Position numbers and translations under genes: made by a program
The notes under the pieces: generated by a model
Seen by the model: the letters and a program-made list of their open reading frames with translations, nothing else
Told to the model about the DNA's origin: nothing
Database searches by the model: none
NCBI GenBank assembly: GCA_016215105.1
Contig: JACRLJ010000117.1
Span: 1-36,571 of the forward strand
Direction of reading: 5' to 3'
Source: Candidatus Hydrogenedentota bacterium
Lineage (GTDB): Bacteria > Hydrogenedentota > Hydrogenedentia > Hydrogenedentales > SLHB01
DNA: 36,571 nt
Shown: piece after piece, positions 1 through 36,571 of the stretch
Layout of the letters: every line of letters starts with the position of its first letter
How positions within the stretch are numbered: the first letter of the stretch is position 1

Positions 1-522
1 GCGTTGATTCCACGGCGCCAGCGCCAACAATATCCCAAGGCCACACGTGTTCGTGATGCCGGCGAACACGAGCCCGCAACCCACGAACGCGGAGATGCCG
101 ATGAAGCCCGGATGCACGGTATACCCGAGAGTTAAGCCGAGCAGCACGAGGCTGCCCGCGGCGATGCGCACCTGGCGCTCGAGGGATATCACCTTGCGCC
201 CGCGAACGACTGGAAGTCCCGCCGCCTCCCAGGCCAGTATGCCGCCCTGGACAACGCAAACGTCGTTGATTCCCTGTGCGATGAACTTCTCGCAAGCCAT
301 GGTCGCTCGCTCCCCGCTGCGGCAAAAGACATAGAGCGTGCCTGCACCCGCGTTCTTTGCGACGCGCTTCGGATCGAGCGTTTCGAGCGGAGTCAGTTCG
401 GCAAAGAAGGCGTGGGCCTCCTGAAACTCCGCGGGCGTACGCACATCAATTACCGCAATGCTGGAATCGGCGTCGTATAGCTTTTTGAGGGACGCCGGGG
501 AAATCGTTTGAATTGCGCTCAC
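1..522 (-). CDS. ygaP: YgaP-like rhodanese with C-terminal two-helix membrane domain (cut at window edge)
   Basis: Reading from a GTG at 522 gives 174 codons without a stop to the window edge. Residues 1-105 form a rhodanese domain: a VIDVRTPAEF strand-turn is followed by the active-site loop CRSGERA, whose Cys would carry the persulfide. Residues ~115-170 form two hydrophobic helices of the DUF2892 type, and the frame runs to PWNQR at base 1. From memory, E. coli YgaP ends almost identically, so only one or two residues and the stop are probably missing. The expected role is an inner-membrane sulfurtransferase with a cytoplasmic rhodanese domain. GTG is chosen because an AGGAGAT ribosome site lies about 11 bases upstream and the N-terminus matches the family. 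It is read away from the pseudopilin gene by its own stop-side boundary, with about 140 bases between them. Confidence 0.9.
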   Translation of the reverse strand, partial: MSAIQTISPASLKKLYDADSSIAVIDVRTPAEFQEAHAFFAELTPLETLDPKRVAKNAGAGTLYVFCRSGERATMACEKFIAQGINDVCVVQGGILAWEAAGLPVVRGRKVISLERQVRIAAGSLVLLGLTLGYTVHPGFIGISAFVGCGLVFAGITNTCGLGILLALAPWNQR

Positions 523-661
523 TGTGTCGAGATCTCCTGGATTACCTAAACCAATAACAGACACTCAGCATACCCTGCCGAGATAGACAAATGCACCTGC
601 GGGGGCCGGCGTCGGCCCCCGCAGGTAAGAACGATTCGGCGCTGGTAAACGCCGTTCGACG

Positions 662-1642
662 CTATTGGAACTGCGAAAACAGCGTCGCAAACACGCGCGT
701 CACCGGGAAGTCGGTTCCGTACTTGATGAACGAAACGTGACCATCCAGGAACACCCAATTCGCGCCGCCCGGAATGTGGTTAAACCCGGCCACATCCGTG
801 CCAAACAAATCGCCGTACGTCGGAATTGTGCTCTGCGCCACCGCCGAGGCCGCCGGATTGTTGATGTCGGTGATATAGAAGCGCTCGATCCCTTCTTTCA
901 ACGCATACACCGTCCGGGCGCGGCCCGCGTCGTTGGTGTACACGAGGTCCTTACCATAGTTGTTCACGCCGGGTACCGCGCCAACCTGCTGCATCACGGT
1001 GCCAACCAAGGCGCCCACGAACCCATTGTCAAGGTACCCACCCGTAAAGAGATTCGTTGCATTGACAGTCGCATCGTTCGGGTTCGCGTTGGTATTGAGA
1101 TAATCCTGGCCCGGTTTTCCGGTCAGCGCCCACGGAAAGTACACGTACGACTCCACCGTGAACGCATAAGGGTCAATGTGTCCCAGATTGCCCTGGTCTT
1201 CCCAACGGTGGTCGGACTCCACGTGGCCTCGTCCCGCTGAAGCCGAAGGGCAGAGCAGCACGTTCGTGTCTGTAAGGTATTCGGGATAAATCGAGGGCCC
1301 GTCAACCACCCATTCGGTCGCGCCCGTTCCACCCGCCGGCGGAATCGCCGTGCTTGGGTTGTTGTGACCGCCCTTGACGTAGTTCGCGTAGGAGCGGACT
1401 CCGCCCACCTTGGTCACGTCCCAGGAAATTCGCCCGGCCGTTGGCGGAAGCTTTCCACCCTTGGATTCGTTGGCGTACAACTTCAATACCAGGCCCAGTT
1501 GCTTCAGGTTGTTCTGGCAAGAGGCGCGCCGGGCCGCTTCACGGGCGCGGGCAAGCGCCGGCAGCAAAATCGCCGCCAGAATTCCAATGATGGCGATCAC
1601 CACCAGCAGTTCAATCAATGTAAATCCACGTTTCTTCGTCAT
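662..1642 (-). CDS. Pseudopilin-type protein with N-terminal methylation motif and H-x-DG tail (DUF1559-like)
   Basis: The 326-residue protein starts with a short basic leader and the class III signal [19 protein letters not shown]. Prepilin peptidase would cut between Gly6 and Phe7, leaving Glu at position +5. A long amphipathic helix (to about residue 45) is followed by a globular passenger domain. Near the C-terminus is [13 protein letters not shown], the prepilin-associated H-x9-DG signature, here with ten residues between His and Asp. Such proteins are expected at the cell surface or in type II secretion-like filaments. A TTG nine codons upstream would also be in frame, but the ATG at 1642 puts the basic leader directly before the signal. 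Its passenger domain reappears, without the pilin helix, at the end of the divergent sigma-factor protein. Prepilin identity is very secure; the specific role is not known. Confidence 0.93.
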
Positions 1643-1903
1643 TGTTCCATTTCTCTCTAGTTTTGACAACGGTTTGATTCAAAAACACATGCTCACTCAG
1701 CGAGAGAGCCCCGACATCGATCAACGGAGAGATAGACGAACGGCGTCCGGACGATGCCGATACCGCCATTCCGCCGCTCCCGAGCCCAAGATGGGATCAT
1801 GCGCTACCTCCTTTCTACCTGACCATTCGGTTGACTGATATGGGATGGCCCAACGAGAACAAACCCGATCCTCGGGCCAAGATCACCCGGCAAGAGCGCC
1901 GCC

Positions 1904-1941
1904 GGGAGGGCGAATGCCCTCATTCGCCGGTCCGGGCGCCA
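1904..1941. repeat. Dispersed hairpin repeat, family R1, copy 1
   Basis: The 38-base unit has a perfect 8-bp stem GGCGAATG / CATTCGCC around the loop CCCT, flanked by GGGA on the left and GGTCCGGGCGCCA on the right. A second copy at 6193-6230 has the same flanks but a different stem sequence that still pairs perfectly. It sits in the leader of the pseudopilin transcript. Confidence 0.75.
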
Positions 1942-2034
1942 AGACCGCTACCTGCTCGATTGTGTCCTCAGGAGCCGGGAAGACTCCCCATCTGCCGCAT
2001 TCCAGATACATGAGTAACACTATCAACTTAGGAA

Positions 2035-2063
2035 AGTATACACCACCCGTCGGCTCTTGTCAA
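2035..2063 (-). promoter_or_regulatory. Sigma-70-type promoter for the pseudopilin gene
   Basis: On the minus strand the sequence reads TTGACA (2063-2058), 17 bases, TATACT (2040-2035). This is a near-consensus housekeeping promoter. Transcription would begin near 2028 and leave a leader of about 385 bases before the ATG at 1642. The palindromic repeat at 1904-1941 lies within that leader. Confidence 0.7.
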
Positions 2064-2256
2064 GTACCCCTCCAGGCCAGCCGCTGCCTAGTACATCCGC
2101 GTTCGCCGAGCACGGACCGCCCCTGTAACGTGCTGCAAATCGGCCTCCCTCGTCCCCGGCCACGCCTGGTCACGTTTGACCCGTCCCAATGCTCTATACT
2201 GCGGTCGTGGGCTCGATACGCCGCGACAGGGTCATCCCAGAGTCGGGAGACGCCCA

Positions 2257-2311
2257 GGGACTGACACCGTCTTTCGCACGGTAGTGTTGTGCGAAACACG
2301 GTGTCTGTCCC
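2257..2311. repeat. Large REP-like imperfect palindrome
   Basis: Two 23-base arms (2257-2279 and 2289-2311) are inverted copies matching at 21 of 23 positions, around the nine-base loop GGTAGTGTT. The arm core is GACACCGT and the arm ends in TTTCGCAC. The form resembles REP or small palindromic mobile repeats of other bacteria. It lies 55 bases before the sigma-fusion start codon and could also act as a transcript hairpin. No transposase gene is present nearby. Confidence 0.75.
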
Positions 2312-2366
2312 TCACCGGGGTGTCCATCCCTCACCCGGACAAGACACTATCGAAGGAGTCGGTGCC

Positions 2367-5300
2367 ATGATCTTCGGGAAGAAATGGAGTTCCGCCGCCG
2401 AAAAGGCGCCGGACAACGAAATCGTCGGGCGCGTCCTCTCGGGCGAACGCGAAGCCTTTAACACCTTGGTGCTGCGTTGGCTGCCATCCGCTCACGCCTG
2501 CGCCTACTCCCACCTCGCCAACCACACCGAGGCCGAAGACGCCACGCAGGAGGCCTTTCTCAAAGCCTATCAGTTACTCGACCAACTCCGCGACGCCGAC
2601 AAGTTCGGGGCTTGGCTCATCGCCATTGTCCGCAACGCCTGCAACAGTCTGACCAGACGCCGCAACCGCGAGACTCCGCTCACTCCCGAACACGAGGCGC
2701 AAGCCGCGGCGCCGGACATGGGACGGCTCGAAATGCAGCAACACGTTCGCGATCAGGTCCTGCGCCTCGAAGAAGCAGACCGTGAAGTGCTCATGCTCCA
2801 TTACTTCACCGGAAAGACCACTCCCGAAATTGGCGAGCTTCTGGGAATCTCCGCCGAGGCCGTTCGTAAGCGCTTGCAGCGGGCACGCGAGAGCTTGGGG
2901 GAACGGCTCGTCGCGGAGGCGTCCGAAGTCCTCCAACCGCAATGCAGCAACGAAGAGCGCTCTCGAACGATCGTCGCCGCGATTGCAGCCTGCCGGGTGA
3001 CGTGGAAGCCTCGACCACCGGCACGGGCAGCATCCGCACGGGCGGCAGGCCGCCCCCGCGGCACGGGGATACTGGCAAACAAGTCGATCGCCGGCGCCGG
3101 ACTCGCTGCCGCAGCGTTACTCATCGCGATATCCGTCATGATGAAGTCTCGGACATCGGACTCGCCCGCCGCACAAGCTCCCGAATCCCGAACGCCGATC
3201 ACGCGGACCGCATTGCAAGCCGCACAAGTCACGCCCACCTCCACGCCATCCAAGACGCAAGAGTTGTCACACTCTTCCGCGGCGGCTCCATCGGTCGCGT
3301 CCACTCAGGAAAGCGGCCCCACTCGAATCGTCCGCGGAGTGATACGCGATATGGACAACCAACCCATCTCCGGCGCACGAATCGATCTCGCGCATTCCAA
3401 TGAACAACCCTCCAAATCCACCCCCGCAAGACCGAAGATCACCTCGGATTCGAGCGGCCTGTTCTCCATCGAGTGGACCGATACTATCCAAGAGCTAAAC
3501 GTCTTTGCGCCGGGGGTCGAACACGCCCCGATTCTGTGCAGCGCCATGCCGCTCGACGGCGACGTCGAGATTCACACGCAGTTGAACAGGCCCCCGAGCG
3601 ACCGCGGCGTCCGATCGCGGTTCCCCGGGGCGGCCGTTGTGACCGTGACCGACGGCGCCGGCGCGCCGCTGAAGGGAGTCACGGTACGGCGCGGGGATTC
3701 GAAATCGGACGCAATTGCGACGACAGGTCCGACGGGAACCTTCCGCCTAGACCCCTCGCTTTCTGAAGGGCTCCTCCATTTTGAGACCGACGGCTACGCG
3801 CCGGCCATTGTTCAGGTTCGGCCCGGACTGCCGATCAGCGTGGTTATGCGGCGTCCCGGCGCGTTGCGCGTGCGTGTGACAAAGAGCGGGGCGCCTGTGC
3901 CTGGCGCAAGCGTCCGCGTCGTCGGTGGAGAGCTTGCCCACGAACGTGAAGTGCGCGCCAACGATGAAGGCATTGCGGCGATTGATAATCTTCCCGCGCC
4001 GCTGGCCTATTCCGTCGGACTTTCGGCGCACGCTGACGCCTACTCGGTGAACGGCAGCACCACCGTACTCGAGGGCAAAACTGTGGAATGCGAACTGCGT
4101 GTGATGGATCGCTATCCAGCCACCGTGCACGGCACGATCATTGATGCGGACGGTAAGCCTGTCACCGGAGCGGAATTGATGATCCAACAAGCGGACTCCC
4201 CGGCGAGTCCACGTCAAGTGCGCACTAAGGAGGACGGATCGTACGAGGCGGGGCTCACCAACGGGACGAACCGGATTGCTTTGAATATGGCTTCATTGAA
4301 ACGGCTTGTTCCGGACCAGGCGCCGGACGAGGCCTCTTTTGAGGCAAAAATCGAAGATGGCGCCGCAGACGTACGGCGCGATTTCAACCTGAAACGTATC
4401 AACCCGCACGTAACATTTCGTATAGTGGACGCGGGCGGAAATCCCGTAACCAAGGCCGAGATTACCATCAACCCTGGCCTGCAAGGAGACAATACCCAAT
4501 TCATCGTGACGGCTCCAGACGGTTCGTTCACGACGGCCCGCGAGCGCGCTAATGCGATTCGCGCGTTCGACACTGAGCATAGCCGCCTGGGATGTGCGTC
4601 TGTCCCGCCAGGCGCTGATACCGTCGAGGTGCGTCTGGACGGCGCTATCGGCCAGATTCGCGCAAACGTGCAAGACGAGTCCGGAAAAGGCGTCCCGTCA
4701 ATTCGAATCTATGCCAATGGAATTCCAGGCCCGGACTCTTCAGCGCCCGCCCAAGCGGAGTTCGGCTCATTGCAGGTTCGTGGCTTCTCAGACAGCCGCG
4801 GACAAGTGGTCCTTGATCGACTGCCGGCCGGGGCCTCTTACGTGTTGAGCGCGTGGGATGAAGACTACGCTGTGCTGTCGTTTACCCCTTCCGGACAAAT
4901 CGTGGCCAGCGCAAACCCGGAAACGGTGACCATTACTTTGGGCGCCGCGAACGCCGTGGTCAGCGGCCGCGTGGTAGACGAGTCCAGCGCTGGCCTGGCA
5001 AACGCCACCGTCTTCTTCAACAGCACTGACCACAGTCAGATGTTCTACCGGCAAGTATTTACGGACGAAATCGGGCGCTTCTCCGCGGGCCTGTGCCCCG
5101 GCGGCTATACCGTCAGCGCCTTGCGCGCCACGCCCAACGCCATTCAATCTGAGCCTATCGTGGTTTCCGCGCCCTCGAGCAATATCGTGCTCACGGCGCC
5201 GCGAGGCGAACGCGCTCAAGCGCCCAGCAGTCCGGAATTGGAACAGGCCAGTATGGCGCTCAAGCAGGTCGGTTTAGTCTTCAAGATGTTTGCCAATGAG

Positions 5301-5825
5301 CACAAGGACACGTTTCCCTCGCTGAGTCGTACCTTCGGAGTGTTTAGCCCCGATCTCAGTCAGATCTACCCCGAGTATCTGAGCGATGCGGCAATCGTTG
5401 ATCGCCTGGGCGGAAAACTTGACGTAAAGACCGCCTATCTGGGATATCTCATGAACGACGAAGAAATGGGCATGCGATTCCTCGACGCCTATGAGCAACT
5501 CGGCCCGGAAGGACTCGACGATCCGGACACGCTCCGCCAGTACTCCGAATCGCTTCCCGGAAGCGAACTCGAGCGCGCGATCCTTCCGCTCAAGGAAGGT
5601 ATCGAGCGGTTTGTCATCACCGACATCAACAATCCCGCCGGGGCGTCTCAGGCCCAGTCCTCCATTCCCATCACCTGGGAGATGCCCGGCGCCCTCCGGC
5701 CCGACGGCGGCTACGTCTTGTACATGGACGGACACATCGAATGGGTCCCCTACCCCGGAAAGTTCCCCATGACCGAGCAATTCATTAACCGCTTGGCCGC
5801 GTTGTCGAGTACCAAGCCGAAATAG
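2367..5825 (+). CDS. Membrane-anchored ECF sigma factor with carboxypeptidase-regulatory-like repeats and C-terminal pseudopilin passenger domain
   Basis: The protein has 1152 residues from the ATG at 2367, which follows AAGGAG by eight bases; a GTG 26 codons upstream lies inside the palindrome and is unlikely. Residues ~15-100 are sigma-70 region 2 and ~130-185 region 4, including the helix-turn-helix around TTPEIGELLGISAEAVRKRL. Residues ~242-260 form one transmembrane segment. A Ser/Thr/Pro-rich linker follows, then about seven beta-sandwich repeats between ~320 and 930 of the kind VxGxVxDxxGxPVxGAxV, like carboxypeptidase-regulatory domains. From ~957 to the end the sequence matches the neighbouring pseudopilin without its N-terminal helix, including [17 protein letters not shown] and YMDGH near the C-terminus. 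The sigma domains would be cytoplasmic and the rest outside the membrane. An envelope-sensing transcription factor is the natural inference; the signal and target promoters are unknown. Confidence 0.9.
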   Translation: MIFGKKWSSAAEKAPDNEIVGRVLSGEREAFNTLVLRWLPSAHACAYSHLANHTEAEDATQEAFLKAYQLLDQLRDADKFGAWLIAIVRNACNSLTRRRNRETPLTPEHEAQAAAPDMGRLEMQQHVRDQVLRLEEADREVLMLHYFTGKTTPEIGELLGISAEAVRKRLQRARESLGERLVAEASEVLQPQCSNEERSRTIVAAIAACRVTWKPRPPARAASARAAGRPRGTGILANKSIAGAGLAAAALLIAISVMMKSRTSDSPAAQAPESRTPITRTALQAAQVTPTSTPSKTQELSHSSAAAPSVASTQESGPTRIVRGVIRDMDNQPISGARIDLAHSNEQPSKSTPARPKITSDSSGLFSIEWTDTIQELNVFAPGVEHAPILCSAMPLDGDVEIHTQLNRPPSDRGVRSRFPGAAVVTVTDGAGAPLKGVTVRRGDSKSDAIATTGPTGTFRLDPSLSEGLLHFETDGYAPAIVQVRPGLPISVVMRRPGALRVRVTKSGAPVPGASVRVVGGELAHEREVRANDEGIAAIDNLPAPLAYSVGLSAHADAYSVNGSTTVLEGKTVECELRVMDRYPATVHGTIIDADGKPVTGAELMIQQADSPASPRQVRTKEDGSYEAGLTNGTNRIALNMASLKRLVPDQAPDEASFEAKIEDGAADVRRDFNLKRINPHVTFRIVDAGGNPVTKAEITINPGLQGDNTQFIVTAPDGSFTTARERANAIRAFDTEHSRLGCASVPPGADTVEVRLDGAIGQIRANVQDESGKGVPSIRIYANGIPGPDSSAPAQAEFGSLQVRGFSDSRGQVVLDRLPAGASYVLSAWDEDYAVLSFTPSGQIVASANPETVTITLGAANAVVSGRVVDESSAGLANATVFFNSTDHSQMFYRQVFTDEIGRFSAGLCPGGYTVSALRATPNAIQSEPIVVSAPSSNIVLTAPRGERAQAPSSPELEQASMALKQVGLVFKMFANEHKDTFPSLSRTFGVFSPDLSQIYPEYLSDAAIVDRLGGKLDVKTAYLGYLMNDEEMGMRFLDAYEQLGPEGLDDPDTLRQYSESLPGSELERAILPLKEGIERFVITDINNPAGASQAQSSIPITWEMPGALRPDGGYVLYMDGHIEWVPYPGKFPMTEQFINRLAALSSTKPK

Positions 5826-5859
5826 GGACAGCCCTTCGTCAACCGACCACTCCGTCAAC

Positions 5860-5990
5860 TCGGTCCACGCCGTCCACATGGTCCACATGGTCCACTCTGT
5901 CCACTCTGTCCACTCTGTCCACTCTGTCCACTCGGTCCACTCCGTCCGACCTGTCCACTCCGTACGACCTGTCCGACCTGTCCGACCTGA
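5860..5990. repeat. 9-bp tandem repeat (GTCCACTCT-type minisatellite)
   Basis: About fourteen units of nine bases follow each other, four of them exactly GTCCACTCT and others differing at one to three positions (GTCCACATG, GTCCACTCG, GTCCGACCT). The array lies 35 bases after the stop of the sigma-fusion gene. The unit length keeps any reading frame open, which creates long false frames on both strands. Copy number is likely to vary between strains. Confidence 0.85.
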
Positions 5991-5997
5991 GACGCCC

Positions 5998-6071
5998 ACA
6001 TATATAGGGGTAGTTCGCGAGCACCCCGCCGCGACTCGCCGCCCGAGTACCTCCGCGCTCGCCGAGCGCGG
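5998..6071. repeat. Dispersed repeat, family R2, copy 1 (ends in a hairpin)
   Basis: This 74-base unit starts ACATATATAGGGG, contains AGTTCGCGAGCA and CCGAGTAC, and ends in the perfect 8-bp hairpin CCGCGCTC-GCC-GAGCGCGG (6053-6071). A second copy lies at 8098-8170. The two share most of their length, and their terminal stems differ by compensatory changes. Confidence 0.75.
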
Positions 6072-6192
6072 GCAGCCGGAGCGAACGCGCCATACAAAAC
6101 CACAAAACCGGCCAAGGCGCGAACGTACCCCCCGTCCGCGCCAAACGCTACCCCATATCGCCGTCAACACCGCCGTCAACATCGCCGTCAAC

Positions 6193-6230
6193 GGGAGGGC
6201 GGTTGTCCTCAACCGCCGGTCCAGGCGCCA
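6193..6230. repeat. Dispersed hairpin repeat, family R1, copy 2
   Basis: The unit has the perfect 8-bp stem GGCGGTTG / CAACCGCC around TCCT, with the same GGGA left flank and GGTCC-GGCGCCA right flank as the copy at 1904-1941. The stem differs from copy 1 at three paired positions, yet all pairs are kept. Confidence 0.75.
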
Positions 6231-6471
6231 GGTACAGGCCAACGTGAATACATCCGCTCCGAGCCAGAAGAATAGCCACCGGCAACCGCTTGCGTATCAC
6301 ATGGCGCTTTGGCAAACTGATCTCGCTGGATGAAACGAAGGCCAGCAACCCTCGCGGGGAACCTGTTTTTGCGCGCTTGAAACCGCAATGACCACGCACA
6401 TTAATCACGTACGAGAACCGCTTGTCATCAAGCTCCGGCTGAGCCGGGACATTTCACTGGGAGGCGCCGCC

Positions 6472-7839
6472 GTGAATCGTTACCCACTACTCCTTCTCAT
6501 AGGAACTCTACTTCTGGTTTTTACGCCGTTTCGATCGGACGCCGCAAAGCACTCGAAGCCTTACGCGAAGATGTCGTTGGAGAAGTTGATGGCGCTCCAT
6601 ATGGATGCGAAGGCCAAAGTAGACCGCGACTCTCTGATGGAAGTCTTGTACTCAAAGCTTGCTGACGTACCGACTGAGCAACTTCTCAAATTGCGGCAAG
6701 CCGCGCAAGCTCCAGGTCCGCGAACCGTAGCCGATCCCATGTTTCCGCTGCCGTCGTTGCAGGAAAGGATCAAAGAGGCGAGCTTTATCGTTCACGGGCG
6801 TGTAACGAATACGAATACGGAGTACTTCCGAGAAGACTTAATCAGGGACATACTCATGCGCCAGATCGGGTTCGATCGGTCTCGCGTTACAATTGATGTG
6901 GTGGACACGTATCCAAAAGAACTTGCGCTCAAGACTCTTACGTTTACCTTCAAACCAGATTTTTGCGAGGTCGGTCCGGCGTACAACGGACTCGAGTATC
7001 TGTTCGTTCTTCAAAGAAACGGCGACACCTTCGAATGCAACGGAATACTGGCGTGGTTCTCGGTGAATGAGGGTAAGGTGAAAAACGTGACTACCAGTGT
7101 GGACTTGCCATTGGAGGGCGCATGGCAAGTCGTCGCCGCGCAATATGCGGCGGCATCCGGAAAAGAACCACCGCCCACCGTGGCGCTTGAACTCTGGCTG
7201 GCGAAGCTTGACAGCGATAGCCTCGATGAGTGCATTGTGGGGATGTCCGTGCTAAGCGTCATGATGAACAAGAACTTTGACTCTTCACCGCGCATCATGG
7301 ATGCAGTGGAGCGGATTCACGAGCGGTTTCGTTCTCAATGGGGTAACATAGACACGAAGAACCGGGCATCTAGTGACATTGACTCGATCCGTAAGTATGG
7401 AAATATGGCGAGCGCCGCCATCAAAACGGTAACGCGTCTGGCGAATCCAGCCTCGGTCGATAGAATGTACCGTCTAAACGTTGATGACGTATCGAATTGC
7501 GTGACGCCCATGTTTGGTCCTGTCTATGACGGATTCGACAAAGCCATGGTGGCGCTGGTAGCTGCGGCGCCCGGACCCAGTCGCGCACAGCATCTGAAGT
7601 TCCTGTTCACAGCTTCCGGGCAGATCGCCGGGGCCGGAGGAGGCAAGCCATACAGATTGGTCGAAAACCGGCTGGGCGCGATTAAGGCCCTTGCCGGCGT
7701 TCCTGGCGATGACATCACTGCGCTCTTGCTGGACATGAAAGTTAGTCCGGATACATACCGAATCCAGGGTGACTATGAAAAAGCTGCCATAACGGATGCG
7801 CTCGCAGCGCGTCATCTCAAGGATAGTCCAAGCAAGTAG
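6472..7839 (+). CDS. Hypothetical secreted or lipid-anchored-like protein
   Basis: I do not recognise this 455-residue protein. It begins with a typical signal peptide (NRYPLLLLIGTLLLVFTPF, cleavage probably near residue 25), so export is likely. Residues ~100-210 include a segment with SFIVHGRVTNTNTEYF, alternating strands and the turn FKPDFCEVGPAY. That resembles secreted domains of the type seen in planctomycete-like genomes, but I cannot name a family. The second half (~235-450) is mainly helical with Ala- and Leu-rich stretches and could be repeat-like. The GTG at 6472 is preferred over an ATG 28 codons upstream because GGGAGG lies seven bases before it and the signal peptide starts there. 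The gene stands alone, with repeats on both sides. Confidence 0.72.
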   Translation: MNRYPLLLLIGTLLLVFTPFRSDAAKHSKPYAKMSLEKLMALHMDAKAKVDRDSLMEVLYSKLADVPTEQLLKLRQAAQAPGPRTVADPMFPLPSLQERIKEASFIVHGRVTNTNTEYFREDLIRDILMRQIGFDRSRVTIDVVDTYPKELALKTLTFTFKPDFCEVGPAYNGLEYLFVLQRNGDTFECNGILAWFSVNEGKVKNVTTSVDLPLEGAWQVVAAQYAAASGKEPPPTVALELWLAKLDSDSLDECIVGMSVLSVMMNKNFDSSPRIMDAVERIHERFRSQWGNIDTKNRASSDIDSIRKYGNMASAAIKTVTRLANPASVDRMYRLNVDDVSNCVTPMFGPVYDGFDKAMVALVAAAPGPSRAQHLKFLFTASGQIAGAGGGKPYRLVENRLGAIKALAGVPGDDITALLLDMKVSPDTYRIQGDYEKAAITDALAARHLKDSPSK

Positions 7840-7945
7840 CGTCCGGCGGAGGCCTCCCGTTTCGCGATCGCGACAGCCAAATAACGCGGCCTAAGAATTC
7901 AGCCATCAACCACCCCAACCCTCGTTTCGCCACCCGTTCGTAGTC

Positions 7946-7959
7946 CCGCCTTCAGGCGG
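7946..7959. repeat. Short palindromic repeat CCGCC-TTCA-GGCGG
   Basis: A 5-bp GC stem with the loop TTCA is preceded by GTAGTC. From memory, the wider unit GTAGTCCCGCCTTCAGGCGG is a common intergenic palindrome in planctomycete-like genomes. Only one copy is seen here, so calling it a repeat rests on that memory. Confidence 0.4.
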
Positions 7960-8097
7960 CTCTTTCCCAAATCTCCCCTTCCCGCCACATCCCCACAACT
8001 CGCTACATTCCAATAACTTACCCCGCCTTACCCCTTGTTTCGAAAACCCGCCCAAAACCCCTCCACTCCACCCTCCAAGCCGAAACAACTGCCCCTT

Positions 8098-8170
8098 ACA
8101 TATAGGAGCAGTTCGCGAGCAACCCGCCGAGACGCAGCCCCCGAGTACGCCTGCGCTCAATGAGCGCAGG
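8098..8170. repeat. Dispersed repeat, family R2, copy 2 (ends in a hairpin)
   Basis: The 73-base unit shares ACATAT, AGTTCGCGAGCA, CCCGCCG and CCGAGTAC with the copy at 5998-6071. It ends in the perfect 9-bp hairpin CCTGCGCTC-AAT-GAGCGCAGG (8150-8170). The hairpin lies just past the stop codon of the minus-strand gene and may protect or end its transcript. Confidence 0.75.
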
Positions 8171-8176
8171 CAATCT

Positions 8177-10939
8177 CTACTCGACGGCTACGCACCGCGA
8201 CACGCCGTCGGTGGAACCGAATACGCACTGCAACGCCGGTTCCCCTTCCGTCCGAAGAACCACCGGTGATGCCGCGAATGGTCCAGCCGAACGGGTGTCG
8301 GTCCAGAGGGTCTTGCCGTCTGCGTCCAGGCACGTTAGGACGCCGTGCTCGCCGGCAACGAGTATTCTTTGCCCCTTGTCCGTAATGACGACGGACGGCG
8401 GACTCACGCACGACACTGGCTGCTTCCACAGCACGCCAAACCCGCGCGACAACCCGAACAAGGCCGCGCCGTCGCTCACCACGAATGAAAGCGCGCCCGG
8501 CGAAGATTGGCCTGCGTACGCCAGAAAGATTGCCGCGTTGTCTGTCTTGATAGACGATTTGGTTTGGCATTCGCCGCTCCCGGCGTCCCACACTTGATTG
8601 TGTCCTTGGCGCGTGACGGTGACAACGGAGCTTGTCTTACCATCACCCACGAAGTCGATGACCAGCGGTGGGCAGTCCACGGAACCATCGGCTTGCGCTT
8701 GCCAACGCACGGCGCCGTCGTGTTCCAGACACGCCACCTGTCCGGACTCGCACACGGCCGCGATGGCCGAAAGCCCATCCGGTCCGGGTGGAAGCACGGA
8801 CACAAGCGCGCGCCGTCCGGGCATCGTGTGAGTCCAGTACGGAAAGCCGTCGCTGATGACTCCGCGGACACGTCCATCGTCGAGTCCGGCGACCAATTCG
8901 CCTCCGGGGAACGGATGCAGATTGGCGAAGAGTACGCCCGTCGTACTACACGGGCCGTCAAACGAGAACGACCACCGCAGCGCGCCGTCCGGCTTCAGCA
9001 CGTAGACCTTGCCGCGCTGGTCGGCCACCGCGAGGTGCGGCGAGCCGTCCCAATGACGCCCAAGTACAGGAGGTAACGCAAACGCCGTCTGAAACTCCTT
9101 GCGCCAGCGCCTCGCGCCGTCAGCGCCATAGCATAGGACCTCGCCCGCCGTTGTACATACGACGACGCCGGCGGCGCCGTCCAAATCCGCGATAAGCGGA
9201 GTTGCGCGGATCGGTCCCAGGGCCTTAGCGCTCCACAACAGCTGTTGCGCGGAAGGAATCGTGAAGTCGCGGGTCAACGGAGGCGAACCCGCTAGCGCGA
9301 GACTTAGCCGTACCGTCACGGGCGCTCCGTCCGGCGCCAACCCTTGCAGCGCGCCGTCTACGGTGACGCTCTCACCAGGTTCGAGTGCGAAGTCTTGACC
9401 AGAAGGCTCGACGGCCATACGCGCCGGCGCGAGCGCAGTGAGGCGGCCTTCCAAGCGGAACCCTGTTGCATTGACGAAGCCGTAGCGAAGCGTGGTCGAC
9501 CGCCCGCCCGACGACACACCGTCTTCGGCAATGCACGTCAGCGATGCAGGCAGCAGAAACTCGCGGACCGGCAGTCGTTCGACAAGTGTGGGCCGAGGAA
9601 ACGGTCCCACGTGAACATGGCCGTCTTCGGAAACGTGTTTTTCCTTCGCGCCAGAGGCCATATCCGTCGAGGGCGCCGCCTCTTCGCGAGTGGTGATCGT
9701 CAGTGGGCTTGCGCAGCCGCGCCACAAATAGGCCGAAGCGCCGGCGTTTGACCCCAGCACGTAGACTGGAGTGTCCCCGATACGATACTCGCCGACGCGG
9801 ACGTAATCATCCAGCGGTGTGGTCGCGGTGTAGGCGGCGAGACTGGACGGCGGCTCCTTCGAAACCTTCGGACGCCGCGTTTTCTGGAACAGCGCATCGT
9901 AGCGGGCGTGTTCTTCCTCCGGCATGTTCCACCAGCAGGCATCGTCGTCGTCGATCCAGACGTAATTCGACGAAAACACCTTCGCGCCGGCGATCAGCGA
10001 GCGATACGTGTCGATCGGATAGCGCTCCCGCGCTTGGCCTGTCGCGCGGTCGCGGCGCAGCGGCGATAGTCCCATCGCTATGCCGCCACGCCGTTTCCAG
10101 AGTTCGTAATTCTCCGGCGCAAATCGCGCCCGGAGAATGTCTGTCGCGCGTTGGCAGAGGGCGGGGAATTGTTCGGCGTTGTCGGTATCCAACGAAGATC
10201 GAGTCAGTAATTGAAGCGAAGCGGTCGGCTGGCGGCCCAGGGCCAAAACCATGCCTTCGAACATGCGCAGCCACAAGGGGCCGGCGTCCAGCCAGTCATC
10301 CGCGATGAGAAGGATCTCCGCATCGGGATCTTCACGCCAAAACGCCGTGGCGATGCGTTTGCCGAATTCGGCGGCGCCGTATCCGAGATCCTCCGCGGTA
10401 TAGCCTGTGTGTGTGTAGCCGTCCCATTGGTATTGGTAGAAGAGATTGCTTACTTGGCAGTGAAGCGCAATGCCACGCATTTCCGCCAGGCGGCAGAATT
10501 GGCCTGCCGCCGTCCAACGATCCTCAACAAAGCTCCACAAAGCCGGTTCGGAGAAGTACGGACGGTCCGTGGTAAACCGAGCCGCGGCGAAATTGCAGTC
10601 AACGCCCTTTTCGGCAAGGCGCCGATTGGCGTCGCGCAACTCCAGCAGCAATCGGTCGTCGTTCCCCTGCGTGGCCGCGTCACCATCCACCGCCCAAACG
10701 TCCGACGCCATATCGTCCATGACACCATCGAGCAGGAACCCACGGACACCACGGCGGGCCCACTCATCGGCGTGGTCCGCCGCCCACGTCGCGTTGATGG
10801 GCGTCGAAAGCAATGTCCGAGGCATCGCGGCGGGGATCGGAGGCTGTGCGACGGAGATCGGCGCTACGACGGCGAAAACGGCGACCGCGCATGCGGCACA
10901 GAGCCGCCGCAACGCATATACCCCCGTGTGAATCGCCAT
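8177..10939 (-). CDS. Secreted protein with TIM-barrel-like domain and C-terminal PQQ-type beta-propeller
   Basis: The protein has 920 residues from the ATG at 10939. Residues 1-32 form a signal peptide (hydrophobic core CAVAVFAVVAPISVAQ). Residues ~40-370 look like a glycoside-hydrolase-type barrel, with FLLDGVMDD, HCQVSNLFYQYQWDG and NYVWIDDDDACWWNM as strand-end segments rich in acidic and aromatic residues; I cannot assign a GH family or catalytic pair. Residues ~470-600 resemble an Ig-like NPCBM/NEW3-type sandwich. Residues ~605-920 are propeller blades with repeated GxVxCLxxDGxxxW motifs, as in PQQ-binding-like proteins. A longer frame starts at 11056, but its extra part runs through the terminator at 11025-11069, which supports 10939. 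A role in polysaccharide breakdown outside the cytoplasm is inferred. Confidence 0.82.
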   Translation of the reverse strand: MAIHTGVYALRRLCAACAVAVFAVVAPISVAQPPIPAAMPRTLLSTPINATWAADHADEWARRGVRGFLLDGVMDDMASDVWAVDGDAATQGNDDRLLLELRDANRRLAEKGVDCNFAAARFTTDRPYFSEPALWSFVEDRWTAAGQFCRLAEMRGIALHCQVSNLFYQYQWDGYTHTGYTAEDLGYGAAEFGKRIATAFWREDPDAEILLIADDWLDAGPLWLRMFEGMVLALGRQPTASLQLLTRSSLDTDNAEQFPALCQRATDILRARFAPENYELWKRRGGIAMGLSPLRRDRATGQARERYPIDTYRSLIAGAKVFSSNYVWIDDDDACWWNMPEEEHARYDALFQKTRRPKVSKEPPSSLAAYTATTPLDDYVRVGEYRIGDTPVYVLGSNAGASAYLWRGCASPLTITTREEAAPSTDMASGAKEKHVSEDGHVHVGPFPRPTLVERLPVREFLLPASLTCIAEDGVSSGGRSTTLRYGFVNATGFRLEGRLTALAPARMAVEPSGQDFALEPGESVTVDGALQGLAPDGAPVTVRLSLALAGSPPLTRDFTIPSAQQLLWSAKALGPIRATPLIADLDGAAGVVVCTTAGEVLCYGADGARRWRKEFQTAFALPPVLGRHWDGSPHLAVADQRGKVYVLKPDGALRWSFSFDGPCSTTGVLFANLHPFPGGELVAGLDDGRVRGVISDGFPYWTHTMPGRRALVSVLPPGPDGLSAIAAVCESGQVACLEHDGAVRWQAQADGSVDCPPLVIDFVGDGKTSSVVTVTRQGHNQVWDAGSGECQTKSSIKTDNAAIFLAYAGQSSPGALSFVVSDGAALFGLSRGFGVLWKQPVSCVSPPSVVITDKGQRILVAGEHGVLTCLDADGKTLWTDTRSAGPFAASPVVLRTEGEPALQCVFGSTDGVSRCVAVE

Positions 10940-11024
10940 AGTTGTGTCTGCCCGCAGGATGAAGAAGCGCCTGATACGCCAAAGTAGTGTTTGCAAGAAC
11001 ATAACACGCGCGCGGAAGGTTGAC

Positions 11025-11069
11025 AAAAAGCCTTCCCCGGTCGTGAAACCAATCACGCCGGGGAAGGCT
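11025..11069 (-). terminator. Factor-independent terminator of the cold-shock gene
   Basis: On the minus strand a 12-bp perfect stem AGCCTTCCCCGG / CCGGGGAAGGCT (11069-11058 with 11040-11029) encloses a smaller CGTGA/TCACG hairpin and is followed at once by a run of five T. It lies about 30 bases after the cold-shock stop codon, and so isolates that gene from the next minus-strand gene. Confidence 0.9.
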
Positions 11070-11100
11070 GATTTAGCGCTGAATGAATGAGCGAAGGAGC

Positions 11101-11337
11101 TTACCCTTCTATCTTGCTGACATTGGCCGCTTGCGGTCCCTTCGGGCCGTCTAAGAGTTCGAATTGAACGACTTCTTCCTCCTTTAGCGTACGGAATCCG
11201 TCCATTTGAATGGCGGTGTAATGGACAAACACGTCAGGGCTGTTGTCGCGCGCAATGAAGCCGTAACCCTTTTGGTCACTGAACCACTTCACTTTGCCTT
11301 GCGCGATTCCTTGCGACTGCGAAGTTGTTTGCGTCAC
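11101..11337 (-). CDS. Cold-shock domain protein (CspA family)
   Basis: The 78-residue protein is a single cold-shock domain preceded by about ten polar residues. It carries both nucleic-acid-binding motifs: GKVKWFSDQKGYGFIA (RNP1, KGYGFI) and DVFVHYTAI (RNP2, VFVHY). It should bind single-stranded RNA and DNA as an RNA chaperone. The GTG at 11337 is chosen because AAGGAG lies seven bases upstream; the frame extends further but the extra part is not family-like. A strong promoter about 107 bases upstream and a clean terminator downstream show a single-gene transcript with a leader of about 100 bases, as is usual for cold-induced csp genes. Confidence 0.96.
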   Translation of the reverse strand: MTQTTSQSQGIAQGKVKWFSDQKGYGFIARDNSPDVFVHYTAIQMDGFRTLKEEEVVQFELLDGPKGPQAANVSKIEG

Positions 11338-11443
11338 CCCAGCTCTCCTTCTGTTGATGCCACGACTACGCCAACGCTCCCGTCTCCGGAAGAACGCGAT
11401 GGCAACTACCGAACACGACACTTCCTCATCTTTAGCATTTCAC

Positions 11444-11472
11444 AGTGTAGCCCAAGTTGCGAATTCTGTCAA
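11444..11472 (-). promoter_or_regulatory. Promoter of the cold-shock gene
   Basis: On the minus strand TTGACA (11472-11467), 17 bases, TACACT (11449-11444). The predicted start near 11437 gives a leader of about 100 bases before the GTG at 11337. Confidence 0.75.
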
Positions 11473-11657
11473 TAGGGGGATCGCTGCGAAATAGGGGAAC
11501 GTCACTTCGCGCTCCTTGCGCCGAAGTGCTTAATCTCAAAAGGATTACAGCCCGCGACCCGATTGGACCTCGCTCTTGCAAAAGCGCACCCGGGAGGTCG
11601 CGCGCGATCCCAATCCGTCATTTTGCGCATTATGTGTAGCAGTCCGCGGTCTTCTGC

Positions 11658-11687
11658 TTTACATATGCCGCTATGCGCGTTTATGGT
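11658..11687 (+). promoter_or_regulatory. Possible promoter of the alpha/beta hydrolase gene
   Basis: TTTACA (11658-11663), 18 bases, TATGGT (11682-11687), about 50 bases before the ATG at 11740. The match is moderate. The rest of the stretch 11473-11657 shows nothing else I can support. Confidence 0.35.
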
Positions 11688-11739
11688 TCTCCCGTTTTGG
11701 AACGGTCGTTTGTGCTCGTAACTTTGGAGGACGTTGCAG

Positions 11740-12867
11740 ATGTTTTTCGTGCTCGCTATTGCCATGGCCGCGCAACCAGTAACTAACGATCCGTTTCCGG
11801 GGCGTTACCGCGAGGACATCACCGCTTCGCACGGCATTCGCCAGGATCAGTTCAATCAGGTTCACGCCTATCTCGATGCGCTGAAGAAGGAAGCCGCGGA
11901 CCGCCGCGCCGAGTTCTTCAAGCCGGACTATTCAAGCGCGGACGCCTTTGCCAAGTCCTGTGAACCGCTTCGCAAACGCGTCCTCGAGCGCATCGGCTAT
12001 CCGCCGCCCAAGACCTCGCCGGATAAAGAACCGCGCGTGGAGAAGGTTGCCGAGGACGAATACTCGACCATTTATCGCATGTGGCTCGAGGTCCTCGAAG
12101 GCGTGGAAGGGTACAGCATACTCACCATTCCCAAGGGTCTCGCCGGCCCGGCGCCGCTGATGATTTGTCAGCACGGCGGCGGTGGAAGTCCGGAAGTTAT
12201 TGCGCCGTTCACGGGAGATCGTGGTGATGGGACCTTTAACTACGGCTGGATGGTGCAGCGGGCAGTGCAGCGCGGATACGTCACGTGGGCCCCGGAGCTC
12301 ATCTTTCCCGTCGCCGGCGTTGAAAAGATCGAAGGCCCCGACCGCCTCGCGCTCGATGCCGGACTCCGTTACGTCGGCACTTCGTTACTGGCCGTCGAAC
12401 TCTGGAAGATTCATCGCGGTCTCGACGTAGTGCTCAGGCGTCCTGAGATAGACCCGAACCGCGTAGCGATGATGGGGCTTTCCTACGGAGGACTCTACAC
12501 GCTATTTGCCACCGCGCTCGAGTCTCGGATCAAGGTTGCGGTCAGCTCATGTTATTTCAACGATCGCCTCCGCTACAGTTGGGCCGATTGGTCGTTCCAC
12601 AACTATCTGAATGAATTCGCAGACCCGGAGATCGGTGCATTGATTTGCCCGCGGCCGCTCATGGTCGAGGTCGGGGACAAGGACGCCTTATTTGTCGTCG
12701 ACGGCGCGCGCAGCCAAGCGCCCCTGGCGCGGCGCCACTGGGAAAAACTCGGTCTATCGAGCCGCTTTCAGTACGTCGAGTTCGATGGGGCGCACGAGTT
12801 CAAAGGCGAGCGCGCGTACGAATTCGTGGACGCCGCGCTGAAAGCTCCTGTCGTCTCTAAGCCATAG
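11740..12867 (+). CDS. Alpha/beta hydrolase (dienelactone hydrolase / acetyl-xylan-esterase-like)
   Basis: The 375-residue protein has a short hydrophobic N-terminus ending in AMAAQP, probably a weak signal peptide. The alpha/beta hydrolase elements are in order: an oxyanion strand MICQHGGGGSPE, the nucleophile elbow GLSYGG with Ser near residue 248, an acid in GDKDALF near 313, and the catalytic His in DGAHEF near 352. The long N-terminal cap with many charged residues is typical of large secreted or periplasmic esterases of this clan. Ester substrates such as acetylated sugars are a guess from family. The ATG at 11740 is nine bases after GGAGG; a TTG two codons earlier is too close to it. 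The gene appears to be transcribed alone. Confidence 0.88.
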   Translation: MFFVLAIAMAAQPVTNDPFPGRYREDITASHGIRQDQFNQVHAYLDALKKEAADRRAEFFKPDYSSADAFAKSCEPLRKRVLERIGYPPPKTSPDKEPRVEKVAEDEYSTIYRMWLEVLEGVEGYSILTIPKGLAGPAPLMICQHGGGGSPEVIAPFTGDRGDGTFNYGWMVQRAVQRGYVTWAPELIFPVAGVEKIEGPDRLALDAGLRYVGTSLLAVELWKIHRGLDVVLRRPEIDPNRVAMMGLSYGGLYTLFATALESRIKVAVSSCYFNDRLRYSWADWSFHNYLNEFADPEIGALICPRPLMVEVGDKDALFVVDGARSQAPLARRHWEKLGLSSRFQYVEFDGAHEFKGERAYEFVDAALKAPVVSKP

Positions 12868-12910
12868 GAACGGTTCACTTTAGCGGCGGCTTCATTGCAA
12901 TGATCGAGTG

Positions 12911-12947
12911 GCCCGCAGCGGGACGACACGGAATGTCCTGCGCGGGC
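12911..12947 (+). terminator. Possible hairpin terminator after the hydrolase gene
   Basis: GCCCGC (12911-12916) pairs with GCGGGC (12942-12947), and inside this GGAC (12921) pairs with GTCC (12935). A short T-containing tail follows without a true T-run. It lies 43 bases past the stop and 58 bases before the next start. Confidence 0.35.
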
Positions 12948-13004
12948 TCGCTTGTTCGTCGTAATGTTGAAACGAGGCAACAAGCATCATAGAAAGGTGA
13001 GAAA

Positions 13005-13421
13005 ATGAGCATGAATTCAACAACATCAGAATACCTGTTGCTGTTCCGGGGGGCGCAGTGGGATAAGGAACTTTCCCCGGCGGAAATTCAGAAGGTCATG
13101 AGCCAATGGACCGCATGGTACGAACGGCTGCTCCAGCAGGGCAAGCTCAAAGGCGGTCAGCCCCTCGTACATGAAGGCAGAATCGTTTCCGGGAAGAAAG
13201 GACGCACCGTGGCCGATGGTCCTTTCGCCGAATCCAAGGAAGCTATCGGAGGCTACTTCCTGCTTACCGTCCACGATTTCGACACTGCTTTGGAGATTGC
13301 GAAAGAGTGCCCCGCGCTGGAATACGGATTGACGGTGGAGGTCAGGCCGGTAGCCGAGTGCTGCCCTACCATGCAGCGCGCGAGCGAGTACCTTGCCAAG
13401 GCATCGGCGGCGACGGTGTAA
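13005..13421 (+). CDS. YCII/DGPF-domain protein, partner of the ECF42 sigma factor
   Basis: The 138-residue protein is a YCII-related ferredoxin-like domain with the hallmark VADGPFAESKEAIGGYFLL (residues ~66-85), the DGPF signature that names the family. The C-terminal half continues with ECPALEYGLTVEVRPV. Genes of this family are almost always beside ECF42 sigma factors, as here, where the sigma gene starts two bases after this stop. The biochemical role is not established; proposals include a small-molecule binding or enzymatic sensor. The ATG follows AAAGGTGAG. It opens the co-oriented cluster that runs to about 26.1 kb. Confidence 0.93.
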   Translation: MSMNSTTSEYLLLFRGAQWDKELSPAEIQKVMSQWTAWYERLLQQGKLKGGQPLVHEGRIVSGKKGRTVADGPFAESKEAIGGYFLLTVHDFDTALEIAKECPALEYGLTVEVRPVAECCPTMQRASEYLAKASAATV

Positions 13422-13423
13422 GC

Positions 13424-14746
13424 GTGAGCCTGCTAGAAGAACAGAGCCCGATACCCGCAACGGGCGAGGCGTCCCGGTTGGCGGAACACCTGTTTCGGCA
13501 TGAAGCCGGGAAGCTGGTTTCCGTCCTGACGAAGATGTTCGGGACCGAGCGGCTGCAGTTAGCGGAAGACGTGGTTCAGGAAGCATTGATTCGCGCGATG
13601 CAGACGTGGCCTTACTACGGCATCCCGAGCAATCCCGCTGCATGGATTACGCAAACAGCGAAGAATCTCGCGCTGGATGTGATCCGCCGGGAAAAGCGGT
13701 TCCGCGAAAAGGAACCGGGAATTACCGCGTCGGTCGAGCGGCAGTTGGAGAACGCGAACGGCAGCGAGCCGCTCTTCTTCGACGACGAGATTAAGGACGA
13801 CCGGCTGCGAATGATGTTTGCTTGTTGCCACCCGCTGATTCCGGAGGATGCGCGGGTGGCCTTGGCGCTCAAGACACTCTGCGGACTCAATACCGCCGAA
13901 ATTGCGAATGCATTTCTGATGACCGAGGCCGCGGTCGCAAAACGATTGACGCGAGCCCGGCAGCGAATTCGCGAGTTGCGCGTACCTTTCGAAAGTCCCC
14001 TGGGCGCCGAGCTGGCGTCCCGCTTGGATGGCGTGGAGAAAACGCTCTACCTGCTCTTCAACGAAGGCTACAAAGCGTCCAGTGGTGAGAACCTGATCCG
14101 GGCAGAACTTTGTCACGAAGCGATCGGCCTTGGGACTCTCCTGGTCAACCACTCGGCAGGCAACCGGCCCCGCACGCACGCGCTGCTCGCGCTCATGTTA
14201 CTGAACGCCGCGCGTTTGCCGGGGCGTGTTGACGGAGAAGGACAGATACTGCGTCTCATGGACCAGGATCGTTTGAGTTGGGACCAGGGAATGATTAGCC
14301 GCGGCATGGTTCACCTTGGCCAATCGGCGTCCGGAGAAGAACTAAGCGAATACCATCTCCAGGCGGGCATCGCCGCGTGCCATTGCGCCGCGAGCGATTT
14401 CGAGTCAACGGACTGGAGCCAGATTCTTGCCTTGTATGACCAACTGGTGGAACTCGACGATTCCCCCGTCATCGCTCTTAATCGCGCCGTCGCCGTTGCG
14501 AACGTGAACGGTGCCAAGGCCGGGATTGAATGTGTCGAGACTATTCCGGGCCGGGAGCGCTTGGACAGGTATTACCTGCTCTATGCGGTTCTGGGCGAGT
14601 TCGAGGCGCAACTCGATCATACCGAGGCCGCAGCCAGTCATTTTCGTAAAGCGCTCCAATTCACCGCAGTGAAATCGGAGCATTCGTATCTGTTGAAGAG
14701 ACTGCGGGCGTGCGAAGAGCTGAGTCTGTGCGTGGCCGCTCCCTGA
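13424..14746 (+). CDS. ECF sigma factor, ECF42 type, with TPR-like C-terminal extension
   Basis: The 440-residue protein has sigma-70 region 2 at ~17-100 (LAEDVVQEALIRAMQTWPYYG, then NPAAWITQTAKNLALDVIRR) and region 4 at ~125-185 (helix-turn-helix GLNTAEIANAFLMTEAAVAKRL). Residues ~190-440 are an all-helical extension with YLLFNEGYKASSG and SHFRKALQFT, the DUF6596/TPR-like part that sets ECF42 apart from short ECF factors. In this group the extension, rather than an anti-sigma factor, is thought to control activity. The GTG at 13424 lies two bases after the upstream stop, so translation is probably coupled. A frame start inside the DGPF gene is not supported. Likely targets are DGPF and neighbouring promoters. 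Confidence 0.94.
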   Translation: MSLLEEQSPIPATGEASRLAEHLFRHEAGKLVSVLTKMFGTERLQLAEDVVQEALIRAMQTWPYYGIPSNPAAWITQTAKNLALDVIRREKRFREKEPGITASVERQLENANGSEPLFFDDEIKDDRLRMMFACCHPLIPEDARVALALKTLCGLNTAEIANAFLMTEAAVAKRLTRARQRIRELRVPFESPLGAELASRLDGVEKTLYLLFNEGYKASSGENLIRAELCHEAIGLGTLLVNHSAGNRPRTHALLALMLLNAARLPGRVDGEGQILRLMDQDRLSWDQGMISRGMVHLGQSASGEELSEYHLQAGIAACHCAASDFESTDWSQILALYDQLVELDDSPVIALNRAVAVANVNGAKAGIECVETIPGRERLDRYYLLYAVLGEFEAQLDHTEAAASHFRKALQFTAVKSEHSYLLKRLRACEELSLCVAAP

Positions 14747-14798
14747 CCCCGAGGACTTGGCATGCACCAGGACTAGAATTGTAGGAACGAAGCGGCTA

Positions 14799-14827
14799 TT
14801 GACAAACGGCCTGCGATGGTGTATTTT
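14799..14827 (+). promoter_or_regulatory. Promoter of the arsR-AHSA1 operon
   Basis: TTGACA (14799-14804), 17 bases, TATTTT (14822-14827), a strong housekeeping-type promoter 36 bases before the ArsR start codon. Confidence 0.75.
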
Positions 14828-14835
14828 ACCGAAAG

Positions 14836-14845
14836 GTTAATTAAC
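14836..14845. promoter_or_regulatory. Candidate ArsR operator (perfect palindrome)
   Basis: GTTAATTAAC is a perfect 10-bp palindrome that lies nine bases after the -10 element and just before the ribosome site. This is where an autorepressor would block transcription, and the overlap with the expected start supports an operator. The sequence alone cannot show binding. Confidence 0.5.
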
Positions 14846-14862
14846 TAAGAGGTATAATACAA

Positions 14863-15216
14863 ATGTCCGCCGACCCCATCAGCACAACGTTTGCGGCTCT
14901 GGCCGATCCCACGCGGCGCGCGATACTTGCGCGGCTAGCGCTGGGCGAGACTTCTGTCACTGAACTGGCGAAGCCCTTCAAGATGACAATGCCCGGAATC
15001 TCCAAGCATCTCAAGGTGCTGGAGCATGCCGGTCTGATAGCGCGCGGCCGTGAGGCCCAGTGGCGGCCGTGCCGGTTGGAGGCAAAACCGCTCAAGGAGG
15101 TCGCCGATTGGGTTGAGCGCTACCGCCGGTTCTGGGAGGAGAGGCTCGACCGTTTGGAGGTCTACCTTCGCGATTTGCAGGCAAAGGAGAAGAAGCATGG
15201 CCGTGGCAAGAAATGA
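14863..15216 (+). CDS. ArsR-family winged-helix repressor
   Basis: The 117-residue protein is one ArsR winged helix. It has the conserved FAALADPTRRAILARLALGE at its start and the recognition region VTELAKPFKMTMPGISKHLKVLEHAGLI (residues ~31-59; positions given because it exceeds a short motif). The metal-binding ELCVCD box of true ArsR/SmtB members is missing, so metal sensing by the classical site is unlikely. The closest type is the ArsR group found next to AHSA1 (SRPBCC) genes. It overlaps the next AHSA1 gene by 20 bases, a sign of coupled expression. Autorepression through the palindrome at 14836 is inferred. Confidence 0.94.
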   Translation: MSADPISTTFAALADPTRRAILARLALGETSVTELAKPFKMTMPGISKHLKVLEHAGLIARGREAQWRPCRLEAKPLKEVADWVERYRRFWEERLDRLEVYLRDLQAKEKKHGRGKK

Positions 15217-15751
15217 CCTGAACACCGCATTGGCTTCCGGGCCGATGATGACAGCTTCCGACGATCGCGACTTCGTCATCACACGCGTACTTAACGCGCC
15301 GCGAACGCTCGTATTCGACGCCTGGACGATCCCCAAACACATGGCGCGATGGTGGGGACCGCGCGACTTTACGAACCCGGTCTGCGAAATGGACGTGCGT
15401 CCGGGTGGCGCCTATCGAATCGTCATGCGCGGACCCGATGGCGCGGAATATCCGGTCTCGGGAGTCTTTCAGGAAGTCGTACGGCCTGAACGCCTCATCA
15501 TGAGCATGGACTGCTCAGAGCACACGGACGAGTGGCATGACCAGGTGAATCCGGTCCGCGACAAATCGAAGAAGCCTTTTCTGATGGCTCTACAGATAGT
15601 GACTTTTGAAGAATTCGGCGCCAAGACCAAGCTTACCGTCCGAACGCGCTTCGATTCGCCTTTGATTCGCGACGGAATGTTGAAAGTCGGAATGACCGAA
15701 GGTTGGTCGCAGAGCCTGGACCGCCTCGAGGCGCATCTGCCGAGAGAATGA
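15197..15751 (+). CDS. AHSA1/SRPBCC-domain protein 1
   Basis: The 184-residue protein is a SRPBCC (Bet v 1-like) fold of the AHSA1 family. It has the family start ITRVLNAPRTLVFDAWTIPKH, followed by MARWWGPRDFT and MDVRPGGAYRIVMRGPDG. The fold forms a deep hydrophobic pocket that binds small molecules, and the ligand is unknown. AAGGAGA ends seven bases before the ATG, inside the arsR gene, and the two genes overlap by 20 bases. It is close to the next gene product, sharing NPxRDxSxxPxxxALQ, which suggests tandem duplication. Confidence 0.93.
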   Translation: MAVARNDLNTALASGPMMTASDDRDFVITRVLNAPRTLVFDAWTIPKHMARWWGPRDFTNPVCEMDVRPGGAYRIVMRGPDGAEYPVSGVFQEVVRPERLIMSMDCSEHTDEWHDQVNPVRDKSKKPFLMALQIVTFEEFGAKTKLTVRTRFDSPLIRDGMLKVGMTEGWSQSLDRLEAHLPRE

Positions 15752-15786
15752 CTTCAGGCAGGCGTTACGACCAAGGAAGAAGAACC

Positions 15787-16311
15787 ATGACAAAGACCAA
15801 GAGCGATGCAACGAATGCGGCCGAGCGGGAAATCGTGGTATCCCGCGTGCTCGATGCGCCGCGTTCGCTCGTGTTCGAGGCGTGGACCGACCCGAAGCAC
15901 GTGACGCAGTGGTGGGGGCCGCATCGGTTCACATGCCCGGCGTGCGAACTAGACCTTCGGCCCGGCGGCGCCTATCGCATCGTCATGCGCGCCCCCAACG
16001 GCGCCGACTATCCGCTCACCGGGGTCTTTCGCGAGATTGTAGCGCCCGAGCGCTTAGTTATGACGATTGACTGGTCTGAACATCCGGAGGAGTGGCACGA
16101 CTTGGTGAATCCAACTCGAGACAGGAGTCAGAGGCCCTCGTTGGCTGCGCTTCAGACGGTAACCTTCCATGAACTCAGCGGCAAGACCAAACTAGTCATC
16201 CGCATCGGGTTTGAATCGATCGCAATTCGCGATGCAATGGTGAAGATGGATTTGAGCGAAGCGTGTATGCAGAGCCTTGAGCGCCTCGAGGCGCACTTGG
16301 CGCATACTTGA
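15787..16311 (+). CDS. AHSA1/SRPBCC-domain protein 2
   Basis: This 174-residue AHSA1 protein carries VSRVLDAPRSLVFEAWTDPKH, TQWWGPHRFTCPACELDLRP and NPTRDRSQRPSLAALQTV. The long insert with EHPEEWHDLVNPTRD is shared with the previous protein but missing from the third, so copies 1 and 2 are probably the youngest duplicates. The ATG is set by AAGGAAGAA about eight bases upstream. The pocket ligand is unknown. Confidence 0.93.
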   Translation: MTKTKSDATNAAEREIVVSRVLDAPRSLVFEAWTDPKHVTQWWGPHRFTCPACELDLRPGGAYRIVMRAPNGADYPLTGVFREIVAPERLVMTIDWSEHPEEWHDLVNPTRDRSQRPSLAALQTVTFHELSGKTKLVIRIGFESIAIRDAMVKMDLSEACMQSLERLEAHLAHT

Positions 16312-16345
16312 GAATGCGGCATTACGTGACACAAGGATAGAGACT

Positions 16346-16831
16346 ATGAACAAGGTTGCGGCTAACGCGGCAAGTACCGCTGATCGGGAAATTGTCTTGA
16401 CGCGTGTCCTGGATGCGCCCCGTGAATTGGTGTGGAAGGCGTGGACCGATCCCAATCATGTGGCGCAGTGGTGGGGACCAAACGGGTTCACGAACACCAT
16501 CCACGAAATGGATGTGAGGCCGGGTGGTGTCTGGCGGTTCATCATGCACGGTCCCGACGGTGTCGATTACCCGAACCGGATCGTTTTCATAGAGGTCGCA
16601 AGACCCGAACGGCTGGTGTACTCCCACGGCGGCGACGTTCCGGATGGCCCCGTTGATTTTCACGTGACGGTGACCTTTGATGATATAGTCGGCAAGACCA
16701 ACGTCACCATGCGGTCGATCTTCCCGACAGCCGCGGCGCGCGCCCTGGTGGTCGAAAAATACGGCGCGATCGAAGGTGGGAAGCAGCACCTTGCGCGCCT
16801 CGAAGAGTACCTGGCAGAGATGACCGCCTAG
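16346..16831 (+). CDS. AHSA1/SRPBCC-domain protein 3
   Basis: This 161-residue AHSA1 protein has LTRVLDAPRELVWKAWTDPNH, AQWWGPNGFTNT and MDVRPGGVWRFIMHGPDGVD. It lacks the insert found in copies 1 and 2, and its C-terminal helix contains the AHSA1-type EGGKQHLARLEEYL. It follows copy 2 by 34 bases and probably shares the arsR transcript. Confidence 0.93.
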   Translation: MNKVAANAASTADREIVLTRVLDAPRELVWKAWTDPNHVAQWWGPNGFTNTIHEMDVRPGGVWRFIMHGPDGVDYPNRIVFIEVARPERLVYSHGGDVPDGPVDFHVTVTFDDIVGKTNVTMRSIFPTAAARALVVEKYGAIEGGKQHLARLEEYLAEMTA

Positions 16832-16879
16832 ACGGTCATATGGTTTGGGCCAAATGCGGCGAGAAATCGAGGATTCCAA

Positions 16880-17392
16880 ATGACAACTCAAGAGACAGTA
16901 ATGAATGCGCAGCCCCGGCGCCTGCTGCGAAGCGCCGTAGCGGTGTTCTCTGGGTTCTTTGCGGTTGCGGCGCTATCGCTCGGTACCGACCAGATATTGC
17001 ATGTACTCAAGGTGTATCCGCCTTGGGGGCAGCCAATGAATGCCCCAAGCTTGAATCTTTTGGCGTTGGCCTATCGGACCGTGTACGGTGTTGCGGGCAG
17101 TTACATCGCGGCTAAGTTGGCGCCACGTTCTCCGATGGCTCACGCCTTGGCGTTGGGCTTTGCAGGGCTTGTACTGAGTACGGCCGGCGCAATTACCGCG
17201 ATCACGATGTCGGATCTGGGCCCGAATTGGTATCCAATCTCGCTCGCGCTTACCGCATTGCCTTGCGCATGGCTTGGCGGAATTCTGCATCGCGCGGGGC
17301 GCGCTGAGCGACGCGATAAAGTAGAACAGTCACGAAATACGCTCGGCGAAGAAGACAGTTCAGACAATCCTGCGAGGAGGGTATTGCCGTGA
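16880..17392 (+). CDS. Four-helix membrane protein of unknown function
   Basis: The 170-residue protein has four predicted membrane helices, at about residues 18-40, 60-82, 87-110 and 115-138, and a charged cytoplasm-type tail (RRDKVEQSRNTLGEEDSSDN). I cannot assign a family. Similar small membrane proteins occur in clusters of AHSA1 and DGPF genes. Its stop overlaps the next start (GTGA), so translation is probably coupled to the GyrI-like protein. Confidence 0.78.
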   Translation: MTTQETVMNAQPRRLLRSAVAVFSGFFAVAALSLGTDQILHVLKVYPPWGQPMNAPSLNLLALAYRTVYGVAGSYIAAKLAPRSPMAHALALGFAGLVLSTAGAITAITMSDLGPNWYPISLALTALPCAWLGGILHRAGRAERRDKVEQSRNTLGEEDSSDNPARRVLP

Positions 17393-17850
17393 TAGACACG
17401 CCCAAAATTGTGCAGACTTCCGTCCAGCCGACGGCCGTCATCCGTATTACCGTTCCGCGCGCGGAGATTATGAAGGTTATGGGACCGGGTCGCCAGGAGT
17501 TGATGGCTACACTCGCCGCGCAGGACATCGCTCCGGCAGGCGCATGGTTCACGCGCCACTTGAAGATGCATCCCGACACGTTCGACTTCGAACTCGGCGT
17601 ACCGGTAAACAAATTAGTTGCCGCCGCAGGCCGAGTCACAAACGGGCGCCTGCCCGCCGCGACCGTAGCGAGGACGATCTACCACGGCCCGTACGAGGGA
17701 CTTGAATCGGCGTGGGGCGAGTTTGACGCGTGGATTGTCGCGCAGGGCCGGACTCCAGGGCCGTCGCTATGGGAAACGTACCTCGCTGGCCCAGAGACAA
17801 ATCCCAGTCCGGACAACTGGCGCACGGAACTAATCCGGCCACTGATCTAA
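17389..17850 (+). CDS. GyrI-like / AraC effector-binding domain protein 1
   Basis: The 153-residue protein resembles the stand-alone ligand-binding domain of GyrI/SbmC and of AraC-type regulators. It has VPRAEIMKVMGPGRQELMATL, an ELGVPV strand near the middle, a VARTIYHGPYEGLESAW segment and the C-terminal LWETYLAGPE of the family. No DNA-binding domain is attached. The GTG start follows GAGGAGG by eight bases and overlaps the upstream stop. Such domains bind amphipathic drugs or other small molecules. Confidence 0.88.
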   Translation: MIDTPKIVQTSVQPTAVIRITVPRAEIMKVMGPGRQELMATLAAQDIAPAGAWFTRHLKMHPDTFDFELGVPVNKLVAAAGRVTNGRLPAATVARTIYHGPYEGLESAWGEFDAWIVAQGRTPGPSLWETYLAGPETNPSPDNWRTELIRPLI

Positions 17851-17954
17851 GCACTAAGCCCTGAACCGTAGACCCTAGACAGAACTCTTCGCCAGCCGTC
17901 GGCAGCGGCTGGCGCGAATAACGAACCGACTACAAAGCACAAGGAGGATACCCC

Positions 17955-18380
17955 ATGCACGTCCAACCCTATCTGTTCTTTGACGGCCGTTGTGACGAGG
18001 CGCTCGCATTCTATCAGAAAGCTCTGGGCGCCGAAGTACTCATGCTCATGCGGTTTCAGGACAGCCCCGAGCCCCCTATGGGAAACGTCCCGAAAGACAA
18101 AGTGATGCACTCCAGCTTCCGGATTGGCGGCACAACGGTGATGGCTTCCGACGGACACTGTCTCGGAAAGCCAAACTTTCAAGGCGTTTCGCTCTCGATC
18201 AACGCGGCGAATGACGCCGAGGCAGAGCGGCTTTTTGCGGCGCTGTCCGATGGCGGGCAAGTGCAGATGCCCATGACCAAGACGTTTTTCTCCTCGCGAT
18301 TCGGTATGACCGCGGACAAGTTCGGCGTCTCCTGGATGGTTATCGTGGCGCAGGATGAGCCCGCCGCTTCGCGGGCATAA
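17955..18380 (+). CDS. PhnB-like VOC-superfamily protein
   Basis: The 141-residue protein is a PhnB/3-demethylubiquinone-methyltransferase-like member of the VOC fold. It shows PYLFFDGRCDEALAFYQKAL at the start, MHSSFRIGGTTVMASDG in the middle and SSRFGMTADKFGVSWMV at the end, all typical of the family. Metal ligands are not evident as in glyoxalase I, so enzymatic action is uncertain. AAGGAGG precedes the ATG. Confidence 0.93.
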   Translation: MHVQPYLFFDGRCDEALAFYQKALGAEVLMLMRFQDSPEPPMGNVPKDKVMHSSFRIGGTTVMASDGHCLGKPNFQGVSLSINAANDAEAERLFAALSDGGQVQMPMTKTFFSSRFGMTADKFGVSWMVIVAQDEPAASRA

Positions 18381-18397
18381 TCAAAAGGAGCAAGACC

Positions 18398-18982
18398 ATG
18401 TTAAGATCGCTCATTATGGTCGGAATCGTCGTCGTCGTTCTTGTCGTCGCCGTGGTGGTATTCGCGGCTACGCGCCCGAAAGAATTCCGCGTGGAACGGA
18501 CGGCGCAAATCAACGCGTCCACCGACGTTGTGTTCCCGTTGATCAACGACTTCCATCAGTGGGAGCGATGGTCGCCGTACTACAAACGCGATCCGAAGAT
18601 GCAGAAAACCTACGACGGCCCCGCAGCGGGGGCAGGGGCTAGTTTTTCGTGGAGCGGCAACGCGATGGCGGGGGCCGGCCGCACGACGATCCTGGACAGC
18701 AAAGCCGGCGAGTTCGTTTCGATGAAGCTCGAGATGTCCAAGCCGTTTGCGTGCAATAACCACGTGACCTTCACGCTCGCCCCGTCCGGCGAAGGAACCA
18801 AGGTGAGTTGGATGATGGAAGGCAAGACCGCGTTCTTCGCAAGGGCACTATCGATCGTCATGAGCATGGACAAAATGATCGGTGCCGACTTCGAGGACGG
18901 GCTTGCGAATCTCGATGCGGCGGCGCAGGCCGACGCAAAGCGCCTCAAACAAGCCGGACTGGCAGCGCCTGCCAGCGCCTGA
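18398..18982 (+). CDS. Membrane-anchored SRPBCC-domain protein
   Basis: The 194-residue protein starts with one membrane helix (residues ~5-24, MVGIVVVVLVVAVVVF) followed by a SRPBCC domain of the polyketide-cyclase type: FRVERTAQINASTDVVFPLI, then FHQWERWSPYYKRDP. Unlike the four AHSA1 proteins here it is tethered to the membrane, so its pocket probably faces the membrane surface. AAAAGGAG lies before the ATG. It follows the PhnB-like gene by 17 bases. Confidence 0.92.
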   Translation: MLRSLIMVGIVVVVLVVAVVVFAATRPKEFRVERTAQINASTDVVFPLINDFHQWERWSPYYKRDPKMQKTYDGPAAGAGASFSWSGNAMAGAGRTTILDSKAGEFVSMKLEMSKPFACNNHVTFTLAPSGEGTKVSWMMEGKTAFFARALSIVMSMDKMIGADFEDGLANLDAAAQADAKRLKQAGLAAPASA

Positions 18983-19046
18983 ACCGGTCCAGTAGTTAAC
19001 AGAAGACCGAACTAACCGCGGCACGAAGTCTACGGAGGTAACATTG

Positions 19047-19532
19047 ATGAGCAAAGCAAGTAACGCGCAGATGGTTTCGCCACGATTTGAGACTGGAAAG
19101 CCAATACTGATCGCTGGGCTGAAGACACGCTATTCCCAACAGACCCGCGCAGAGATACCAGCGCATTGGCACGGGTTTGTTCCGTATATCGGCCAGGTTC
19201 CGGACCAGGTAAACGGGGTGGCGTACGGAGTGTGCTGGAACTTCGACTCGGACGGCAATTTCGACTACTTGACCGGCGTGGAAGTATCGCGAGTATCCGA
19301 CCTGGCACCGGGCTTCAGTCACGTGATGGTCCCGGGAAGTCGATACGCGGTGTTCACGCATTCAGAACACGCCTCCGCCCTTCCCAACACCATCCAAGCT
19401 ATATGGTGCGACTGGCGGCCGACATCGGGACGCGAGATCGCGGACTCGCCAAGCTTCGAACGGTACGGTGAAAAGTTCGACCCCCAAACCGGCACGGGCG
19501 ACATCGAGATTTGGGTACCCGTAAAGGAATAG
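19047..19532 (+). CDS. GyrI-like / AraC effector-binding domain protein 2
   Basis: The 161-residue protein is a second stand-alone effector-binding domain, with KPILIAGLKTRYS, AHWHGFVPYIGQVP, YGVCWNFDSDGNFDYLTGVE and the C-terminal GDIEIWVPVKE typical of integron-associated/GyrI-like members. It is distant from copy 1. The ATG follows GGAGG by eight bases; the TTG immediately before it is a less likely start. Confidence 0.9.
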   Translation: MSKASNAQMVSPRFETGKPILIAGLKTRYSQQTRAEIPAHWHGFVPYIGQVPDQVNGVAYGVCWNFDSDGNFDYLTGVEVSRVSDLAPGFSHVMVPGSRYAVFTHSEHASALPNTIQAIWCDWRPTSGREIADSPSFERYGEKFDPQTGTGDIEIWVPVKE

Positions 19533-19855
19533 ACAGAAATAATTCCGCGCCGGAGGCCGTTCATCTAGTCGTGAGCATGGACGAGACGCTGGACGGCTAA
19601 TTTGACGCGTTACTGGCGCAAGCGAGAGCGGTTGCGGCGACCGTGTCCAAGATGCGCCAGGGAGCTACCTCAGAGATAGGCACACCGATTTCCATAGTGA
19701 TCCAGGAGTCTGGCCAGAAAGCCGGTTGATTGACGCGGCGCGGCCAGAAAGCATCTGTAAGTTGTCTAACACCAGATCTCGCTTTTGTCGAGTTTTGGTA
19801 AAAGGAGGCTTTCTGGCCGCGCTCTAGAGACCACATCGGAGGAGGAGTGAGGGAA
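19533..19855. other. Intergenic region with inverted repeats
   Basis: The 323 bases after the GyrI-like gene hold no credible gene. The 3' half contains the perfect 15-bp inverted repeat at 19738-19822 and an additional partial copy of its arm at 19709-19723. I see no promoter good enough to call. Confidence 0.6.
19738..19822. repeat. Perfect 15-bp inverted repeat around 55 bases
   Basis: GCGCGGCCAGAAAGC (19738-19752) is exactly inverted at 19808-19822. A third, overlapping form TCTGGCCAGAAAGCC lies at 19709-19723, and its first ten bases are a palindrome. The structure ends 17 bases before the ribosome site of the BNR gene. It may be a mobile-element remnant, a transcript hairpin or a binding site. 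Confidence 0.75.
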
Positions 19856-20974
19856 ATGAGTTCAGTACGTGTACTCGTTGGCACGCGCAAAGGCGCGTTC
19901 GTCCTGTCATCGGACGGCAAGCGAAAGAAATGGGATGTCAGTGGGCCTCATTTTGCCGGCTGGGAGATCTACCATATGAAAGGTTCACCGGTTGACCCTG
20001 ACCGGTTGTATGCCTCGCAGTCCAGCGGCTGGTTCGGCCAGGTGATCCAGCGCTCGAACGATGGCGGCACGACGTGGGAGCCCGTGGACAACAAGTTCGT
20101 GTATTACGGCGACCCCGGAACTCACCTTTGGTACGACGGTACGCCCCACCCTTGGGAGTTCAAGCGGGTGTGGCATCTCGAACCGTCGCTTACCGATCCG
20201 GACACGGTGTACGCTGGGGCCGAAGATGCGTCCCTATTCCAATCGACGGACGGGGGGCAATCATGGCAGGAACTTCAGGGGCTTCGCACGCACAATTCCG
20301 GGCCATTCTGGCAGCCGGGCGCCGGCGGCATGTGCTTGCACACTATACTCCTCGATCCGGGCAATCCCGGACGGATATACGCAGCGATTTCCGCCGCTGG
20401 ATCGTTTCGCTCCGATGACGGAGGTAAGACGTGGCGTCCCATCAACCGCGGATTGAAATCACCGTACGAACTGCCCGATCCCAACGCCGAGGTCGGCCAC
20501 TGCGTACACCATATCGCGATGCATCCCTCGCGTCCGGATGTGCTGTTCATGCAGAAGCACTGGGACGTGATGCGGAGCGATGACGCCGGCGACTCGTGGC
20601 ATGAAGTCAGCGGAGACCTCCCGAGCGACTTCGGCTTTCCCATCGACGTTCACGCCCACGAACCGGACACCATCTACGTGGTCCCGATCAAGAGCGACTC
20701 GGAGCACTTCCCGCCCGACGGAAAGTTGCGGGTGTATCGCAGCCGGACGGGCGGAAACGAGTGGGAGGCGCTGACCAAGGGCCTTCCGCAACGCGACTGC
20801 TACGTAAACGTGATGCGTGACGCGATGGCTGTTGACTCGCTTGATTCCTGCGGCGTGTACTTCGGAACCACCGGCGGTCAGGTCTACGGTTCGGCTGACT
20901 CGGGTGACAGTTGGACACCGATAGTCCGGGACCTTCCGGCCGTGTTGTCCGTCGAAGTTCAGACGCTGCCATGA
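19856..20974 (+). CDS. BNR/sortilin-like beta-propeller protein (exo-alpha-sialidase-like annotation)
   Basis: The 372-residue protein has repeated Asp-box (BNR) motifs: [40 protein letters not shown] and [10 protein letters not shown]. These mark a beta-propeller of the WD40/YVTN/BNR-like or sortilin class. There is no signal peptide, so it is likely cytoplasmic. Databases often call these proteins sialidases or glycosyl hydrolases, but I see no catalytic arginine triad, so enzymatic activity is not supported. The ATG at 19856 is nine bases after GGAG; a GTG at 19847 is the alternative. Its stop overlaps the start of the MoaD-like gene. Confidence 0.92.
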
Positions 20975-21267
20975 TTCGAGTCATTCTACCGGCTCACCTG
21001 CGGACCTTGGCGCGCGTCGAGTACGAAGTGACATTCGACATCGCCGGTGAAGTAACGTTGCGGGTCATTCTCGACGCGATCGAGGCCCGTTACCCAATGC
21101 TACGCGGGACCATCCGAGATCGTGTCACGCGGAAGCGCCGGCCGCTCGTGAGATTCTTTGCATGCGAACAGGACCTGTCCAACGACTCACTGGATGCGCC
21201 GCTACCCGACGCGGTTAAGGCGGGGACCGAGCCTCTTCTGATCGTAGGGGCAATGGCCGGCGGGTAG
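20971..21267 (+). CDS. MoaD/ThiS-family ubiquitin-like protein ending in Gly-Gly
   Basis: The 98-residue protein is a small beta-grasp protein: [16 protein letters not shown] at the start, a Leu-rich middle with [15 protein letters not shown], and AMAGG at the end. The terminal Gly-Gly is the part that is adenylated and thiocarboxylated or conjugated in MoaD, ThiS and related proteins. No moaE, moeB-like E1 or thiG gene lies in the window, so the partner is unknown. The ATG overlaps the BNR stop (ATGA), which makes coupled translation likely. Confidence 0.9.
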
Positions 21268-21403
21268 GAGTCGGTTCTGAGCGGGCGGGAATTGACGAAC
21301 AGGAGGCCGCATCGCTAAGTGGACCAGCCGGTCACCTGCGCGACGCAAACATACTCGAGGCGCGCAAGAGGTGGCGCCCGAAACCCAATATATGGAGAGA
21401 AAC

Positions 21404-21877
21404 ATGGCCGGAAGAAACAAGAGTGCGGTTGCTGAGGCGGTGCGCGGGGAACTGGTCATTACGCGTGACTTTGACGCTCCGCGTGAACTCGTGTTCAACG
21501 CGTGGACCGACCCCAAACACATCGTGCAATGGTTCGGTCCCAGGGACTACCCTTCCACTCAAATGGACATGGACGTTCGAGTTGGCGGCGTCTGGCGCGG
21601 CTGCCTGAAGTCAACCGAGGGCAAGCCGGACCTCTGGCTGGGAGGCGTTTTCCGCGAAATTGCTAAACCCGAGCGGCTCGTGTTCACCTTTGCGTGGGAG
21701 GAACCCGGCGAGCGCGGCCTTGAAACGGTGGTAGCGATCACATTCAGTGAGCACGAGGGGAAGACCCGAATGACGTTTCGTCAGACGCCGTTCCAGTCGG
21801 TTACCGAGCGCGACGGACATCACTATGGCTGGTCCAGCACCTTCGACCGGCTCGCGGAATATGTGGCGCAGAACTGA
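21404..21877 (+). CDS. AHSA1/SRPBCC-domain protein 4
   Basis: The 157-residue AHSA1 protein has ITRDFDAPRELVFNAWTDPKH, VQWFGPRDYPSTQMDMDVRVGG and FDRLAEYVAQN. It has FG in place of the WWG of copies 1-3 and lacks the long insert. The ATG is the one ten bases after GGAGAG begins; two upstream Met codons are also in frame. It follows the MoaD-like gene by 136 bases. Confidence 0.92.
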   Translation: MAGRNKSAVAEAVRGELVITRDFDAPRELVFNAWTDPKHIVQWFGPRDYPSTQMDMDVRVGGVWRGCLKSTEGKPDLWLGGVFREIAKPERLVFTFAWEEPGERGLETVVAITFSEHEGKTRMTFRQTPFQSVTERDGHHYGWSSTFDRLAEYVAQN

Positions 21878-21934
21878 CTGCCAGGTTGGAATTTGCTAGA
21901 TCTACGGTCAAAGATACTCGAAAGGAGAAGTCTT

Positions 21935-22330
21935 ATGTCATCGGACACGCAAACCGCTCGCCCCTCGAAAGCGATGCTCTGGGCGGGATACGTCATGAGC
22001 GCCGTGCCAGTACTTCTGCTGGTATTCAGCGCGAGCATGAAATTCGCAAAACCGGCCGCGGTAGTGGAAGGATTCGCCCACCTCGGATATCCCGGGAGCC
22101 TGGCCTTCACTCTCGGGATACTCGAGATCGGCTGTACCATCGTTTACCTCATTCCGCGAACGTCCGTGTTAGGCGCGATTTTGCTTACGGGCTATCTCGG
22201 CGGCGCCATAGCTACGCACGTTCGCATCGGCGAGTCGCCGATCATGGTTGTGGTATTCGGCGTTCTTATCTGGGGCGGACTTTTCCTTCGCGACGAACGA
22301 ATCCGCGCCCTCATTCCTCTGCGGAAATAG
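21935..22330 (+). CDS. DoxX-family membrane protein
   Basis: The 131-residue protein has four membrane helices and the DoxX-like hallmarks LLVFSASMKFAKPAAVVEGFAHLGYP, ILEIGCTIVYLIP and GAIATHVRIGE (the first stretch spans residues ~28-53). DoxX-type proteins are membrane subunits of uncertain function linked to quinone or thiosulfate redox reactions. The start follows AAAGGAGAAG. DoxX genes commonly occur beside AHSA1 and DGPF genes, as here. Confidence 0.92.
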   Translation: MSSDTQTARPSKAMLWAGYVMSAVPVLLLVFSASMKFAKPAAVVEGFAHLGYPGSLAFTLGILEIGCTIVYLIPRTSVLGAILLTGYLGGAIATHVRIGESPIMVVVFGVLIWGGLFLRDERIRALIPLRK

Positions 22331-22390
22331 GTGGCGCGAGAGCAAGGTACTTATCGAGGTCAGTAGAGAAGACAACGGAGTGAACAAAGA

Positions 22391-23596
22391 TTGAGCGTCG
22401 GAGGATTATCTAAAGCGCGGCTTAGCCGCATGAATAGAATCATGACCGGCCACGTGGAACGCGGCGAGGTCCCGGGAATCGTCACACTGGTCAGCCGTCG
22501 CGGCGAGACTCACGTCAACGCGATCGGCGTGACGACGGCCGGCGGAGACGAGCCGATGCGGCGGGACACGATTTTCCGCATCGCGTCAATGACCAAGCCA
22601 ATCGCGGCCGCCGCGGCGATGATCCTCGTCGAGGAATGCCGGCTGCGGCTGGACGATCCCGTGGATCGCCTTTTGCCCGAACTTGCCAACCGCAAAGTCT
22701 TGAAGCGGCTCGACGGGCCGCTCGACGACACCGTGCCCGCGAAGCGGCCGATCACGCTCCGCGACTTGCTGACCTTACGCATGGGCCTGGGACACATCAT
22801 GGCGCCTTCGAGCGGCTTTCCGATTCGAAAAGCTCTTGACGACGCGCAGCTACTCCTAGGGCCCCCGCATCCGCAGCAACTGCCTCCGCCGGATGAATGG
22901 ATTCGGCGCGTTGGAACCTTGCCGCTGATGCGTCAGCCGGGCGAGACGTGGATGTACGATCTGGGCCTCGATGTGTTGGGAGTACTAATCGCGCGCGCCG
23001 CGGACCAACTGCTCGACACGTTCATGCGTGAGCGCGTCTTCGAGCCGCTCGGAATGAAAGACACTGGATTCAGCGTGCCAGCCGAGAAGCAGGATCGGCT
23101 TCCGGGCTGCTACGTAAAGAATCACAAGACCGGCGCCTTCGACGGCTACGACGATGCGCACGGTGGCGAGTGGACCCGCCCGCCCGCGTTTCCATCCGCC
23201 GCGGGAGGATTGGTCTCGACCGTCGACGACTATCTGGCCTTCTGTCAAATGATGCTGAACCACGGAAAGCACGGACGACATCGTATCCTGTCGCGGCTCT
23301 CGGTTGAGCTTATGACCACGGACCAACTAACACCCGAACAGAAGGCGGAGGCGGAGTTGTTCTTTGGTGACAGCAGCAGCTGGGGATTCGGTATGGCCGT
23401 TGTCACGCGGCGCGACGACCTCTCCTCCGTTCCCGGACGCTTCGGCTGGACCGGTGGCTTTGGAACATCAGCCTACTCCGATCCCAAGGAAGTCATGGTC
23501 GGAATCCTCATGACGCAGCGGCTCATGGATTCCCCCGAACCGCCGCCTGTATTTAGCGACTTCTGGACCTCCGCCTACCAATCCACTGACGACTGA
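22391..23596 (+). CDS. Serine hydrolase, beta-lactamase / DD-peptidase fold (EstB-like)
   Basis: The 401-residue protein has the Ser-x-x-Lys motif SMTK (Ser near residue 66), a Tyr-centred second motif in WMYDLGLDVLG (near 189), where Asn of the usual YxN is replaced by Leu, and WTGGFGTS near 354 as the third motif. There is no signal peptide, which is more like a cytoplasmic esterase or lactonase (EstB type) than a cell-wall enzyme. The TTG at 22391 has GGAG upstream; ATG codons at residues 14 and 18 are alternatives. The changed YxN makes the exact activity open. Confidence 0.9.
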   Translation: MSVGGLSKARLSRMNRIMTGHVERGEVPGIVTLVSRRGETHVNAIGVTTAGGDEPMRRDTIFRIASMTKPIAAAAAMILVEECRLRLDDPVDRLLPELANRKVLKRLDGPLDDTVPAKRPITLRDLLTLRMGLGHIMAPSSGFPIRKALDDAQLLLGPPHPQQLPPPDEWIRRVGTLPLMRQPGETWMYDLGLDVLGVLIARAADQLLDTFMRERVFEPLGMKDTGFSVPAEKQDRLPGCYVKNHKTGAFDGYDDAHGGEWTRPPAFPSAAGGLVSTVDDYLAFCQMMLNHGKHGRHRILSRLSVELMTTDQLTPEQKAEAELFFGDSSSWGFGMAVVTRRDDLSSVPGRFGWTGGFGTSAYSDPKEVMVGILMTQRLMDSPEPPPVFSDFWTSAYQSTDD

Positions 23597-23873
23597 AGAC
23601 CCTGCGGCCGCACGTCCGTGATCGCCATTCCCCGCTCCAGATTTATTTGCCACTTCCTGTCCTTTGCGCGGCTCTTTGTTCGTCGTTTTCACAGAACAAG
23701 GTTGTGCAGCCCGGCGAGAAAACGTCCGCGAGTTGCGGAATGTTCTACCACGAGTCTCGGGCTGCTTCGCGGAGACGGAATATTGGACACGCGTTCGGCG
23801 ATTTACTTACGAAGAGGAATGTAGAGGATATCCCCACTGGAGCCACCAACATAAACTGTGAAAGGAGCTTGTC
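23597..23873. other. Intergenic stretch, nothing recognised
   Basis: The 277 bases between the serine hydrolase and the VOC protein carry only small overlapping frames with no family match. The next gene has a good AAAGGAG site, but no clear promoter was found. Confidence 0.5.
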
Positions 23874-24668
23874 ATGTCAGTAATTACTGAAGTTGCAGCA
23901 GGCACGTTCTGTTGGCCCGAACTGTGTTCGGCCGATGCGAAGGCGTCGAAAAAGTTCTATTCCGCCCTGTTCGATTGGGAATCCGACGACCTGCACATGC
24001 CTGAAGGCGACTATACCTTTCTTCGGCTGGACGGTCAGCGTCTCGGGTCCATGTACCAGATGAAAGAGGAACGCAAGCTGGCTGGCATTTTGCCACACTG
24101 GAACTCGTACGTGGCGGTTACGGACGCTGACGAAGCAGCAAAGACGACAACCTCCCTCGGCGGTAAAGTTCTTACGAAGCCGTTTGACGCCGACGGGGAT
24201 CGCATGGCCAATCTTCAAGATCCCACGGGCGCCAAATTCTGCGTCTGGGAGGCGCGCAAACAATCCGAGACGGTTCGGCTAAACGAAATCGGAGCCCTGT
24301 GCTGGACGGAACTCTACACGCACGACACCGCCAAGGCGTCGGCATTCTATGCGGGCTTGTTCGGGTGGCGTGCGAAGTCGTGGGACGGTGGACCGACGCC
24401 GTACACCGTGTTCGAGCCTGAGGGTCAGGATCGTCCCTTTGCGGGCATGCTAGAGATTACCGAGGAGATGCAAGACAGGCAGCCTCAATGGATCCCGTAT
24501 TTTCAGGTCGGGGACACCGACAAGATAGCGCGTCAGGCGCGCAAACTCCGGGCGCAGATTTACGGCCCCGTCGACATCCCAACCATCGGCCGAATGGCAA
24601 TGATCGTTGATCCTCAGGGAGCGCACTTTGCGGTCATCACGCTAAATTGTCAGCAACAGCAACAGTAG
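23874..24668 (+). CDS. Double-domain VOC (glyoxalase-like) protein
   Basis: The 264-residue protein contains two VOC domains, at about residues 7-125 and 140-258. Each starts with a W-x-E-L motif (CWPELCSADAKASKKFYSAL and CWTELYTHDTAKASAFYAGL) and ends with a DP-x-GA strand. This arrangement matches the CFP30B/27-kDa-antigen-like group and glyoxalase or dioxygenase-like proteins. It ends in a run of five Gln. The substrate is unknown. AAAGGAG precedes the ATG. Confidence 0.93.
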   Translation: MSVITEVAAGTFCWPELCSADAKASKKFYSALFDWESDDLHMPEGDYTFLRLDGQRLGSMYQMKEERKLAGILPHWNSYVAVTDADEAAKTTTSLGGKVLTKPFDADGDRMANLQDPTGAKFCVWEARKQSETVRLNEIGALCWTELYTHDTAKASAFYAGLFGWRAKSWDGGPTPYTVFEPEGQDRPFAGMLEITEEMQDRQPQWIPYFQVGDTDKIARQARKLRAQIYGPVDIPTIGRMAMIVDPQGAHFAVITLNCQQQQQ

Positions 24669-24828
24669 TCTGAATGGCGGAGCCCGGCGGCAAGACGTAC
24701 GGGACTTGTCGGTAAAGTCACAGCGGTAATCGATTGCCCCGGGCCCAAGCCGCCGTTGTCGTGCTTTGGTATTGCGTGCACAAACGTGCGTCCGTAATTG
24801 GACCACAAAACCGGAAGGAGTTACTGCG

Positions 24829-25266
24829 ATGCGAGTCATGGTTATCGTCAAATCAACGAAGGATTCCGAAGCGGGCGGGCTACCGGATGTGAAACTTCTA
24901 ACTGAAATGGGCAAGTTCAATGAGGAACTCGTGAACGCCGGTGTAATGCTCGCAGGTGAAGGGCAAGGGCTGCATCCAAGCTCCAAAGGCGTGCGGGTAC
25001 AGTTCTCAGGACCGAAACGGACCGTCATTAACGGACCGTTTTCCGAGACGAACGAGCTCATCGCCGGGTTCTGGGTGTGGAACGTGAAATCCATGGACGA
25101 GGCGATCGAATGGGTCAAACGTTGTCCGAATCCCATGAAGACGGATTCCGAAATCGAGATTCGGCCGGTGTTCGAGGCAGAGGACTTTGGCGTCGAGTTT
25201 ACGCCAGAACTGAGGGAACTGGAAGAGCGTCTGCGCGTCCGGATCGCGAAGCAGACGACCGTGTGA
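24829..25266 (+). CDS. YCII/DGPF-domain protein 2
   Basis: The 145-residue protein begins MRVMVIVKSTKDSEAG and has the family signature in the form VINGPFSETNELIAGFWVW (residues ~64-82), followed by EWVKRCPNP and EIEIRPVFEAEDFG. It is the second DGPF member of the cluster, about 11 kb from the ECF42 pair, with Asn in place of the usual Asp of DGPF. GGAAGGAG lies eight bases before the ATG. Confidence 0.92.
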   Translation: MRVMVIVKSTKDSEAGGLPDVKLLTEMGKFNEELVNAGVMLAGEGQGLHPSSKGVRVQFSGPKRTVINGPFSETNELIAGFWVWNVKSMDEAIEWVKRCPNPMKTDSEIEIRPVFEAEDFGVEFTPELRELEERLRVRIAKQTTV

Positions 25267-25398
25267 CAACGGAAGTCGCACGAGGGTTCCCGTGGCATGG
25301 TTCGTTCAAGATTCAGCATCGCCCGTCGGCGACGCAAGTCTCTGTCGAATTCTCGCGTCACCTTTACATCTTCTTGCCCATAAACTACATTGTCTATC

Positions 25399-26109
25399 AT
25401 GACCGATTCGAGGAAATCGTGCCGCCTGCCGACTAATCTGTCGTTCGAGGATTGGGTCACTTACGTGTTTGACCACCCGATTCTAGAGCTTGCGTGGTGG
25501 TGGCAGAATTCGGAATCCGGTTACCTTCAACTGTGGGACCCACTCCGCAAGCCGGTACGCACGCTTCGTCACTTGACCGACCTGTTTACCGAACCGGGAT
25601 TCTTGATAGACCGCTTTTCCCGTGCGCAGATCGATCAAGGCCTTAACTTCATCGTTTCCAACGCGTGCTCCGACCATATGGCTGTGTTCACGGACACTAC
25701 AATTCCCTGGCCGGACCGTCGGGCCGGCTTTGATGCAATGATTCCGCTATACGCAAAGTTGATGGCGCCGGTCTATGGCAATGATTCTGGTCGCACGATT
25801 GCTAATCCGGGGCATTCGAACCATTTGAACTATGCGTGCTATATGTGGTGGGACATCGTTCCGTTCTACGGCGGCATGGAGCATTGTGATCGAGATCGAA
25901 TCAATAATGCCGTGCTGCACGTCTTTGGCGAAGTCCTGAGAATGGATGCCGAAGCCTGCCTGGAAAGCGTCCTCCACGGCCTCGGGCATTGGCAAATGTA
26001 CGTTCCAGAGCGAACGGAACCGATAGCTCAGAAGTTCCTGACGCGAACAGACATCAGTCTGGAACTCCGCAAGTACGCTGAGCAAGCCCTAGTCGGAAAC
26101 GTCCAGTAG
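25399..26109 (+). CDS. Hypothetical protein, mostly helical
   Basis: I do not recognise this 236-residue protein. It is rich in Trp and His (LAWWWQNSESGYLQLWDP, NYACYMWWDIVPFYGG, LHGLGHWQMYVPE) and predicted soluble. There is no signal peptide. The clustered His and Trp could form a metal or ligand site, but no family motif is seen. A clear ribosome site is missing before the ATG at 25399; a TTG three codons upstream is the other choice. It is the last gene of the co-oriented cluster, 132 bases after the second DGPF gene. Confidence 0.75.
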   Translation: MTDSRKSCRLPTNLSFEDWVTYVFDHPILELAWWWQNSESGYLQLWDPLRKPVRTLRHLTDLFTEPGFLIDRFSRAQIDQGLNFIVSNACSDHMAVFTDTTIPWPDRRAGFDAMIPLYAKLMAPVYGNDSGRTIANPGHSNHLNYACYMWWDIVPFYGGMEHCDRDRINNAVLHVFGEVLRMDAEACLESVLHGLGHWQMYVPERTEPIAQKFLTRTDISLELRKYAEQALVGNVQ

Positions 26110-26326
26110 CGTCAAACATGCGACTCCGATAATCCATGTCCCGCAACGCACCAATTGTTTGCCTGTGAGGTCCGTCCGCCGTACGCGATATGGGGAACGC
26201 CTCACACATCCGGATGTCCCGTAGGGAAGAAGCTCTTGTTCGGCTCGTGAATTCAGCGCTGTTCATTCTTCAGTCCCCCTCGGTCTTCAAATCCACAATC
26301 CACAATCCCAAATCCGATATCACACG

Positions 26327-27472
26327 CTACAGCGCGGGCACATCAACCCACGCGCGTTTCTTCCAGGAGGCGTAGCCGAGTTCGGCGAGTTGGACGCCTT
26401 TGGCGCCTTCTTTGAGGGTCCAGCGGAAGGGCTCGTCCAATACGACGTGGCGCAGGAACAGTTCCCACTGCGCCTTGAACGCGTTGTCGTAGTTCTGGTT
26501 GGTGGGGACGGGCGTCCAGCTACCGTAGAAGTCGATCGGGTTGTCGATGTCGGGGTTCCAGACCGGCTTGGGCGTGTTGGCGTTGTGCTGCACAACGCAA
26601 TTACGCAACCCGGCCACGGCTGAGCCGTTAACGCCGTCCACCTGCAAGGTCAGGAGATCATCGCGGCGCACGCGCACACACCAGGAAGAATTGAAGTGGC
26701 AGACGACACCTTGGTCGGTGATGAACGTGCCGTACGCCGCGTCGTCGGTGTCGCACTGGTACGGCTTTCCCTGCTCGTCCACGCGGTTGGGGAGATGCGT
26801 GGCGCCCATGGCCGACAGCGACGTGACATTGCCGAACAGGTTGTCGATCACGTAGCGCCAGTGGCAGAACATGTCGAGAATGATGCCGCCTCCGTCGGCC
26901 TTGCGGTAGTTCCAGGATGGCCGTTGAGCGGGTTGGTCTTCGCCGGTGAACACCCAGTAGCCGAACTCGCCGCGTACCGACAGGATTCGGCCAAAGAATC
27001 CCGAGTCGATTAGGTACTTCAGCTTTCGGAACCCCGGGAGCCACAGCTTGTCCTGCACCGCGCCGCTCTTGACGCCGGCGGTCTCGGCCCGGCGATGCAG
27101 GTCCATCGCCTCTTCGGAGGTCATTGCGATGGGTTTCTCGCAGTAGATGTGTTTGCCGGCGGCGATGGCTTTCTTGACGGCCTCGTAACGAAGCAGTGTG
27201 GTCTGCGCGTCGAAATAGATCGTGTAATTGGGGTCCTTCAACAAAGCGCCCAAATCGGTGGAGAACTTGATGCCACCGTGCGCTTCGGACAGCACGCGCA
27301 ATTTGTTCTCATTGCGGCCTACGAGGACAGGTTCGGGCATGATGACTTCGTCGTCGCTGACTTTGACACCGCCCTGGTTCCGAATCGCCAAAATGGATCG
27401 CACCAGATGCTGGTTTGTGCCCATGCGTCCGGTAACGCCATTCATGATGATGCCTACGGTATGCGTCTTCAT
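26327..27472 (-). CDS. Gfo/Idh/MocA-family oxidoreductase
   Basis: The 381-residue protein has an N-terminal Rossmann domain with GIIMNGVTGRMGTN (residues ~7-20) and the family hallmark CEKPIAM (Glu112-Lys113-Pro114), whose Lys takes part in catalysis. The C-terminal half is the beta-sheet substrate domain, with DGGGIILDMFCHWRYVIDNL near residues 215-235 providing the His of the active site. It should be an NAD(P)-dependent dehydrogenase acting on a sugar or polyol derivative; the substrate cannot be told. AGAGGAAG lies before the ATG at 27472, and a longer frame would have a non-family N-terminus. Its promoter region contains a dyad. Confidence 0.94.
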   Translation of the reverse strand: MKTHTVGIIMNGVTGRMGTNQHLVRSILAIRNQGGVKVSDDEVIMPEPVLVGRNENKLRVLSEAHGGIKFSTDLGALLKDPNYTIYFDAQTTLLRYEAVKKAIAAGKHIYCEKPIAMTSEEAMDLHRRAETAGVKSGAVQDKLWLPGFRKLKYLIDSGFFGRILSVRGEFGYWVFTGEDQPAQRPSWNYRKADGGGIILDMFCHWRYVIDNLFGNVTSLSAMGATHLPNRVDEQGKPYQCDTDDAAYGTFITDQGVVCHFNSSWCVRVRRDDLLTLQVDGVNGSAVAGLRNCVVQHNANTPKPVWNPDIDNPIDFYGSWTPVPTNQNYDNAFKAQWELFLRHVVLDEPFRWTLKEGAKGVQLAELGYASWKKRAWVDVPAL

Positions 27473-27505
27473 CGTGCTTCCTCTTTCGATGTAAGTTTGA
27501 GGCGC

Positions 27506-27551
27506 CATTTGCCCGCTTCGGAGAGTAGCGTGTTGCCGGGGCAAATGTCGA
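27506..27551 (-). promoter_or_regulatory. Promoter and candidate operator of the Gfo/Idh/MocA gene
   Basis: On the minus strand TCGACA (27551-27546), 18 bases, TACTCT (27527-27522). The 9-bp inverted repeat CATTTGCCC / GGGCAAATG (27506-27514 and 27539-27547) brackets the -10 element and overlaps the -35. A bound repressor would cover the core promoter. No regulator gene lies directly beside it. Confidence 0.5.
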
Positions 27552-27641
27552 GCGGGCCACACGGACAACAGACTGTGGAAAACATAGGGTACAAGCCGTA
27601 GTGTTGTGGCGGAAGCGCCGATTCTCCTATGATTCAGGCAG

Positions 27642-28283
27642 ATGCATCAGCCTACACGAACACGCGTCGCGCGATGGATACTTGCCATTGGCATTTGGCT
27701 GGCGCTCTCGGTGAGCCTGGGGTGGTACTACACGTTCACGTACTACGGCCGGGCGGGATGGCCGATGCCGCTGATAGAGCCGTGTCTGGCGTTGGTGATG
27801 TACTACTTCTCGGTACTCAATGTGGCTACGGAGATTCAAGCGCTCCATTGGGTTCTGGTATTTCCGATTGCGGGCGTGGCGTGGGCGTTCACCCTGTGGC
27901 TATTGGCCGCGCATTTGGGCGCGCGTCAGTATGCGCTGGACAAGACCGTCCTTGCCATAGCGCTGACGTGCCTGCCGTTGATCGCGCCTCTCCCGTACAT
28001 GAGTTTGGTGGCGGGTCAGACCAGCGCCGGATTCGATGGCCATCGTATGTTGAGCGTGGCCCTGCGCCACGCGTGGGTGGAGCCGTGGCCGTGGTTGACG
28101 CCCATGTACTTCACTCTTGGGATGATCGCTATGGGGCTCCAGCTAGCGGTCTATCGGAGGGCGTTTTCTGCGCGCGGCAGACGCGCCTGGCTGCATTTTC
28201 TGGCCAGCGCAATCGCGGCGACCATGGTCGTGTGCGTTACGGCTTCGCTAGTGGCAATTCCGTTGCGGCAATGGTTTGAATGA
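27642..28283 (+). CDS. Six-helix membrane protein of unknown function
   Basis: The 213-residue protein has about six membrane helices, starting at residues ~12, 43, 68, 104, 149 and 182, joined by short loops. No transporter or enzyme motif is recognised. A frame overlapping in another register on the same strand is a shadow, because only this one has a membrane-protein pattern. The ribosome site is weak. It is divergent from the Gfo/Idh/MocA gene and 60 bases before the acyltransferase. Confidence 0.8.
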   Translation: MHQPTRTRVARWILAIGIWLALSVSLGWYYTFTYYGRAGWPMPLIEPCLALVMYYFSVLNVATEIQALHWVLVFPIAGVAWAFTLWLLAAHLGARQYALDKTVLAIALTCLPLIAPLPYMSLVAGQTSAGFDGHRMLSVALRHAWVEPWPWLTPMYFTLGMIAMGLQLAVYRRAFSARGRRAWLHFLASAIAATMVVCVTASLVAIPLRQWFE

Positions 28284-28343
28284 CCGCGTTGTCCGGACGG
28301 TCTTCTCTTCGCTAGAATACCCTTCAATTCCATGGAGGACTGC

Positions 28344-29042
28344 ATGCGAGGCGTACTAGGTCTTTGGCGCACGTGGAAGCACGGGCGCAAGTTTGCAAAG
28401 AAGGGCAAGGGCTGCGAGTTTCCTGCGAAATACCTGGAAGTGGACGGCCATGTCGAGTTGGGCGATGGCTGCCGTTTCCGGAACAACGTGATCCTTCGGA
28501 CGCGGGGTCAGGGAAAGATCGTGTTCGGAAACCGTTCGGGCTGCGGGTACTATTGCATCATCGAGGCGAATTCACTGGTGCAGATCGGCGATTTCACGGC
28601 CATAGCGGAATTCACGGTCATTCGCGATACCAATCACGTCGTCTACGGCACGGAGCAGCATTGGCGCTATACGCCGCAGATATCCAAACCCGTGATCATT
28701 GGACGCGAATGTCTGATTGGCAGCCGGGTCTACATCGGACCGGGGATCACCATTGGCGATGGCGCCGTAGTGCATGCGGGGAGCTTGGTCACGAAGGACA
28801 TCGGCCCGTACGAGATCTGGGCGGGTATGCCGGCGCGTCGCGTCGCGCATCGGACGAAGAACGTTCCCGAAGCGGAGTTGTTGCGGACGCAGAAGTTGAT
28901 CGAGGAGTTTGGACTGGGCAAGGACCGCCATCGCGAGGACTTGCGTCCGAGTTCGGACAAGCCGGCTATGGCGGTTCCTGCGAACGAAGGGGGTACATCG
29001 AAACCGGATGACGCCGAGACGCCCGGGGACGACGGAATCTGA
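28344..29042 (+). CDS. Hexapeptide-repeat acyltransferase (LbH family)
   Basis: The 232-residue protein has a left-handed beta-helix built of I/V-G-x4 repeats: VELGDGCRFRNN, IVFGNRSGCGYY, VQIGDFTAI and then VIIGRECLIGSRVYIGPGIT IGDGAVVHAGS (residues ~125-155). Such proteins are acetyl- or acyltransferases for sugars. His in DTNHVVYG near residue 95 may be the catalytic base. The tail after residue ~185 is charged and low in complexity. The ATG at 28344 has GGAGG five bases upstream, while the ATG at 28332 lies within that site. It overlaps the HAD gene by one base. Confidence 0.9.
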   Translation: MRGVLGLWRTWKHGRKFAKKGKGCEFPAKYLEVDGHVELGDGCRFRNNVILRTRGQGKIVFGNRSGCGYYCIIEANSLVQIGDFTAIAEFTVIRDTNHVVYGTEQHWRYTPQISKPVIIGRECLIGSRVYIGPGITIGDGAVVHAGSLVTKDIGPYEIWAGMPARRVAHRTKNVPEAELLRTQKLIEEFGLGKDRHREDLRPSSDKPAMAVPANEGGTSKPDDAETPGDDGI

Positions 29043-29761
29043 TGGCGATTCGCGCAATTACGTTCGATTTCTGGCGTACCCTGTTCAAAGAGGCGGGCAA
29101 TCAGACCGCGCGCCAACGTATTCGCATGGATGCGCTGATTGCGGCCAGCGGTGTATCCGAGCAGAGCGCAGAACAGGCGTTTTCGGTGGTCTACGCGGAA
29201 TTTGAGCGTAGTCATCGCGAGGATCAGCGTACGTTGCGGCCCGAGGATTCGGTGGCGATATTGGCTCGGGAACTAGGGGTTTCATTCGAGCCGCATACGG
29301 CGAAGGAACTCGCGCATACCTTTGCCACGGCGATCGTATACTACCCGGCGGTTCCCATCGAAGGCGCCCTGGACGCAGTGCGAGCGGCGGCGAAACGCGT
29401 TCCGATTGGAATCATATCCGATGTCGGCATGAGCCCCAGTCCATCGATCCGCGCACTACTCGAACGCAACGGATTCCTCGAATACTTCACCTGCTTGGTC
29501 TTTTCAGATCAGATTGGTGTGTCGAAGCCCCAAGCGCCGATGTTTGACGCGGCGCTGCGTGCGTTGGCGATACGGCCGGAGGAGCTACTACACGTTGGTG
29601 ACCTGGAATACACCGACATTGCCGGCGCGAACGCCATCGGCGCCACGGCAGGGCTGTTCGTGGGGGACAACGATACATATGCGGAGCATACTACCGCGAG
29701 ACACACGTTCACGAGCTGGGCGGCGTTTATCGAGCTACTGCCCGCGCTTCTTGCAGGTTGA
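29042..29761 (+). CDS. HAD-superfamily hydrolase
   Basis: The 239-residue protein has motif I as ITFDFWRTLF: the nucleophile Asp9 is present, but the usual Asp two positions on is Trp, a variant I know from FDFWGTL-type HAD proteins. The Lys of motif III is in GVSKPQAPMF and the acidic motif IV in HVGDLEYTDIAGANAIG. The cap domain is helical. Loss of the second Asp usually means an altered substrate or non-phosphatase chemistry. The start ATG overlaps the upstream stop (TGATG), so it is probably translated with the acyltransferase. Confidence 0.9.
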   Translation: MAIRAITFDFWRTLFKEAGNQTARQRIRMDALIAASGVSEQSAEQAFSVVYAEFERSHREDQRTLRPEDSVAILARELGVSFEPHTAKELAHTFATAIVYYPAVPIEGALDAVRAAAKRVPIGIISDVGMSPSPSIRALLERNGFLEYFTCLVFSDQIGVSKPQAPMFDAALRALAIRPEELLHVGDLEYTDIAGANAIGATAGLFVGDNDTYAEHTTARHTFTSWAAFIELLPALLAG

Positions 29762-29770
29762 GAAGAAGCA

Positions 29771-30406
29771 TCAGTACGGCGCCGACGGCAGTTCCGCGGT
29801 CCAGGGCTCTTCCTCGGTATTGATGATGGCGTAACGCGCCACGGCGTTCGCGCCTTCCGGAATGCCCACGCTGCCAGGGTTCACGAATAATGTATCGCCC
29901 ACCATGCGAGAGAAAGGCCCGTGGGTACGCCCGCAAACGATGAGCCGGACGGGAATGGTTTCGCGTTGCCGGCTGAACTTGGTATCAGGGTCGTTAGCAT
30001 TGAGGCTTTCGGACTGGCTTGTGAGGGCGCCGTGACACAGGGCGATGGGAATACCGTCAACGGTGAGGGTGCGATGGCGCGGCAGACCGCGAAGGTATTC
30101 GAGATTCTCGCTGCGCATCGCCTCGTGCGTCTGCCGAATCTGATCGAATAGTTCCGGATCGACCTCTTTACTCTTCAGCGTGGCCTGCTTGCGATGGAAG
30201 ATCACAGCGTAGCGATCCATCTCGCCCTGGACGCCGGGGATGTCCCGTTCGCGCAGAATCTCGATGACTTCGTTGGGCCAGCGGTGGCCAACGACGCTGT
30301 CGCCAGTATTGAGAATGGTGTGAATTCCGGCGTCGTCAATGGCTTCGAGCGCGGCTTCGAGCGCGGGCAAGTTGCCGTGAATATCGCCCAAGGCGGCGAT
30401 GAGCAT
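29771..30406 (-). CDS. Metallophosphoesterase (YfcE/calcineurin-like)
   Basis: The 211-residue protein has the metal-binding motifs of the family: GDIHGN at residues 7-12, the second-metal Asp in NTGDSVVG, a changed GNH box as QGEMD, the third motif LCHGA and GRTHGPF near the C-terminus, and then VNPGSVG. The missing His of the GNHE motif is a small departure. It is likely to hydrolyse phosphodiesters or a phosphate monoester. The ATG at 30406 has AAGGAAGAAC upstream. It converges with the HAD gene nine bases away. Confidence 0.9.
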   Translation of the reverse strand: MLIAALGDIHGNLPALEAALEAIDDAGIHTILNTGDSVVGHRWPNEVIEILRERDIPGVQGEMDRYAVIFHRKQATLKSKEVDPELFDQIRQTHEAMRSENLEYLRGLPRHRTLTVDGIPIALCHGALTSQSESLNANDPDTKFSRQRETIPVRLIVCGRTHGPFSRMVGDTLFVNPGSVGIPEGANAVARYAIINTEEEPWTAELPSAPY

Positions 30407-30787
30407 AAGAGTTCTTCCTTCCTGAATGCGGTCATTCGGACCCGGTACGGGCAATCCATCGCCGTGGTCTGCGCGGCGCAAACATCGAAAAATAAGGCAA
30501 AATTGAGAGTTTTGCGGCGTCTGTCGAGCTCGGGCGCTGGCGCGACGACGTTCCCGCCCCGTAAATATAAGGGTTTCGTGAGGCGAATTTCATTCTAACC
30601 CGAAAAATAGGGCTTGACAAATCGATATTCAAGATGTAAGCAATAGGCTGCGGTCGGGCATGAATTAGTAGTAAACACATGGATCGAACCGGCGGTTTGA
30701 GGCGGCGCCGCTTGTGCCGTCTGATTGGTATTGTAAGAAGCAAGAGGGGCCGTGTGGGATCCCAAACGTTAGGAAGGAGAAGAAACA
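30407..30787. other. Divergent intergenic region before the HU gene
   Basis: The 381 bases hold a plausible HU promoter at 30614-30642 and an A+T-rich stretch around 30560-30620. No gene is supported. No promoter for the minus-strand phosphoesterase could be named. Confidence 0.5.
30614..30642 (+). promoter_or_regulatory. Promoter of the HU gene
   Basis: TTGACA (30614-30619), 17 bases, TAAGCA (30637-30642). The -10 hexamer has the same TAAG core as the three rRNA promoters at the right edge. The leader to the ATG would be about 140 bases. Confidence 0.6.
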
Positions 30788-31087
30788 ATGGCAGGTAAAG
30801 CAAAAACGAAGTCGCAGATTGTAGCTGATTTGGCGGACAAGACCGGTCTGAGCAAGAAGCAGGTCAATGAGACCTTGGTCGCGATCACGGAGCTGGCGTA
30901 CAAGGAAGCCAAGAATGGTTTCACATTGCCGGGTCTCGGCAAGCTTGTGGTAGCGGATCGCAAGGCGCGCTTGGCGCGTAACCCGGCTACGGGCGAGACC
31001 ATCAAGGTCCCGGCGAAGAAGGTGCTGAAGTTCCGTATCGCGAAGCAAGCGAAGGACGCGATCGTTCCCCCGAAGGCGAAGAAGTAA
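30788..31087 (+). CDS. HU-family DNA-binding protein
   Basis: The 99-residue protein is a bacterial HU/IHF-type histone-like protein: SQIVADLADKTGLSKKQVN, then VTLPGLGKL-like GFTLPGLGKLVV, the arm RKARLARNPATGETIKVPAKK with the Pro-bearing loop, and LKFRIAKQAKDAI. It should bend and compact DNA as a dimer. GGAAGGAGAAG precedes the ATG. A large hairpin follows 16 bases after its stop. Confidence 0.97.
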   Translation: MAGKAKTKSQIVADLADKTGLSKKQVNETLVAITELAYKEAKNGFTLPGLGKLVVADRKARLARNPATGETIKVPAKKVLKFRIAKQAKDAIVPPKAKK

Positions 31088-31103
31088 TCTTCTGCGGACC
31101 TCC

Positions 31104-31133
31104 GAGCCCGGCGGCGTACTCGCCGCCGGGCTC
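31104..31133 (+). terminator. Strong hairpin after the HU gene
   Basis: A perfect 13-bp stem GAGCCCGGCGGCG / CGCCGCCGGGCTC (31104-31116 and 31121-31133) closes on the loop TACT. Only a weak T-run follows (TCGCTGTTTCC). It lies between converging genes and may stop both transcripts. Confidence 0.65.
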
Positions 31134-31176
31134 TCGCTGTTTCCGGATGAGCCGCTTGCGGAGAGTTGGGGCCTGG

Positions 31177-31734
31177 TTACTTTTTCACTTCGGCCTTGTC
31201 GTGCGCGAGAAATCCGATCGCGCGGCGCCGAGATTCGGGTGGCGTCATAAGTGCGCGAAGAGTGTCAAAGATAACTTTGAAGTTCTTGTCATACTTCTTT
31301 TCCGGAACCGCGAGTTTGCGGGCAAGGTCCTCGTCAGTGGCGATGAGCCGCCGGAACCGCACGAACGCTCTTACGACCTGGATACTCGCTTGGACAGCGG
31401 CCGGGCTATTCAGCACGTTGGCCGCCATGAGTGCCCCATGCTCGGTGAAGGCGTAGGGCAGATACCGGCGTCCACCGTGGCCGGAACTTGAGGTCGCATA
31501 TTGCGACCTCAAGGAAGCAATATCCTCTCGCGTAAGTTGGAACATGAAATCGTCCGGAAATCGATCCTTATTACGCTTTATCTGCTCATTAAATCGTTTG
31601 GTTGGGACACCGTAGAGGGCCGCCAAGTCCGCATCGAGTACGACGTCTTGGCCTCGAATGAAGACAATCATCCCTGTAAGCTGTTCAGCGGGGATAATTG
31701 TATTTGGCTTAAGCGGCTTTGGACTCATACCCAT
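31177..31734 (-). CDS. ORF6N-domain DNA-binding protein
   Basis: The 185-residue protein has the ORF6N domain of phage and mobile-element proteins near its start: IIPAEQLTGMIVFIRGQDVV and LDADLAALYGVPTKRFNEQI, then NKDRFPDDFMFQLTREDI, followed by YAFTEHGALMAANVLNSPAAV (each shown as a short segment). A helical C-terminal tail follows. Such genes are often found alone in chromosomes and may be left by phages. The ATG at 31734 matches the family start best; a TTG at 31755 preceded by AGGAAGAGG is the alternative. It converges with the HU gene. Confidence 0.92.
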   Translation of the reverse strand: MGMSPKPLKPNTIIPAEQLTGMIVFIRGQDVVLDADLAALYGVPTKRFNEQIKRNKDRFPDDFMFQLTREDIASLRSQYATSSSGHGGRRYLPYAFTEHGALMAANVLNSPAAVQASIQVVRAFVRFRRLIATDEDLARKLAVPEKKYDKNFKVIFDTLRALMTPPESRRRAIGFLAHDKAEVKK

Positions 31735-31933
31735 AGTTGTAGTATTGGCTCCCAAGATCCTCTTCCTGGCCGCCTCTTCGCGACGGGCGCTGGATTATCA
31801 CCCGTTCCGGCCAAAGCGTGCAACTACGTTCGGACAGTGACCAGTCGCATATCCATAACGAGATACTTCTTGATTGGCTAGTGGCCAATCAGTAGAGTTT
31901 ATCTTTTGGGGCTTCCGTTAACCTTTGAAGACG

Positions 31934-31950
31934 ATCATCACCTTGATGAT
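31934..31950 (+). promoter_or_regulatory. Small hairpin directly before the fumC ribosome site
   Basis: ATCATCA / TGATGAT forms a perfect 7-bp stem with the loop CCT, four bases before GGAGGAG. It could modulate translation; chance is also possible given the short length. Confidence 0.3.
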
Positions 31951-31966
31951 TCTGGAGGAGAGCCAC

Positions 31967-33358
31967 ATGAACTACCGAATCGAAACTGACACGATGGGCG
32001 AGATGCAGGTACCCAATGACAAGTACTACGGTTGCCAGACGGCGCGCTCGCTGGTGCATTTCAAGATCGGCTCGGAGCGCATGCCGCGCGAACTGATTCG
32101 CGCGCTCGGGATACTCAAGAAGGCCGCCGCGCTGGTGAATCGGGACATGGGGATGATGAAGGATGAGTTGTGTAAGCCGATCTGCGCGGCCGCCGACGAG
32201 GTGATCGATGGCAGGCTCGACGAGCACTTTCCGTTGGTGGTGTGGCAGACGGGCAGCGGCACGCAGACCAACATGAACGCGAACGAGGTGATCTCAAACC
32301 GGGCTATCGAGATGCTGGGCGGGGTGATGGGCAGTAAGAAGCCGGTCCATCCGAACGATCACGTCAATATGTCGCAGTCGTCGAATGACACCTTTCCAAC
32401 GGGAATGAGCATCGCGGCGGTGGAGCAGATTCACCATCACTTGCTGCCTGCGCTGCGTCGCTTGCGCGACGAGTTTGCGAAGAAGTCGAAAGCGTTCATG
32501 GACATCATCAAGATTGGGCGCACGCACTTGATGGATGCGACGCCGCTAACGCTGGGGCAGGAGTTTTCCGGTTACGTGCAGCAGTTGACCAACGGCATCG
32601 AGCGTGTGGAGTCCATCCTGCCGAAGCTGGCGGAACTGGCCCTGGGCGGGACCGCGGTCGGCACCGGCCTGAACACGAAGAAGGGCTACGACGTGAGGGT
32701 GGCGGCGAAGATCGCCGAACTTACGGGCTTGCCGTTCACGACGGCTCCGAACAAGTACGAGTCCCTTGCGGCGCACGATGCGATGGTGATGGCCTCCGGC
32801 GCGCTGAAGACCGTGGCGTGCAGCTTCATGAAGATCGCAAACGACATTCGCTGGCTGGCGAGCGGTCCGCGTTGTGGATTAGGCGAGATTACAATTCCAG
32901 AGAACGAACCCGGTTCGTCCATCATGCCCGGCAAGGTGAACCCGACCCAGTGCGAGGCCATGACCATGGTGGCGGCGCAGGTCATCGGCAATGACACCGC
33001 GATCAACCTCGGCGGCGCCATGGGCAATTTCGAATTGAACGTGTTCAAGCCGGTGATCATCTACAACCTGCTCCAATCCATCCGCTTGCTGGCGGATTCG
33101 GCAAATTCATTTACCGAGCACTGCGCTGAGGGCATAGCCCCGAACAAGGCGCGCATTGACGAACTGCTGCACAAGTCGCTGATGCTGGTCACGGCGCTAA
33201 ACCGCAAGATCGGCTATGACAACGCGGCCAAGGTCGCCAAGACGGCGCACAAGCACGGTACGACCCTGCTCGAAGAAGCGGTCAACCTCGGCTTGCTAAC
33301 GGAGGCGGAGTTCAGGAAGGAAGTCGATCCGACGAAGATGATCGGGCCGTCAGATTAG
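31967..33358 (+). CDS. fumC: Fumarate hydratase, class II (fumarase C)
   Basis: The 463-residue protein has the length and all hallmarks of the iron-independent class II fumarase: [16 protein letters not shown] (~90-105), [18 protein letters not shown] (~127-144), the catalytic region [16 protein letters not shown] (~182-197) and the superfamily signature [16 protein letters not shown] near residue 315. It converts fumarate to malate in the TCA cycle in the cytoplasm. GGAGGAG lies six bases before the ATG at 31967, and a small 7-bp hairpin sits just upstream of that site. Aspartate ammonia-lyase is the nearest alternative, but the motifs fit fumarase. Confidence 0.96.
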
Positions 33359-33394
33359 GAAGAGAGCGAGCCGCAACGGCGCACGGAGAACGCT

Positions 33395-34215
33395 GTGGTG
33401 ACGTATTCGCGCGAAGATATCCAAGCCACGCTTGTGCGTATCGAGTTGGAGGAAAAGGTCACGGTCCTCTATGCGTGCGAATCGGGCAGTCGGGCCTGGG
33501 GTTTCGAGTCTACGGACAGCGATTACGATGTCCGGTTTATTTTGTGCGTCCCACGAGCGCCTATCTGTCCATTCAGCGGGACCGGGACGTGATCGAACGC
33601 CCTATCTCTGAGGGGCTCGATGCGAGCGGGTGGGATTTGCTGAAAGCTCTGGACCTGTTTCGCAAATCGAACCCGCCGTTGTTGGAGTGGCTTCAATCGC
33701 CGATTGTGTATGCGTCAAAATCGCCGCTGGCCGACAGACTTCGGACGTTGCTTCCCCAGTACTATTCGCCGATCGCCTGCATGCATCATTACCTCCACAT
33801 GGCGGAGGGGAACTGCCGAGAATACCTCAGCGGCTCAGAGGTCTGGACGAAGAAGTACTTTTACGTGCTACGGCCAGTGCTGGCGTGCATCTGGATCGAG
33901 CGGGGGCTCGGCGTGGTCCCGACAGAATTCCAGAAGCTTGTTGACGGCGTTGTGGACCGCGACGATCTGAGGGCGGAAATAGATCGCCTCCTGGCGGCAA
34001 AGAAATCCGGGGAAGAACTTCGGAGAGGGCCGCGCAACGAGACTATCTCGTCGTTCGTCGAGCAGGAGCTGTCGCGGTTCAACGCCACGCGCCAAGCGCC
34101 GGCAAAGACCCGTTCGCCCGCCGCGTTGAATCGCTTGTTCGTTGAAACGCTTGTCGAAGTGAACGGGCCAGCTATCCTTGGAAGTCCTTCCCCGGCGCCC
34201 GCTCTTCTCCGATAA
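33395..34215 (+). pseudogene. Frameshifted nucleotidyltransferase (COG3541/YcgL-type)
   Basis: Two overlapping frames together give one nucleotidyltransferase. The first, from GTG at 33395, contains the GSRAWGFESTDSDYDVRFI active-site motif with its GS and the DxD pair. It then runs into a false tail that stops at 33592. The matching continuation (VRPTSAYLSIQRDRDVIERP, to 34215) is in a frame one base away. The join is at about 33540, in the run TTTATTTTGTG, where one lost base would explain the change from the family's FIYVRP. Either the gene is newly broken or the assembly lacks one base. GGAG lies six bases before the GTG. If intact it would be a protein of about 273 residues. Confidence 0.85.
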
Positions 34216-34289
34216 GGCACTGGGACGCTTCAACTCGACTGATACTCGAACAGAGGGCGGGTAGCAGAGAACCGACAGGAGATTAGTTG

Positions 34290-34490
34290 ATGGCCGGAAA
34301 ATATGAGTATAGATTCGTACGTGTGAAGGTTGGCGGCGGTTTTTTTGGAGGCCTCTCAACGGATTACCAGCAGGTAATTGAACAACATGCGCGGAACGGA
34401 TGGCGATTCGTGCAGGCCTACGCTCCAGCAACGGCCGGATACGGGAGGTCCGTGCTGTGCGACTTGATTTTCGAACGGGAGTCGGAATAG
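34290..34490 (+). CDS. DUF4177-domain small protein
   Basis: The 66-residue protein has the DUF4177 pattern: YEYRFVRVKV at the start, the helix QQVIEQHARNGWRFVQAY, and a terminal strand LCDLIFERE. Its function is unknown. The ATG is eight bases after AGGAG; the TTG one codon before it is less likely. A Gly-rich loop (GGGFFGG) precedes the helix. Confidence 0.85.
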   Translation: MAGKYEYRFVRVKVGGGFFGGLSTDYQQVIEQHARNGWRFVQAYAPATAGYGRSVLCDLIFERESE

Positions 34491-34614
34491 CCGGTAGCCT
34501 CTGGCTGTCTCGGCGTGTGAATGAGGCTAGGGAAGGCGTTCTTCTGGATTTCAGACTGATCGTGATTCGTTGACCCGCTTAATGGTGGGCAACTAACAGA
34601 AGGGAACTATCAGC

Positions 34615-35418
34615 ATGAAGAAGATTGGTGCAACGAAACAACCGTTTTCGATGGTGTCCAATCCCGCTCTGGCTTGGGCAGGCGCGGCGGGCGGACGGCA
34701 ATACACCGTCGGGGCGCAGAGCTACAGCTTTCGCGAGTTCAAGAAGCTGGAGGATAGCATCGCCTGTCTTAGGAAGCTTGGGCTGAGCCACATGGAGTTC
34801 TGCGGGGTGCATTTCCCGCCGGACAAGGATGATGCGAACTTCGAGGTAGTGAAGCGCGCACTGGAACAAGCTGGGGTATCGGTTCCGTGTTATGGCGTGG
34901 AAGGGTTTGGGGCGGATTCTGCGGCAAACCAGAAGAAGTTCGAGTTTGCTAAGGCCTTAGGCGTAAAGGTCTTAACGGCTGACCCGGCGCCGGAGTCCTT
35001 CGATAATCTCGACGATCTCACGGCGGAGTTTGGGGTGAAGGTTGCGATCCATAACCATGGTCCTGGCGCACGGTATGACAAGGTGGCGGACACTCTGCGG
35101 GCGCTTGAAAAGCATAGCTCCATGATTGGCGCGTGTGTGGATACCGGCCATTCGATACGCTCGCAAGAGAAGCCGCACGAAGTGATTACGGCGCTTGGTG
35201 ACCGGGTACACTCGCTGCATCTCAAGGATTGGCGCTTCGGCGGGCCGGAGACGATTCTTGGAGAGGGCGACATGGATATGGCGGCGGTGGCCCGAGCGCT
35301 GCACACCGTCGGGTTCAACGGACCGATTATGATGGAGTACGAGGAAAGTGCTACAGACCCTGTGCCGGATATGCGAAAGGGATTAGACAACTGGCGCCGC
35401 GCATCGTCCAGTACGTGA
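34615..35418 (+). CDS. Sugar phosphate isomerase/epimerase-like TIM barrel (xylose-isomerase-like)
   Basis: The 267-residue protein is a xylose-isomerase-like barrel: GAQSYSFREF early, HMEFCGVHFPPD (~60), then the metal-site segments HNHGP (~146), DTGH (~176), HLKDW (~202) and the closing EYE (~241). These acidic and His residues bind a divalent metal. It probably rearranges a sugar or inositol derivative. The N-terminal 25 residues (KQPFSMVSNPALAWAGAAGG) may be a weak signal or cleaved leader. The AGAAGGG site precedes the ATG. The Gfo/Idh/MocA enzyme in the window is a usual pathway partner, though 7 kb away. Confidence 0.9.
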   Translation: MKKIGATKQPFSMVSNPALAWAGAAGGRQYTVGAQSYSFREFKKLEDSIACLRKLGLSHMEFCGVHFPPDKDDANFEVVKRALEQAGVSVPCYGVEGFGADSAANQKKFEFAKALGVKVLTADPAPESFDNLDDLTAEFGVKVAIHNHGPGARYDKVADTLRALEKHSSMIGACVDTGHSIRSQEKPHEVITALGDRVHSLHLKDWRFGGPETILGEGDMDMAAVARALHTVGFNGPIMMEYEESATDPVPDMRKGLDNWRRASSST

Positions 35419-35523
35419 TTTCTATGTGCTATATTGCGACAGTACTAGCACTCACAACTATTGACAAAGCGATCCCGAGGACAGGCGGCAGAGGCGCGCC
35501 GCGCGGGTGAGCTAGAAGGTCGT

Positions 35524-35553
35524 TTGACATTCGAGTTAGGAATTGGTTAAGCT
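35524..35553 (+). promoter_or_regulatory. rRNA operon promoter P1
   Basis: TTGACA (35524-35529), 18 bases, TAAGCT (35548-35553). It is the most distal of three tandem promoters before 16S rRNA. Confidence 0.6.
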
Positions 35554-35633
35554 CTGTTTGTTCGTTGGCGACGACTGCTTGACGGCGGGGTTAGCCCTGC
35601 AGCGGGCGAGGCCTTAGGGTCGCGAAAAAGTTG

Positions 35634-35662
35634 TTGACAACGGGTGAAGGTTGTGATAAGCT
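35634..35662 (+). promoter_or_regulatory. rRNA operon promoter P2
   Basis: TTGACA (35634-35639), 17 bases, TAAGCT (35657-35662), with the same -10 hexamer as P1. Confidence 0.7.
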
Positions 35663-35756
35663 ACTTGTCCTTCGCCGCTCGGAGCAGCGGTAAGACGGTC
35701 AGCTTGGCCTCGAAAGAGGACTGCGGACGCCGCGAAAGCGGAGAGCGACGCAGGGG

Positions 35757-35785
35757 TTGACAAGTCAGGGTGAACGTGCTAAGAT
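35757..35785 (+). promoter_or_regulatory. rRNA operon promoter P3
   Basis: TTGACA (35757-35762), 17 bases, TAAGAT (35780-35785). This is the promoter closest to 16S rRNA and gives a leader of about 380 bases. Confidence 0.7.
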
Positions 35786-35960
35786 GTACGTTCGGGTGGA
35801 GTCGGTGGTGACACTGACGCCCGCTCCGAGTGATAGTCGAAAGGTTCCCAGGCATAGTTATAAGACGAAAGCTGTCTTGCGCCGGGTTCTGAATGCGGCG
35901 CAACGGAGAGCGTTGTCTTTCTGTGTGCTTGCCGGGCGGTCCGAGTGGCCGTGTGGTGAA

Positions 35961-35973
35961 TGCTCTTTGAAAA
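35961..35973 (+). promoter_or_regulatory. boxA antitermination element
   Basis: TGCTCTTTGAAAA closely matches the rRNA boxA consensus TGCTCTTTAACA, the NusB/NusE binding site that keeps polymerase processive through rRNA. Its position, about 200 bases before 16S rRNA, fits. Confidence 0.8.
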
Positions 35974-36173
35974 TTGAATACGGTGCATGTTTAACACACA
36001 AACATGTCATGTGCAGGTTGTGTAAGGCTAGGTTCGCCTAGCAGTTACATTAACCCCCAAATAAGGTTCCTGTCCCAACGGGAACCCAGTAAACGATTCC
36101 TGCAAGTAACAATGCAAGAATCAAACTCGATATCAATAGGATAGAGCCTTCGGGCTGTATACTATTCGATTTT

Positions 36174-36571
<398 letters not shown>

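Follow-up and report, generated by a model that had tools for sequence, protein, structure and literature searches.

Two short repeats, at positions 1904-1941 and 6193-6230 of the window (the whole stretch of 36,571 nucleotides that was analysed), carry hairpins whose stems differ at matched positions on both arms. This raises the question of what the repeats are and what keeps their stems paired. The reading we propose, with a probability of about 0.83, is a REP/RAYT system tagged with GGAG, in which both repeats are repetitive extragenic palindromes (REPs).

A repeat pair with compensated stems

Both copies were read on the forward strand. Copy 1 begins with a 5' tag, GGGAG (1904-1908), that places GGAG right at the hairpin foot. 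The hairpin GGCGAATG-CCCT-CATTCGCC follows (1909-1928), and then a 3' part, GGTCCGGGCGCCA (1929-1941). Flank comparison assigned this 3' part to flank class A, and a model built from flanks only (R1) recovered the corresponding locus, G000:C79:1878-1975, with an E-value of 7e-8. In copy 2 the same tag (6193-6197) precedes the hairpin GGCGGTTG-TCCT-CAACCGCC (6198-6217), whose stem is found in perfect form in 9/152 copies of the family described below, and the 3' part GGTCCAGGCGCCA (6218-6230). Direct reading of the two copies bore out the coordinates, the 8-bp stems and the 4-base loops of the original prediction. Its claim that every stem change is compensated also held, although the changes number two and not three: pair 5 is A-T in copy 1 and G-C in copy 2, pair 6 is A-T and T-A respectively, and pair 7 is T-A in both. 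The flanks, described there as identical, differ by one base on the 3' side (GGTCCGGG in copy 1, GGTCCAGG in copy 2). The loops, CCCT and TCCT, are likewise not identical and are one base apart.

The pattern of the pair occurs twice in the window and was absent from 100 dinucleotide shuffles, and the two copies are the only perfectly paired hairpins in the window with a GGAG or GTAG tag (stem of at least 7 bp, loop of 3-5 bases). The pair is not a product of chance. When folded as DNA, both copies form the stem on either strand. Copy 1 is placed between divergent genes, namely a minus-strand gene encoding an N-terminal methylation motif and DUF1559 (665-1642) and a plus-strand gene encoding an ECF sigma factor fused with carboxypeptidase-regulatory-like domains (2289-5825). 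Copy 2 lies on the coding strand between the latter gene and another plus-strand gene with no Pfam match (6388-7839).

A family of about 150 extragenic copies

The original prediction called for a genome-wide count of copies, which came to about 150. The pattern of the window pair matched 112 times compared to two for a reversed control, and a generalised pattern allowing at most one mismatch matched 152 times compared to none in the control. The 152 copies used for analysis below are those in fetched stretches, and the equality of the two numbers is a coincidence; 130/152 copies with at most one mismatch were analysed. Five of 157 copies had fewer than five Watson-Crick pairs and were excluded from this set, a few of whose rows (e.g. 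the L121 places) may be chance matches. The family unit is 27 nt long, GGGAG-[8-bp stem]-TCCT-[stem]-GG, with a loop of the TCC type. The tag is GGGAG in 137/152 copies and GGGTG in one, and GTAG was never found.

The copies are dispersed on both strands, with some tandem arrays at steps of ~57-65 nt. Only 2/152 lie in genes predicted with our own gene finder, compared to 72% of 7,600 random positions. The family thus has the features of REPs in the broad sense: a hairpin-forming palindrome of 20-40 bp in many dispersed, extragenic copies. A scan of 84,980 species genomes, a collection to which the genome under study possibly does not belong, gave pattern matches in five stretches.

Stems change in matched pairs while tag and loop stay constant

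Covariation was counted by scripts, the sole covariance model (R1) being one of flanks without base pairs. For 148 copies, taken without a filter on the number of Watson-Crick pairs, 700/740 cells at the five unconstrained stem positions were Watson-Crick, compared to 433 +/- 14 (maximum 477) when the 3' arms were shuffled. Among the 82 distinct cores the count was 367/410, compared to 205 +/- 13 (maximum 245) after shuffling and to 41-205 of 410 when the partner position was slid in the same rows. Changes on both sides were present at each of the five pairs in 17-45 of the 82 rows. There were ten perfect stem types and few half-changed intermediates. The stems therefore change in matched pairs across the genome, and copies lacking such paired changes, named in the original prediction as grounds for abandoning it, are not what the family consists of. 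The tag, the TCC loop, the foot pairs 1 and 2 and the closing pair 8 are conserved, so the prediction that selection acts on the hairpin rather than on its sequence was right about pairing and went too far in dismissing sequence. The pairing itself could be kept by selection or by templated repair.

A divergent RAYT lies among family copies

A RAYT gene was also expected by the original prediction, and one is present, with family copies on both sides if two contigs are joined across a 43-nt overlap. It was found via the ORFs adjoining a family copy in a related genome, G057. The gene (C24:55-510) encodes a 151-residue HUH/tyrosine protein that shares 48% identity with the RAYT of G057 (E 7.9e-34). 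In phmmer searches E. coli TnpA-REP in complex with REP DNA (4er8_A) was the only PDB match of either protein (E 4.3e-6 and, for G057, 7.9e-12). Both fell below the 80-bit cut-off of NF047646 (REP_Tyr_transpos), at 59.3 bits (E 3.7e-16) and 79.7 bits (E 2e-22) respectively. On these matches the two are classified as predicted RAYTs of a divergent kind. The protein from the genome under study had no Pfam match, being missed by PF01797, and Pfam-based RAYT searches can overlook such partners. H65-I-H67 and Y122, the latter presumably the catalytic tyrosine, are invariant between it and three other RAYTs (n=4). Its structure predicted from the single sequence had a mean pLDDT of 39.

Downstream of the gene are copies at C24:558(+) and C24:681(-), and upstream are copies at C10:40511(+), 40636(+) and 40683(-); the upstream side depends on 43 identical bases found where C10 ends and again where C24 starts. 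All five have the stem GGTCCGCG, which is perfect in 7/152 copies, or are one mismatch from it, and the stems of the window, GGCGAATG and GGCGGTTG, are absent there. Since these neighbours are all of the GGTCCGCG type, we can only infer that the window's stem types were served by this RAYT or by a relative since lost.

Other candidates were rejected as partners. In this genome PF01797 matched 13 Y1 transposases; their flanks were scanned for hairpins, three were also read, and none was the partner. GTAG hairpins lie alongside those on C103 and C107, and CGTTCCCGAG hairpins of its own alongside that on C42. Those on C5, C85 and C140 have terminal repeats with GGGACAG-type ends.

RAYT homologues in two related genera sit among GGGAG-tagged hairpins with other stems. 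In G057, family copies flank the RAYT at both ends on one contig, and the hairpins have the stem GGCGAGCG with tandem G.A mismatches. In G018, also on a single contig, GGGAG hairpins with the stem GGCCAAS lie at both ends of the RAYT, and that hairpin has 25 copies; the RAYT itself matches in two frames and is thus broken or misread. The stems of the genome under study are GGCGNNTG and GGTCSGCG. An arrangement of the REPtron kind, a RAYT with family copies on both sides, was thus found in all three genomes, in the genome under study across the overlap. G010 contains parts of the same RAYT branch and gave no matches for either the G018 hairpin or the general pattern, and the RAYT flanks of eight relatives (30 loci of 35 matches listed) contained no adjoining GGGAG family hairpin.

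What keeps the stems paired

In the REP/RAYT system that we favour, the RAYT would bind the folded single strand through the tag, the loop and the shape of the hairpin, and would cut beside the hairpin, so that copies spread. GGAG would be the guide, the role played elsewhere by GTAG. With tag, loop and shape as what the RAYT reads, the stem would be free to change so long as it could fold. Neither an empty site nor a fresh insertion was observed for the family copies. We lean slightly towards a wider version, in which a RAYT branch that reads GGAG as its guide together with a TCC loop, in place of GT[AG]G, carried GGGAG REPs across several genera belonging to one order, the stems of each genome drifting meanwhile to new paired sequences. 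If this is true, the stem is a free paired barcode and the tag and loop are the recognition code, and the rules of guide recognition by RAYTs can be tested by swapping tags between branches.

The pairing may instead be due to conversion between copies or to templated DNA repair, whether by correction of quasi-palindromes or by template switching as the DNA replicates; we regard this as possible though clearly less probable. One arm would be copied from the other and a mismatch would disappear in one step, a mechanism described in PMC8794818. The scarcity of half-changed intermediates agrees with this, as do two copies that have 86% identical flanks and different perfect stems. Stem type was also unrelated to flank relatedness, with 18 changes on the tree of the 53 class A copies (shuffled mean 17.7) and 12 on that of the 31 class B copies (12.4), but this absent correlation is weak evidence, for the trees rest on ~120 decayed columns and may carry no signal. 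Repair does not account for the number of copies, for their linkage to a RAYT or for a tag and loop that lie outside the arms and stay constant, and no inverted loop was seen (AGGA is absent from the loop tally). Alternatively, the copies could be relics of longer miniature elements of ~110 bp with the hairpin at their centre, which is unlikely. The flanks of classes A and B are alike over ~40 nt on each side, but decay has affected these flanks and spared the core, covariation is absent between flank columns, and constraint ends at the hairpin edge. A flank-only search with the core masked (E <=0.03) gave 41 matches, 19 of them training members of the model, and all at sites with a core: the 30 fetched loci each had a core with no or one mismatch, and the remaining 11 were at core places already listed. 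The same core also occurs in unrelated flanks, including those of the tandem arrays. An outer stem around class A, GCGCC...GGCGC, has a complementary consensus and was dropped for want of covariation.

The original prediction allowed for either RNA or single-stranded DNA as the form under selection, and the data favour DNA. A transcribed hairpin that the host maintains as RNA, as a protector of mRNA 3' ends or a processing site, seems to us about as doubtful as the relics of longer elements. It would fit the orientation of the copies: in tandem intergenic regions 60 are on the coding strand and 32 on the opposite one (p 0.005), copies on the same strand lie at a median of 55 nt from the stop codon upstream and those on the opposite strand at 122 nt, and 24 copies lie in convergent and 13 in divergent places, where random positions gave 0.025 and 0.037. 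However, 32 of the 92 tandem copies would then be antisense, and an Rfam scan of the window reported the 16S gene alone. RNA selection tolerates G.U, but G.T/T.G made up 8 and A.C/C.A 20 of 1216 cells (p 0.036 against a G.T excess); as G.T is not favoured, RNA selection is not indicated. An intrinsic terminator was rejected: only 1/152 copies has four consecutive T no further than 15 nt from the stem. The coding-strand excess of the tandem copies is not predicted by transposition alone, and an RNA role could explain it. Integron attC sites are a very improbable reading. Several class B copies have right ends ...TTGTTAGGCGCTC, which we take to resemble the attC core site, but the left and right ends show no covariation, none of six integron integrase matches in the genome exceeded the family cut-off, and the copies are dispersed on both strands and not in cassette arrays.

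Relation to known REP systems

REP elements are common bacterial repeats, and according to the published rule GT[AG]G is the tag recognised by their transposase. The family resembles the GT[AG]G REP/RAYT systems (REPtrons and REPINs), as described in PMC3733652, PMC6006769 and PMC2817692, in having a short hairpin with a tetranucleotide tag in high copy number, an intergenic location, subfamilies that differ in complementary stem residues and a RAYT among inverted copies. It differs from that super-family in its GGAG (GGGAG) tag in place of GT[AG]G at the 5' foot, its TCC-type loop and a RAYT that scores below the NCBIfam cut-off and is unseen by PF01797. With the CGTC super-family, as PMC3733652 presents it, the repeat shares an 8-bp stem, a 4-base loop and a tag at one end. 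In contrast, neither the CGTC motif (in the tag tally or at the 3' ends) nor the A-T foot pairs were found here, and a RAYT is linked here whereas the CGTC REPs are presented there without a linked transposase. According to PMC8266576, the E. coli REP tolerates no change in GTAG, while in Marinomonas with CT substrates strong enrichment was confined to AG, the final two bases of the tag. GGAG retains these two bases, in agreement with the guide model in that source.

A literature search gave no paper describing a GGAG-tagged REP. What appears to be new is the GGAG tag, the branch of RAYTs that goes with it and its constancy from one genus to another, compensated REP stems being already in print. 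A system that naturally carries GGAG tags and its own RAYT, present in three genera, lets evolution itself show which bases of the tag are important, and the 152 copies, with stems swapped in similar flanks and no G.U preference, are suited to telling selection on single-stranded DNA hairpins from template-switch repair. The genome also has TIRtrons, which PMC3733652 describes as RAYT-like genes having terminal repeats of the form GGGGWSAS, at C5, C85 and C140; these are not the partner of the GGGAG repeat. Upstream of the C140 gene, two copies resembling the family were regarded as chance.

Genome-wide copies of the hairpin family

Direct reading of the window sequence placed both hairpin copies at 1904-1941 and 6193-6230, as originally predicted. 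Their stems do differ by paired change, but at two base pairs rather than the three claimed. There is also a single-base difference in the loop and another in the 3' flank, although the flanks were predicted to be identical. The pattern gave 2 matches in the window compared to 0 in 100 shuffles, and a scan for any perfect hairpin tagged GGAG or GTAG returned only these two copies. Across the 6.68-Mb assembly (171 contigs, the window being C79), the originally predicted pattern had 112 matches compared to 2 for its reversed control. A generalised pattern, GGGAGGG-N5-GTCCTC-N5-CCGG, had 152 matches at ≤1 mismatch (75 on one strand, 77 on the other) and none in the control; most of these places were fetched for analysis. 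For tallies, 5 of 157 copies with fewer than 5 Watson-Crick pairs were removed, leaving 152. In this set the GGGAG tag was present in 137 copies and the loop was TCCT in 126, TCCC in 19, TCCG in 4 and another sequence in 3. Ten perfectly paired stem types were found: GGCGAATG (32 copies), GGCGGATG (28), GGCGGCTG (19), GGTCGGCG (14), GGCGGTTG (9), GGTCCGCG (7) and four with 1 or 2 copies each.

Paired change in the stem was examined in 148 copies, whose selection rested on tag, loop and foot and was blind to pairing. Stem positions 3-7 were Watson-Crick in 700 of 740 cells, in keeping with the original prediction, compared to 433 ± 14 when the 3' arms were shuffled (maximum 477 in 1000 shuffles). 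When identical cores in the 152-copy set were counted once, the resulting 82 rows had 367 of 410 cells Watson-Crick, compared to 205 ± 13 in shuffles (maximum 245); sliding the partner by 1-3 gave 41 to 205. Stem pairs 1, 2 and 8 were almost invariant, and no pair of flank columns gave a comparable signal.

To determine if the constancy of the core was a mere artefact of searching for it, a sequence-only model was built from the flanks of 19 class A copies (a group with shared flanks), with the 27-nt core masked as N. It gave 49 matches in the genome at E ≤1. All 41 with E ≤0.03, including the 19 training copies, lay on a core (30 fetched loci were read; the other 11 match places of cores already listed), and the next match (C82, E 0.036) had none. 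Recognisable flanks therefore contain the core: family flanks decay, and where they can still be recognised the core is present.

Association with a RAYT gene

Thirteen proteins in the genome matched Pfam Y1_Tnp, none flanked on both sides by the family repeat. G057, a genome of the same order and a different family, has 20 copies of the GGGAGGGCGAGCGTCCCCGCGAGCCGG type, several in inverted pairs. A RAYT ORF lies there on the minus strand (L198:1638-2162) with family copies at 1551, 1596 and 2120. It scored 79.7 bits against NF047646 (cut-off 80) and matched PDB 4er8_A at E 7.9e-12; Pfam gave no match. The copy at 2120 lies within the 5' end of this mechanically called ORF, and the true start is therefore probably further in. 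With the core of this RAYT as query, matches were found in 33 of 100 genomes, our own among those searched, and the best outside G057 was in our own genome (C24:112-504, 48% identity, E 7.9e-34). The RAYT gene sought by the original prediction is thus present as P0001 (C24:55 to 510, 151 residues), with family copies at C24:558 (+) and C24:681 (-). C24 starts with the same 43 bases with which C10 ends, and three further copies lie in the final 260 bases of C10. The five copies share stem GGTCCGCG, in one case with a mismatch; P0001 may serve the stem types of the window as well. As the family averages 1 copy per ~44 kb (152 in 6.68 Mb), this clustering is beyond chance.

In G018, of the same family as our genome, the RAYT match falls in two separate frames and is flanked by GGGAG-GGCCAAG hairpins inverted relative to each other; the downstream one was identified by eye and has a longer loop. 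This hairpin has 25 copies in G018, some with the compensated stem GGCCAAC/GTTGGCC. G010 contains parts of the same RAYT branch but zero GGGAG matches. GGGAG hairpins with a constant tandem G.A/A.G stem mismatch (GGCGAGCG/CGCGAGCC) occur in three genera, at L197-L203 (G057), L211 (G031) and L149 (G027), and in this respect resemble E. coli REPs, whose mismatches are conserved.

Recognition, stem change and placement

The GGGAG tag and TCC-type loop are constant over the three genera of our genome, G057 and G018, and the stems differ, as expected if a protein recognises tag, loop and shape; such a protein would leave tag and loop constant and the stems free. The GGAG tag retains the AG, the last two tag bases, to which the guide model gives a role in a section of PMC8266576. 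No description of a GGAG-tagged REP was found in the literature searched. Compensated stems are normal for REPs and already published: PMC3733652 describes REP stems whose complementary residues come in alternative forms, and PMC2817692 refers to selection for complementary mutations. In the present family, pairing may be kept by selection or by template switching, a mechanism presented in PMC8794818. Two copies with 86% identical flanks bear different perfect stems and, in flank trees that may be free of signal, stem type is independent of flank relatedness; stems may therefore switch often. No insertion event of the family was seen.

Gene context was taken from a simple gene finder written for this analysis. 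Of the 152 copies, 92 lie in tandem, 24 in convergent and 13 in divergent intergenic places, 21 at stretch edges and only 2 inside predicted genes, compared to 72% of random positions; a preference for tandem and convergent places is likewise reported for REPs in a section of PMC3733652. The hairpin may have a side role as RNA, as tandem copies favour the coding strand (60 compared to 32 opposite, p 0.005), but a T run follows the stem in just 1 of 152 copies, and the 1216 stem cells comprise 1167 Watson-Crick, 8 G.T/T.G and 20 A.C/C.A. RNA under selection should tolerate G.U; G.T is not favoured, and the mismatch spectrum therefore speaks against RNA-level selection on the stems.

Other features of the window and genome

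The window also holds members of another palindromic family at 6042-6069 and 8140-8167 (and 2087-2121). Its pattern, CCCGAGTAC..C.GCGCTC...GAGCGC, had 61 genome-wide matches at ≤3 mismatches, compared to 0 for the control. An array of 9-bp units (GTCCACTCT-like; 5829-5992) adjoins both palindromic families and lies directly 3' of the stop of a single 1178-aa frame (2289-5825) that joins an ECF sigma factor with several carboxypeptidase-regulatory-like domains. Four AHSA1-family paralogues lie at 15245-16831 and 21392-21877, three in tandem at ~560-base steps, and a 16S rRNA gene at 36174-36571 is cut by the contig end, leaving its first 392 positions. Elsewhere in the genome, L103, L104 and L105 (C85, C5 and C140) carry TIRtrons, RAYT-like genes whose terminal inverted repeats are of the GGGACAG type. 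At L099 (C128, around 103871-104095), a 1466-aa open frame includes a RAYT domain and also resembles a DNA methylase/restriction protein; its RSAAVPAA-like peptides occur repeatedly and may represent translated REPs.

Follow-up and report, generated by a model that had tools for sequence, protein, structure and literature searches.

A predicted membrane-tethered ECF sigma factor with a pilin-type C-terminal domain in Candidatus Hydrogenedentota

Introduction

ECF sigma factors are one of the main types of bacterial signaling systems. To our knowledge, most of those with long extensions have no known sensor.

Among the described systems, IutY of Pseudomonas putida is a membrane-held sigma/anti-sigma hybrid that is freed by Prc and RseP (PMC5411451). 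In the groups ECF48, ECF52, and ECF53, exemplified by SCO4117 of Streptomyces coelicolor, the sigma factor is joined through a membrane helix to an extracellular domain, and its release by proteolysis is expected (PMC8999054). The RsgI anti-sigma factors of Clostridium thermocellum are membrane proteins with varied extracellular sensor domains, and they are cut by RseP (PMC12203970).

Here, we analyzed a gene, P0001, in a 36,571-nucleotide stretch of DNA from Candidatus Hydrogenedentota (the window). Like IutY, which belongs to group ECF243, its product appears to be a single polypeptide with an ECF sigma factor, one membrane helix, and a regulatory part outside the cytoplasm. As in ECF48, ECF52, and ECF53, the sigma factor continues into a membrane helix and then an extracellular domain, and as in the long extended ECF sigma factors of Planctomycetes and their relatives, the C-terminal extension spans the membrane. 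Its outer end is of a pilin type.

Results

P0001 is a single gene with sigma, membrane, stalk, and pilin-type parts

An initial sequence-only reading described P0001 as sigma regions 2 and 4, a single membrane helix, about seven carboxypeptidase-regulatory-like domains, and a pilin-type C terminus in one protein. Pfam searches, hydropathy, and profile comparisons agree with this description (Table 1). P0001 scored above the cut-offs for PF04542 and PF08281 and reached 88.5 bits with the sigma70-ECF model TIGR02937 (cut-off 42.9). Its domain make-up, regions 2 and 4 without regions 1 and 3, is that of an ECF sigma factor, and an AF2 model of residues 1 to 298 was confident across both regions. 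The 30 residues ahead of the membrane helix include seven Lys or Arg and no Asp or Glu, and the N terminus is thus predicted to lie inside. On this basis, the sigma part is expected in the cytoplasm and the remainder outside the membrane, with sigma, membrane helix, and extracytoplasmic part all present in a single chain.

Table 1 Features of P0001 and of the neighboring pseudopilin gene, by position in the window
Feature	Position	Strand	Basis
P0002, divergent H-X9-DG pseudopilin	662..1669	-	Pfam N_methyl and DUF1559, NCBIfam TIGR04294
Sigma70-like promoter match of P0002	2063-2035	-	Sequence match
Likely ribosome binding site (GAAGGAG)	2352..2358	+	8 nt ahead of the P0001 ATG; inferred from sequence
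P0001, sigma-TM-CarboxypepD-pilin-domain protein	2367..5825	+	One intact ORF, ATG start, 1152 aa
P0001 sigma region 2, residues 34-101	2466..2669	+	Pfam PF04542 (Sigma70_r2), E 1.1e-13
P0001 sigma region 4, residues 128-177	2748..2897	+	Pfam PF08281 (Sigma70_r4_2), E 2.2e-12
P0001 juxtamembrane helix, residues 195-212	2949..3002	+	AF2, declining confidence; alignment with fused paralogs
P0001 single transmembrane helix, residues ~235-259	3069..3143	+	Hydropathy (~235-253), positive-inside charge; AF2 low-confidence helix 244-259
P0001 stalk, ~7 CarboxypepD_reg (transthyretin-like) domains, residues 321-944	3327..5198	+	Pfam PF13620, 7 stretches, E 8e-40
P0001 C-terminal pilin-passenger (H-X9-DG/DUF1559-type) domain, residues 945-1152	5199..5822	+	BLASTP, profiles, AF2

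Approximately 55 residues, which AF2 modeled with low confidence, lead from sigma region 4 to the membrane helix. Residues 178 to 235 matched neither zf-HC2 nor any other Pfam family, and a search of the AF2 model of residues 1 to 298 for an anti-sigma-like segment revealed only a short, low-confidence helix. This juxtamembrane helix stands where split relatives of P0001 have their anti-sigma domain, and in the model it is a possible remnant or replacement of that domain.

Since two-gene forms do occur in relatives, P0001 could in principle represent two genes fused by an assembly or sequencing error, the artifact against which the sequence-only reading had cautioned. However, GC3 is coding-like, between 0.65 and 0.76, in all parts of the frame. 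The split relatives have an anti-sigma domain of approximately 70 residues, and P0001 retains no such domain for a frame error to have joined. Moreover, independent fused ORFs are present in four other genomes, and the genome of P0001 itself encodes about 15 sigma-TM-CarboxypepD paralogs. We thus rejected an assembly error on the basis of the continuous composition and of the fused ORFs in other genomes; its probability is negligible, and we treat P0001 as one gene.

The C-terminal domain is related to pseudopilin passenger domains

In BLASTP, the tail of P0001 matched the neighboring pilin P0002 at an E value of 1e-15, with 43% identity over 76 residues and a second block of 36 residues. A hidden Markov model built from 29 pilins only matched P0001 at E 3e-37 and reported none of 400 shuffled sequences. 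Finally, hhalign aligned five sigma-linked tails with pilins (probability 100, E 8.5e-52, 35% identity over 182 columns), the type of profile comparison on which the sequence-only reading had made its claim depend. We regard these comparisons as decisive: by sequence, the tail of P0001 is homologous to the passenger domains of H-X9-DG/DUF1559 pseudopilins.

Used alone, the P0001 tail matched neither the Pfam DUF1559 model (PF07596) nor the NCBIfam H-X9-DG model (TIGR04294) at E 0.01. The curated models miss it because an Arg residue occupies the position expected for the His of the motif. Among the 78 members of the aligned tail family, 63 matched TIGR04294 and 47 matched PF07596. Domains of the H-X9-DG type are abundant: this genome gave 52 matches at an E threshold of 0.001, and every one of the 25 genomes in the family gave matches. 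The prepilin-type leader and N-methylation motif is absent from P0001, and the leader motif is also absent from the six short two-gene-form proteins examined (see below).

AF2 modeled the tail with high confidence (pLDDT 92.7, pTM 0.88). A fold search of this model against the PDB gave no match at E 0.001 and none better than chance, and a sequence search of the PDB with the tail family found nothing. The kinship between tail and pilins is therefore based on sequence profiles rather than on structure.

The neighboring pilin is not a specific counterpart of the tail

The sequence-only reading linked the tail specifically to P0002, as a sensor that mimics the neighboring pseudopilin or competes with it. 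The similarity itself is genuine, as described above, but it is not special, as P0002 ranks only about 23rd among the matches to the P0001 tail in this genome. In a tree of the tails, those closest to that of P0001 belong to other sigma or anti-sigma proteins and not to pilins. Pilins are not constant neighbors of P0001 relatives either. Mimicry of P0002 is thus unsupported, because this protein is neither the closest relative of the tail nor a conserved neighbor, and the stalk of approximately 700 residues also argues against it. For the same reasons of rank, neighborhood, and grouping of the tail with sigma-linked tails, the evidence does not support P0002 as a specific partner of P0001.

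Fused and two-gene relatives link the tail to ECF signaling

We looked for the sigma-plus-pseudopilin arrangement in related genomes, as the sequence-only reading had suggested, and found it. The L143 protein of G049, a genome of another family, has the full architecture of sigma factor, membrane helix, CarboxypepD domains, and tail in one chain, and it aligns with P0001 from end to end (27% identity over 1190 columns, E 8e-75). Four shorter single ORFs, one each in G001 and G026 and two in G028, consist of sigma factor, membrane helix, and tail; a further fusion of this type, in G029, is broken by one TAG. In the genome of P0001, 47 matches to sigma70_r2 were detected, of which about 15 belong to sigma-TM-CarboxypepD proteins devoid of a pilin tail. 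The general design therefore does not require the tail. A scan of contigs with two short patterns brought up relatives that all come from MAGs of Candidatus Hydrogenedentota.

Other relatives are encoded by two genes. In G021, the gene for an ECF sigma factor shares an ATGA overlap with that of an anti-sigma-like protein, which combines a membrane helix with CarboxypepD repeats and ends in the same tail. Residues 324 to 1146 of P0001 are co-linear with the ectodomain of this protein (30% identity over 847 columns, E 5e-84). The zf-HC2 matches of the G021 proteins stay below the Pfam cut-off, narrowly so for the one aligned with P0001 (19.7 versus 22.2 bits), and that of the corresponding partner protein in G006 exceeds it. 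So do those of 9 of the 10 short-form partners tested, and overall the zinc-finger (ZAS) domain is above the cut-off in 10 of 13 anti-sigma-tail proteins tested.

Across the Hydrogenedentota genomes, we identified 22 pairs of an ECF sigma factor and an anti-sigma factor ending in a pilin domain. The two genes overlap or abut in 20 of these pairs, at ATGA, GTGA, TGATG, or TAATG junctions, which are typical of co-translated partners. Counting fused and split forms together, the link between a sigma factor and a pilin tail occurs in at least 24 of the 68 Hydrogenedentota genomes, a lower bound.

Short anti-sigma-tail proteins matching model A5 over its full length, starting at model positions 1 to 11, were found in more than 20 genomes. 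True pilins match this model only from about positions 85 to 95, i.e., from the membrane helix onward, indicating that in the short forms the anti-sigma domain occupies the place of the prepilin leader. The membrane anchor of these forms aligns with the pilin helix. Additional pilin-like genes are present within or beside some of the short two-gene operons.

Similar tails occur on several signaling scaffolds

In a tree of the sigma domains, the tail-linked sigma factors fall in four places, and for the fused sigma factors alone, no fewer than three changes are required by the well-supported (starred) branches. In the tail tree, the tails of P0001, G049, G006, G021, G022, and G023 belong to a single well-supported set (98, starred) of nine rows, which also includes three tails from other proteins. 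As the tails group together and the sigma factors are scattered, the same sensor end appears to have been retained on differing sigma ends. Sequence comparison thus indicates that similar tails have been attached several times to different sigma lineages.

The same tail is found at the end of BlaR1/M56 receptors in three places, in one of which a BlaI-like gene adjoins. It also occurs in many secreted multi-domain proteins that are not pilins, some with three or four tandem copies. Its presence on three kinds of signaling scaffold is most simply explained if it is an input domain. The outer tip of P0001 is homologous to a filament subunit and is carried by sigma factor inhibitors in relatives; these data suggest that pilus-type proteins became sensors in a widespread type of gene control.

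These observations bear on the idea that the extracytoplasmic part of P0001 is a structural anchor at the membrane or the wall, with control exerted inside the cell or through transcription of the gene itself. That many paralogs have the stalk without the pilin tail, and that CarboxypepD_reg domains are common spacers, would fit such a role. In contrast, the ectodomain has co-linear homology with an anti-sigma-like protein, and similar tails have been re-attached to BlaR1 receptors as well as to sigma factors of different lineages. Both observations point to signaling, and we consider a purely structural anchor improbable.

What the pilin-type domain may detect

If the tail is an input domain, P0001 may detect a small ligand or pilins themselves. 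The first option is that the domain, although derived from pilins, binds a small molecule or a polymer as a receptor and no longer has a role in filaments. Its location matches that of the ligand-binding ectodomain of BlaR1-type receptors, it is similarly placed on anti-sigma-like proteins, and its frequency in secreted multi-domain proteins is also consistent with such a function. DUF1559 bears the Pfam name SBP_bac_10, for solute binding, and DUF1559 genes have been described as a solute-binding family, some being salt- or cold-responsive in Rhodopirellula baltica (PMC2754498). However, the label of solute binding names the family and does not establish what its members do. The domain has no known ligand, and the sequence and fold searches yielded no similar solved structure for the tail. 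We consider a receptor of this kind quite plausible, just short of probable.

The second option, which comes closest to the sequence-only reading, is a checkpoint on filaments or secretion: through direct binding of pilins or pseudopilins, the pilin-derived domain would inform the cell about its supply of pilins or about the assembly of filaments. Alignment of pilins with the short two-gene forms from the membrane helix on, with an anti-sigma domain in place of the leader, and the pilin-like genes in or near some of their operons favor it. There are precedents as well: PilS detects PilA inside the membrane (PMC6058289), and a truncated PilA sets off proteolysis of the anti-sigma factor MucA (PMC3684759). 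The genome of P0001 encodes one prepilin peptidase and many PilC/GspF proteins. In P0001, however, the domain cannot pack like a pilin, because the long stalk separates it from the membrane and the N-terminal helix of pilins is missing. The low rank of P0002, the inconstancy of pilins beside relatives, and the use of the domain in non-pilin proteins also weigh against the checkpoint, which we regard as rather unlikely. That P0001 senses filament assembly or secretion is a hypothesis. It suits the short two-gene forms more readily, since the membrane helix of those proteins itself aligns with that of pilins. It is conceivable, though unlikely, that these forms are type IV filament subunits turned regulators, otherwise complete but uncleavable pilins with an anti-sigma domain in place of the leader, which hold an ECF sigma factor, join or compete with pilins, and thereby couple the pilin pool or filament assembly to transcription, P0001 being their fused, stalked descendant.

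Discussion

We favor, as the probable reading, that P0001 is a self-contained transmembrane ECF signaling protein, in which a sigma factor and an anti-sigma membrane-sensor part are combined and the former is released by proteolysis on sensing. Its best description is that of an IutY-like hybrid of sigma and anti-sigma factor, because the same ectodomain occurs on anti-sigma-like partners of ECF sigma factors. The earlier proposal of a sensor that dispenses with a separate anti-sigma factor is probably correct, considering that ectodomain and the presence of the same tail on BlaR1-type receptors.

In this model, sigma regions 2 and 4 would be held in the cytoplasm by their membrane tether, and the stalk with its terminal pilin-derived domain would sense something beyond the inner membrane. 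Sensing would trigger a cut outside the membrane and then one within it, by regulated intramembrane proteolysis, and the freed sigma part would direct RNA polymerase. We infer that the pilin-derived domain is the sensor and that the tethered protein is inactive; release by proteolysis is proposed by analogy. We propose this combination of a tether, a sensing tail, and release by proteolysis because of the IutY and ECF48/52/53 precedents and because the genome of P0001 encodes homologs of M50 site-2 proteases. The absence of a recognizable anti-sigma domain speaks against the hybrid reading, and P0001 might be active while tethered, or constitutively.

A domain of filament subunits is thus tied to ECF signaling in a single phylum, where at least 24 of the 68 genomes have the link; it takes fused and two-gene forms and involves several sigma lineages. 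The pilin-type tail represents a concrete candidate for a sensor module of extended ECF sigma factors. Should the status of pilins or filaments prove to be the signal, cells would have a new means of monitoring their surface machinery. A ligand as the signal would instead give DUF1559, which is among the largest unexplained families of planctomycete-like bacteria, its first function.

We found no description in the freely readable literature of a pilin-type domain on a sigma or anti-sigma factor, including the extended planctomycete ECF sigma factors. A phylum-wide set of ECF sigma factors with a pilin-type sensor is apparently undescribed. The H-X9-DG/DUF1559 pseudopilins share the homologous C-terminal domain with P0001; unlike them, P0001 has no prepilin leader or N-methylation motif and no motif His, and it possesses sigma domains. 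The logic of RsgI is the same as that of the two-gene relatives of P0001, but RsgI acts on SigI rather than on an ECF sigma factor, senses polysaccharides, and has no pilin-type domain. In ECF48, ECF52, and ECF53 proteins, the same chain includes an anti-sigma domain with a zinc finger, and SCO4117 also has a carbohydrate-binding domain; P0001 lacks the zinc finger, and its C-terminal end is a pilin-type domain. P0001 also differs from IutY-type hybrids in having no recognizable cytoplasmic anti-sigma segment. The periplasmic part of IutY is of the TonB-receptor signaling type and senses aerobactin via IutA; in contrast, the outer part of P0001 consists of CarboxypepD repeats and a pilin-type domain, and its cleavage is putative. 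Nevertheless, free anti-sigma counterparts exist in systems related to IutY, just as the ectodomain of P0001 has its counterpart in the anti-sigma-like protein of G021.

Anti-Sigma Factors Built on a Pilin

In more than 20 genomes, a pilin helix and the passenger (outer) domain of H-X9-DG/DUF1559 pseudopilins come straight after an N-terminal anti-sigma domain, in many cases of the zinc-finger type. These anti-sigma-pilin proteins lack the prepilin cleavage motif and may be even more remarkable than P0001, the window's fused sigma factor, which has a homologous tail.

The membrane proteins encoded downstream of the sigma/anti-sigma-pilin pair have a single pilin feature, the most conserved pilin motif (19 residues). 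The remainder of their sequence is unrelated to pilins, as if they were recipients of a grafted short pilin peptide.

Loci and window features (L numbers, loci in Hydrogenedentota genomes)
Feature	Location	Remarks
Anti-sigma-pilin proteins	L197-L216, e.g., L198:1402-2487, L201:1498-2667	
Membrane proteins	L083:4526-6862, L082:1717-4053, L179:2378-4720	~780 aa
Tandem pilin-passenger proteins	L074, L079, L146, L147, L166, L075	~900-1200 aa
BlaR1-type M56 receptors with pilin-passenger domain	L073:2911-5211, L151:3171-11258, L157	
BlaI-like repressor ORF	L073:2568-2978	
Odd fused sigma factor, DUF3738	L095:4047-5444	Source genome
Odd fused sigma factor, protein kinase and FliG_C match	L089:4951-6588	Source genome
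Odd fused sigma factor, secretin/TonB STN domain	L100:3810-6137	Source genome
9-bp repeat array, CCGTCCACT	Window 5843-5989	Directly behind P0001 gene
Second sigma-like gene, ECF42-like with DUF6596	Window 13307-14746	
Short ORF	Window 13005-13421	

Other Pilin-Domain Proteins and Window Features

The tandem proteins are composed of three to four pilin-passenger domains without a pilin leader, and most have a predicted N-terminal hydrophobic segment. In the BlaR1-type receptors the domain is terminal or internal; the BlaI-like repressor ORF lies immediately upstream of the L073 receptor.

The 9-bp repeat recurs at several further sites, with 17 matches in a genome pattern search versus none for the reversed control pattern in the same genome. 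The short ORF preceding the second sigma-like gene may be its usual YCII-related partner.
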